Positions 1 to 64,000 of a stretch of DNA of 64,000 nucleotides are shown one piece after another. Numbering within the stretch: position 1 is the stretch's first letter; every line of letters starts with the position of its first letter. Made by a program: the position numbers and the translations under genes. Source of the DNA: Caenorhabditis elegans (lineage: Eukaryota; Nematoda; Chromadorea; Rhabditida; Rhabditidae). The notes beneath the pieces are model-generated. The model ran no database searches, had not been told where the DNA came from, and saw only the letters and a program-made list of their open reading frames with translations. The stretch is from positions 8,494,001 to 8,558,000 of the forward strand of contig NC_003284.9 of the NCBI RefSeq assembly GCF_000002985.6, in the 5' to 3' direction.

Positions 1-1321
1 AACCTAACAATTTTAATTCAAAAAAAAAACGAAGGAAAACGCAATACCAGTAACACTTTCCATCATTATCTGTTGCAAATTCAAACCCTTCATACAATTA
101 GTAATCAGTTTCAGGATCAAAAATCTCTGCGGGAATGAGAATGAATCTAATCAAATTCAGACGGCTGACAGCGCTCAGTGTTAGTGTTTTGACTCTTGTT
201 GTGACTCCCACCACACCCCACGCGTTTCCACTCCCGTTTTTTTTCACTCGTTTGTCTGTTGCTTTTTTCTATTTTCCTATCTATTCAGTAAGATTTTCCA
301 TTTTCGCATGATGAGGAAACGCAAAACTTTTCACATCAATTCTTACATAGTAACAAGCCGTCCAGGATTGGCCCATGTTATTAGGAATTCCAGCTCTCTA
401 TTGTTCCGTTTTGTTGTTTGTCGGACGGTGAAGTATCCTAGAAGAAACCTAGAAACTTCTTGCACATTTCCACAAAAAATTACCACATACCGGTGAGGTA
501 AAAAAATTTTATTTGAAAATGTTATCTTATGTGCCTCAAAAAATGAAAACTTGCAAATTATGTAGTTTTGATTTTGAAACAATATTGTTTGACTTTTGCT
601 TTTTGAGCTTTGCTTCAGAACCACTCTGAATAATATGAAAGATAAAAGATTTTAAAATTATTCCTGAACGATAAATGCTGATCGGTTTGGTGATTTCCAA
701 TTCAGGGAGTTAAACGGCGATGATATAGCAAAAGTTAATACATACTGTTCTGACATTTAAGTGTTACTTTTTTAAATGATGTTCAGATTGAGAATTCCGG
801 CGTCATGCGAAGATCTTTTCTGCAAAACTTTGTAAAAGTGAACTCGGTTTGTGTCTCAAAAAAGTGTTGCAGCTTCAAGGTTTGAATTTTCTGGAGACTG
901 AGTTTTTTGTCCATAAAGCGAGCGAAAATGCACAATCTGGCAGTGTTTTTTCTTTCACCAACCCGGCTCTGAATTCCTTGTTTTGTGCCCTTCTCTTCTC
1001 AATTCCATCTTTTCAATCGAGCGAACATTTATTTGAATCTTCACTGAATCAAATTCTCGTAACGTATAATTATTAGTGCCACGAAATGGCGTCACGCTCT
1101 TGCTGTCCATCTCCTTTCTCTTCTTTCATTCCACCATTTTCTTTTTGTTTCACCTAGCACTTATTCCTCTTTCTACTTCTACGCTTTTTTTGTTTTCCTA
1201 TTTTTTCGAGAATTTAGTAAGACAATTTTGAAATAAAAACAGTTATTGAACAGTTTTGAATGTTTTCCATCTTTTTTTTTTGAAAAGTCCTATATATGAA
1301 TTGCAGGGTCCAACCGGGTCT
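1..1321. other. intergenic / 5' flank of the four-TM gene
   Basis: AT-rich sequence with pyrimidine-rich stretches around 190-260 and 1090-1190. Short open frames here have no splice or compositional support. It ends in a splice acceptor (TTGCAG at 1301-1306) just upstream of the first supported start codon, so part of it may be a 5' UTR intron or outron. Confidence 0.5.
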
Positions 1322-3959
1322 ATGTCAGGAAATGAAAACAAGTGTTCCAAAACTATTGCAAAAAATTTGCTTTTCTTTGCAGTCCTGGTAAGAGTTGCAT
1401 ATCTTAAACAAGCTAAAAATTACAATAATCAAAAGATTACTGCTCGATTTTCGAAAAATCAAGAAGCCATATGTACTTTAAATGAAACGGTAAAAATCAG
1501 TTAAGTTGATTATCAAATCTGAAATTTAAAAGTTGAATTATGTTCAGTTACAATTTTTCGACAAAAAAAAACGTTTAAGGAGATATTCTGTAGCAATGCA
1601 CTCAAAAGTGCAATTGCATGGTGCTTTAGTCAATCTAAATTCCGAAACTGCTTAAACAATTCCTTCTTTAATATTTTTAAAATAAATTTTCAATACTCAA
1701 AAGGTAATTTGTAATTAAACAACATTTCATATTTTTTTTAAAACTTTCATGTAACTGTTATCCAATATGGCCAAATATCATAATGGAACATTTCTGAAAT
1801 GTTCAGTTTTTTTTTTGGAAAGATTTTTATTTAATGGTTTGATAAATTACCAAATATTAATGGATTAAAAAAAATACATTTGGGAATTGCTGCAGATTTC
1901 CATCAATACATTGTTTGAATAAAAATAATTAATATGTTAGAGTTAGAGTAAAAACGTTTTTTTACAAATTATAAATTCACTTAACATAAAGAAAATTAGA
2001 ATAAAATTTTCACATTTTCAGCTCATCGAGTTCCTGGTTATTATCCCAACTGTAGTGTTCACGTTTTTAAATGTTTTTGAATATGATGAAACCCGCTACA
2101 AAACATATCATCCTGAACTATCTGGTATTGTTGGCTTTCATTTCTTGTTGCCAATTTTTGTATATCAGGTGAGTAGATTTGTGTATTTTTTATAGATCAA
2201 AACAATATTAACGAGTTTTTTTTACATGCCTAGAAACATTGGATAAAATGTTTGAATAAAATAGAAATTTTGATTTGCACCTGGGCTGTATTTAGTCTAT
2301 ATGTGGTGTGCTGATTCAATTTTTTTTCACAGCTGTTTTAATATGACAAAAAATTAATGCGGAGAGGAAATGGTCGGTAATGCGAAAGACAAAGCGCATA
2401 CCATTAGATCTTTTTTCCATCTTTCTGCCATCATTTCCTTCAAAGCCCGCAATATTTTGAAATTGGAGTCTTTGAAATCGGAGATATTTTGGCGCCTGCT
2501 GGTCTCCAACATCATATTTTTTGTATCAAAAATCTTATGGTTTTTGTGGTCTTCTCAAAAAGGAGTGTTTCAAATAGAACAAAAAGCTTTACAAATTCAC
2601 TCTGGAGGTCAAGTAGTTGTAGATTGCACTTTGTAGAAGTACAATTGAATGCTATTGAAATATTAATGAGGAACAATATTTGAAATTTTCCAAAATTTAA
2701 CATTTACAAATGACGAGAGGCATTTCTGCAAAAAAAGAAAAGAGAAAAATTGTATTCATAATTGAGAAAACTCTAATGATGATGTAACTTATCAACCAAT
2801 CAATAACAATATTTTGTTTCTCAATTGGACGAATCAATCTGAATTATATTTCTAACATGCAAGACATGCAATTTTGGGGAACCCAAAATAAGAAAAAATA
2901 AGAAAAATGGGATATCCCGATATCCTATTTTTCCAAATAGTTTTGTTTTCAATTTTGTACTAGCCTTCTTTCATAGCTGCGTCAAAAAATTGAACAGGGT
3001 TAAAAAAAACGTTGTCAGAGTTCTAGTAAATTTTATTTAAAAAATCATTCCTTATAATAAAATAATTTAGAAAATGTTGATTTTTTTCAATTTCAAATTA
3101 AGAAAAAGACAACTTTAAACGTAGTGTTATTTTTAAAAAAAGTTAAATTTTCTGCAACTCAGTTTGGTACCGACAAATTTGAATTTTTGTAAAGACAACT
3201 TATGAACAATGGAACATATTAAGTCGTCAACAAAAGTTTTTACACTATTCTGTTTTCTAGCAGTTTTTATAAGATTTGGAAATTTTTTTTCAACTTTTTT
3301 GTGATAAACTGCGGGACTATTTTAGAGTAATTTTCGCAGGCACGCTGCTATATCTCAGAAACAAGAAAATTTCAATTTTCATCAATTCAAGAATACTTTG
3401 AGGCAAAAGTAAATTAATTACAGATCCTCTGGCTTCTTTCAAACATTGGGTCAGCTGTGACAGTGCATACCAACACTCCTTACATTTTCTTTTTTACATT
3501 ATTAGTTCCGATTTTTGGGCTCATAGTGAGCATTGTAATTCTTGTGCCATCAGGTATAATTTTTTTCCAAATTTAAACAAAAATTAAACGTTGATTTTCA
3601 GTTGAGCATGTCATAACTCAAAATTTCGATGTGAACGGGTATTTTATGGGATTTGTATGCACACTTTTCGTATTTGTTATTGCTATGATTCTGTTCACGA
3701 TCTCTCGATTTGCAACACTTCGGAAGTTGATGAAGAAAAATGTGAGTTTTTGAAGTTATTTTCTTATTGTTTTGGTAATAAATAAAATATTCAGGTTGTA
3801 CAAAACACAGCTGAAAAATCGGCAGAAGATCCTCAACAAGAACATTGTGCTCCTGCACTAAAGCGTATGAAAGATCCCGATGAAATCAGCACCACGTTCA
3901 GTCGTCGGTCGACAATGAGTATGAACGACGAGCTTTATATTCCACCACCTCGTATTTAA
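1322..3959 (+). CDS. small four-transmembrane protein, unknown function
   Basis: Five coding exons were assembled: 1322-1387, 2022-2168, 3424-3553, 3602-3741 and 3795-3959 (648 nt, 215 residues). All junctions are GT/AG and keep frame. The product has four hydrophobic segments. TM1 lies in exon 1/2 (around LIEFLVIIPTVVFTFL), TM2 in exon 2/3 (FHFLLPIFVYQILWLL), TM3 in exon 3 (FFFTLLVPIFGLIVSIVIL) and TM4 in exon 4 (FVCTLFVFVIAMILFTI). A charged, probably cytoplasmic tail follows, rich in Ser/Arg and ending PPPRI. There is no cleavable signal peptide; both termini are predicted cytoplasmic if the four spans hold. The start was chosen because an acceptor lies 15 nt upstream and an in-frame ATG follows. 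I do not recognise the family. The layout (one TM per short exon, basic tail) resembles the small membrane proteins at 20.2 and 27.9 kb, but I could not establish homology. Confidence 0.7.
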
Positions 3960-6037
3960 GTTACTATATTATTCATTTTTGCAATTTTGATCTCTTAAAA
4001 CCAATCAACCATCCCTCTGTTAACAGGTTTCTAAATAATTATTTGACTGTTTTAAAAATGACTGGAATACGCTTTAAATTAAATTCCGTTGTGTTTTAAT
4101 TTGACATATTACAGCTTTCAAATGAAATGAATTCATTTTTTTCCTTTTTCTAATTTTACACAAATTTTTTTTGTTCAGGTGATTGTCACGTTCGTTTTGT
4201 GTTATGTGCGATGAACAGAAGAGAAGAAGTGGTTTCATAGAATAAAAATCAAATCATAAAAATTATTATGTCAGTAACATTGAGATTTGTAGAAAATATT
4301 TGGCTTTTATTTTTAGCAGCAATAACATTAATTTCAATTCTTTGCTATAACATTAACTTCAATAAAAACAGTTTACTACATGTCTCTGGCATTCATAAAG
4401 GCGGAGTGGCGTCAATGGAGGAATAAAATTATTAAAAACAACCCCACAATAACCAAGTATCATAGACAAACTTTTAAAAATGGTTTAACATTTTTTATTG
4501 ACAGTCCAAAATTACTTACTACATATTACTTACTTATTAATTAATTAATACGTTTTTGTCACTTTTCGTAAATCTATAACACTGTTGCATGTACAAATCA
4601 CTACATTGCTTGAGCATAATATTTGAAACATAAGTAGACCACAAAAATCGAAGAATGTTTTTTTAGATCGGCGATTTCCACAAAAGTGGCAAAAACTGAG
4701 TTATTGCCACTTTTTGACTTTTTGACAGACAGCAGAAAATTTTAAAAAAATTGTTACTTTTACTATGATATTCGGTCATTTTGACACCAAAGGAGTAGTT
4801 TTTAAATATTTCCATAGAAGCGCTACGGCACCTTTAGTAATTTTCGATTACCCAGTGAAAGCATAAGCCGGAGCAAAAGCAACAATACATTGATCATTAA
4901 AATAAAAATAATATTATTCTTCGAATTTTTTCCACCTAACAAATGCAAAACACGTTAATTTATATTTGTCTTATGATCAAATATACTGTGGTAAACATCA
5001 AAAATACATGCTAATACCAATAAACAATGTAGAAAAGTACTTTCAAAATGAATGCTAAAGTGATTCGATTTACCCAGGATACACAAATTATAAAACATCA
5101 TCAAGTTTGGGACTGCATCCGAACTATTATTTTTTAGGAATGTATTGTAATTTTAAATCTATAAACAAAACAAAACTCAGGAAAAGTTCATATCGGTTTG
5201 ATGCATTACAAAAATGAATTGATGTTTCATTTTGCTGTAAAGAAAAACCGATAAAGCTTTCAATTCCACTCCATAAATCCCTTCGTGATTTTACAAGTAT
5301 TATCCCATCATTTTTAAAGATTGCAAAGTAGGAATGGTTTAAAATGTCTTTTTTCAACAACCAATAATTGTAACAATCTTCATTATAATAGCTACTTTAT
5401 TACCAGTTCACCTATGCTTGAAAGCACCATTTGATCAAGTTCGATAAGGAAACAAATGTCCTTTTCTTTCAGTTTAAATGTGTAAAAGCCAATAAAAATC
5501 CAGTTCCTCCCAACGTTCATTACTCAATCTTGGGAAGGTATAAAAGAAGAAACACACCTAATGTCCGCCACAGTTACTTCCCTGTTTTTCTAGGAAACCT
5601 TTTTTTTGGTGTGATTTAATCTTACTTAAAGTATGTTTAAACTAGATTTATATCTGAGTTTACCTGTTAATTTATCGAAGGTCATCTGGAGTCCTCTAAA
5701 AGGAGGCCATCTGAAATGGAATTTTGCACATACGCAGTTTGTCTTTTTGATTTTGCCATGTCTGTGTTCTGCCCAAAGCGAACAATTGTCTGGCAGAAGA
5801 TTAGCAGAGATACCGAAAAAAAATCAAGTTTTTGTCACCTTAAGCTGGGTCTCCGAAAGACTGCGTAATTTAATTAAGATTCGGTTTTCTTTTTTGTCTG
5901 TTACGGTTGTAGCCAAATGTTACAATTTAAGCGGGGCGCCCTTTTCAACGTGTCTTCTTGTCTCCTTGAGAATTGTGTTTAAATACGTAAAAGGTTTCAT
6001 TGTCAGCCTCCGTCTTACAGAAGTCACAAAATTTGAA
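3960..6037. other. intergenic; 3' UTR of four-TM gene and promoter of next gene
   Basis: AATAAA-type poly(A) signals occur near 4361 and 4421. Otherwise this is AT-rich DNA. A plus-strand open frame across 5633-6187 is an accidental read-through into the exon starting at 6038. A 77-codon minus frame at 5127-5360 has no splice or family support. An acceptor (TCTTACAG) ends at 6020. Confidence 0.5.
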
Positions 6038-6921
6038 ATGGTGAAGCTTCTTCTTTTCGTCGCCATCTCGTCTGCCACAGTATTTGCTGCCTATGATGAC
6101 CTCCCAAAGCCAGCTGATCCATATGAGCCACCAGGTTATGAGCCAGAGGTTAGTTTTTGCAGACATATCGGGCAGTTAATATTTTGAATTAATATTTAAC
6201 AGGCATGCCCAGACAAGTACTCTAAAATCATTACTCAACTTCGTTCCGATCTCGGAAAAGACGTCTCCAGCATCAAGTTCACAAACCAGTTGGGGTCCCG
6301 AGTTCAGAAAGCATTTGGATCTGCTCACGAGATTATGATGGGACCGAGTGCTCCAACTCTTAAAACTAACTTCAACGGAACTATCTGCCAACATGCAGGA
6401 GACGATGGATTCAACTACGTTGTCTACCCATCCCCAGGAAAAGTAGGTATTTTTGTAGAGGGGTATTTATTTTATAGAATCTAAACAAAGTTCAACACTT
6501 CAAAGCCCTTTCACAAAACCCATAAAACAAGTTTTAAACGTGATCCATGTTCCATGTTAATGAATGTAGATTGAGGTGATATCACTCAAAGCTGACGCTG
6601 ATGTCTAATCCTTTTACAAATATCATTTTCGCGTTTTCTAGTGGGAAGTTCGGTTAATACTCATGCTGTTGGGATTGATGTATGAAAGTTACTCATCTTG
6701 TTCAAGTTATGATTATTTCGAATTGGTGTTCGAAAGTTCTGATGTTCGAAAAATTATATTTTTTGAGATTGGACAGGTTCTTCAATGAAATCAATTCTCA
6801 TTTTCAGTATGACATTAACAACGTCGCTGTAGAAGAATACTTTGAGAAGTTCGCCGAGTTCGCTGCTCTTGGAAAGGGAGCCAATATCGCTGACCTTCCA
6901 AAGGATCCACGTGCAGTGTAA
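6038..6921 (+). CDS. secreted ground-like domain protein, copy 1
   Basis: Three exons: 6038-6148, 6203-6442 and 6808-6921 (465 nt, 154 residues). The start codon lies 17 nt after an acceptor (TCTTACAG), so trans-splicing is likely. Residues 1-17 (MVKLLLFVAISSATVFA) are a signal peptide, followed by a Pro/Tyr-rich stretch. The core matches the layout of the nematode ground-like domain: an N-terminal Cys (ACPDKYSKII), an amphipathic helix, then a beta segment HEIMMGPSAPTLKT, an NFNG turn with Cys (TICQ) and a closing FNYVVYP. This gene and its neighbour at 7.3 kb share an intron at the same place (phase 0, directly before Tyr-Asp), so they are tandem paralogues. Ground-like proteins are secreted, hedgehog-related worm proteins. 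Assignment to that family is by pattern only. A poly(A) signal (AATAAA) lies near 7020. Confidence 0.7.
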
Positions 6922-7338
6922 ACAACTTTTCAACAAGATCTTTGACTAAAAGTCAATGCTGAAAATTTGCAAAACTGTTCATCACTCCTTATGTTTACAT
7001 TGATGTCTATCTTACCTGTAAATAAAGTTTTCATTGCAAATATAATGGTTACAAGACATAGACCAAGGCATAGACAAATCTAGAAGCAGAAAATCACTGA
7101 ATCAGACACGACGATCTGTACATAGACGACCTCGGTCAAACTTCATTATCTAATCTAGAAAATTGCCAGACTCGTCTCAATTGGTTACAGTTCTAGACTA
7201 AAAACTATACAATAACAAAAGTAAGAATCGGTACATTACTTGTTTTTCCAAATAACAAACTCTTATCGAGCAATACAACGAAGTCATCTAAAGTGTTCAG
7301 TATAAAATGTAAGACTGTATGGTGTGTATTCAGCAGCG

Positions 7339-8149
7339 ATGAAGTTAATTCTCCTTCTCATTGGATTCGCAGCTGTAGCTGTTCAAGGTAAAATCTTCGC
7401 AGTGTTTTGTTTTTAATGGTACGAAATTGTGTAATAAAGCATTGAATATTCTTAGAACACTGAGAAGCTGTAATTTTGTTGAAAAAACTACATACATACA
7501 TGTTAATGTTTGGAATGAAAATGAAAATGAATACTACTCATTCAGCTACCAATTTTTAATATCAGCTGCTTCAAAAATATAATTTACATAGCGTCCCAAT
7601 AAAGTAAATTACTTTTCCAGTCTTCAATTTTCAGGCCAAGACGACAACTGTCCTTCTATGAAATCTCGTAAACATGCGAAATCTGGAGATCTTTATTGCT
7701 GCGATAGCACAATCAAAACTGTTATCAAAAGAGGAATAAGAACGTTGAGCTATTTTGGTGATGACGGGCCACAAACTCTTGGACCAATTGTTCAAGGTCT
7801 GAGCACTTATGTTCAGAGACATTATGGAGTGGCGTACGAAATTGTCCTGGCTCCGAAAGGATTTATTTTGAACAGCAATTACAATGGAAGCAGTGTCTGC
7901 AAATTTGAAACTAACAGCTACACTATGGCTGTTTACGAGACCCCAGAACACGTAAGTTATAGCAAGAAAGACGTAAAAAGCGAGAACATCCTGATAACAT
8001 TTCAGTACGATGTTAACGGTCCAGGAGAGGCCTACTATTACCACTTTGCTGCAAACGACAAACTTCGTATTCCATCCGTTTCTTCGCACCTCAAAAAATT
8101 TTCCGGACTTGTTAACACTGTCACCGAACGAGATGTTTTGAGAAACTAA
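7339..8149 (+). CDS. secreted ground-like domain protein, copy 2
   Basis: Three exons: 7339-7387, 7635-7951 and 8006-8149 (510 nt, 169 residues). The last intron is 54 bp, a multiple of three and stop-free, so the genomic frame reads through it; GTAAGT and TTTCAG mark it as an intron. A signal peptide (MKLILLLIGFAAVAVQG) is followed by a domain with the expected ground-like landmarks: the Cys-Cys of LYCCDSTIKTVI, a helix around VQGLSTYVQRHYG, then YEIVLAPKGFIL and the closing Cys strand SVCKFETNSYTMAVYE. It lies about 420 bp downstream of its paralogue on the same strand, but an acceptor (TATTCAG) before its ATG and the intervening poly(A) signal suggest its own transcript. Function unknown; probably an extracellular or cuticle-associated signalling-type protein by family analogy. 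Confidence 0.75.
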
Positions 8150-11100
8150 ATTTGTGTTAAAATGTGCCCTGTGTGAATATAATTTTCCCTGTGTGTTTTT
8201 GAGAGGATAAAAAGAAACAATACGGGGATCGTCGTCATTTCATTTTGTGCTGAACCAGATTATCCATAAAGAATTGTAAAAATGTAAAATGTGTTAATTT
8301 GATGTTAGTGGTATTGATTCCATGGGATCTCTATGTAGATGCTGAAAATGTTCAGGAATGAATATGTCGGACTCCACAATTGGCACAGTTGGCATTTTGG
8401 CACTCCATTAATCGGCGTTAGAAAACCAAAAAACTTTAACATTCAGAAATTTCTAAACAATTCACTTAAGACTTAACATTATTTCGTTGTGCCGATCCGA
8501 ACCATGATTGGTTTTTTTTTCGGAATGCTGCACGTCGCTGGGAGGAAAGTAGCGGAAAGCTGCAAAAAAGCAGGAGAAACCCATAACTACATGACGTGGA
8601 GAAACTAACCAGACCCCGGTAAAATTACAAGCAGACACATTACCTGATTTTAAATATTCAGAGTTTGAGGGAGCCAATCAATAATAATCACCAGAACAAA
8701 ATTATGTGACCTACTTTTACAATGGTTATACGCACATTATACGTACTACGGCTTATTTGAAAATCAAAGAACCCACGTGGGTTCCTTTCAATTGCGAACA
8801 GCAATACCTTCCCCATTCAATCTGAAAACAAAACACAAATACAAAGCGTAGTTTCGTTCTAAATTCCGTCTAATTTTCCGCCGATGAGGTCGAGACGTGT
8901 GCAAGAAGTTTTCTATACAAACAAATTAACTAGTAGTCGGATGTTGATACACCCCTTTCCCAATATAAAGTGAATAAACATAATAGGAAACGAACGCAGC
9001 AGCAACATCTCAAGTGTCATCTATCTTCCCACAATATGGTCACTTTGTGTTCAACACACCCGGTAAGACACGTACCTTTGAAAACTGGCATTGTGAACTT
9101 CCTTTTTCTTTGGTTCATTTTTCTGAATGTTGCTAAACAAACATGTTTGCCGGAATGCCGGAATAAGGTAAAAACGACTTGTGAAGATTCTATCTAATGA
9201 TCCATGTAATTGGCACTGGTTCATTGAAGCTACCAGCTTTTCCGTGTCGGATATGCCCAACGGTTGTTCTTTCACTCCAACTTTGCACTTCATTTAACAT
9301 TTAACACAAATCAAGGATATTCAATTTCACTCTCTGAAAACTCACTTTTTAATTTAAAAATTAATATTCTATATTTCCTAATACTAAACATCGCTGTGTG
9401 GCAATCAACAGTTCTCGAAGTTGCAAAACCAAAAAAAAAACTTCGGTGCACGAAAATTGCAAACATCGTTTATTTTCCACAAATTATCCGCTATCGATTG
9501 AAAATTTTATCTGAACATTGTATTCGTTCCATCATACAACATTACTTTGAGTTTCTTGAAAACTCCAATCTTTTTCTGAAAGTTTAGCTATTTAACACTA
9601 AAAACTTGAAAAATATTGAAAAAATAAATAGTATTCAATTATTTTATTTGATCATCTGAAATTATCATCAAATATCATATTAAACATTTCCAAAGTTTTT
9701 AGACAGTTTTCAAGCATAACAAAACTCTGTTTTTTTTTCAGAAAAAAATTGCAAATCATTGTTTTCCTGAATCTTCGTGACCTGCATTTCTTAGTTCACA
9801 TTAGATGTTCCTATCAGGGGATTTGGTTTTTTGCATGGTATGATTTCTCACTTCATTTAACATTTTAACTGCGTTTCAAACTGTCTTTGTTCTTGGATGA
9901 TTGCATCTGAAACTAAAATTTTATGGACATCAACCACCTCTTGACACAAAAAACAGAAACTAGAAGTGGCGATTTGGTATGCCTTCCATAAATCTCGCGG
10001 AGAACAAAATGAGAAATCTTTCTATATGCATCATTTGCTTCAAAATTTTGGATTCACTCACTCGCTTTCTTGGCTAATTGCGTGGATTTACTAACCTAAT
10101 CCTTATCCTTCTGTCTAATACATTTCCGCAGTCTGACCTTTTTGTGGTTGCCGGAGAAGTGTACTCACAAGCTTTTTCTATTTCTTCACTCTAGCTAATC
10201 ATCGACCAGACTGTCCAACGCCCTCATACTGACCCCACAACTTAACCCCATCTATCATATAGAATTGACGGCTTCGGAACTGACGACGACTCACACTAAT
10301 CATTCACAACATTCTCGATTCTCTTATCACTTCACAGAAAAGGGTGGATATGGGAAGATGAGTGAGTAGGCGGTATAGAATCGCAAAAAAGACAAGAAAA
10401 TCCAGTCCTAATGTTGAGAAAAGACAGAGGGTACAGAAAAGCCGAGAGAATTCCCGAGAAAGTTTCAAAGAAACTTCCCCTTTTTCTGTCATCCATATCA
10501 AACCATGAAGCGTTTGGCTTTTACGCGAGCGCGCGCGCAAAGAACACGTCCTATTGTCTCTCTTGGCCAATTTTATGTAGGTTTGGATGTTTTGCCATTC
10601 TAATCTTCTCCTGCCTTCTCGATCTTTTCAATTGATAATTTTATATTGAGACCTGTTCTGTAGATTAACAAATTTTGAAATACTTGCATTTTGAACGACT
10701 TTTTATTTCCAAAAAAAAAAGACCAATATTTTTTCCAAAATCTAATTTGTCATCTCGTCATCTGATCTTCTACTCATGAAGCAATACTATTGAAAAACAA
10801 CAGTACTTACTTTTGGTTGTTTTCTTTTGGTGAGATAATGTCAAAGACAATGGCGACAATGAAATGAATGGGCTCACTAGGTAGATCATGAAATTATTTT
10901 GTGACAAATACGCTATAGTTTTTGCCGTGTTTCATATCTGCTGAAAGAAGAAAAAAAATTTGCATGAAGGTAAGATGTTAATACTTATTGAAATTTGATA
11001 ATCACAGACTTTATTGTCGGAATAAACATTTGCGCTCTTACACAAAACTGTGATCCCATTATTGATTTTGTACGCATCTAGGTCTTTAACGGCAACAGAT

Positions 11101-13912
11101 TGGTTCAAAAATATGTATTTAGTTCAAAATTAACTAAGTTTGAAAACAGTTTGCCTTGGATAAGGCAGCGCGCATGTTTCATCTAACTCAAACATTTTTT
11201 TTCACCCACACTTGTGGCCTTTTAAACTTGGCTAAGAGATTGGTGAGAGTGAATCCAACTCTCACTGAACTGGGCTAATTCAAACCTTGTTCATCCGTGT
11301 GCCAACTTCTAAATAAAATTTCAAATTTAAAATTGCTGGTCATGTCAAGGTTTTCTGAAATTTTGTTTAAGGTTACAATTATTTTTCACAAGGTGAGTTA
11401 TTGGAATCAAGAAGCAGTCAGCTTTTTAAAATCTTGTTTTTATAGTGCATTCGTCAGTTGCTAACTGCTGCTAACTTGCAGTCAGGAAAAATTTTCACAT
11501 TAAAAGTACCTTCAAAACCATAAGAAGATTAATTTTGTACAACAAGTTTCCATGACAATAAACAGATTTCAAAATTTTGTGGAGTTATTTTCCAAATGAC
11601 TACTTTCCATTATCACTCTTACGACACAGTTGGACACAGTCGAACACTCTTGATATCTTCTCGCCCACACATTCACATTTTGAACAATGAGGTTAGCAAG
11701 TCATACAAGCATGTAGCTTTCTTCATAAAACCGTGTCTGAGAATGGAATCGGAAAGCAGGGAGGAGAAACTCAATTGTCGCTTTCTGGTGAGGTGAAAAA
11801 AAACGGGACGCAATCCAGTCCATTCTCGTGTATCTTCATCATTTCTGTATTTTTTTTGGTTGTCATCGGCTTCTCATACCCCCACCACCTCTGTCCACTA
11901 GTCTCCATTTCATCATGCTTTCCAACCCTGGATACCTCATCTATTAACTTGTGCGATTCACTCGGGAATCGCCATTCGATGACAACTTTCGATCCTTGTC
12001 TTTCAATTAATTCTCCTACGCGTTCGGCGTCTCTTTTTCTTACTCCCACACTCTCCTCTTATTCCCACTCATTTGGCTACTTGCAGCAAACCGAGTCTAA
12101 TATTCGAGATAGCCTAAAACCCGATCTCGAAACCGTTGTTTCTTCGCCCCCCCTCCGCTCCGATTTTATTCTTTGCACTTATTCAATAATGTAATCATCG
12201 AATTAGATGTACCCATCATTGATGTTCGTTTGCATAACAAGAAAACCGCGCGGAGGCGTTAGCCAGTTGCGGTCACATATTGTGTACGGGTTTAGGTTCT
12301 AGAATATACTGTTCTCAGTTGAATTGGTAATTAACGATTTGACATGCAATAAAACATGTATGCTTAATGTTGCAAACAGACATATTTAAAGCAACATTTG
12401 ATGCTTATTTCCTACAATTTATTTTTTAATGTGCCATCAAATGGCGTACAACTGGCTTCATAATATGTATACTCTCATTCTTCATTACTGACATCCAATC
12501 ATTAACTAAAATTCTTTAAAAACAAATTGTATATCACAATGCTTTAAATACAAAAGAATGCAGGGATAAAATTCAAATTAAGGTTTCTCAGTACACTGTT
12601 TTACCCACATATTCAAAATAATGATAACGTTTTAAAAAAGTACTTTTTTGTGCACAAATCTAACGTTTCAATGAGTTAGCCATATTTTAATTAAAAATAA
12701 TCCTTTGAAATTAAAAAAATATATGGCCCACTTGAAATGTTTATACATTTATCAGTGACTTTTAGTAGCTCAATGACAAACTTATTAATACGGATCAAAT
12801 AAACTTTTAACTTACATTGCAGTACTTTATCATTGAAACTTCTTTCCATAAATGGTCATGTTCTTGGATTCCGGGTATTTCGAAACAAATAATAAAAAAG
12901 GAAGTCGTGAGATGTCGACCGCTATATTTTTTGTTATAATTGTGGGCAAAAATTTATTTTTTTTTCTTGTTCATTTTAAAAACACTGTAAAGACCAATTG
13001 AATGTAATTATATTTAACCTGACACGTGAAAAATTTAGAGAATCCTTTTACGTTGGTAACTCAATTGGAATAATTTTATACTCATAAGCCTGGGAGCATG
13101 GCCTATGGCCTGAAGCAAAAACCTGCCTGTAAATCATGCTTGCCTAGAAACACTTGCCCGCAGTTTGGATTTAAAAAAATTTATCACTGATAAATCACGT
13201 TGCCTATTTGGGTTTCACTCACCTACTTTTCTTATCATTGGTTTAGATATCTGAACACTTTTTGTCTCATCCGTTGACATAATTAATCTCGATCTCCTAT
13301 TTCGATAGCACGGTAGGTCACACGGTGTTGTTGTTTTGTTGAATTTTCCAACTGTGCTACTGTTTCGAAGTGAATTTTTCGAGGAAAATTAAACTTTTAA
13401 AGCACTATCCAAGTCTAAAATTTGCAGGAAAGCAGATTACTTTTTTTGCATAATTACTGTTATATTTTCAAGAACAAGATTTCGCTAATTTGATCGGTTT
13501 TTAGCCAAAATCCCTCCAGATTCAAAATCGCTATCGAAATTCCGGTAGTTATTCAATTCAATCACATATTTTGTGGCACCTCCTTATTCTCCACGGGAAG
13601 TCTTTTTCGGAATATAAGTGGCTTAGTCGACACACGGATTGTCTTCATCTGTTCACTCGTGCTTAAGCTAATGCTTCTTTTGCGACCCCGTATCACACTC
13701 TCCTTCTTAAGACCATTTCATTCACTTTTTGTCTGTATCCATTCACTATTCTTATGACCAGTGACGACTTTTGACGCCTTCAAGAAAATTGTTGCGCATA
13801 TTTTCCATTCCACTTCATTCGTTTTGTTCTGTTTGCACCATTTTCTGACAATTGAGTGACCCTCTCACTTTACAGATCCCTCGACAAAGATTTCATCTGA
13901 TCCGGTGTTTCT
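8150..13912. other. long intergenic region, probably regulatory
   Basis: About 5.7 kb with no gene I can support. Noted within it: a TATA-like CAATATAAAG near 8960 followed by a short frame with GTAAGA and GTAAAA donors (possible 5' UTR exons); an alternating GCGAGCGCGCGCGC stretch near 10530; a 153-codon plus-strand frame at 11733-12194 with low-complexity, unspliced composition; and a GCCT-rich patch at 13085-13150. It may contain promoter elements for the large PAN-module gene that starts at 13913. Confidence 0.5.
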
Positions 13913-16900
13913 ATGACTTCTACTATCACAACAGGCATACTTTGCCTGGTGTCGGTACTCCAACATGTATACGGTAGGACTAGAATAATATCAATTTTAG
14001 AGCATACATTTGTATTACAGGAGACTGTTCGCCAGAATTCTTCGCCAGGAGCATCCGATATGATCAGGCTATTGAGATCGATTTTTATTATACAGGGTCA
14101 GTACGTGGGAAATATGAAAATATGAAAAATGCATATAACCGAAAAACTTGATTTTTGTTATCGAGTCTTTCCGATCTACCCACCACCTGTTGTTCTTTGT
14201 TTCAGGATCAATCTTGCCTCGGTGAAAGAATGCGCCGCATTTTGTGCGGGACGTGAATTTTGCAGAAGTGCCGTCTACAACAGCAGAACAAAAACGTGCG
14301 GAATCTCTTACGAGTATACTGTCGCGTGCGCTTCAAGGACTCAACGGTTTAAGGAGTATCAAGTAGAAGATGGACAAGGAACTGACTTGGTGCAGATTGC
14401 ATGTGTGGATGATTGTAGAAATCGAGAAGGAAAAGACACAAACAAAAAAGGAAAGAAGGTTCCAGTAAGTTTCGTAGTTATTTTAATAACTTTGATCTAG
14501 TGTCAAGAAATTTCAAACTATCTTTAGAACATGTTATCATTATAAAATAATTAGTAAAACTTTAACAAGTTATACAGTGAGCACATTCACTTAATTTTCA
14601 ATTAGACCACATCTTGTCAAACAATTTTTTAACTTTTATCACTTTTTTGTAATACTTCAAGTTGGCAGTAAATTGGGAAGGCGGCGGAGTAAGTCTTCAG
14701 TTTCTCAGCACTTGCGCCTAGCGTCTTGCCCAAGTTTTAATTTAAAAAAAACTTGAACCAAAAGTTGGCAAGATTTATTTTAGGTTTTACTAAAATTGAA
14801 CAACGTTTTGGACCACTATCAACACTGAAGTTATAAGTTTTCTGAAAATATGTTAAAAAAACTGTTTTCAAAAACTACTTTCGGCCAAATTCAAGACCAT
14901 CAAAATAACTCTTTGGTAATAAATACAATTGCATAAATCGGGATGGAAGTGATGGAAACTTTAATTTCTACGAAAGCATTTAATTTTTGTTATTAGGTGG
15001 GGATCATCACTGGCGAACCAAATGATGGGAAGACAAAAGAGACATTAACATCATCATCATCATTATCCGGCAACAATGTGATCACCGATCCACTAACAAC
15101 TCCATCAGTCTCCAAGTTATCATCCACATCTGCATCGTCGAGTACTCCGGAATCGGATCGCCCACGCGCCAATGGATACGTCACCCGTCTCATTCTCGCC
15201 AACATCAGTGGTCTGCAAGAAGGTAGAACCGGATCGGTTGAACCGCTCACTCTCCAACAAAATGACGCAAGTGTCGCAAAAGGAGGCAAAACAGGAGATG
15301 GTAATAAAGGTGAGAACTCACTTTCTTCACGCTTCACTAGAGTACTGGGACAGTTGACATAGAGTAAAAGTGATGATACTTTCCATTGAAATAGTAATCC
15401 AGTAGACTTGTATGAATAGACAAATTTATGTTTTGCAAAGTGATCGAATAAGCAAGAAAACCCATCAAGTTAAATAACGTGTTTTTTTTTTGATTAAATA
15501 ACTCCTTACATACACTTTTTCACTTGAAATCATGCCGTCTGTGCAACAAAAAATTAATTGGACTGTGGGGAAAAATGTGTTATTTTAAAAACCATAATTT
15601 CAATAAAGAATGGACTGAAACTAGTGTGTATTTTGCTTTAAATGTTTCTTTGAAAGTTCAATATTTAAAAATTATTGAAAAAGTAGTAATAATTGTGTGG
15701 TATTTTTGCTAAATTCATGATTTGCCTGCAAATCTGCTCCAAATTTTTTTTGCATGGTGTAAATTATTATAAGTCTGAGATTAAACTCATTTTAAAATCT
15801 AACAAGTTAATGTTTTGAACCTGAGTTTGTCTTGCAAGAAACAATGAAATAATTTCAGGAAAAGGACCCGTCTGCTACCGAACAATTCGTCATCGTTACC
15901 TTTTGGGAGCCGACTTTGAGGAGCATGATGTGGATTCAGTGAATGATTGTAGATGTCTCTGTGCCGCAACTTATTTGCCAAACAACAAGAAAAATAAGTG
16001 CATGTCTTTCCAGTTCCGCAATAAAACTTGCACACTGAACAAAGGAAACCATTTGTAAGACTATTAAAATAACTGATTTTGTTGTAAAACTTGAAATTAC
16101 AGAGGACAATATGATCTTATCGAACAACGGAAAACTTTGTACCAATACGTTGGGTGTGATCCAGAGAGTAAGTTGCTTGTCGGGTAATTATTATTCCCAT
16201 TTTCTGAATTTCAGTCCTACTAGAAACTGCCTCATCAAAGTGTCCAAACTTCAAGCCAAAGAGTGCTGAGAAGAAAAAGCCAGATACCAAAAAGGAAACG
16301 CCTACGAAAAAACCTAAAGTCGAGCTAGTAACGGCTAAAACAGTAGAAGGAGAGAAGAAAGAAACTAAGAAACCAAAATCTACTACAAAGAAGCCAACAA
16401 AAACTGCCGCAGCAAGTACAAAGAGACCGCCAACTACCGAAAAGCCAACAGCCACTACCGAGGAAGTGAAATCTACAACAGCTGCTGCGAAACCATCTGA
16501 AAGACCAACGGGACACGATGAGACACCGGTGGAGGAAAATTCACTAGAAACAAAATCATCTGAAATGATTATTAGTAAGTTGCTTGTGTTGATTAATTCA
16601 AATAGTTTGGTTAGTTTGATTATTTAAGAGAGAGATGGATGTTTCGAGGTTATTGATGATCACTTGATGGTTAGCGTTGCTGGTGGTCTTGAACACGACA
16701 TGTCAATTGAAGAATGTCAGTGCATGTGCGCTAACAGCAAGTAAGATTTTTAGTTAAACAATGACTATTTTTAACTTACAAATTTAACTATTACCTACGT
16801 TTCAGAACATCTAGACGATATGAATTCCAATGTAGATCCGCAACTTATTATCATGCTGAGAGAGACTGCATCCTCAATTTAGAGGACAGAAATATCAAAA

Positions 16901-19899
16901 GCAAACTGTTCGAGAAACAGTTCACCGACGTTAACGTTACATATATTGGTCTGGCCTGTGAAGTTGATGAGACGGTCAAAAGCTTGGGATCTTTAGCCTT
17001 GACTGAATGCCGAAGAAAGGTTGAAGCCACTACAGGAGAACCGACAAAAGAAACAAGCACAAAGAAAAATGGATTGAAATCTGATGATTGCTATGTAGAG
17101 CTTAATGATTTTGTCTTGGAAGGTACTGCAATCGCTGTTGAAACTGCAGTCACACCAGAGGTATTGTATATTTTTAAGAGAGATTTTACTTGTTTTTTTT
17201 TGCAGGAATGTAAGTGTAAATGTGCGGAGGGTCATAAACTGTATGGTGAGGAATGTGCATCATTCTTGTACTACTACGACAGCAAAACTTGCCTCATTAA
17301 TAAACAAAACAGGTCTCAAAATTTAATTTTTACAAATGAAAATGTTTGTTTTTACCCAGATTCTCAAATCCAGAAAAGTTCAACTTTGTTCCAAGCATCA
17401 ATCAATCAAGAAGTTACTTCGAGTGGACATGTGCAAACAAAGATGAGGCAAGACACAAATACCGTGCCGATGTCTGTAAAGTCGAACCTGAAAAAGTTGA
17501 TGGTAACTTGTTGAACAATGAAAGTGAACCAGTGGTAGTAAAGCAGGACGTTAAAATAACGGAGGAGCCTGTTCCAATGAAGAGATTAGATGAGAAAGCA
17601 TTCTTAGACAAGATCGATCAAGTTGTGGAGTCTCAAGAAGAAACTGAGAAAAAGAAGAAAGTGACAACTAAAAATTCTGAGCATATTTTGGATACCGATG
17701 AAGTTCTGAAAAAAATTGAGAAAGTAGAAGCCACTTCAACCACTGAAACAGAAAAACCAACAACAGAAACAACGCCAGCAACAACCACAGTCACAACAAC
17801 CACTGAAGAAACGACAACACCAAAGAAGCAAGAAGTCAAAATGAAGCATATGGACGAGAAGGCTTTAATGGAGAAAATCAACGAGGCTTCTGAAAAATTG
17901 GAAAAAAGTCAGGAAGTGACCGAAGAGGTGACTGAAGCAACCACGGAAGCTATCACAACTACTGAAGAATCAACAACAACTGCCAAACTAATTTTAAACA
18001 AGAAAAGTGAGATTTTTTAATGTTTCGTTATTAGTTATGCGCCCACTGCTCTTCTTTGGCAATTCATGTCTCAGTTATAGTTGTATTCCAAAAATGTACT
18101 CGTTTTAAAATTGCATTGTAGAAAAATATTTGATACGTAAATTTTTTTAGTAACTGAAAATAGACCAGAAGAAATAAACTAAGTAGAGCAATAGGGGGGG
18201 GAGGGGGGGGGGGGTGCGAGGCTTATATGAAAAATACAGTAATGAAGTGCGAAAGATAGGAGAACCAAATTGCCGAGTATTTCTTGACAATAAGTAGTTG
18301 CTTTTCAAATGACTTATAAATTAAATGTTTCAGAAAATCCAACTAAAGACAGTGGGAGTGTTTCATCTGCCTCCGGAAATGGTAAAACTGTTGCAATGAA
18401 GAAAACCGATCAAAAAACCATTGAAACTTTGTTGAAAGCAAAAATTCCGGAAAGCAGCAACGTAGATTCTCAAGAAAAAGAAGATATTAACAAGGATCCC
18501 CGCCTTGTTGAAATGAAAAAGGTGGAAGCGCAAGTTTTGGAAAAACTAGCAAAAATGGAGATCACTGAGTCAACCGCCCCGGATAGCACTAGTTCAACTA
18601 TTCCTGAAAACATTGAAACTGAAAGTACCTCATCGGAAATTACAAAACAGACAGCTAAAACATCAATGAAATCTAGCATACCGGAAGCTGAAGGGCTCGA
18701 AGATGATGAAGTAGAGACTGATATTGGTCAAGAGCTTTCAACTGGTCTTAATGATGCACCAGCAAGCGTCCCAGCACCAGAGAGCACAATTTCAATTACT
18801 TCAACAACAGAAAAAGTGACAACAACTACGACAACACAGTAAGAAGGATATAAGTTATAACTAATAAGCATGTATCATTTAAAAAAACTTCAGAGCAAAA
18901 GCGAGTGGAGTGAAGTCTCACAAGTTTGATGAGAAAATTGACAAGAGCGGAATGCCACTTCCAAGAATCACTACCACTACAGAGCCATCAACTACTACTG
19001 CTGGATACCCTCCAGCAGGAAGATGCTCATATTCTGCACTCTATCAGACATCCTTCCTTGGACGCCGTCTTCTGAAGGCAGTTCGTGTGAAAACTCCGGC
19101 TGATTGCTTCGCAGCTTGTTATGCATTGAGATGTAGATCGGCCAATCTCATTGCACAAGGTAGGCAATAATCTGTTATAAACTAGTGGTCAGGCGAAAAG
19201 AATTAACCTTTTTGAACCTGATAAATTTCACGACATCTAGGATAAGTTTGAAACATTCGCTCATGCGATTTTGCCGCATTTGTGGCCATTAACAGACAAT
19301 TTTTGTAAAAATATGTCTGTTACTCAAATAGCACGCAAAATAAATACAACTCAGTAGTTGAAAAATTATGACTTGATGCTGAACGATGTTCCAAAAAAGC
19401 GTCCAAATACAGAATGATAAAATTATTGCTCACAAACTCTTTTTGTAAAAGTTACAGCAGGAAACACTTGCCGAATTGATTTTTGGTTTCGAATATAATG
19501 TATCTTTTTTTTTGCTAACAGTTTTCTGTAATAACAACTTGATGTTGAGATAATTGCTAATTCAATGACAAAAACGTACCCAACAGACTGATTTACGGAA
19601 AAATAAAACCCATGGTTTATATTTTGATAGTCGATCAATTTTTGAAACACCCTCAATCTATTTGTATTTATCATTGGTTATCACATCAGTTTGATTGAAA
19701 AAATTACAATTTTCAAAGATTAATGCTAATGACTATTGCGCTGTGAACCCTCAAGTTTTAATAAAATTTGATTTCAGGAGAATTCAATAGCTGTGAACTT
19801 TACCGAGATTCTCTCATTGATTATCGCCGACCTGATATGATTGGTTACGACGCTTCAACAGTATACTTCGATGGCATCAACTGCGATGGTACCCCGTAA
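13913..19899 (+). CDS. large secreted protein with five PAN/apple-like modules and Thr-rich linkers
   Basis: Fourteen exons: 13913-13973, 14021-14096, 14206-14464, 14997-15309, 15859-16054, 16103-16167, 16215-16574, 16629-16740, 16806-17160, 17206-17312, 17360-18006, 18334-18838, 18894-19159 and 19778-19899 (3444 nt, 1147 residues, frame kept throughout). Residues 1-21 are a signal peptide; no C-terminal TM or GPI signal is seen. Five Cys-rich modules of PAN/apple type lie at about residues 22-117, 240-325, 447-540, 575-665 and 1062-1145. Each has the pattern 'SxxxCxxxC ... C.(S/F) ... tC.L'. Between modules 2 and 3 is a Lys/Thr/Pro-rich linker. Between modules 4 and 5 is a roughly 400-residue Thr/Glu/Lys-rich linker with a repeated MKxxDEKA-like motif and many TTT/TTE runs suited to O-glycosylation. 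PAN modules bind proteins or glycans; an extracellular-matrix or cuticle-lining role is inferred. Exact junctions near 14096 and 16629 were chosen by frame. Confidence 0.8.
18194..18214 (+). repeat. poly-G tract G8-A-G12
   Basis: Monotonous guanine run broken by one A, in the 327-bp intron between exons 11 and 12 of the PAN-module gene. On the sense strand it would be in the pre-mRNA and could form a G-quadruplex. Confidence 0.95.
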
Positions 19900-20188
19900 A
19901 CTTGAATGTAAAATCAGATTTTGAAACAGCACTTTCCTGCTCTCGGGTCTCATTCATGCCAGTATGATTAACAGTTGCAATCAATCCACTTTCATAGTTT
20001 TTAAAATATCATTAATAATATTTTCTGTTCTATATAAGTTATCCGTTTTGTTTGATTCAATGTTCATATTGGATACCATTTTAATTTAAATAATTAATTT
20101 ATATTTAATAAGTTAATAAAGTTATTATCAATTTGATCACAGTGTGTTTTAAATATGTACTAAATTGAAATGATAACTTGTTGATATG

Positions 20189-21464
20189 CTATATAGCTTC
20201 TGTGCCCTCCGTACTAATTAACTTCTTCTCAGTGTCTAGCCACGAAAATAGTGGTCCAGAGAGATGAAGACAGAACAGACTGACTAGCAGCTGAGAAGAC
20301 AGGAAACCGGCAATTCGCAGCTTTTTTTCTCCGTCTGAAAAGTTCAGATTTATTTGAAGAAAAAAAAAACTAAAAATAAAAGTACCAGTCTCTTCAAGAT
20401 GTGAAAAGAGTGTCGAGAAACTTGAACAAAATGAAAGAATTTCCACAAAGAAGTGTTGTTTCCAGGCGAACATTGCAAATAAGAATAAGCAAAAACAGTA
20501 GGAAATTGCCATGACAATCTGAAAAATAAACACTGTTAGAATCTGAAAAATAAACACTGAGATATAGCAACAATGAAAAAGTTCAAACGTTTTTTGCAAG
20601 CTTGAAAACTGTTTTTATTTACTTTTTAAAATAGATTTGGCCTAACAAAATCCATCAGAATTCAACTTCTTTTAAAATGAGTTTTTTTTTCTTGGAATTT
20701 ACAACTACCAGCTTGTTGTTGTTCTAAAACAAAAATTAATTTTAGAAAGTCTCATTAATTGCCTGCAAAGTGAATAAAAGGGACCGTATCCGCCAAATGT
20801 TTACAACCACAATTGTATTTTTTGTGCGATGACACAAAACTTGATATGACAAAGACAGTTTGCTATGCCAAAAACTTACGTGATGAGCAATGTAGGGTTT
20901 AAGAGAAGTAGAGCTATGTGTAGAGTATGAGAAGTAGCTAAATACAAGCGCAATGGTTACAGTGACAATTGGCCAAATCGCAAATGCCATATCAATCATT
21001 CGCAGGTCACAATCTGACAAATACATTGATACACTCAAAACGAAAAATTTATCAAACCATATAACATAAGTACAAAATGGGAAATTGCCTGTGCGATGCT
21101 AACGACTCCGGAAACAATAAGGGCTCCCTGAAATGTTTTTGATGAATGTTTAAAAAAATACGATTCTCCTTTTTCAACATTTTCTTCTATTTGAAAAGGC
21201 AAACAAAAACTTTTAAAAAACTAGTGCAAATTTTTTCACGAAAAAAACATACTTGTACTTTTCGCTTTCTCAAAAAAGAAATTTAAAACATTTATTTACC
21301 CAAAAAGATTTTTGAAAGTTCACAACACTCACCAGTGCAGAAACATTTGCGCATCCACAATAACTCTCGAGTTCCTGACGGTACCTTCTTGAATTCAAAT
21401 CTTCACTGTCAAAGCTGCTCTCAGAGCCAGGTTTGATGAATGTGTCTGATCTTAAACGTGACAT
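20189..21464 (-). CDS. small multipass membrane protein, unknown function
   Basis: Five minus-strand exons in reading order: 21464-21333, 21127-21058, 21013-20880, 20518-20386 and 20334-20189 (615 nt, 204 residues). The ATG immediately follows an acceptor (GTTTTCAG), consistent with trans-splicing directly onto the start codon. An N-terminal Ser/Arg/Glu-rich soluble segment (MSRLRSDTFIKPGSESSFDS...) leads to a Cys-containing stretch and then hydrophobic segments around GALIVSGVVSIAQAISHFVL, AFAIWPIVTVTIALVFSYF, IVMAISYCFCLFLFAMFA and FLSSQLLVSLFCLHLSGPL. That gives four probable TM spans. The C-terminal tail is short and acidic (TEKKLISTEGTEAI). The exon 2 donor (ATG|GTTTGA) was chosen because it alone keeps frame. 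Exon 4 has a duplicated acceptor, so a form with eight extra residues is possible. Family not recognised. Confidence 0.65.
20500..20570 (-). promoter_or_regulatory. tandemly duplicated 3' splice site
   Basis: A 20-bp block (plus-strand AATCTGAAAAATAAACACTG) occurs twice, 24 bp apart, at about 20517-20536 and 20541-20560. On the minus strand each copy is a complete TTTATTTTTCAG|AT acceptor. Use of the upstream copy (exon start 20542) rather than 20518 adds exactly 24 nt without a stop. Confidence 0.75.
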
Positions 21465-23590
21465 CTGAAAACAAAACTGTTTTTTTTTGAAGAAACTTTT
21501 CTTAAAGAACAACTAAAATTAGAATAACTAATGCGAATAAATTCGATTATATAAATTATCGCAAGTGTAACATTTTAATTGATATTTGTGTTGTACCCCC
21601 GCCATTTTAAATAATTAATCAAATTTCCATTAATTTATTTATTTAAATTAAACGTGATACCCATTTTCCTTGTTCGGCTTTGGAATGGTGTTTTCCTAAG
21701 CCTAAAAATACAAAAGCATTCTACACGTTTTTATTTCATAATTTAAAAAAATCTATTTTTAAAATGGTGGGGAATAATACACAAGTTAATTTCTTAAAAA
21801 CATCAAAAATTTTGAACTTTGCACGAAATTTTAAAAAAGTTTAAAAAATGTCAAAAGTGACAATTTATGAAGCGTAACTTTTGAATATGAATTAAGATTA
21901 ATTTTCTCGCAACACCACATTTTATCAAAAACTCATACGAGAACTATACAAAAATATTTTTTATGTTTAAGTTATTTTTCAACAAGAACACGACTAATTT
22001 GTACAAACGTTTTCAGGCAAAGCATTGAAAAAAAAGAAACTGTATTTAACTTATCAAAAATTATAAAATTTAACAATGCTGACAGATCATGAAAAAAAGC
22101 AAAAAACTACAGGGCGTGTCAAAAGTGCATTAAAAAAATCGGGAAGTTTTCTGGAATTTCTTGAATTCAAAAAAGCAGTCATGTTACAAACTAGAATTTC
22201 TCACGCAGAAAATGAAATAATAGGAAACGATAGGCCGTGCTCAGCCAGCCCCTTTTCTTTTCATGAGATCTAATGAGAAGCTGACCAAAGGCTATGAATA
22301 GAAGAAGACGGCCATGAAGGGCGGCGAGTGGAAGCTAGAAAAATGGGGCATAAGACGAAGGTTTATTCTGCAAAACTTTGGTGGCCGCCGGAAAAGAGAC
22401 ATATGTTCGTGTGGTAATGTGGCGGCAGACATAATGGATTTGTGTGCATGTGCAGTTACAATGGGAAGAACGTTTCATTTTCATTTTGATATCGAATTTT
22501 ATCCTGTTTATTTAGTTTTAAAAAGTTTTAATCAAAGTGTACAAAACTGCAACCATGATCAAAATAGACAAAAAACCTTGCATATGCAATCTACAAAAGT
22601 TTCTGATAGTGAGTCAAAAATTTTGAAAATTTTCTGATTGTGTGTGACTGAAATAAAATTGAAAATAGAAATTTGATTTTTTTTTCAAATATTTTTTTTT
22701 CCCGAAACCTACGTCATTAAATTAGTTGCTTAATATTTAAAAAAAAATCAAATAAAATGTTGTGTATATGTTTGTTTATAGAAGTATTAGTATATTAAGG
22801 AAGACCGCATAAGAATGTTATCCTGAAATGATTTGTTTTGTATTTTGAATGAGTTAATAAACGTTAGCTATCTTCTCATGTTTTTAAAACTATTTTCTAT
22901 AGACCAAAGTCTTCTCAATTTGGTTTTTCCAATAGTCTGGAACAAGCACAAGATTATAAATTTTCTACTTCTAAAAATATACCAACAGCAACACATAATT
23001 CACCTGCCTCAAAATTTGTGAAATTTCGATTAAAACGCTTCAAATTATATATTTTAAAGGTGCATAAATTAATGGTGGATTAACGCCAATGGGGTTGTGC
23101 CAAAACGCACTCAACATAGCCTTTAAAAAACTAAAAATAAAAATGTTTTTAAACAATTGAAAATTTTGATAATAAACTATGTAAAAATTGAATTGAAAAA
23201 TCTACAGGAACTTGAAAAATTCTTGTTTGTATATTGGTAAAATATAGTTTAAAGGCAAACAATAAAGACATATCTTAAATTTAAAAAAAGCCAGAAGTGA
23301 ACTTTTGATTTGTTCACTTTTAAAGCTGAAAACTGAGTGAATGGCATTTTTGACTTTAACGAAAACCCAAATTTTCAAAATTTTATTTGGAGTGTTTGAA
23401 ATGATATATTCTCTACTCTATTTTTCAAAACTTTAAAATATGCTGAACAGGATGAAATTATGTAATTAGACAACAAGACTCAAGATAAACATGTGAAAAT
23501 AGTGCAGTTTTAGTACAGTTCTCAGAAAATGTAATCACATTCATTGTTTCATTTTCAACATTATTTCTTACTGCAACGTTACATTTTTCA
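21465..23590. other. AT-rich intergenic DNA
   Basis: Very AT-rich with homopolymer A/T runs. A 107-codon plus frame at 22314-22637 contains CSCGN..DLCACAV and is followed by A/T-rich codons. It has no acceptor/donor support, and I do not call it a gene. Confidence 0.5.
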
Positions 23591-23660
23591 GATAAAAAGA
23601 ATAGAAAACAATGAAAAGTGAGAAATGACGTGTCTCTTTTTTCTCATTCTTCTTCTTCCA

Positions 23661-23680
23661 CCCCCCCCCCCCCCCCCCCC
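23661..23680 (+). repeat. poly-C (poly-G) tract, 20 bp
   Basis: Uninterrupted run of 20 cytosines (guanines on the minus strand). It would encode the poly-Gly run in the open minus-strand frame at 23588-23830. Confidence 0.95.
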
Positions 23681-23696
23681 GCCATTAGTGGATATT

Positions 23697-25690
23697 ACCT
23701 CCTCATCAGCAAAAGTGACTTTTGTCGACCTTTCCGGCAGATAGACATGAATACTTTGAAAGTCGTCCTCATTTTCAGACGACATGACGCTGTGAATGTA
23801 CATATGAAATGTATCATACTTCATCATCATTTTTACGCAACCCCAAAAAAGCTGCGGCTTGTGTTGCTTGATCTAATTTACTTTTAGAGTATCATATGAC
23901 AAGAAAAAAGACTGCTATATCAACATACAATTTGTAATCCAAGCTGGTTTTTCACTACGTTTATGTATTCTAATTTCTCATTGGTTTTTTTTTTGAAGAT
24001 TCAGTACAATAGTTTGTGATGTCTTATTGAGGATTATGAGGAAAAAACAAAAATTGAAAAATGGCAAAAACGAAAGCAGCGCCAACATTAAAATAAACAA
24101 AAGAATCATCTGAAACACAAATCAAAAGGAAACAGCTTTTTCCCTGGAAATTTGAGAAAATGATGTGTAACAAGAATCACACAAGATATATAGTCAGCCA
24201 AAAAAAAAAGGAAAAAATTGGGATGTTATGTGACGCCTCTTATTCATTAGTAGCTGTTCAAATACAACTCGAGTATTGAATTACTAATTTTTACCTAGAC
24301 ATTAATGGATATCAATTTTCTGAAGTGAAACGTGGAAAATAGTCAAGGCTCAATGAGCAATTCAGCTGAATGGAAACATTCTCATGCATTTGAAAATTTC
24401 ATTTTTTCAGGTCAAATCTGAATGAATCAAATAACAGAAAATAATTCAGTACTATAAAAATGAAATTGACAAAAATGATTTTTTTACAGTTTCATGAAGA
24501 CTTTACTAGTTGAGAACCTTAGTAGGTTTTTCGGTACATGAAAAGAAGAAACATTGGTAGAATCAACAGTAAGAGTAACACAAAGGGGCCAATAAAGTTG
24601 CATAGCTACTGAAACTCAAATATATTTTTCACAAACTTAAAAATTTAAATTGTAATGCAAAAAATGCATAATCTGCCCATCGTATTCTTGAGAAACAGTA
24701 AGTTGGAAAGATTTCAAACTTAAAAGTAAATTTTACTTAAGTATTGTAAGTTTTTTTAAAAGTATTAATGAAAATAAAAAGTGCTTTCAAATTGCAAAAT
24801 TGATAGGACCTTAAATTTTTAATGTCAGAAATCCTGCTAATGAATTGCACTCCTCTAATAGTATTGTTCCTTGTTAACGTCATAGAATCTAATCTTATAG
24901 CCTCTATTAGTATTGAAATTGCGAAAGCCTTTGAAAATTCTCCTGCTTTTTAATGATTTTCCAGCAAATTCACAAACAACCTAATAATAATAATTAATCG
25001 GTATAGCAATGTCGAAAATCTGATTTCCCAACTCTTGTCAATAAGTCGTAAACATTTTTGAAAGTGTAGAAAACTTGGCAAACATCTTTCAATTACGAAT
25101 GCAAAAACATGACTGAACTAGCGGTTTAGTATTACATTATAACTGCCTTTGTCCACTTGTCACAGTATTTTGTTTTTCAGTTCCTCATTTGAATTAACAA
25201 CAATGTCTGCTTTAGTGTCAAAAAAGTTTTGATCAGAACAATCAATTCCAAAATTAATACTCACCGCTGGGTGTTTCTTCATTTTTAATATTACGAGAAT
25301 ATTGAACCTTGACTGAGTAAATGGAAAGAGCAAAAGTATTGAGAAAAAAGAAGACCGAGTTAATTGTCTCTCTTTTACGGAAAAGTCGGTTAAGTTGACA
25401 AGAAGATTTTCATAAATAAAAAATAAGGGAAATAGGATGAGTGTGGAAGAGAAGGATGACAAGAAGCCTAAAATTACGAAGGTTCAGCTTGGATCGCCGC
25501 CACGCTTTTCCAAGAGTCAGTATCTCATTACTTTTAGATGTCTTGAAAAACGGGTGGAAATATGACCTGCTCAAAAAATACGAGTACATGAAAATTGTGA
25601 CAGCATGAATACAACTTGACATCCAAATATCACGTACCTTATCAGATGACACTTCCGACACTACAATGCTTGATTTCGATCGATTCGAGC
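23697..25690 (-). pseudogene. exon-like pieces of one or more small membrane-protein genes
   Basis: Several minus-strand segments look like exons but I could not join them in one frame. (a) About 25690-25635: MSSNRSKSSIVVSEVSSDK ending at a good GTACGT donor. (b) About 25310-25263: an acceptor (TTTACTCAG) followed by SRFNILVILKMKKHPA and a GTGAGT donor. (c) About 24601-24515: a hydrophobic TM segment FIGPFVLLLLLILPMFLLFM following MYRK-type basic residues, with a CAGTAG acceptor. (d) About 24110-23995: another hydrophobic segment (MILLFILMLALLSFLPFFNF) directly after TGTGTTTCAG. (e) About 23790-23699: an acidic segment MSSENEDDFQSIHVYLPERS. The order (soluble N-terminus, TM segments, soluble tail) mirrors the intact small membrane proteins nearby. 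This may be a real but poorly resolved gene, two genes, or a decaying copy. Confidence 0.35.
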
Positions 25691-25729
25691 TCATTGAAAT
25701 TCTGAAAGATAAAGGGTGAGACAACAAAA

Positions 25730-27190
25730 GCGTCCCCTGATTGGTTAAAAATGCTCATGAAGTTTTTTGTAACTCTGAGTGGTCTAAAAAAAACAAATCA
25801 ATGAGTAACATTGTTAAAATTCTATTATGTCTAGAGAAAAGTTAACACTACATAGTTCTTTTATCACAGGTGTGCCCTTTAATAATTTGTTAAGAGAACA
25901 AAAAAGTATAAAAAATGATTCATTACCAGTATCATATTTTGTGAGTTTATCGGAATTCGCAAACTTTGAGATGCTTGCCAACTCCTCTGATGAAACTTTT
26001 TTGTATTATTTGAGTCAGTTTACGTAAGCACATATGTAGTATGGTTAGTGTGCAGTTTTCCCAACTGGCAATACTGTCACTACAGCGCAAGATTTTTTCG
26101 AGCTAATTTTTTTTGATTGAATGATTTTAAACAATTAAAAACATCTGTAATAATACCGAAAAACATTAAAGTAGAGAAAAGAATCTACGAAACAGATAAA
26201 AATGTAGTAATACTAGGGCAAAGGCACAGATTTGGCCCGCTAAGTCTCATTAATTGAATTGTCTAGGGACTCGGGACTCAGGCTCCGAATCCCAAAATTT
26301 TCCCAAACAAAGCTCACAGTGGGATCGCTCGAAACTAGACGCTAACAATTGATTTCATCAGACAAATGACATTTCGGAAAATGGAACAAACACGACGCAA
26401 AAAAAAAACTAACATCCTTTTATTTGTGTCAATTCCAATAGATATGAGTCGGAATATTCTCAGAGCAAAATAACTACAAATAGAACAATAGATGTGTCTT
26501 GGTCTAGTTTTCAAATGCAAAGACATGACTCATTTTGTCGTAGAAATACACGGAAAAAAATCAGCCACCATGGTCACATTTTACGAGGCCATTTATTTGG
26601 AGAAGGGCACCATATCGGATTACACGAAAAATCATGAATCGGTTTTTTTTTGGTAGACTTTGTGCAAACCAGAATTGAATTAATAAATTAAACTCAACCA
26701 TTATGATTAAATCACCGGATCATTTTAAAAAAACGTTCGTCAAAACCTACAAAGTTTAATTCTAAAAACCACGCAGGTACTTTCGCAAACTGGAATGTTT
26801 TCTCAGTGGAATGTGTGCAATTTTATAGCTTAATGAAATTATAAGGATGTTTCATTCTGTATGTGAAATGTGTTCTTTCGCATTAAAAAGACGATTAAAA
26901 AAATGCTAAGGAGCTGTGCGGAGTGAGAGAGGGTTTTTCGTAGTCAGAATTGGTGTAGGCCACCAATTAATTGAACGTCCAACGAAATAGTTCTCAAAGT
27001 CTGAAAATATAAATCACAAACAAATAGTATTTAAAAACCTACATTTAAAAAAACAAAAAAAAATTCTAAAATTTAATTGCACAGTTGGATTGTTTTTTCT
27101 TCAAATTTTATTTTATTACAATCTATTGTGTTTTTTGGAGTTAGCTTTTCAACAAGTCATTAAGTACAAGTAATAACGCTTAATATTTTC
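25730..27190. other. intergenic, nothing supported
   Basis: AT-rich; several 60-66 codon frames without splice signals. A CG-containing patch at 26215-26330 has no RNA-gene structure that I can fold by eye. Confidence 0.5.
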
Positions 27191-27419
27191 ACTAGAAATG
27201 ATTTTGTCAATCTTTTTTTCAATGCGTCGATTCATATTTGCATTCCAGAAACTAAGTATGTTTCAGATAGTTCAGCGCTTTGATATTACTTCCACCACGG
27301 GCATAAGAAAGTTGTTTCTTCTTTCAGTTACTTTTTGTGCATTCCAATTTCCGGCCAACCGATCTACTGCATGCCCCATTTCGGAAGCAGTGCTCATTAA
27401 TTTCTTTAGGAGCAGAGGG

Positions 27420-27597
27420 TACGGACAGCTTTTCTTCATTTCTTGAAAAGGTTTCAGAACCTCATCTTTTCATATTCACACCAGCTTTTGTGGTGGTCTT
27501 AACCTTTACACTCTTGAATCTGATATTTGAAGTTGTAGTATTTCTGAAAAATCAAAAAAAAAACTATATAATGTTTTTACAATACTTGAGTTTGTAA
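27420..27597 (+). pseudogene. orphan TM-encoding exon-like segment
   Basis: After an acceptor-like AAGGTTTCAG (ends 27461) the frame reads PHLFIFTPAFVVVLTFTLLN followed by a second hydrophobic stretch and FLKNQKKN, to a stop at 27597. It resembles the last TM exon of the four-TM gene 1.2 kb downstream (VLTFIFEMTAFFVINKM). No upstream exons could be joined convincingly, so this may be the 3' end of a broken or unresolved paralogue. Confidence 0.3.
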
Positions 27598-27913
27598 TGC
27601 TCAGACAATGTTTTTTTAGAAATAAAAAATTGACAAAATAAAGTATTGTTGAAAATTTTTTAATAGTTAGTAACGTCGACATCGTCTCAGGTGGCATCAG
27701 CATTTATATACAACTTTTGTTTTTCAATTATTTTATAATCTTGTTTTTACCATATTTTCCGATGACACATTTTTTAGAATTTCAAGCTAAAAATACCAGG
27801 TAAAATAAATTCATGTAATAAATTGCTGCTACACTCTGTTTTATTTCTGGTTATTTTGCACTTGATTATTAGATTTTTCAATAAAAAGTTAACAAACAAA
27901 CTTTTACAGTGCA

Positions 27914-28996
27914 ATGCCTAAGAAAACTATTCATATGATCTCAACCAAGAAATTTCACCCACTGGCGTTGACACTGATTATCTACACAATCTCGGATCTC
28001 GTTTATTCGTTTACAATGGGAATATCAGCATTTACCGTAATTTTAATGTGTTCTAGTTTTTTTTCTGTAGAGTTTCAGCAAGAAGATGTGTCATTTAAGA
28101 ATTGTTTTGTAAAAACGTAAAACAAAATTTTAAAAGCACTCATATTGTATTCCTTGGTCTCACCACGATATTGAGCACATTGATTACTAATATACACTAA
28201 TTTGATGGATGCAACAGATTTTGCGCAGTTTTTTTTGCAACACATACTCTAAAAGTGTTTAAAAACTCCAAAATTTACTCCAAAAGTGTTTAAAAATTTG
28301 CAAACTATTTCCACCATTACTTGTATCGTCAGCTAAAGAACATTCATTAATTTCTAATTTTATGAATAATATTACTCGAAAGTCTGAAACTGCAAGCTTA
28401 CTTCAAGTTCTGATTCTGAAATATTCAAGCCAACTGTTTTAGGCATTCGGTGTCTGGTCAAACTTTTACTATCCACTCCTCCACTCGGGAATCGTCTCGT
28501 TTTCAGTCCTCTCTGTATATTTTATTGCATACAGTAACATCAAACTTGCCCTTGCTCTTCATGGCTTGATAAAAATATTTATTTTTTCTTGGACAATGCA
28601 TACTCTGTGCAATCTAGGTATGTCCGTTTTAGAGTTTGATATATAAAGCGTTCTCAGTTTGCTATCAGAATAAATGTATTTGATGAATCCAGATTGATGA
28701 ATATTTTTGATGAATAGTTAAATTTAATAGATATTCAGTTGTTAAAAATGTTGTCTTTTCGTTGCAGATTTGTATCAAATCAAAGAGCAGGACACGGTTG
28801 TTGCTTCAATCTACTATGTGCTAACGTTTATTTTCGAAATGACAGCATTCTTTGTTATTAACAAAATGAATATCCCTTTCTTTTCGGTAATTTTATGGTA
28901 GTTTACCGAGTAGAGACATTCAAATTTTAGGAGGACAATTTTCTGGATCACGTGGGAATGGATAATGATAACCAGGTAATGGTCACATTGTGTTGA
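27914..28996 (+). CDS. small four-transmembrane protein, unknown function
   Basis: Four exons: 27914-28036, 28443-28617, 28768-28886 and 28931-28996 (483 nt, 160 residues). The ATG lies four nt after an acceptor (TTTTACAG), so it is likely the true start after trans-splicing; further 5' exons cannot be excluded. Segments: TM1 around LALTLIIYTISDLVYSFTMG; TM2 and TM3 in exon 2 (GIVSFSVLSVYFIAYS and LIKIFIFSWTMHTLCNL); TM4 in exon 3 (IYYVLTFIFEMTAFFVI). The C-terminal tail is short and acidic (EDNFLDHVGMDNDNQ). A GTAATG after CAG at 28975 is a possible donor, so the real C-terminus may differ from the stop at 28994-28996. One-TM-per-exon architecture recalls the genes at 1.3 and 20.2 kb. No recognised family. 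Confidence 0.6.
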
Positions 28997-29099
28997 TGTA
29001 AAAGAACAAGAAAATACAAAAAAGAAAGCAAGATCTTTTAATCAAAGTCCAAGATTTGTTTCTTCATGAAATCTGTGGAAGTTGTTGGTTAAAGTACAA

Positions 29100-31790
29100 C
29101 CCAGACCACGAGGGACTTGAGTTATCTCGTCATTTAATTTTGTTTGATTTTCCGGTAGTTATGTATGTAAACATCAGAATATTCCATTTGTCTGTAGCTC
29201 ATAATGATGCTGATAATAAATTTGTTATGCACTAATGACGAAAGCTAATGATTATTTTATCGTCTATTATTTTTCGCATCTTTCAACTTCCTGGTATCTT
29301 GTTTTCTAAAATTATATTTTCATATTTTCTCGTTGCTGCCAAAAGTCCTGAAAACTAGCAGTTACCGCGATTGCTGCCAGAAATGAGAAATTTCAAAAAA
29401 TGAAGTTCCTAAAGTTAAAGTTGCAGAAAATAAAGAGTTTTACTTTTTGAAGAATTTGGAGCGCGTGTATTTTGTGGAAATATGTACTTCAGACCTCAAA
29501 AAGTTAATATTTTCTTTAAACTTACTAGAGAAACAAAACAACTTAAACGTTTATGGATTGTTCAGAACAAGAGCTAGAGACTAATCCAAGATTGTAGGAA
29601 AGGTAATGAGAACATCTGGACTTTCAGTGATTTCATTTTTTTGTCAAAGGTTACAGAGGACAGCAATGATCCCCGAATAATCCTAATCTCAATTGTTCTT
29701 TTGAGATTTTTGTTACATGTTCTACTGCGAAGATAATGTATACGTAAGTACCAAAAATTTGTAATTTTGTCTCTTTTCTGAAAGCTGCCATTGTATCGAC
29801 TTTGATCTGAAACCTGACCCCATTTCATCATAGAAAATGGGCTCAAATGCCAACTGAGGAAATATCTAACCAATTCAATATAGACATCAATAGAGTCAAA
29901 GCAAATTGTTTCAAAATCCCGGATGTGTATGATTGACACAATAATCAAATCCATAGCATGGTGGAAACAATTTTGCAGACAACTAAAGTTTAGTTTCAAA
30001 AAGATTACAAGTGACGTGACAAACAGTGCTAAATTAACCTAATATAAAACAAATATCTTATAATGTTATAAATCAAAACTCGTTCAATTTTTACCTTGTT
30101 CTGTTATGAAATGTCATGTTTTTTGTGCAGGCTTGTGCCATTCCACAATACTCTAACAGAAGACTGAAACTGTTTTGCTTTTGAACTTGAAGTGTTTTTA
30201 GCGTTTTCTGATGTGTTTGGTCAATTTAGCACAGTATGAAAAGTTTGAGCAATTTCGGAACCTGATGATTTGTTATCTTCTATGATTTGACATTAAAAAC
30301 AACTTTCTTTAGAATTTTCTCAACTTTATTCATAACCATTCCATTTTCATGTTTCTTTCAAGCCTTTTTAATTCAATGAATAAATTAAGTTATTACCTGG
30401 ACACCTCAGTGCTATTTTTTCATTAAGATTTTGACATGTATTCGATTAAAATATGATTCCAAAAACTATAATTCGACACATTTTCACAATAGAGAAACAA
30501 TGTGCATAAAAATTAGTTTTAGATATGCTAATTTCAGATAGAAAGCTGCAATCCGCGCGGTTAAAGTTGCTCAAACAAAATTTTTCAATCTGTCAATTTC
30601 GATTTAAACCTAAAACAGTTGAAAGAGTATAGAATTTGAAAAAAAATAATCCTAATGATAAAGTACAACAAACCAATTCAAGTTAGTAGGAAAAACTGTT
30701 TGAACCGAATGTTGCCCATTTTATGTTATTTATGTATGTAAACCAGACAAAACTGGGTACATTTCGGAAAAAGGCAGTTGCAAAATTGTATTTGTATATA
30801 AAAACAGTGATGACGTTATTTTTGTTCCTAACTTTTCAACTTGTAGCAAATATCGTAGTATCACGAAAGAAGGTATCAGAAAAAGATCAGTTTGATAGTA
30901 ACTTGAGAAGTCTCGTTATATTCGACATTTTAAAGCCAGTTCAAATTTATTCAGACAAACTTCCGATACGTTAATTTTTTAGGCCGAATTTGTCGCCGAT
31001 CTGTTACAAATATATATTTTACAGAGTTGTTTATTGACTGAACAATTAGGCCAGCAGTAAATTATTTTTCGGCCAATTCGTAAACTGCCAATATAATACT
31101 TTTTAATGATAGTTCTAGATATCAAGTTTTCCAGTTCCTTTTTTAATATCTGAAACCGACATAAATCGCGTAACTTCCTAAATAAAATCATCAACAAAGA
31201 AGTTACATATGTCTCGCCGTTCAATTAACTGTTATTCACATATTATCCATGTTCCAACTTATTGAGTTTGTGTTTCTATCTGAGAGGAGAAACGATATCA
31301 AAGATTATTGGAAAAATACGCATTTTTCAGCTGTTCTCTTTCTGAGGGTGGTTGGTTTTTGAGGTCATTGTTTTGAAAATGAGAACTCATGAGACATCAG
31401 CTAGCACTTTCAATTGGAATTTGGGGAGACGGATTACCCTTTTGTCTTAATTGATCAAAAGTGACAACATTGAAAACGTGAAAATCAGAATCTTTGATCT
31501 TTGTTTTCCAGATCTTACAGATGAGCTTTGACTTTATTTCGACATAAAGGTTTTTGTTTATTAATAAACAAACTATAGAGGAATTGACTTAAATTTTGAA
31601 ATATCGTGTTACCACTTTTAAATGTGTACGTTTTGCAACCTTATTGTCATCCAATTTTTCCTTTACACATTTATATGCAGCTTATACACTTGTGTGTTGC
31701 TTCCTCCCACATCCTAAAAACGGCGCTGGGGGGTGATTAGATTTCAACAAAACGTCAGAACCCTCTGCATTCGCCCCCACTTGAAAAGTT
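29100..31790. other. intergenic with one weak minus-strand coding signal
   Basis: On the minus strand near 29830-29640 an acceptor (GTTTCAG) precedes IKVDTMAAFRKETKLQIF, then a GTACTT donor and a CTTCGCAG acceptor lead in frame to VEHVTKISKEQLRLGLFGDH and a stop. A hydrophobic stretch lies upstream (DLIIVSIIHIRDF, near 29950). This could be the 3' end of a small gene, but no complete model emerged. The rest is AT-rich, with only low-complexity frames (e.g. 30723-30974 +). Confidence 0.3.
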
Positions 31791-31814
31791 CAAACAACAG
31801 GAAACGTTTCATCG

Positions 31815-32810
31815 TCATTCGCAGCGCCTTCTGAATTTTAAAATGCAAATGTTCGCCCTCTCCTCTGCGAAATTATTAAAAACTTCACCCATTTGTCTTA
31901 GGATTTTTTTTGATTGGCAAAGAGTTTGTGCTTCAATCTGAAATACAGAGAAATGTGTGATTACGTAAATTCTCGATTGACATTCAAATAATATCACCTG
32001 CATTTCCAGAGTGGAGTATTGAGATCTGAACATTTTCTCGTGTGAAATTGGATTCAAATATCTGAACTTTTGTTTGAAATATCAACTAGAAGCATCAACT
32101 CTTCAGATAGTGTTTCAAAAAAAGGGATGTATTGTGTTACAAGACATTTTCTTTCCGGTGGCATTTTTTGCTGAATCAACTCCTTTGATCTGAGGAACAC
32201 AGATGAATCAAGTAACTTGACCATTTTGCAGCAAACTGATATTTGAGAGCTTGGTGAAGACAATAGTAAATGGTTTTTCTACTACGTTGATTTAATTTGC
32301 TCCATGTGAATGTTATTTTGATGAAGTTAGAGTGACAATAGCTTCAATAGGTTTCACTTTATTGCAAATTTCTATGCACAAATATTTGCAGGAAACTTCA
32401 ATCTTCGGATTTTGACTGAAAGTTTCAGATGTAAAAAAATCTAAAAACTACTAAATTATTACAATAAAAACTTGTTAATTTTAAGCGATTTCCATCTCAA
32501 ATCTCTGCACCTGTCAATGTAAAAAAGAAACACTTCAATCTAAAATTGATACAAAATCTCCGGAATATGTTTTTTAATAGGAAATGAAAAAACCATTGAT
32601 TTCCGCAGATTTCGGGAAGTGATGACATTTATCTGTGTAATATGACCATTGAAATGTGGGTGTACCAAATTTGTAAACTTTGATGACAGTATAAATAAAG
32701 ATCGTGAACACAATAAAACAACTCTTGGAAAGTAATATTGAACACAAAAAGTACAGATGATATGGCCAATTGGTACACTTCTGCATTATTTTAGTACTCT
32801 TAATCAAGAC
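31815..32810 (-). other. unresolved minus-strand exon-like cluster
   Basis: Three signals on the minus strand. (a) 32801-32660: after CTCTTTCAG, a segment with a TM (LYFLCSILLSKSCFIVFTIF) to a GTACAC donor; an acceptor near 32427 continues it as VKIRRLKFPANICA and a stop. (b) 32195-32060: KELIQQKMPPERKCLVTQYI and following residues. (c) About 32025-31998 joined to 31939-31815: MFRSQYSTLEMQ, a GTGATA donor, a TTTCAG acceptor, then IEAQTLCQSKKILRQMGEVF and a basic C-terminus. (b) and (c) are in different frames separated by only about 25 bp, too short for an intron. This is either a frameshifted pseudogene or separate small exons. Confidence 0.3.
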
Positions 32811-32829
32811 TGAAAGAGGGTAACAAAAA

Positions 32830-34321
32830 TTGGTTCTGTTGTGTTTTAGTATTGAATAAACCTTTTTGAAAACAAACTTCTTTAAGAAAATGAAACATGA
32901 TCTTAAAATTCACACATGTCGTAAAGAAAGTCATCGAGCAAAAGTTCAAATACAAAGTTCGCGTAAAAATTCAATATGCTGAAAATTCTAGGCTTTACGG
33001 TTTGTTTGCTCGCCCGTAGACTTTTTCATTCCCGTAGCTTCCAGTTTTAATTAAAACTTTTTTGTGGGCCAAAACGGACACGTCATGTCAGGCCCCGCCG
33101 TTTCCTCCTCCGACATGTCAAATCGGTCATTCAACACTGACATTTTGCAGTTTTCGGAGAATCTCCCATTTACTACGGAGAACGCGCCGCCTAGAAACAG
33201 AATAGTTCAGTTTTTTAACTTTAGTTTAGTTGTTTTTTTTTGTGGTATCTAAGAAAAAAGAAGCAATGTGGGCTTGAAACGGGTGGATCTGAAATGAATC
33301 TTGCAATTGATATTGTTTCTTGTGTATATTATGGAAAACGGAAATGAGAATTCGGCAAGTGAACACAATACAAAACTCTCATTTTGAAGTAAAACCGGTA
33401 CATGAGCACTTTTATCGGTTCGTGGAAATTATGAATTGGTACATAAACAAAATTTATAGTTGATCGTCGGAGTGTTTTTTGGGAATAGCGTTACATCGAT
33501 TTGCAAGTTTTCTAAAAACCAAAGTTGATGCTCTATGACGTACTAAAACAATCACTAGAAGTCTATTTGAAATTTGAAAGGTTTCTGATTAATTTTTTGT
33601 TCTGATTTTCGTATTATTATTTTTCTCCCAATTGATAGTGACCCTGGTTCGAAAACAAATAATCCTACTCTATTATTTGTTTTCAATCAGCTTTTCGGCT
33701 TCTGACTCCATTTCTATTATCAAACTCTGGGTTAAGTCGTTAGTTTTCCGGTACCCCTTCTATTCCCCCAGAGGCTTACTAGATCGTTTACTTTTCAATC
33801 TCCACGGGGTTAAATGGGAAACATAGAGGGCATTCCGTTTTGCAAAAAGAGCTTGTTAAAGTTGAAGTCTGGAAGGAAGTACCTAAAAGTACCTAAAAAA
33901 GCTTTTGGGTCGTGTGACGAATTGCGCAGAGAATTCAGAAATCTGCTGGAGGATTCTTTTTATATTTTTGATCGCCAATATAGACGAGCTAATTCATCAA
34001 ATTATGTCATGCAACTTTGACGCAAGTTATCAAAAGCATATTGCTATTTTCTGTTGTAGTAGACATGTTGATATCTTCATTTCTCCAATTATCTTCTCTT
34101 CCTACTATAATAACAACTCTTTTAGATAAAGTCTCTTCCCAAAAATAACAACTACAGTTTCAATTTACTCCTTATTTCCCATCATCTCTAGTTCAGCTCC
34201 CAACCGCTCCACATAATAGTAGAGATGGGGCGGAGCCAGTTGGCAAGCCATGCGCAGCGTCCCCGCCTTTCAGCTTCCACGACAGCACCCGCCTTTTACG
34301 AAACAGTCATTCCTCGCAACT
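32830..34321. other. 5' flanking region of flp-5
   Basis: No gene supported. Contains GC-richer, conserved-looking patches at 33000-33130 and 34190-34310 that are candidates for neuronal promoter elements of flp-5. Confidence 0.45.
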
Positions 34322-36840
34322 ATGAGCAGCCGAAGCACCACGATTGCTTTCCTCTTCATCGCCACCCTTCTTGTCTTCCAATGTGTTTCCGCTCAATCAA
34401 GGTAGGTTAATTTGATGTCTAGGGTTCAGGTGCTGTGATGAGCCAATTGTTAAACCCCAACTGATCAAAACTGGCCATTTGTTCTTGATTGTGATCATTG
34501 CTTCGGCTATTGAGACTATCATGGACTTCCTAAAAAGAAAAGGCGCTAGGACTTAAAGTAAAATTATTAAAAGGATTTTAAAAAAGGCTGACATAAATTA
34601 CCAACTCAGACAGAAAAAAAAACACAAAAAACCAAAACTCTAACGGTGCGTGAAGGTCTAGATTGAAACAACAACGGAACCTATTAAAGTCGTAGGTACA
34701 AGCAAATTATCTTTTTCAGAAAAACTAAATACTAATACAGAAATAGTTTCAATATCCAAATTAAATCATCGTTGTACAGCTAATTGCTCAAAAGTGACGC
34801 ATTTTTCATCATGCACTTTATTTCATCATCATTTTCGTAATTTTCTAATTATACAAAGATGCAATGGCGTGATTAACACACATACTAGATTCTGTTCGTT
34901 TTCTTCGGCATTTCACTTTACTACTAGCATCTTGTGCGCTTCCTACGAACTTATACCCCGGTCTCCTCCCTTTTTTTCATTCTCATGAGCATCGTAATGT
35001 GACGTGAGTTTATTCTTTTTGGGGGATCCCATCTTGTCTGTTGGACTCTTGGTGTCGGATGAAGCGGAAATATCAATCAGCCATTCAAATTCAATTGCGA
35101 GTACTAGGAGGCGCGCTTTTTGCTTATTCGCTTTGCATTCGATGCTTCCGGTGAGATGCACTTTGACCCATTCTTTCCATACTATTGTTTAAAAAATTGG
35201 AACAACTTTGTTGGGAGGCCAGAGTCTTCAGCAAGGAAAAAATAGAGATGACGTTATAAACAAAGAATGGAAGTGTTCAATGACAATATCTTTTTGAAAT
35301 TACTTTTCGAAATACTCAGATTTTTAAACTGTTTGTTTTGTTTTAAAGCTTGGAATTTCCCATTCAGAACATTGAATTCCAAGCATTGAAAACAAAAACA
35401 AAAGTATGTCAAACAATAAAATAGTTGAGGACTAGTCTCTAACCTAATAGAAAAGCGAGGGTGGAATTCATAAAATTAGCTTCTTTGACCTTCAATGTAA
35501 CACAAATTAGCATTCCGTTCTCGATTTATCCCGCTTCTTTAATATCAGGCAACTTTGAAACTTCCCTGTTTCATTCTTAGAAAGTCACTGGAGGGATCAG
35601 AGCACTCACAAAACATGTCTCCTTCAAAAAGTTGCCACCACTTTTTTGCTCTAGTCGTTCAATACAATTGGTAAATGAAGCGTTTAATTTTGCACTTGGC
35701 GTGCTAACATGACGCATGTGCTCATTGAGTTTGGAAAAGTAAAGTAGTTGGTTAAGCGACAAAAAGGAAAATGTGGTAACCTTCTTATCTTTTCATTTTT
35801 CAATTATTTTTGAACAATTATATGCAGAAATGTAGGTCGTGGTGAACCGAAACACAATATTAAAAATATGATAAATGGTGGTAATTAAAATAGACACATT
35901 TTCAATATTGACGTGTGAAATACGTAAGAAAAAAGACAGGAAAGGTTCTATGACATTTTAAAAAAATAAAACAACGGTCTCTTTGTTCACAAATATGGAC
36001 TTTTCAATCTAATAACACCGAATATTTTCAGTGCCGAAGACGCGGACTACCTTGAAAAATACCAAAGAATAGCACGAGCACCAAAGCCAAAATTCATCCG
36101 ATTCGGTCGTGCAGGAGCCAAGTTTATCAGATTTGGGCGATCAAGGAACACTTGGGTTAGTATTTCAAGAAAATAATTTTTTCAGTGAATCACTGCATAA
36201 GTCGAAAACCAAGGTTCTGAAAAGCTTGTTTCCTTGTGTTTGTTGTACACATAGCTTAAGCTGCTACCATTGTAGAAAATCCTATTCGACCCCCTTATTA
36301 CGTATGCAAATTATATTCTGAAAATCTTGATTTTTATCTGTTTTGATATTTGCTGAGTCTAGAGATTTTTTTGTAATGCTGGGGAGCACCTTAAAAAAAT
36401 TGTTCTAGTCGTATATGAACATTTACAAATTTCGACTAATAAGTATATGATGAGACTAATAAAGGATAAACGATGCCTGTCATTTCCAGCGAAGACGGAA
36501 TACTTTTAAGTCACAAGAAAAACGTCAGAATTTCATGAAAGATCGACGTGACTGAGTACACACTGCATTACAAGCTATTAGCTTTCTGAAATATTAAAAA
36601 CCCCGCTCCCCCACTATCTTTACAAACGGAATACATATATGAAAATATCACGCTAAAAAGCACTATGTCATATGCCAACACATGGATATGAGTAATGACG
36701 CATCCGAAACGTCAACTTCTCATGTATACTAACCATTATGCCATCATCATTTATTGAATTTTCAGGAAGATGGATACGCCTCACCATCGGTCAACGAGCT
36801 CTACGTTAAACGTGGAGCCAAATTCATCCGATTCGGCTAA
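34322..36840 (+). CDS. flp-5: FMRFamide-like neuropeptide precursor FLP-5
   Basis: Three exons: 34322-34401, 36032-36155 and 36766-36840 (279 nt, 92 residues); a 1.63-kb first intron. Residues 1-24 form a signal peptide (TTIAFLFIATLLVFQCVSA). Three peptides can be read directly: APKPKFIRFG followed by R, then AGAKFIRFG followed by R, and after a KR dibasic site GAKFIRFG directly before the TAA stop. Each Gly would be converted to a C-terminal amide, giving KFIRF-amides. The set matches the known C. elegans flp-5 products, hence the symbol. Released from dense-core vesicles, these act on G-protein-coupled receptors. The last peptide ends at the stop, so it needs no C-terminal cleavage. The last codons of exon 2 (SRNTW) and the start of exon 3 encode a spacer. 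Confidence 0.93.
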
Positions 36841-39800
36841 TTAGGAACAATCAACTCGTGTCGAATCACTGCTCCTACGTTGTCTAACTGCATAGTGTTT
36901 CTTAAAAAGTCCCCACCTGAAATATACCCTTTCACTCATTTATTTGTCCTCCTATTTTTTTCGAACTGTTGTGCGAACTGATATTCTTTGTGTTTTCCAT
37001 TTCGACGCCTTCTCAAATGAAAAACGTTGCGTTAAATTATTATGTTTCAAAATTTTTGAATAACAAGTATCCATAATCCATGATCTTAAAAAAACAATAA
37101 GAAACACGTAAACAATTCATTATAAAATATGGACTTAATTAGACGTCTCACCTAAATATGTTTCCAAAAATTGTGTGCGTTCTTTTTTTTAATCGAAATA
37201 TTAACTAAATACTGCAATCTAGTCAATCAAATGACATGTCAATGTTTGAATGTGGTTTGAAATTTTATGCCAAGGAATCAACACAATTGAACAATCATTT
37301 CATTTTGTATTACTATTGCATGTGTCAAAAATACTTAAAAACTTATTTTTGTTTAAATCTCCATACACATATCTAATCTTCAAAACTTACGATCATCCCA
37401 ATTTGGTTTTTAGAAAGTGGTGGCAGTATAGATGTTATTTGAAATGTTTTTTCGTTTACTAATTTTTTTTGGCTTTGGTAGCCTTGAGTTCTACAGAAAA
37501 TTGAAAAGTTGGTTAGAACAGAGGTTTCAAAAATAATTTATTTTCGAATTTTGGTTACAGCTAGCACCTCCCTGTCTTCTATTACGGTTTCACACTTTGA
37601 GTTCAATAGTTCTGTTTCTTTAAAAAATAACTTTTTTTGAGCTCAGAAATTCAGAACTTCTTATAAACAAAACAATGACGATTATGGAAGAAGGATAGGG
37701 AAGTGGTGACAAACGTGCCCGTCTAAATTTTAAAACACCCTCTCAGGACACTAGACAATAGAATTGATGAGATGTGCTTAGACACTTATCCGCGTCTTTG
37801 AGCAAAGATGACATGTATTTTTATGAGGGAATGTAGGATGCCTTACAATTATTATTAAGTCTTCAGCGTTACACGCCTGGAACGATCGAACAACACATAA
37901 CTTGTATTTATTTTCGCAGCGACTATGCTATTCCCGGAGAAGTCTTTTAATTCTATTCCGTGAAAACTGAAAAATAACGGTTGATATTCTCTCTCATAGG
38001 CAGAGAGCTTCCATGAACTTGTCATTTTCAATGCATGAACCTTACGATTTGCTATTTTAATCCAAAATTTAGGTACCCCACGCAGCTCAGTTTCAACCCA
38101 TTGAGATTGACACGTCACAAGACATGGCAGTTTATTTGGTATCTCGGAGTGCTTGTGTTAGAAAGGGCACCTCATGAGTAGGCGGAAAGATTTGGAACGC
38201 ACTCATGTAAAGAATTTAAAAATCACGCACAGCGTAAAAAATTTAATCAAGATTTTAGGTGACGTTGACTGCGACCAGTCATGCAGAAACTTCATCAACT
38301 CTTTCAGACCTAAAAACATAAACGGACACAAAAAAGTCGTTTGATTTGTGGGTGATAACTAACTATTTTAACTATTCAATCAGTGGACACATTGAGAATA
38401 ATACTGGAAATAAATTAGAGAGTGACAAATATTTTATGGCCACGTGAAGGTGGGTAAAACACAAAGATGCTGGGATATGATATCATGACTAGGCTTGCAG
38501 TCTTGCAGTCATACAACAAGTGGGAGTAATAATAATTTGATTTATTTGGGAACACTCATCAACTCTTGTAAAATTGAGATAAATAAAACAAAACCAGAAA
38601 TAAATATTGAAGCAAAAAAAAAACACTAATAGGAAATTTCAAATATCATATATTATATAAAATGTTTCAATTTGTTGAACATTTCAAAACTGTACATCTA
38701 ACAACTCAATAATACGCACGAATAGTAAGAGTACATTGCGACAAACGCCCATTTTTTTATAATTTGGAGAACTGTAAAACGCGTATGAGGCTAGAAGCTC
38801 TCGTAAATTTGGAGCAATTTCTGGAGATCATTGCAAAACTATGATATTCACGCTGATCAATGCACAATAGTTCATCTTACAAATTAGGTGTTTTGCTTGG
38901 AAATACAATTTATCAGGTATTGATGATATTTCATTACTGAATTGGTTTGGTGGATTGGACTCATCAAAATGTAATATGTTTAAAATTGTTTTTTCTTTGA
39001 AACAGAAAAAAGAAAAATGAATATATTTATTTTTTTTAACCTTTTTGAGAAAAAACATGGAAAAGGTCAAATTCTCTTATTTTCTACTGAAATGACCACA
39101 AAATAATTGTAGAAAATTTGTTTTGGAAAATTTCTTGTAAATGGTGGATCCTTTTTTACCTTTCGGGGTTTGGTGGACTGCCAATTTTGATCAAAATGTG
39201 TTTTTCCTTCCAGTTTTTAGTTTAGATCGTGCTCAAAACATTTATGTTCCGACAGTTTTTTGACAAGTGGCGCAAATTCAGTTTTCCCCTCATTTTGACT
39301 CAAACAAAATTATTATTTTATTTGGTCATTCTAGCATCATAAGAATAGTTTTCAATCACTTTCCCACTGGTCGTATTCCACCTTTAATTTACTTTTCGTG
39401 ATATTAGTTTTCCGGATTTTAAACACTTTAAAAAGATTGCTGCAAGCGAATAGTTTATATTATAACTATAACTAATTATTATCATATATATTATAACTGG
39501 CTGTACACATTTTTTCGAAGTTTACGCGTTTTTATTTGGTGTTTGAAGTTTTCGTAAATTTATGGCAAACAAATAAATCTGTCAAATCTCAAAGTGCTTT
39601 TGCTTTTCACTTTATACATAATTTTTACCAACTTCAAAGTGACAACTTGTAATCAAAAAATCTGGCGAAACTTTCATTTCAATTTCTGTTCGAGGAAACA
39701 AGCAGAAACGACTAATTCCAACTTGAACATTTCCGTTTTTATAGAAATTTGGACGAATCCACAAACTTTATCTATCTTCGTCAACTACTGGAACGCGAAA

Positions 39801-40726
39801 AAAAACATTTATTTCATCAAAAGAATTATCATCGATTAAAAATATGCAGACTTCTATGCGCTATGTTTTGCAATTTTTATGCCAAGTTATGCGAATGCGA
39901 AATTTTTTCAGAAAATTCTGCCTATTCTAAATCGGGTGTTTTTTTCAGGACGGGGTGTATTTTTGGGACGCAGCGGATAGGGAACGACCCACTATGTTTG
40001 CACAGAAAGTACGTCATTTCTACTCTGCTCCCATTTCCAACTTGTGCTGTTTAAGTCCATTCTTCCATAACATGAGGTGACATTTCAAAAAGTCGGCGTC
40101 ATTGCCGAAAAAGTAGTAATGGAAGTGCTTTTTTTGTCCATTTCAAATCACCAGAAAGGTTGCTCAACTTGACACAAACTGACAGAAATTGTAGCTTCCA
40201 AAAGTGAAAATGGAATAACAAATATACAAGATTCAAATTTAAATTTAATAAAAAACAACGAGTCGCTTAACAAATAAATAGTTTTTGCAAATAAATGCAT
40301 TAGTATATGCCTTGCATTAAAAAATTTTGTCATTGGTCACAATAAAACATTTCCAGAAATGTTACTCCATCCTGTACAACTTTATATATTAAAACTTTTA
40401 GTATTTTTTGAAAGATTGAATGCCTCAATTTTTCAACAAAAAAACTTTGAGCAACCTTCTGCCTCTCTTTTCAATTAATCTGGTAGTTTGGAAATCCATT
40501 TGCATTGTTCAATGGATTTTGAAAAAGACAATATTTTATTGAATAAATCAGTTTAAACCATCAAAAATTTACAATAAACCAGATTTGTAAATTATAGATG
40601 TGATATAATGACCGGTAATCTCAGTCCCTTATTTCCTGGCATATTCCGAAATATTATAAAGAGAGATGGTTGTTTTGTATAAGATTTTATTAAATATGTG
40701 CCACAACTGAAGAAACGGATACATTT
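36841..40726. other. long AT-rich intergenic region between flp-5 and the Cys-rich array
   Basis: Nearly 3.9 kb. Short frames only; a minus frame at 37855-38118 and plus frames at 39594-40054 have no splice or family support. Nothing else was recognised. Confidence 0.5.
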
Positions 40727-41078
40727 TTAAAGATTATTGTAGAGTTTGTTGCAACCACTTCTCTTGAATTCTTGAGTCTTCGCTGGTGTGGTTTTCAAGC
40801 AGCATCTGAAGTCAGGGTCGGTAGTGCAGGAACCATCGTAGACAGCAGCACAGTTATGAACACAGAGATTATAGCAAGTCTTGTTGGTATGAGTGGCAAA
40901 ACTGATCCATGGAGAGCAGTATGCGTAGGATTCACCACCATTGACACCAGCACAGAATTCTTGACAGAGTTGCAAGGTGATGGAGCTGATGGCAGACACA
41001 AGGCAAAGTGCGACGAGGATGCGAAGGAACTGAAAGAGTATTTAATTATTGCATTCAAAGCAGAAAAAAACGTACCAT
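40727..41078 (-). CDS. secreted ten-cysteine protein, copy A
   Basis: Two exons on the minus strand: 41078-41076 (the ATG alone) and 41029-40727, with a 46-bp intron starting GTACGT; 306 nt, 101 residues. After the Met the protein reads FLRILVALCLVSAIS (signal peptide). The mature part has ten cysteines, an NKT glycosylation sequon and a Cys-Cys pair (DFRCCLK). It ends KRSGCNKLYNNL, like copy C and unlike the other five copies (KTSGC). Paired head-to-head with copy B. Extracellular; function unknown. Lies in the left arm of a 1220-bp inverted repeat except for its last codons. Stop TAA. Confidence 0.85.
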
Positions 41079-41468
41079 GTTGAGGTATCAGTTGAATGCT
41101 GATGTTCTCCCAGCACTGCCAAAAGATTTTATAAATTTTGTTTCACAGTAGGAGTCAATTTTATTAAACTAGATGAAATCGTTCATGAACAGCACAGTAG
41201 GGAATCCAGACTCCAATTAAAATGTTCCAATATGTTGCGAGTTATTGAACGACAAACAAAAAAGTTCATGAACAAACTGTCAGCTTGTCTATTATTTAGA
41301 CTTTTTTTGTTAAGTCATCCTACGCCCCAAAACTCGAAATCTAACAATTCTATTCACATACATCAGCTACCAAAATTTCTAATACTTATTGGATCCAGCT
41401 CAGAGAATTCGACTATAAATAATGTCCAGGAGATTCATAACTCATCAGCATTCAACTGATACATCAAC
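41079..41468. promoter_or_regulatory. shared divergent promoter of Cys-rich pair A/B
   Basis: 390 bp between the two start codons. TATA-like sequences sit about 50 nt before each ATG: TTTATAAA at 41128-41135 for copy A and TATAAATAA at 41414-41422 for copy B. Each is followed by a common leader CATTCAACTGATA just before the start. Identical spacing recurs in the D/E and F/G pairs. Confidence 0.7.
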
Positions 41469-41819
41469 ATGGTAAGTCTTTTTTGCTTTGAATGCAATAA
41501 TTAAATACTCTTTCAGTTCCTTCGCATCCTCGTCGCACTTTGCCTTGTTTCTGCTATCAGTACCATTACCTTGGAACTCTGTCAAGAATTCTGTGCTGGT
41601 GTCAACGGTGGTGAATCTTACGCATACTGCTCTCCATGGATCAGTTTCGCCACTCAAACCAACAAGACTTGCTATAATCTCTGTGTTCATAACTGTGCTG
41701 CTGTCTATGATGGTTCCTGCACTACCGACCCTGACTTCAGATGCTGCTTGAAAACCACTCCAGCTAAGACTCAAGAATTCAAGACTAGTGGCTGCAACAA
41801 GCTTTATAATAATCTGTAA
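41469..41819 (+). CDS. secreted ten-cysteine protein, copy B
   Basis: Exons 41469-41471 (ATG only) and 41517-41819; 45-bp intron GTAAGT...TTTCAG; 101 residues. Signal peptide FLRILVALCLVSA, then a mature chain starting near ITLELCQEFCAGVNGG, with cysteines in ELC, EFC, AYC, KTC, NLC, HNC, GSC, RCC and SGC: ten in all, enough for five disulfides. The mature sequence is identical to copies E and F. Glu replaces the Gln found before the first Cys in A, C, D and G (LELC versus LQLC). Poly(A) signal AATAAA near 41851. I do not recognise the family; a small secreted, disulfide-stabilised protein is all the sequence shows. Confidence 0.85.
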
Positions 41820-41981
41820 GAAAAACCATTTGTCATCTTGATATATCATAATAAAACATTGCATCGGAAACATTATTCTTGAATGCTTATAAAAATTATT
41901 ATTCAGTTGTTCTTGAAGTAGTAGTAGTGAATGTAATCTCATATAGTGTCAAACATAGTGACCGTAATTCCAGTATTAGTT

Positions 41982-43107
41982 GGATCCAATAAATATTAGG
42001 AATATTGGTTGACTGGTATTCATAAAAGCGCAGTAGAGAACAGTTATAATTAAAAAATCTGAACAATGACTTGTTGCGTGGGTGCTAACTTTACTGTAGT
42101 TATTTTCAAAAAAATTAAATTGTTTGAAACAAGTTAGTATATTGATATATTACTTCACAAGTTGTCTTCAGAATAAAAATAAAAATTTTCAATTACCGAT
42201 ATTAAATATGTATGTATCTAAAATATTTATTTATTTACATCAGAATTTGAGACGCTTGATGTTGTTTCAAAAACTAGATTTCACGAAATAATAAAATATA
42301 GTAGTAGTTTTGTAAAATATTATAAAAAAAATAATTTATTCCACTTATCGTTATAGTTTTGGTTCTATCTATCTTGCGATCCAGTAATATTACCTATGAT
42401 ACTTTTGCATGCGATAAGAAAGATAACAAAAACAATCATATGTATAACTTCGAAATTGTTCAAAATGCCGTAAGGAATTATCAATGTGTTCCACCGTAAA
42501 TGTACACCTTCGAAGATACACACCTTCGAAGAGATGGTGTGTATTGTCGCAAAAACTTTTCAACATACATCTAATCTTCAATTGTAAAACTGATGTAGAG
42601 TCAGATCAGCTTAGTTAGTCAGGTCACATCCCTTCAGATCCACGTACATGATTAGCTAAAAGTGCTGAAAATCGCACTGTCCTAGGTTCTACTTTGTAGC
42701 ATCCACGTTTTTTTTGATTTTTAGTTTCAAGTTTGTCATCTGTGCAGTAGTTTTGGAAGTCTATGAAATTGTTCGGTCAACTGTCAAGCTGTCTCTCAAC
42801 GAGTAGTAAAAAATTTTTAATGTTTTTGTGGAAATTATATACGATAATAAATATCAAAGTAAACAATCAATCCGATATTCAATTCTTTTAGTTGTTTCTC
42901 TTTGAAATAACTACAATAAAGTTAGCATTCAAGCAACGAGCCATTTTTCAAATTTTTTCATTATAACTGCTCCCTACTGCGTTATGCATATACATCAGCT
43001 ACCATTATTTACAATATTCCAATATTCATTGCCTCAAGCTGTGAGAATTTGCTATAAATAGTTTCCAGGAGATTCATAAATCATCAGCATTCAACTGATA
43101 CATCAAC
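41982..43107. other. spacer between copies B and C
   Basis: AT-rich; contains a short direct repeat CACCTTCGAAG at about 42507 and 42522. The last 60 bp carry a TATAAATA (43053-43060) and the CATTCAACTGATA leader of copy C. No gene. Confidence 0.55.
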
Positions 43108-43458
43108 ATGGTAAGTCTTTTTTGCTTTGAATGCAATAATTAAATACTCTTTCAGTTCCTTCGCACCCTCGTCGCACTTTGCCTTGTTTCTGCCATCAGC
43201 TCCATCACCTTGCAACTCTGTCAAGAGTTCTGTGCTGGTGTCAACGGTGGTGAATCCTACGCATACTGCTCTCCATGGATCAGTTTTGCCACTCATACCA
43301 ACAAGACTTGCTATAATCTCTGTGTTCATAACTGTGCTGCTGTCTACGATGGTTCCTGCACTACCGACCCTGACTTCAGATGCTGCTTGAAAACCACACC
43401 AGCGAAGACTCAAGAATTCAAGAGAAGTGGTTGCAACAAACTCTACAATAATCTTTAA
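43108..43458 (+). CDS. secreted ten-cysteine protein, copy C
   Basis: Exons 43108-43110 (ATG only) and 43156-43458; 45-bp intron; 101 residues. Same signal peptide (FLRTLVALCLVSA, with Thr instead of Ile as in copy D) and ten cysteines. C-terminal KRSGCNKLYNNL is shared only with copy A. It is the one member of the array without a head-to-head partner. TATAAATA lies 48 nt before the ATG and AATAAA at 43496-43501. Function unknown. Confidence 0.85.
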
Positions 43459-43997
43459 AAGTGTATTTGTTTATTAAGTTTTTGTACTTTGATGCAATAA
43501 AGATTTTATTCAAAATAACCTAACTGTAGTTTCAAAATTTGATTTCTACTAAAGTTTCGATAAATTCAGAAGAAAAATACCGATAAAGAATTAATTGAAT
43601 TCAAGAATTCAAGAAATCAGAATTCAGAATCGATAAATTCATTATTGCTGCTCTCTTCTGTCTCGGCTCAGAATTAATGACTTTTTAAAACAGAAATTTC
43701 TCTTTGGATGGCACCATGTACCAAGATAGTTTGTTTTGAACAAAATCTCTATTGAATCAATGTGCAAAAACGACTGAAAAACATATACGCATTCAAAGAT
43801 TGTTGTAGAGCCGATCGCCGATCGTCGAAAAATCACAAAAAGACGGTGATAGCCGATTGCCGCTCTGCCCTAATTGAAACCCTACGATATGACTTTTACT
43901 ACTGTTCCTTGAAAAAAATTGAATATATTGTGTAAACAACAAAAGTTAGTATTTTCGATAAAAATATGTATTATATCATGGCAGTAGAGTGTTTCTC
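43459..43997. other. spacer between copies C and D
   Basis: Holds the 3' UTR of copy C, repeated GAATTCAAGAA-like stretches at 43598-43630, and a CG-rich patch GCCGATCGCCGATCG at about 43809 of unknown nature. No gene. Confidence 0.5.
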
Positions 43998-44349
43998 TCA
44001 CAGATTATTATAAAGTTTGTTGCAACCACTAGTCTTGAATTCTTGAGTCTTAGCTGGAGTGGTTTTCAAGCAGCATCTGAAGTCAGGGTCTGTAGTACAG
44101 GATCCATCGTAGACAGCAGCACAGTTATGAACACAGAGGTTGTAGCAAGTCTTGTTGGTTTGAGTCGCAAAACTGATCCATGGAGAGCAGTATGCGTAGG
44201 ATTCACCACCATTGACACCAGCACAGAATTCTTGACAGAGTTGCAAGGTAATGGTACTGATAGCAGAAACAAGGCAAAGTGCGACGAGGGTGCGAAGGAA
44301 CTGAAAGAGTATTTAATTATTGCATTCGAAGCAGAAAAAAACGTACCAT
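43998..44349 (-). CDS. secreted ten-cysteine protein, copy D
   Basis: Minus strand: exon 44349-44347 (ATG only) and 44300-43998, with a 46-bp intron starting GTACGT; 101 residues, same signal peptide type (FLRTLVALCLVSA) and ten cysteines, LQLC at the mature N-terminus, C-terminus KTSGCNKLYNNL. Head-to-head with copy E. The D/E unit is a direct, ungapped duplicate of the A/B unit at an offset of 3271 bp, but with many point differences in D. Confidence 0.85.
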
Positions 44350-44739
44350 GTTGATGTATCAGTTGAATGCTGATGCTCTCCCAGCACTGCTAAAAGTATT
44401 TATACAATTTGTTTCACAGTAGGAGTCAATTTTATTAAACTGGATTAAATCGTTTACGAACTGCACAGTGGGGAATCCAGACTCCAATCAAAATGTTCCA
44501 ATATGTTGCGAGTTATTGAACGACAAACAAAAAAGTTCATGAACAAACTGTCAGCTTGTCTACTATTTAGACTTTTTTTGTTAAGTCATCCTACGCCCCA
44601 AAACTCGAAATCTAACAATTCTATTCACATACATCAGCTACCAAAATTTCTAATACTTATTGGATCCAGCTCAGAGAATTCGACTATAAATAATGTCCAG
44701 GAGATTCATAACTCATCAGCATTCAACTGATACATCAAC
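44350..44739. promoter_or_regulatory. shared divergent promoter of Cys-rich pair D/E
   Basis: 390 bp between start codons, collinear with the A/B promoter. TATAAATAA lies on the E side (about 44685-44693) and an A/T-rich TATTTATA element on the D side (about 44396-44403). Confidence 0.65.
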
Positions 44740-45090
44740 ATGGTAAGTCTTTTTTGCTTTGAATGCAATAATTAAATACTCTTTCAGTTCCTTCGCATCC
44801 TCGTCGCACTTTGCCTTGTTTCTGCTATCAGTACCATTACCTTGGAACTCTGTCAAGAATTCTGTGCTGGTGTCAACGGTGGTGAATCTTACGCATACTG
44901 CTCTCCATGGATCAGTTTCGCCACTCAAACCAACAAGACTTGCTATAATCTCTGTGTTCATAACTGTGCTGCTGTCTATGATGGTTCCTGCACTACCGAC
45001 CCTGACTTCAGATGCTGCTTGAAAACCACTCCAGCTAAGACTCAAGAATTCAAGACTAGTGGTTGCAACAAGCTTTATAATAATCTGTGA
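44740..45090 (+). CDS. secreted ten-cysteine protein, copy E
   Basis: Exons 44740-44742 (ATG only) and 44788-45090; 45-bp intron; 101 residues, protein identical to copy B over the mature part. It differs from B in the stop codon (TGA instead of TAA) and the 3' UTR, which shows that similarity ends just past the coding region. A poly(A) signal AATAAA follows about 25 nt after the stop. Function unknown. Confidence 0.85.
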
Positions 45091-46054
45091 GAGAAACATT
45101 CTACTGTCTTGATGTAATAAAGGATTTCATAAAAAATACATTACTTGTATTGTTCATAAAACATTATTAAATCAGATTTTCAGTTTTCAGTATGCGTAAT
45201 CAGGTTGCGTTTCATTTGGTAGGAATACCAACAAAAGCAGTTCAATTAGGGATTGCAGTCTGATTTATTTATATTTTTTATGAAACAGCTAATTTAATAA
45301 AATTTCTAGAAAATTTAAACAAACTTTCTACAACTAAAATGGTTCCGACGTCTATTGTATCAAGTTAAATTGAAGTTTTAATACTTGTAAGCTTCTGTGA
45401 TCTCCTGGAGAGAAGCAACTTAATCGTCTTGGTGATTTATTTTTTACCAAAACGTTTTTCATTCTTGAAAACCGAAAAGTTACTCTGAAAAGCACAAGCC
45501 TTTTTTGTCTACTTACTTACTTACTTTTATTCACGGATTACCAATCCAAGCCTCACCATCATTTTCGGTTATGGATTGCTTAACCTAAAATGGCATTTCT
45601 CTTAATTAATTGAACATTTTCAGTAAATCTAATACATTGTCGTAGTCAAGTTTTGTGCTCAATTAAGCACTGAGAGCGGAACACTCACCACTAACGCAAA
45701 TACCGTATTTCCTCTTCTAGCCTTGAACCACTATTGTTATTGTATTTCTACGAGAAATTCGAAAATAAGTTTCGCAGCCACTAATGGTCTTGTAGCCTCT
45801 AATATTCGAGCACCGATTTTTTTTTCCACACCAGTTTCAGCAAATGCGTCATTTTTTGGGTAATTAGTCTTGATAGCTTTCAAATAGCTGATCGGAAAAT
45901 GTTGTATCTTTCATAGTTTGAAAGGTATCAAGTTGAGTTTTCTACAAGCATTGGTCACTTTTCCAAAATTATCGGGCGATCGAAAAGACAATAGTTGCCT
46001 CTAATGGGCTTGAAGTCTCTATTATTTTTGCATCCCGACGGGCAACTGAAGAAT
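45091..46054. other. spacer with possible transposon remnant
   Basis: No gene. A (CTTA)n-like microsatellite lies near 45511-45527. Between 45775 and 46030 a phrase of the type CCTCTAAT.. plus GGTCTTG/GGGCTTG recurs, suggesting a degenerate dispersed repeat. Confidence 0.4.
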
Positions 46055-46198
46055 TGTTATGTATTGAGGCAGAACGAGGAGGCGAAGACGAGTAGTTTAT
46101 TATTACATTAAACTAAGGAATTAATAAGTTAGTTAGAGAGTTCACGTTGTACGATCTTCTTAGCCACGTCGTGGGTCAATACACGTTGATACTCAACA
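46055..46198 (-). repeat. LTR (3' LTR in element orientation)
   Basis: 144 bp partner of the LTR at 46829-46972; preceded on the minus strand by the polypurine tract at 46199-46210. Confidence 0.85.
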
Positions 46199-46828
46199 TC
46201 TCTTCTCTTCAATGACAAACGATTGCTTTGATCAAGAGCATATCCACCGATGTCTTCTAGAAGTTCTTCTGGGGTTTCTTCCGGAACACGACAATGTGTC
46301 CGTATATCCTCACGGATTCAGCTAATCCTCGACACATGGTCCCTCGGTGTTCACATCATCCAATTGCGAGTTATCCAGTGCTACGTACACCTCCTTATCC
46401 AGTGTTTCTTACACCTCCTTATCCAGTAATACTGACACCTCCTTCCCGTACCAATTTTGATGTCCTTCCCACCTTTATCTACAGACTAAGATAAAATTAG
46501 ACCCACTCTTGAACCATCCATTACGGATATACTGATTCCGCCTGTTTACCAGCATCCTGACGTTTCACTGTACCGGAGTTGCTGATTATGTGTCATACGT
46601 CCGACATCTGAGCATCTGGAACGCATAGGATGCTGCCACTCGCATCTTCCCGAGACCTGAACGATGATTCCTTCTTCTTCTTTCCGACTTCAATCCAGAA
46701 GCCGCTCCTGTCCACCATGACTGCAACTGCAGAGAGCACGGCAAGTGCCTCTTTCCCGAAACTGACAAGACTTGTTGCTAGCAAATCGACAGCAGGCAGC
46801 AGTGAGCCCGAAAGATCCTGATCGCCAC

Positions 46829-46972
46829 TGTTATGTATTGAGGCAGAACGAGGAGGCGAAGACGAGTAGTTTATTATTACATTAAACTAAGGAATGAATA
46901 GGTTAGTTAGAGAGTTCACGTTGTACGATTTTCTTAGCCACGTCGTGGGTCAATACACGTTGATACCCAACA
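46829..46972 (-). repeat. LTR (5' LTR in element orientation)
   Basis: 144 bp, TGTTGGGTATC...ATAACA on the minus strand. It differs from its partner at 46055-46198 at four positions by eye (about 97% identity). Confidence 0.85.
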
Positions 46973-47145
46973 GTTGCATGCAAAACTAATACTGGAATTA
47001 CGGTCACTATGTTTGACACTATATGAGATTACATTCACTACTACTACTTCAAGAACAACTGAATAATAATTTTTATAAGCATTCAAGAATAATGTTTCCG
47101 ATGCAATGTTTTATTATGATATATCAAGATGACAAATGGTTTTTC

Positions 47146-47496
47146 TTACAGATTATTATAAAGCTTGTTGCAGCCACTAGTCTTGAATTCTTGAGTCTTA
47201 GCTGGAGTGGTTTTCAAGCAGCATCTGAAGTCAGGGTCGGTAGTGCAGGAACCATCATAGACAGCAGCACAGTTATGAACACAGAGATTATAGCAAGTCT
47301 TGTTGGTTTGAGTGGCGAAACTGATCCATGGAGAGCAGTATGCGTAAGATTCACCACCGTTGACACCAGCACAGAATTCTTGACAGAGTTCCAAGGTAAT
47401 GGTACTGATAGCAGAAACAAGGCAAAGTGCGACGAGGATGCGAAGGAACTGAAAGAGTATTTAATTATTGCATTCAAAGCAAAAAAGACTTACCAT
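47146..47496 (-). CDS. secreted ten-cysteine protein, copy F
   Basis: Minus strand: exon 47496-47494 (ATG only) and 47448-47146, 45-bp intron; 101 residues. It is the inverted-repeat counterpart of copy B with the same protein and the same 3' flank. Head-to-head with copy G. Function unknown. Confidence 0.85.
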
Positions 47497-47886
47497 GTTG
47501 ATGTATCAGTTGAATGCTGATGAGTTATGAATCTCCTGGACATTATTTATAGTCGAATTCTCTGAGCTGGATCCAATAAGTATTAGAAATTTTGGTAGCT
47601 GATGTATGTGAATAGAATTGTTAGATTTCGAGTTTTGGGGCGTAGGATGACTTAACAAAAAAAGTCTAAATAATAGACAAGCTGACAGTTTGTTCATGAA
47701 CTTTTTTGTTTGTCGTTCAATAACTCGCAACATATTGGAACATTTTAATTGGAGTCTGGATTCCCTACTGTGCTGTTCATGAACGATTTCATCTAGTTTA
47801 ATAAAATTGACTCCTACTGTGAAACAAAATTTATAAAATCTTTTGGCAGTGCTGGGAGAACATCAGCATTCAACTGATACCTCAAC
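47497..47886. promoter_or_regulatory. shared divergent promoter of Cys-rich pair F/G
   Basis: 390 bp, the reverse complement of the A/B promoter, with the same TATA-like elements and leaders. Confidence 0.7.
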
Positions 47887-48238
47887 ATGGTACGTTTTTT
47901 TCTGCTTTGAATGCAATAATTAAATACTCTTTCAGTTCCTTCGCATCCTCGTCGCACTTTGCCTTGTGTCTGCCATCAGCTCCATCACCTTGCAACTCTG
48001 TCAAGAATTCTGTGCTGGTGTCAATGGTGGTGAATCCTACGCATACTGCTCTCCATGGATCAGTTTTGCCACTCATACCAACAAGACTTGCTATAATCTC
48101 TGTGTTCATAACTGTGCTGCTGTCTACGATGGTTCCTGCACTACCGACCCTGACTTCAGATGCTGCTTGAAAACCACACCAGCGAAGACTCAAGAATTCA
48201 AGACTAGTGGCTGCAACAAGCTTTATAATAATTTGTGA
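47887..48238 (+). CDS. secreted ten-cysteine protein, copy G
   Basis: Exons 47887-47889 (ATG only) and 47936-48238, with a 46-bp intron starting GTACGT; 101 residues. Inverted-repeat counterpart of copy A up to 48203. Past that point its last 35 bp match the B/D/E type (ACTAGTGGCTGCAAC...) and give KTSGC instead of KRSGC. It is therefore a mosaic, as expected from gene conversion or a recombination breakpoint inside the gene. Stop TGA. Confidence 0.85.
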
Positions 48239-49180
48239 AAGAAGGACTTTGCTGTCTTGATATAATGAAGGTTTTCATCAAAAACGTTTTTTGTCACTCA
48301 CACAATATCATTAAATTTGTTTTTCTTACTAGAAGGAAGTGGATGTTATCTCCTGGTTTGCTGAAAATTATTTGCAATATGTGCCAGTACTTGCTGCTGC
48401 TTAATTGACTCCTGATGCTCAATTGTTTATTTACAGTACACACTTCTAGGAAATAGCCAAAAAGTAATGTAGCTATAGTTAAATAAAAAAAATAGAAAAT
48501 ATTGAGTAAAGAGCAATTCAAGGCCGGTGAAGTATTTGACTAGATGACCGACGTCGATGCAGAGCTTATCAAAACGGACTTTTTCATTTTATAAGCATCA
48601 ATCAGTGGTTATCACCGTGTTACAGATACATTTTACAGGAAAGTATGTATTCGTATATGTAATTGAAATACGGTCATCTATTTGGAGTATAAATTTGTTT
48701 CAGAGTTTCCTCCATAAATGTTTTCAATTTTTTTTTGCGAAAAAAAGAATACACTTGCCTTGTTAAAACATAAAATAAAACATATAAAATAATAAAACAT
48801 AAAATACTTTATACTGTGCCCTAATATTATTAACTGTTCTGCGGCACGTTCCTATTCAAATGACGATGGTGTCTCAAATACTTTATTTCAAAGGTTCAGC
48901 AATCTATTTTGCTACTAAATTACACACATCTACCAATAATGCATACACTTTTTTTAAAAATAGATAACAAAAACGGTGACACAAACTTAAGGAAGAATGA
49001 AGAAAAAACAATGAGAATTGAATGGGAGGGACGTTGAGGCGCGCGAATCTTAATAAAACGGGGAACGAAGGCAAACTGGTGACAGTTACAGTGTTGCATG
49101 GGCTGTTGATGAAAAATAGAGACAAAAAACAAAGTTTTTCGCAATTAGGGGACTATACAACTTGGGAGGGAATTCATTGT
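48239..49180. other. intergenic between Cys-rich array and sdha-1
   Basis: Mostly AT-rich. On the minus strand AATAAA (plus-strand TTTATT at 48882-48887) is a candidate sdha-1 poly(A) signal, about 325 nt past its stop. Open frames here lack splice support. Confidence 0.5.
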
Positions 49181-49197
49181 GGGGGGGGGGGGGGGGG
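49181..49197 (+). repeat. poly-G tract, 17 bp, in sdha-1 3' UTR
   Basis: Seventeen guanines on the plus strand. In the sdha-1 mRNA this is a C-run starting 12 nt after the stop codon. Confidence 0.9.
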
Positions 49198-49209
49198 CGG
49201 AGAGAGTGC

Positions 49210-52015
49210 CTAATAGGAGCGGACCTTTGGTGGCACCCAGTCGGTTTCGCTTTTGTCGAGAGTAGTGTCAATGACTGGACGATAGTCAAGTGAAACCTCT
49301 CCTGTTTCGATGTTCGATCTGATGATCGAATGCTTGCGCCAGTGGTCCTTCAACTCCTTCTTGGTCTGTCCCTCCAATGGCTTGCTGTAGTCGAGCTCGT
49401 CGAGTCTGTCAGGGAAGTCGTCACGAGCGTGGGCTCCACGGGATTCCTGAAATTTTGATGTCAGAAATTTGTTTCCCAATACGTTTTCCATTCATTTCTT
49501 TTTGAAATGATAATTTAATTAAAACGTGAACTTTACTTACATTTTTAAGCTTACTGTTAGAAACTAAGCCTGAAATGGGCGAAAAGGATCACGTGAAACA
49601 CAACTATTCATATTTTTGGGCCAGGTATGCTATACAAGTACCTAAATGTGTATTCAAACCATACCTCTCTGTTCTCAGCGGCAACGATGGTTTGGGTAGC
49701 GTTAATGAGCAAGTTCTGGAGCTCGAGGGTCTCAATGAGATCCGAGTTCCAGACGAGTCCCTTGTCAGCAACGTTGAGATGAGCTTGGTCCTTGTACAAC
49801 TTGGATAAGACCTTGACTCCCTCCTTCAAGATATCTCCACGACGGAATACGGCGGCGTGGTTTTGCATTGACTTTTGCATGGTGAGACGAAGCTCGGCAG
49901 TTGAGATGTCTCCCTTGTTGTGACGGAGTTTGTCAATGTTGGCAACGGAGGCCTCTCCGGCGTTCTTTGGAAGTTCTGGAACTCCAACTCCGGCAGAGGT
50001 GTTCTTGAGGATGCTGAAAAATAATAGTATAAAATTGTCCATAAAACGGTGGTTTTCGTTTTTTTAATTGTCTTGTTGGTGATGCCAACCAGGTACAAAT
50101 ACGCAGATTTTTTCGTTTAGCGCTATCTCCGATTAAAATAATCATACTCTATAGAATAAGCTCTTACTCAATAGCGCATGCTCTTCCGAAGATGACCAAA
50201 TCCAAAAGGGAGTTGGCTCCAAGTCTGTTAGCTCCGTGGACAGAGTGAGCTCCGCATTCTCCTGCAGCATAAAGTCCTGGAACGACTTCATCTCCCTTTT
50301 TGGGTGTGTAGTTGAGAACTTGTCCCTTATAGTTGGTTGGTACTCCTCCCATATTGTAGTGAACGGTTGGAATAACTGGGATTGGTTCCTTGGTGACGTC
50401 AACTCCGGCGAAGATCATGGCTGTCTCAGAAATTCCTGGCAATCTTTGTTGAAGTTGCTCTGCTGGAAGATGGTGCAGTTGGAGGTAAATGTGATCCTTG
50501 TCTGGTCCAACTCCACGTCCCTCCATAATTTCAACAGTCATCGAACGAGACACGACGTCACGGGAGGCGAGATCCTTGGCGTTTGGTGCATAACGTTCCA
50601 TGAACCGTTCTCCAGCGGAGTTCACCAAATATCCTCCTTCTCCACGAGATCCCTCAGTGATCAAGCATCCAGCTCCATAGATTCCAGTTGGGTGGAATTG
50701 AACAAACTCCATGTCAGAGTTGTTGATTCCAGCACGAGCAGTCAAAGCAGTTCCTGTAAATTATTGTAAATGTGTTGTTCAAACGTTGAAATTTACATAC
50801 CGTCTCCAGTGCAAGTGTGAGCAGATGTGCAAGAGAAGAAGGCTCTTCCGTATCCACCAGTAGCGAGAACAGTGTTCTTTGAGCGGAAACGATGAATAGT
50901 TCCATCTTCAAGATCCATGGCGATGACTCCGACACAGACTCCGTTCTCCATGATGAGATCTAGGGCAAAGTACTCAACAAAGTAGTTGCAGTTGTATTGG
51001 AGGGAAGCTCCGTAGAGGGTGTGGAGAAGAGAATGACCAGTACGATCAGCAACACAGCAAGTTCTGAAATTGATTTTGTTTTAGATATATTTGGATAGGG
51101 AAGTTGTTTTTAACGGAGACGGGGAGGCATTACAATTAAAATATTCTGATTAAGTTGTATGAATATAACTAGAAATTACTCCATCTTAAACATGACTTGC
51201 GCCTCATAAAGTTTCATTTTTGTTAATTAAATTTCCGATAAATAACTTCGATAGCACAAATTTAAAACTTTACTCGTTAGTATTTCATAAAACTTTCAAA
51301 CCTGTGAGCCTGTCCTCCACGTCCAAAATCGTTGGATTGTCCTCCGAAAGCACGCTGGTAAATTTTTCCATCGGTGGTACGAGAGAATGGCATTCCGTAA
51401 TTCTCAAGCTCAATGACAGCTCTCTCGGCTTCACGAGTCATGTAGTGAATGGCATCCTGATCTCCGAGCCAATCGGATCCTTTCACAGTGTCGTAGAAAT
51501 GCCAGCGCCAGTTATCTGGGTTCATGTTTCCTAGAGCAGCATTGATTCCTGAAAAAAAATGTCGAGATATTATTGAGGGAAAACTGCTAACCTCCTTGAG
51601 CTGCGACTGTGTGAGATCTGGTTGGAAAAAGTTTGGTGATAACAGCGGTCTTAAGTCCTCCTTCGGCAAGTCCCATAGCGGCACGGAGACCAGCTCCTCC
51701 GGCTCCAACAACAACTGCGTCGTAAGCATGATCGACGACCTTGTATTGAGCAATATCGGATCGCTTGGCATCACTGAAATATCAACAGTGAATTTTCGAG
51801 AATTTCTAAAAAATTTTCCTTTTTTTTTGAATTTACACTTGAAATTTTGGCCTTTTTCAAGTTCATTATTGACTTTCTTTGATTTATATGTTCAAAGTAT
51901 GTACTAAATTTCCAAACTCGACATCTTCCTGATCTTACCTGTGGTTTGCAGCGGAAAGCGAAACAGAACGGGCGGCGACCGTGTTACGGAGGCCGTTGCT
52001 GGCGGCTCGGAGCAT
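49210..52015 (-). CDS. sdha-1: succinate dehydrogenase flavoprotein subunit (complex II)
   Basis: Seven minus-strand exons in reading order: 52015-51939, 51773-51592, 51548-51302, 51063-50801, 50753-50168, 50013-49665 and 49446-49210 (1941 nt, 646 residues, normal for SDHA). It oxidises succinate to fumarate in the mitochondrial matrix and passes electrons to the iron-sulfur subunit and ubiquinone. An Arg/Ser/Ala-rich start ([20 protein letters not shown]) is the targeting peptide. The dinucleotide-binding motif [13 protein letters not shown] follows at about 46-58, and [11 protein letters not shown] carries the covalent-FAD histidine at about residue 80. [20 protein letters not shown] is the active-site region. 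[12 protein letters not shown] and the C-terminal WRKH...YRPVID...VPPKVRSY are also canonical. An acceptor (TTTTCAG) ends 6 nt before the ATG, indicating spliced-leader addition. Gene order with flp-5 supports assignment to C. elegans sdha-1. Confidence 0.96.
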
Positions 52016-52497
52016 TTTTCCCTGAAAATCGATAAACGTGATATACATGCCAAAAAATTCTTATTTAAATTCACCGAAATTGTAAAGAAAAATGTAAAAT
52101 AACCCAAGATTACCGCAAAAAAACAAGTACACACTCGATAAACAAAGATAAACGTGCGGAATTGCAATTTAAAATGAGTGTTGCACACCAAATGAACCGC
52201 TCGTAGACACGAAACGCGCCAGCAGTCCCTTTGGCGCATTTCACGAAGAGAGAAAGAGGAAAGAGGCAGCGTCCTTTTCCATTGCAAGGGTACACACCAC
52301 GAGGGGAATACGACAGGAAAAGAAGACTCATAGAACGGTCAGAAATGTCCACGTTTGAAAAAGGAAAAATATCTGAAACTAGCGGCTCTTCAATGAAAAT
52401 GATTAGAGTATAAGTTGTTATCAGTTATCATCAAACACTTTATATGAAATCACACATTTCATTTATTCAGAGTTAATATTCATGTTAATCACAAAAA
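52016..52497. other. intergenic between thioesterase and sdha-1 (both minus)
   Basis: The thioesterase poly(A) signal (plus-strand TTTATT at 52462-52467) lies about 31 nt past its stop. About 430 bp then separate it from the sdha-1 trans-splice acceptor. A CG-rich stretch at 52195-52320 may be the sdha-1 promoter. Confidence 0.5.
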
Positions 52498-54974
52498 TTA
52501 CAGTTTTGAGTTTTCTGGTTCGACTTCTTTTGGAACGACATATGCTTCCTGAATAAATGACATGACACATTCCTTGTTGCTGTCGAATACTTCCCCGAAT
52601 ATTTTTGCTTTGTTTCCTGTTGCAATTTCAGTTCTGGTTTCCACCAGAAACCATTGGATAGCCTGAAAAAATATTATACAGTGTGTTGTGCAACTTTTAA
52701 GAAATAGATATGACTTGAAAAAAACTATGGATTGTGTATATCTAGATTTGTATCAACTTTATCAGTTTAGCAAGTGCTACATTTTTTTTCAATACATACT
52801 TCAACCCTCTCCTGATGGAAGTGGATTTTGTGATGTAACGATGCTCCAGTGCTCATTCTAAGTCCAGCTTTGTTGATTGCATTTTGCACTGACTGCAGAA
52901 CCATAAAATCAGATAAAGCTACAACCGCTACCATTCCTCCATCTTCTCGGATAATGTCTGAATTGAAAATTTTATGGGCATAGTTTTCTGATTTTTTTTG
53001 ATTTAAAAATTTGAATAAGTAGTCAAATAATTGGTGTAACGGTCAGGAAAATGTAATCTTGCATTACTTTAATACCTATTTATAGATTTGGGACTTCAGC
53101 CTCATATAACATTACTAAACTGTTGATTTAAGTTGTAAATGCACATTTTCAACAGGTAAATGCAATTGGGCGGGCAAATCGAACGCACCGTTTTTCCCAG
53201 TGTCATTTCTCGAGTATTCATTTCACGTTCCAGATTTTTGGAATTTTGAAAACAGAGATAGTGTATTGCGACAAGACAAAAATCATAGACACTGTCAAAA
53301 AAAGGTATTAAAACCTTCTGTAACATCTCAAAGCTAGACACCAAATTTCCCAGAATTCGGAAACTGGACGTTCGGTTCAGCTCTATGAATCAGTAGGAGA
53401 AGTGAATGAAGTTAGAAATACGTAACAAATTTACAACTTTTCCAGAAAAACGTTTCCTTTGAACTTTATGGTATACAAATTTGTCAACAATAACCATCAA
53501 AATAAGCGGTATTACTTTTCTCAGAATTTCTGCCTTTTTGAATTTTTTTCAGTCAGCTATGTTTTTAATTAAAAGTTACGTTTTTTTTAAACACACCAAT
53601 GCACTCTGGAGTAAGCCGTGCATAGTAAACCACTCTGTGTTCGCCAGAAGCCGGACCAGACAGCATATATAAAGGACGAATATCAAAAACCACGTGCTTC
53701 AAAAATAGTTCAAAATCTTTTCTTTGTTTTGTAGATAGCTGATTTTCAATTTGTCGTTCCATGTTTGGTAAAGATAAAAGTCCCGGCACATCCGATGGAA
53801 ATGGTATTTTTCTGAGAAACTTGCTGTCAGTCTAAAAGGTTGATATTTAATCCTATCCTAAATTTTTCTAACTTTAATGTGAGCCAATCCAATTTTTTTG
53901 TTTTCATGATAGACATCAGCAGTGTACACATTTCCGACTTTTTCGATTTTAATGTCAATTAACTTTCTCGGATCACCTGAAAATTAAAATCTTCTTTCGT
54001 AAAATGTGCACATCCTCTTACCTGCAGAAACAAAATTATAGTGCATGCTAAAGATCACATTTTCGTCTTTAATTTTATTTTTGTATATTCGAACAGCTTC
54101 ATACACTTGACCAGCAATATACCCTCCAAAAAGCCGATTGACTCCAAAAATGCCACCAATATGCGGACCCTCGGATCTGAAATATTTCGAGGTTATGTTT
54201 TTTCTCTATTAATCTCTAAAAAACACTGAAAAGTTTAAATTTTATAAAGCAAGAAAGCTTTATAAAACCCAACAAACCATTAAATTGATATATTGAGCCG
54301 ATTTAGCTACCCACAATTATCACAATTTATCAAACTGTATGAGAATTGTCAAAAATTGTATATTTTGTTTTTTCGCTGTGGAAAAATAAAAATATGTGTT
54401 TTATGTGTATTTTAGTAACCAAAACTAAGTATTATACTGCAGTTGTGACGTCATAAAATGTTTTTAATTACATTTTGTAAAAATACCTGAATAACTCCAT
54501 TAAGCTCATAATATGAAACATGGTGAATAATCTCAAGATAATAAAATTTGCATGCCCATCATAAATCCTCGTTTTGGTTTTTTTTAAGGTGTAGTATTGT
54601 CAGTAGGCATTCGATCAAATAACATATAAGTTTAACATGATTGAACATAATAATAAAACCATAATAATATTAGTTTTTTTTCAATTTTGAGACAGTTTTG
54701 TTGCATTGAATTATAACCACTTTTGGTAACATTATTGGGTTTAAAGAATTTTCCCACTGAAAATACTTCATCATTATCAATGTAAAACAAAGCAAAAACG
54801 ATATTTCAATAAAAAAGAATTCCACAAAACTTCCACAGTTTTACATGCTCCCTGTTTTACAGAACATCTTCTTACTTTAGTTTTTTTTTTCACTTTCGAA
54901 ACGTACCTGTATATATTATCATCAATGTTATCAATTGATAACATTGCCGAAATTAATTGTGGTCGTGTCACCAT
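52498..54974 (-). CDS. TesB/ACOT8-like acyl-CoA thioesterase homologue
   Basis: Six minus-strand exons: 54974-54907, 54176-54022, 53976-53873, 53831-53597, 52957-52800 and 52662-52498 (885 nt, 294 residues, the usual TesB length). The start ATG lies 4 nt after an acceptor (TGTTCAG). Double hot-dog layout: the N-terminal half has HIGGIFGVNRLFGGYIAGQV, matching the FGG.(I/V).GQ helix of the family, then SMHYNFVSAGDPRKLI. The C-terminal half has ASLHHKIHFH, IQWFLVETRT and FIQEAYV. In TesB/ACOT8 enzymes the first of these is (S/T)LDHSxWFH with a catalytic Asp; here it is His, while the Gln of the QE motif is kept. No peroxisomal SKL ending: the C-terminus is NSKL. Family role is hydrolysis of fatty acyl-CoA; activity of this copy is uncertain. 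Confidence 0.8.
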
Positions 54975-57900
54975 TTTCCTGAACATTGACCGATTTTGTT
55001 CTCAACACACGTTCCTCAATGATTTCTTTTGGTTTTTAGTCAAAAAATTTCAACGCCTGAAAGTTTACGTTTTTTATTAAATAAAGACACTCAATCAAAA
55101 AATGCGGGAAATTGTGGAGTGATAGTTGAATAAAAGAACCGAATGACTTTATCAGCACTCTTCCGTCAGCATTCAATTGTCTACATGGTCATATTAAAGG
55201 GGTACACTGTAGTGAATTGCATAGTTTCTGTAGCCAGAATTTTGTTCACGTTATGTTTTGAGGAGCACTTAGCACGAGGCACAAAACAATTTTCACAATT
55301 GTTATAAACAACAACAAACTGTTGTTCTGTATCATTTTGGAGATAAACATGTGTTTCAATTTACTTCTTGATAAGAATAACCAATAAAATACGTTGCCAT
55401 ATTCTGTTGTGTGGTCACGCAATTGAGTGTGATTTTGAGCTGTCCGGCATAAAGCCATTGACACAAATCACATCACCTCATAGTTTTTAGAATGCATAAT
55501 TGTGGCTGAATCGGACAACATCCACCGAGCAAAATAGTTATTTTATTCAAGTGTTAAATTGGTTTTCACCAAAATACGTTATTGATGCCAAATGAAATTG
55601 GTTAAAATTGGATTGGAGTTCTGATATTCCTGTCGGCAAAATTAACATTTGGTAGATGCCAAATATTCCAGTGTGTACTTTTTCCAGAAAATAGATACAA
55701 CGTATTCTTTAAAAATCTATGGAAACTTCTAGTTCTTCGCTTTTCCAGTTGTTCTGTATGTATTTCAATTTTTAAAAGTTTCGTTCACCGTTTAAATTTA
55801 ATGAGTTGCGAAGCTTTTTTTTAAATCAGTTTCTGGCGATTTCCAACGTCAAAATATGTTTATCAGTTCAATAAATCATTTGTTACAAGTATATTTTCAA
55901 ATTTTACAAAAGGCCAATCAAATATGAAAAAGTACGGTATATGTTTCTGATTGGTGGATTTTTTCTTTAATTTTGTGACGGTTTTCTTTGTATTATCCTA
56001 TTTCCTTTAGATTTAATCTGAATTGTTGAACAAAAGAGATTTAAGATTTAGGTTCTACTATATGAAGTACCTGGAACTGTTACTTTCACTAAATACAATG
56101 ATTGTCGTTTTCTCGAATTTTGAGATAAGAATCATAGTGAAGGTGCGCAGTAACAAGGCTTCTCTCTCTTTTTCTCTAAAACAATTCACCGCTGCCAAAG
56201 TTACCAAAATTGTTGTTTCCCATCAATTGGGCAATCTTTCTCTTTTTCTCTCTCCCTCTCTGTCTGTATCTGCCTGTTTCTCGTTACCACCTGTGCGCCC
56301 ACTGTGTTTCCAGTTTTGACTGACGTAGAAAAAAGCAAAAAAAGAAAGAGGTAGTGGAAGAGAATGAGAAAGAAGAGAAAGGGAGGCACGTGTATTTAAT
56401 GTGCCGCCTTCTTCTCTACTCCCGGTTCGTTGTCTGACATTGAGAAGTAGACAAAAAAGTAAAACCCTTTTCCAATTTTGGTTGCTTTTTTCACTGAGCT
56501 GCTGAATATGGCGTTATGTCTTCTAACTTTTTTGTTTTCGGTTTAAATGTTTTCAGTGTTTTTTTAAAGTTTTAATAACATCCTAGAGCATGCTTTTTAT
56601 TTAGTCACATCCTTGATCACAAACTTTTGAGTGTTTGCCCAGACCTTTTTTTTCATTTTTGAAAGTCTTGTAGTCTGTGTGTAAACTACGATTCTTTCAT
56701 TTCGCAATCTAAAAAAGACACCTGAAATTTTGATGACTCAGTTCTGACATCTTTTTCCTTTTTTTTCTCAATTTTCATCTCTGGTATTGCTCCTTACTAC
56801 TTCAAGAAACAGAATTGAAAACAAGAAAAAAGCACCACCGAGCAAAGAAAACAAACTTATCTCTGATGCTGTAAGATTCTTCGTTTGAATTTTGTGTCTC
56901 TTTTGGGAAATGTCACTTTTCAATCGCTTACTTGCGGAAAAAATGGAATAAACTGTCGATCGAGCAGTTCATTTGAATTCATATAATCGCTTATGACCAC
57001 ATTTCGGTCAATTCTCATTTTTCCCTACACAAAATTTGCCTCATTCTGGAGTAATAGATTGTTTTGGCAATTTTTATTTACTCCCCGCCTCATCAATTCT
57101 CACACCTTCTAATGTTTGACTAGACAATGTTGTAATTTTTTTTCATTTTGAACAACTTGTAACATTTTTAAACTGAGCTAGTGAAATTTAATTTTCAAAA
57201 ATTTTCAGAATTTTCAGTTAAAAAAAGATAATAAATTTGCAAACATTTCTGTTTAAATCAGATGAAAAAAAATTCCGAAAAAATTGAAGTTTTTTCATTT
57301 GAAGTAAAGTAAAGAAAAATGCATTACCTGTTGTTAATAACTCTAAAAAAATCAGTTTTTTTTCAAATTTTTTCATGCTCAAACAAATATTTTTTACAAA
57401 CTTATTATGGTAGAACAGCGAAATGTGGGCGACAGCTTTATCAGAATTGAATTAACCTTGAAAAAGATTAATGAGTTTGTGCACCCATCGGCACAAATAC
57501 TACCAGTAGCTGGAAATAATGGTTTTTTCAAACGTACATGTGAAACGTTTGTGTAATTTTCAGAACGTATTTTCGTTAACTGACTCTACTGAATTAAAAT
57601 TCTCATGAACACATTCGTAGACGACAACGTGTAACAGGTGGAAATTACGTAACTACAGTCAAATTTAGATTATTATCCGTTAGCCTTCGCCCGCCAATTA
57701 TCTTTTTCGATAGCTGGTTAGAAGGAATTCCAAATTACACTTTGAAAATCTCTGTGTATGTGTTGGTGTGTCTCGATGGAATTTCATTTCACTTTGTTTC
57801 ATTTTCCTTCTGGATGTCCGCGAATTTACTGAGCGTCGCGGTCTTCTTAGTCTTCTCTCATTTTCCGTCCGGTGGCAAACGCACGCGAGCTATGGGGAGA

Positions 57901-58276
57901 GAGTGTGCACTGAATTCGCAATGGAGCGCGCTTGCATGGATGTCACCCCTCTTCGCTCGATTCTTTCTTCTTTTGTTGCGCACCCTTTTCTCTTAGTTGC
58001 TCCTCATATCGCGTCGTTTTCATTCTTCTTATGACTAACTTTATCGGAAAGAAAACCTTGGCACATAGGATTGCCAACCGGGAAAAACTTGATTTTGTCT
58101 TCACTTTTTTCCTATATTGACTCTACTATTCTGTCAGTTATCTTTTTTCTTCGGCCGATTTATACTGGACACAAAGATTATTTCTTTACAATATTATATT
58201 GTACTACTTTTCAATGAAAATTATTGTTATTTGTTCAATTTTATTCTCCATATTTTCCAGACTTGGCATCGGACCA
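54975..58276. other. intergenic, upstream region of the ankyrin-DHHC gene
   Basis: About 3.3 kb. Pyrimidine-rich blocks occur at 56155-56290 (CTCTCT, TTTCTCT runs) and a CG-bearing stretch at 57800-57990. Open frames at 57742-58034 are low complexity and unsupported. An acceptor (ATTTTCCAG, ends 58260) precedes the first coding exon, so a 5' UTR intron or outron lies here. Confidence 0.5.
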
Positions 58277-61200
58277 ATGAATGGCGACACGGAAGTGCTG
58301 ACGCACAACCTTCTGAAGCCAGCTGTAGTCGTCGATAGCTTCAACTTGCACGCAGTGATCAGTGCAACACAACACGGACATGTGGAAAGCGTCGAAGCGG
58401 CGTTGAAACAAGGATTATCACCAAATACCACAGATGATGTAAGTGGTTTGAAAAATGCAACAGTTCAAAACTCAAAATTTACGGCTTCATCAAATTTTCG
58501 TTCTTGATATGACAATAATTCAAAAACAAAGTGTCTGTCATGAATACATTGAAAAAAATTTCGTTCGCTTCACTGAAGAGTTACTAGATTTTAGAAAAAA
58601 AACGTTTTGAGGATAAGATTAAACGTTTTTTCAACAATTATCAAAATTTGTTCATTTTTCAGGACGGGTGTTCACTTCTTCATTGGGCTGCTATCAACAA
58701 TAGACTTGAAGTTGCACGATTGTAAGCTACCTCCTTCCGTTCTTCTAATATGTCAAATTTCAAAAAATTGTAGACTGATCTCATACAACGCAGATGCGAA
58801 CCTTATTGGTGGCGTCTTGGCTTCATCTCCAATTCACTGGGCGGCTAGGAATGGACTCGTTGCCATGTGCGCGGTGCTGGTTAAGGTTTGCTCAAAAAAT
58901 TACGCTAGTTGGCAGATGTCAATTCATGTTTTTGTAGGGAGGAGCTGTTTGCAATGTGCGCGACATTCAGGGATACACGCCAATCCATTTGGCGATACAG
59001 GGAAATCATGTACCGTTGGTCGCTTACTTTTTGCTCAAATTTGAATATGCCAAGGATATTAGTGATAATAGTGGTTAGGCTTTTGGAATTTGTAGTATTA
59101 CAAAAACTCAATTTCTAAAAAAAAACAAAGTTCATTTCAGGAATGACGCCGGCAATGATGTGCGCAAAACGAAGTTTTACCATGTTTCCACTCAGATTAA
59201 TTGTGAGGGCAGGAGCCGACTTATCTCTGAAAGAGCATTTCAGTGGAAATACAGCTCTGCACTTAGCAGCTCAGGATCGTAATTCATCCGCAGTAATGTA
59301 AGTTTTCTTAAAATATACACAAGTGCAAAAGAAATACAATCACATAAAAAACACCCCTAATTTAATTGTTTTAAAGAAAAATTTTGAGCGTCAAAAAATG
59401 TAGTTAACGTCTAATTTCAACAAGTTTTGCGAAAACTATTAAACACTTTCAATGAAGATGTTTTTTTTAATTATTCAAAAAGGGTATCTATTAAAAAATA
59501 TTGAAAATGTTTTTAAACTAAAATTATCGTCTGAAAAAATCATGGATAGTTGTTATACTTGTTATGCCTAACTGTTTTTCCATGATTCAAAAGTGAAAAT
59601 TTTAACTCCCAACACGAAGGTTAATGTATTTCAAGCTGAGAGTAAAGTAAAATGCAATTAAATGTTCATTTCTAGGGAACTTCTCGAAGGAAACGCTAAT
59701 GTGAACATTCGGAATAAACAATCAGAAACACCACTGGATATGGCTAGGACGATCAAAAGTCCACAAATCCTAGGTAACGCGCTACACTCTAAAGCGACCA
59801 AAATTCAATTGTTCAACTGCAGATTTGATGGAAGACGCTGCTCGTCGCCAGGGAGTCAGTCGAACAAGTTGTTTCCGACGATCTTTCGTGCCGCCAATCA
59901 GCACATACTTTTTCTTCCTGGTCCCAATGTTTGGATTTTTCATGACCTATCTCCTTTTCAAGTACTTGCCATTGATTATTGCCACTTTCTCCACACTGAT
60001 CTCCTGCATCTTTCTTATGGTTCTTATTCGGTTTGACTATCATGATCCTACTTACAAGCTGCTTCCTTATGGAGTTACAATTGCAGAAGCCATCTTAATG
60101 GTCTTATCGTGGTAGGTATTCAAGTTTGAAAATCTTGCCGTTACACTCTTCACTTTTAATTTCACTTTTGTCGTCAAACAAAAGCCAAAGGATAAAACGG
60201 ACCAGATAACGAACAGGTGCCGTTGGAAAGAGAAAGGAAGGGCAGATTGATATCTCGAGTAAACTAGACGGGTTTATAATGCCATACGTATGATTTTATC
60301 TCAATCCACGTAAAAAAATTATTTTCGAAAAGTCGATCGTGGGGAAATAGACTTCAAAAATAAAAATTTAAGAATTTTCTAGAACGCAAAAAAGTTTGCT
60401 CAAATTATTTACAAAAATACTTTGAAATGACTATTTGAAATTCTTCAGGTCAGCATATGCTCATTGGTACGTGCCATGGTGGGCTCAAATGCTCTTTGTT
60501 CTTTCTGTTCTTGCTCTTGCATTCACATTGTTCAGGTGAGAAACAGTATTGTGGCACTTGAATAACATAGTGAATAATTTTAGAATAGGGACACTGGATC
60601 CGGGGGTCGTAAGAGCTGCCAAGAACTGTCATCAGCTATTTGTGAATGAAGCTGAAGCGGGTATCCAACATCAGCAAAAATACTGCTTCACTTGCTTCAT
60701 TCGCAAAATGGATCATACAAAGCACTGCGCCGTTTGCGGATTGTAAGTTTTTCATTTCTTTGTATACAAAAATAAACTTTATAAATTTGAGTTGCGTGAA
60801 CAATTTTGATCATCATTGCCCATGGCTGAACAGTTGTGTGACTCGCCGAAACATGAGGGAATTCATCATGTTTGTCATTTCGGTGTCAGTGTCATCAGCA
60901 ATTTACTGCATGGCTACAAGTCATTATGCGCTGCTCCAAATTGAAGATCATGGTTTGGGTGAGTCGTTTTTACAGTACCTCTAACTAGTAAGAGGTTAAT
61001 CTGAGAGGTTGACCACTAAGAGGTTAATCGGATTAAGAAAAAAAAATTCAATAAATGCGACTTGGGAAACTCCCCAAACATGTTTTTTATGTCATGGGAA
61101 ATTGGTTGTAAAACTAAACTGGTAAAATGTTAACTGCGACTAACTATGCATACATTCCTTACTCAGGAGTTTATCCGAAAAATATATGAATATTTATTTT

Positions 61201-61895
61201 TACAGAAGAATTCCTGGAAACTGACGCGTTCTTGATGATCACCATCATTCTCTCGGCGATGCACGCACTCATGCTTGCCGTGCTGTTCTGTGTTCAAATG
61301 AACCAGGTAAATATTTCATGAATCAGGCAAATATTTTTCCTATTAGTATTGTATGCAATACTATTTTTGATAGTTTAAATTTAGTTCGAGATTACCTATT
61401 TTCAAATGAAACAGCTATTGTGTTAGGTGACGATTTAAAAAAAGTTGTTAAAAATAAATTAATTATTGACGTTTTTTTTGTTAATTGGTTGTTAGGAGTT
61501 TTATTATACATAGAAGACAATTGAACTGCAAATAATGAAAATCTTTGAAATTGGCATTTCCAACAAAATTAGGATTGCTAGAGACTTGAACACAAATTTT
61601 CGTGGACACATTTAAATGCGTTATTGATAGCAACAGCCACATTACTAATAGAGAACATTCGGTAATTCAATTTTAGAAATTATTCATTCTTGTTACAAAA
61701 AATTAAATACAATAATTATTATAGATCTCGCAAGGAGTGACGACCAACGATCGTATCAAAGCTCGCCGAGCTGGTCATGCCCATTCTCACTCCGGCTCCA
61801 CTGACTACAATGTTATTCATCACAAGCCAAGCATCTCGAAACGGTGTCATAATCTTCTGGAATTCTTTTCCTCTAACGGCGATCCAAACTGGTGA
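58277..61895 (+). CDS. dhhc-14: ankyrin-repeat DHHC protein S-acyltransferase (HIP14 type)
   Basis: Twelve exons: 58277-58438, 58663-58721, 58774-58885, 58938-59073, 59141-59297, 59676-59773, 59823-60111, 60449-60535, 60584-60742, 60792-60958, 61206-61306 and 61725-61895 (1698 nt, 565 residues). About seven ankyrin repeats (residues 20-255) show TPxHxA-like signatures: LLHWAAINNRLEVARLL, SPIHWAARNG, YTPIHLAIQGNHVPLVA, NTALHLAAQDRN. Several TM segments follow (FFFLVPMFGFFMTYLLF onward). The Cys-rich domain CFTCFIRKMDHTKHCAVCGF leads into CVNNFDHHCPW with DHHC at about 426-429. Two more TM spans and a His-rich tail (HAHSHS) end it. It transfers palmitate to cysteines of membrane-associated proteins, probably at the Golgi or plasma membrane. 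The symbol rests on recalled gene order (next to utx-1) and domain layout. The intron before exon 10 ends in the weak acceptor TTTGAG, required to keep the DHHC frame. Confidence 0.9.
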
Positions 61896-63179
61896 AAATA
61901 CAAATTCGGATTTTATCTTCATCGGACCTGAAAAACTTGCCCTGCTCCCCGGATTTTTCAAACTTGAGAATCAAAACTTTTCTATGGCATAACAAATCTA
62001 TCAATAAAAAACAAAATACTTGTAAATGTGAATCAGAAACCTAAATTTAAATTTCATCCCCGCCCATTCCCCCATTCACAATCTACTCTTTTTCATTTTC
62101 TTTCAGTTTTACATGAGATACTTCACTTGTATAATTTGGTTGTGAAAAGATTTTAAATGCTCTCTATCTCCCTTTTTCCCTCTTTCATTTCCTTTTTTGT
62201 TAAACTTTTTGTACATTCCGGTTAGAATCAAGTGCTTGGAGATATTTGAAGTTTTCCATCAGTTTTCTTACTTTGCTCTTCTCTCTTGCGTATTTCCGAG
62301 ATCTCTTTTTCTTTACTGTTTTCCTAGATGTAAATAAATTTTCTTGAAATTAAACAAGAACTCAGTTTGTGTTGTCCAAAATCTTGGATTGTAACTTTTT
62401 TTTCCAGCGGTCTTCCTGTTGTTAATCTCAAAAAGCTCAGGTTTTAAAGTAATAACTTCTACAACAAGATCCACAATAATGTACTGGTTGCTCTCAAACA
62501 AAGTGGATCAAAAACTTAATGTGAAAAAGACATTTCAAAAAACTATAAAGATACCAAAGTTCTATTACTATTGGCAATATTGTTCAAGATTTGTGTTAGT
62601 TTTTTATTTACATATTTTTGAAGAATAAAGCAGAGTAGCTTGACAATATTCTTAGCATGGAATTTTTCATAACTCATGTTCTCTCGATTTTACAAATTTC
62701 TGAATGAGATTCAGTTCCACTTTGTGCGGTATTGCGAAATCTGCATATATTCACCCTTTCCACAAATTGCCCCCTGACGACCCCAATCCATACTTGCGCA
62801 CACCATCGACCCACTCCTTGTCCGCCCAAGCGTTTCTAACCGTCTGCGCGTCCGTATACCGAGCACTACCTCTCCATTTCCCCCTCCACCATTCGCCAAA
62901 CAGGCACAGTAGAGACGGGCTGCGAACGCACGGCAATGGCAACGATACTCCGTTTCTAACGTTGATCTTTGTTTAATAAACCATACTATTTGAATTAAGA
63001 CACAGTATTGACCAGTTCACAGTGCTCTAATTGATTTTTTGTGCTTATTTTCTTTGTCAAAACTTGATTAAGATTTCTCCAAGTTATGTTTCCTACAATT
63101 CTCTTATGTGTATGTATTTTATTATTACTAAATCGCTGCAGTTTTTCCAGATTTGTATAATTCCCAAAAAGTCTTGTGC
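61896..63179. other. 3' UTR of the DHHC gene and utx-1 5' flank
   Basis: Poly(A) signals are present (e.g. AATAAA near 62000). The 62700-62950 segment is markedly less AT-rich and C-rich; its 90-codon plus frame (62704-62976) is unspliced and low complexity, so I read it as promoter-proximal DNA of utx-1. A GTTTTTCCAG acceptor ends at 63150. Confidence 0.5.
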
Positions 63180-63924
63180 ATGAACACCGTATCGCTTCTC
63201 ACACCGCCAATGGACGAATCAGAACCTCTGCCGGAGGAGCGTCATGTAAGGATTACTTGTTTTTAGTGCGCAAAAGTTAAATTTTCTCATTTTTCAGCCT
63301 GGAAACTTTAAAAAATGGCTGGAACTGCCCCTTCTGACAAATTATGAACTGGAAAGGATTCGCACATTAAGCAGGTTGAAAAATTGTCACAAGATTGCAA
63401 TAAAGTAAATATTTTTTTAATTTTCAGTTTATCATTCGACGAGTTTCACGTTCAAAACCCAGCCGATCTCACTTATCAAGTCAGATTGTTCTTTGCAAAA
63501 GCCCGCCAATACCTTGTCAGATATGTGGATGAGATGAAGAGCATTTATAAAACGCACAAGTACAAGACAATCGAACGGCGCATTTTCTACGGATTGGCGA
63601 AACAGTGTCACGTTGTTCTTTTGGCAAATGATTGGACCGGAGCACTGGAGCTTTATCAAGAAGTGTTGAGCCATCATCCTGACCTATTCTCACATGATCC
63701 TTCGATGTACTTCGGGTTAGGTCTTGTCTACTTGCATTTCAAACAGTGGAAACCGTGAGTTTTTGTTTTTTTGTTGTGAATAATCTGAAACAAAATCTTC
63801 TAGTGCAATCGAGGCATTCACAAGACTGCTATATAGTTTTCCAACCGGTATGATCGCATTGCAAGCAAAAGTTCGTCTTGGAGTGTGTTACATGGAACTT
63901 GAAGATTACAACAGATGCATAAAT
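63180..63924 (+). CDS. utx-1: UTX-type histone H3K27 demethylase, N-terminal TPR region (partial)
   Basis: Four exons in the window: 63180-63245, 63298-63374, 63428-63754 and 63804-63924; the gene runs off the right edge. The ATG lies 29 nt after an acceptor. Tetratricopeptide repeats are visible: ALELYQEVLSHHPDLFSHDP, MYFGLGLVYLHFKQWKPAIE, AFTRLLYSFPTGMIALQAK and VRLGVCYMELEDYNRCIN. The phrase (Y)FGLGLVY.HF...AI.AF..LLY and the following RLG.C.... pattern match the UTX/KDM6A TPR region (FLYGLGLVYFHY...AFQEVLY...RLGLMFK). The JmjC catalytic domain would lie beyond the window. Family role: removal of H3K27 methylation within an MLL/COMPASS-like complex. Adjacent, same-strand placement after the ankyrin-DHHC gene agrees with the C. 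elegans order. Confidence 0.88.
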
Positions 63925-64000
63925 GTAAGTATTAAGAAAACGATCTGAAAAAGTTATAAGTTGAGACATAAAAAAAACAAGTTTTAATTGCATTCAATGC

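Follow-up and report, generated by a model that had tools for sequence, protein, structure and literature searches.

Seven near-identical genes (A-G) in a 64,000-nucleotide stretch of Caenorhabditis elegans DNA, hereafter the window, probably encode one secreted protein that has been kept in multiple copies by pair duplication and gene conversion under purifying selection. On this reading the array would be one of three DUF7772 clusters on the presumed C. elegans X chromosome, in which whole head-to-head pairs would have been duplicated, often as mirror images. Gene conversion or unequal exchange among the copies would then have altered parts of them, with purifying selection keeping the protein almost unchanged. 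The chief consequence would be one of dosage, many copies specifying essentially one product, and dosage may itself be the selected trait; nearly every gene carries a TATA-type core promoter, and co-expression of the copies and its level are presumed.

All seven genes of the original prediction are present, each with two exons, at window positions 40727-48238, between flp-5 on one side and sdha-1 on the other (C03G5.7 and C03G5.1, respectively, in the available extracts of the literature). Judged by splice signals, exon 1 consists of the ATG only, the intron is 45-46 nt long and exon 2 holds 100 codons, giving a product of 101 residues (Table 1). The proteins encoded by exon 2 are 95-100% identical in 21 pairwise comparisons and, with the mature part taken from residue 20, the putative cleavage site, the mature sequences of B, E and F are the same, as are those of A and C, so the ten-cysteine genes are as alike as had been claimed. 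This likeness is far beyond chance, with nucleotide E-values down to 0 and a longest identical inverted stretch of 1,220 bp. The products are presumably secreted; the signal peptide carries one further cysteine, and the ten mature cysteines, spaced C-x3-C-x11-C-x13-C-x3-C-x3-C-x7-C-x7-CC-x15-C, probably form five disulfides. Each protein has one conserved N-glycosylation sequon, and the ten cysteines and the NKT are invariant in all 18 aligned copies genome-wide (two degenerate matches of the 20 were left out). AlphaFold2 models were unusable, with mean pLDDT of 58.9 from a single sequence and 47.5 from five window copies; Foldseek with the single-sequence model returned 42 matches at E<=10 and none at E<=0.001, and a sequence search of solved structures gave one match at chance level (E=1.7).

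Table 1. Features of the array, in window coordinates
Feature	Position	Strand	Details
Gene A (DUF7772)	40727..41078	-	ATG 41078, 46-nt intron, exon 2 41029-40730, stop 40729-40727; alpha promoter
Gene B	41469..41819	+	ATG 41469, 45-nt intron, exon 2 41517-41816, then stop; beta promoter
Gene C	43108..43458	+	mosaic: alpha-type coding body, beta-type promoter and intron
Gene D	43998..44349	-	alpha promoter; coding sequence mixed
Gene E	44740..45090	+	beta; exon-2 protein same as B and F
Gene F	47146..47496	-	beta; exon 2 identical to B over the 297/297 nt compared
Gene G	47887..48238	+	beta-like tail after exon-2 position about 248, alpha before
A/B intergenic region	41079..41468	.	two core promoters, one per side, each with TATAAA and ATCAG
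D/E intergenic region	44350..44739	.	gap-free against A/B, 15 mismatches over the 392-nt ATG-to-ATG stretch
F/G intergenic region	47497..47886	.	same as A/B, inverted
Perfect inverted repeat, 1,220 bp, left arm (pair A/B)	40762..41981	+	
Perfect inverted repeat, right arm (pair F/G)	46984..48203	-	outer end calculated from arm length
Relic beta-type promoter	41978..42110	-	likely leftover, we infer, of a lost divergent partner of C
Interspersed repeat, transposon-like	46052..46978	.	5 bp from inner end of F/G arm

The interspersed repeat has two 144-bp direct repeats near its ends that are 97% alike. The window gave no match to Rfam at gathering scores and none in a tRNA scan.

The original prediction recognised no family for these proteins, a point that must be revised: all seven window copies match Pfam DUF7772 (PF24977) at E 8e-48 to 3.2e-47 (159-161 bits, against a curated cut-off of 25 bits), and the match is full-length, spanning profile positions 1-99 of 99 with the signal peptide included. 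Since the family has no attached function, membership is uninformative on activity. A genome search for the family returned 20 matches in three clusters, all on a single contig, taken here as the C. elegans X. The second cluster is F42F12, which also holds three divergent pairs and which was described by Zhao et al. 2007 (PMC1803023), in the part of that text available, as divergent paralogous pairs within inverted repeats. According to the same partial text, homologous pairs of this sister cluster are present in C. briggsae and C. remanei, so the family, which the original prediction linked to lineage-specific expansions, predates C. elegans (PMC1803023); the window array itself may be specific to that species. 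Kinship with chondroitin proteoglycan 4 (CPG4, PF15481) was considered and rejected: a genome search at E<=10 placed it at 11 places, none of them in the three clusters, and gene B, scanned against Pfam at E<=10, showed no CPG4 match. That scan, which mostly filters weak matches above about E=0.1, returned DUF7772 alone, with ShK, the ET module, defensins and other cysteine-rich families unmatched. In the main texts of the open papers searched, we found no mention of DUF7772 or PF24977 and, among C03G5.3-.14, C03G5.7 alone.

Six of the seven genes form divergent pairs, as predicted, and the ATG-to-ATG distance is 391 bp in each of A/B, D/E and F/G. Between A/B and F/G, 1,249 bp compared in inverted orientation differ at 6 positions, all at 40739-40761, leaving 1,220 bp identical; the 392-nt ATG-to-ATG stretches of these two pairs have 0 mismatches, and that of D/E has 15 from either. 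D/E is 96% identical to A/B over 1,100 bp with one gap. The constant 391 bp reflects recent copying, because the A/B and F/G arms are identical over so long a stretch while pairs in clusters 2 and 3 are spaced at 280, 898, 1726 and 1148 bp; these other spacings also rule out a fixed 391-bp constraint and, if the exact distance was originally meant to signal anything beyond recency, do not support that meaning. The long identity of A/B with F/G and the single gap between A/B and D/E could be explained by duplication alone, that is, by very recent copying of pairs without conversion, likeness then measuring nothing but recency. We consider this unlikely given the structure of genes C and G. C combines a beta-type promoter and intron with an alpha-type body: it has 0 differences from A at exon-2 positions 101-300, yet upstream, from -140 to -46, the two differ in 47 columns and are only 50% identical. 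G in turn changes type near its 3' end. Thus the proposal that whole pairs are the unit of duplication is borne out by the inverted A/B and F/G copies, by D/E, by the three pairs of cluster 2 and by the available text on F42F12 (PMC1803023), but it leaves the mosaics C and G unexplained.

Runs tests against A and B, the references chosen, support such mosaicism; sites that separate alpha from beta lie, for example, at exon-2 positions 32-57 and 268-290. Over -105 to +299, C has 42 sites in 8 runs (P=5e-5), G 43 sites in 2 runs (P=5e-5) and D 40 sites in 11 runs (P=0.002), where 20,000 shuffles set a floor of 5e-5; with the intron and exon 2 only (22 sites each) the values are P=0.017 for C, P=5e-5 for G and a weak P=0.076 for D. 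These tests take linked sites as exchangeable and carry no correction for the choice of references. Trees agree in direction, at modest supports: C groups with A by coding sequence (0.85) and with B/E/F by promoter (0.56). Gene conversion has been proposed for the F42F12 cluster, in the accessible portion of PMC1803023, and for mosaic C one unequal crossover would serve as well. The relic promoter matches that of C at 83% over 94 nt (E=3e-22) and that of B at 87.5% over 32 nt (E=1.7e-6). This decayed minus-strand promoter suggests that C, unpaired today and outside the pairs of the original prediction, once had a head-to-head partner, since lost, and so may not have been single originally.

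A bidirectional promoter common to each pair had also been predicted, and gains no support here. Each gene comes with a TATA-like box and an ATCAG start-like site of its own, and when the opposite sides of a window pair are compared from -140 to -46, counting gaps, they agree at only 49-52%; across the family, TATAAA occurs in 17/18 and ATCAG in 18/18 upstream regions of 300 bp each. A 5'-leader dyad of the ATCAG...CTGA type was set aside because its core, judged by eye, lacks covariation and copy Q disrupts it. At the other end of the genes, canonical AATAAA is absent from the first 90 bases past exon 2 in D and G. For F42F12 a function has been suggested for the inverted arrangement as such, for instance as a cruciform-forming bidirectional regulatory region held by selection, and the available text reports homologous inverted-repeat pairs in three species (Zhao et al. 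2007, PMC1803023). In clusters 2 and 3, the four intergenic regions tested do match their reverse complements at 59-67%, compared with 52-53% when shuffled (five shuffles each). The window intergenic regions, by contrast, are weakly self-complementary, at 58-60% versus 51-53% shuffled, so that, with the scoring used, shuffled window sequence alone exceeds the 50% identity to the reverse complement given as a cut-off in the portion of Zhao et al. 2007 available. Because the clear side-to-side match in window pairs is limited to about 26 bp adjoining each ATG and spacing across the clusters ranges so widely, we regard a functional inverted structure as very unlikely.

In exon 2 we find dN 0.031 and dS 0.455 for B against L of cluster 2, and dN 0.195 and dS 1.021 for B against O of cluster 3. 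With dN far below dS, nothing points to an arms race. These values bear on whether the family consists of effectors that face the environment (gut lumen, cuticle or pharynx) and were multiplied in the service of defence. Its products are presumably secreted, cysteine-rich and multi-copy, and its promoters are of the TATA type, which is typical of regulated genes. The other two example loci in the part of PMC1803023 available are heat-shock genes, HSP16, named there, and F44E5.4/.5, which we take to be hsp-70. An effector role nevertheless seems doubtful to us, given constraint instead of diversification, the lack of WGATAR within 300 bp upstream of any window copy (0/7) and the lack of another Pfam family in gene B at E<=10, and the link to gut or defence in the original prediction is left without support. 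Nor is a shared regulatory element apparent over -300 to -71 of window genes A, B and C, six copies of cluster 2 and five of cluster 3: ATTAAAA, which is A/T-rich, is the sole 7-mer in at least 60% of copies from each cluster, and no 8-mer reaches that level. GATA, DAE, SKN-1-like, HLH-30-like and heat-shock patterns, counted twice where self-complementary, include none common to the three clusters; TTCnnGAA sites occur in window promoters and are absent from gene C, 6/6 cluster-2 copies and 4/5 cluster-3 copies. The fraction of optimal codons is 0.51-0.56 in the eight copies tested; three pieces of sdha-1 score 0.57-0.63, two further exons of the window score 0.29 and 0.32, and the random median is 0.27. 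The bias of the copies may stem from shared ancestry instead of current expression.

The closest known systems are the F42F12 pairs (F42F12.1/.9,.10/.6 and.7/.8; Zhao et al. 2007, PMC1803023), which belong to the same protein family and contig and, in the text available, are likewise divergent paralogous pairs duplicating as units. The window genes form a cluster of their own, not named in that portion of text, and unlike F42F12 as described there they include mosaic genes and three pairs whose common 391-bp spacer has unlike sides. The hsp-16 and hsp-70 (F44E5.4/.5) pairs of C. elegans resemble the array in being near-identical, lying in inverted repeats and having conversion proposed for them, as far as the available parts of PMC1803023 and PMC3966223 extend; they encode heat-shock chaperones, whereas window promoters lack GAAnnTTC. 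The DUF7772 family and the divergent gene-pair style are thus already on record, and what is new in the array is mosaic C, the type switch of G near its 3' end and the relic promoter. One could go further and suppose that the X-confined family is a conversion system, in which mirror pairs at three loci template one another within each cluster and hold one secreted product constant at high dose while promoters shuffle (alpha, beta, mosaic C), so that regulation would change without protein change; we think this distinctly unlikely as it stands. The array nonetheless touches an open question in worm genomics, namely why some paralogs are retained in palindromic pairs. A conserved, presumably secreted protein now has a genome-wide count of 20 matches in three clusters on one chromosome, and the alpha and beta types, the mosaic gene and the relic promoter are markers that would make conversion readable in the sequences of wild isolates.

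All seven copies of the window array give full-profile matches to Pfam DUF7772. The original prediction described the array itself correctly (seven copies, divergent pairs A/B, D/E and F/G, constant spacing); its statement that no family could be recognised does not hold, because the family is already in Pfam. Whether the genome is searched with the protein (E<=1) or with the profile (E<=10), 20 places in three clusters are returned, all on contig C6, which we take to be the X chromosome. Modelled on splice signals alone, each window gene consists of an ATG-only coding exon, an intron of 45-46 nt that starts with GTAAGT or GTACGT and ends with TTTCAG, and a 100-codon exon (7/7). The predicted protein has a hydrophobic N-terminus, a single NKT sequon and, in what is presumably its mature region, 10 cysteines; neither these cysteines nor the sequon vary among 18 aligned copies, the 20 genome matches minus two degenerate ones.

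Features of the window and of the related clusters on contig C6
Feature	Sequence	Position	Content
DUF7772 cluster, window at 8494001-8558000	contig C6		7 copies
DUF7772 cluster 2	contig C6	12.342-12.361 Mb	8 copies
DUF7772 cluster 3	contig C6	14.524-14.530 Mb	5 copies
Degenerate cluster-2 copy	contig C6	12342289	lacks last cysteine and sequon; no ATG-plus-donor start found within 160 bp upstream
Truncated cluster-2 copy	contig C6	12353571
Direct repeats adjoining truncated copy	contig C6	12353772-12355027	spaced ~210-225 bp
Reverse transcriptase-like frame, neighbour of cluster 3	contig C6	14531231-14532079	PF00078, E=2.8e-11
Ground-like domain	window	7592-8146	PF04155, E=2.8e-12
PAN domain frames	window	14126-19167	three frames, 2/3 above Pfam cut-off
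FMRFamide-like peptide gene	window	36087-36817	peptides ending KFIRF
Promoter-like stretch left of C	window	41978-42110	minus strand
Short stretches resembling 3' flanks of C and D, on the opposite strand	window	43724-43788; 48486-48516
Interspersed repeat	window	46052-46978	a pair of 144-bp direct repeats close to the ends
Succinate dehydrogenase-like frames	window	~49213-51600	minus strand; one with FAD_binding_2 match

The three window pairs share an ATG-to-ATG distance of exactly 391 bp, a constancy that might be read as a constraint on spacing. The distances are 280, 898 and 1726 bp in the pairs of cluster 2, and 1148 bp in Q/R, the divergent pair of cluster 3. Moreover, A/B and F/G are inverted copies of each other over 1,249 bp, with 6 differences, all within 40739-40761, and 1,220 bp identical; their 392-nt ATG-to-ATG stretches show no mismatch, and that of D/E shows 15 against either. 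Mirror-image arms are present in clusters 2 and 3 as well; they measure 1,700 bp (97.5%) and 809 and 738 bp (90-91%). Recent copying thus explains the constant distance, and a spacing constraint is unneeded.

Copying of whole pairs, proposed originally as the unit of duplication, is supported, but it does not by itself account for C and G, which are mosaics of two sequence types. Promoters of the alpha type (A, D, G) and of the beta type (B, E, F) are only 49-52% identical over -140 to -46, gaps counted. In the unpaired gene C, the promoter is beta-like (91%) and the intron beta, yet the second exon differs, over positions 101-300, from A at none of 200 sites and from B at 13; the second exon of G is A-like through position 248 and B-like from 268. 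Runs tests on sites that differ between A and B (20,000 shuffles, P floor 5e-5) over -105 to +299 give 8 runs at 42 sites for C (P=5e-5), 2 at 43 for G (P=5e-5) and 11 at 40 for D (P=0.002); restricted to intron plus exon 2, P is 0.017, 5e-5 and 0.076, respectively. Trees point in the same direction with modest support. Taken together, these observations make conversion or unequal exchange among the array copies likely.

A promoter-like stretch sits right at the inner end of the inverted-repeat arm containing A/B. Its identity to the B promoter is 87.5% over 32 nt and to the C promoter 83% over 94 nt (E=3e-22), and the genome search for the family detects no coding match at this place. This suggests that the array may comprise four pairs, one of which has lost a member, the partner of C. 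The two short stretches resembling 3' flanks are possibly further remnants of lost copies. The end of the interspersed repeat lies 5 bp from the inner edge of the F/G arm; elsewhere in the genome this repeat has partial matches that number at least in the dozens.

The array is flanked by flp-5-like and sdha-1-like loci. The peptide gene, judged by its predicted products, would fit flp-5 (C03G5.7), and the minus-strand frames, which resemble a succinate dehydrogenase flavoprotein, fit sdha-1 (C03G5.1). Elsewhere in the window, the PAN frames are separated by Thr-rich stretches and are perhaps one gene, and the Ground-like domain represents a hedgehog-related nematode family.

Cluster 2 lies around a 3-oxo-5-alpha-steroid 4-dehydrogenase gene that fits F42F12.3, and has three divergent pairs, the first ~12 kb away from the other two. 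This is the layout of the pairs F42F12.1/.9, F42F12.10/.6 and F42F12.7/.8 in the main text of Zhao et al. 2007 (PMC1803023), which reports four homologous pairs in C. briggsae, three of them with the inverted repeat kept, and three pairs in C. remanei. The same text describes a tendency of divergent paralogous pairs to be duplicated as an entity and discusses gene conversion and selection on structure for the F42F12 pairs; conversion has been proposed in the sister cluster as well. It does not name C03G5. Among freely available main texts, searches by family name and by the names of C03G5 genes turned up no paper that deals with the array genes. The pair arrangement and the sister cluster are already in print; new here are the mosaic genes, the putative relic promoter and the genome-wide count, with three clusters on a single chromosome.

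Intact copies are under purifying selection rather than diversification, as dN lies well under dS (NG86, exon 2): 0.031 against 0.455 for B and the cluster-2 copy L, 0.195 against 1.021 for B and the cluster-3 copy O, and 0 to 0.004 against 0.08 to 0.14 within cluster 3 (4 of 10 pairs tested). Constraint is weaker between the degenerate copy H and copy I (0.069 against 0.149). Within 300 bp upstream, TATAAA occurs in 17 of 18 copies and ATCAG in all 18 (in B at ~41414 and ~41444, with the ATG at 41469), so that nearly every gene appears to carry its own core promoter. By eye, most of the 18 5' leaders also have a small dyad of the ATCAG...CTGAT type between the start-like site and the ATG (for example, window 41444-41460); its core letters show no covariation, and it is broken in copy Q. 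Scored on a list of presumed optimal codons, eight copies of the family reach 0.51-0.56, compared with 0.57-0.63 for three pieces of sdha-1. Two further exons of the window score 0.29 and 0.32, and random 300-mers have a median of 0.27 and a 99th percentile of 0.49. Core promoters and codon use together suggest appreciable expression.

A possible role in gut or defence, put forward originally, finds no support: WGATAR is absent within 300 bp upstream of all seven window copies, and the protein sequence shows conservation, not diversification. As a working model, dosage is most likely: a single secreted protein, rich in disulfides, would be encoded many times over, with conversion and purifying selection keeping the copies alike.
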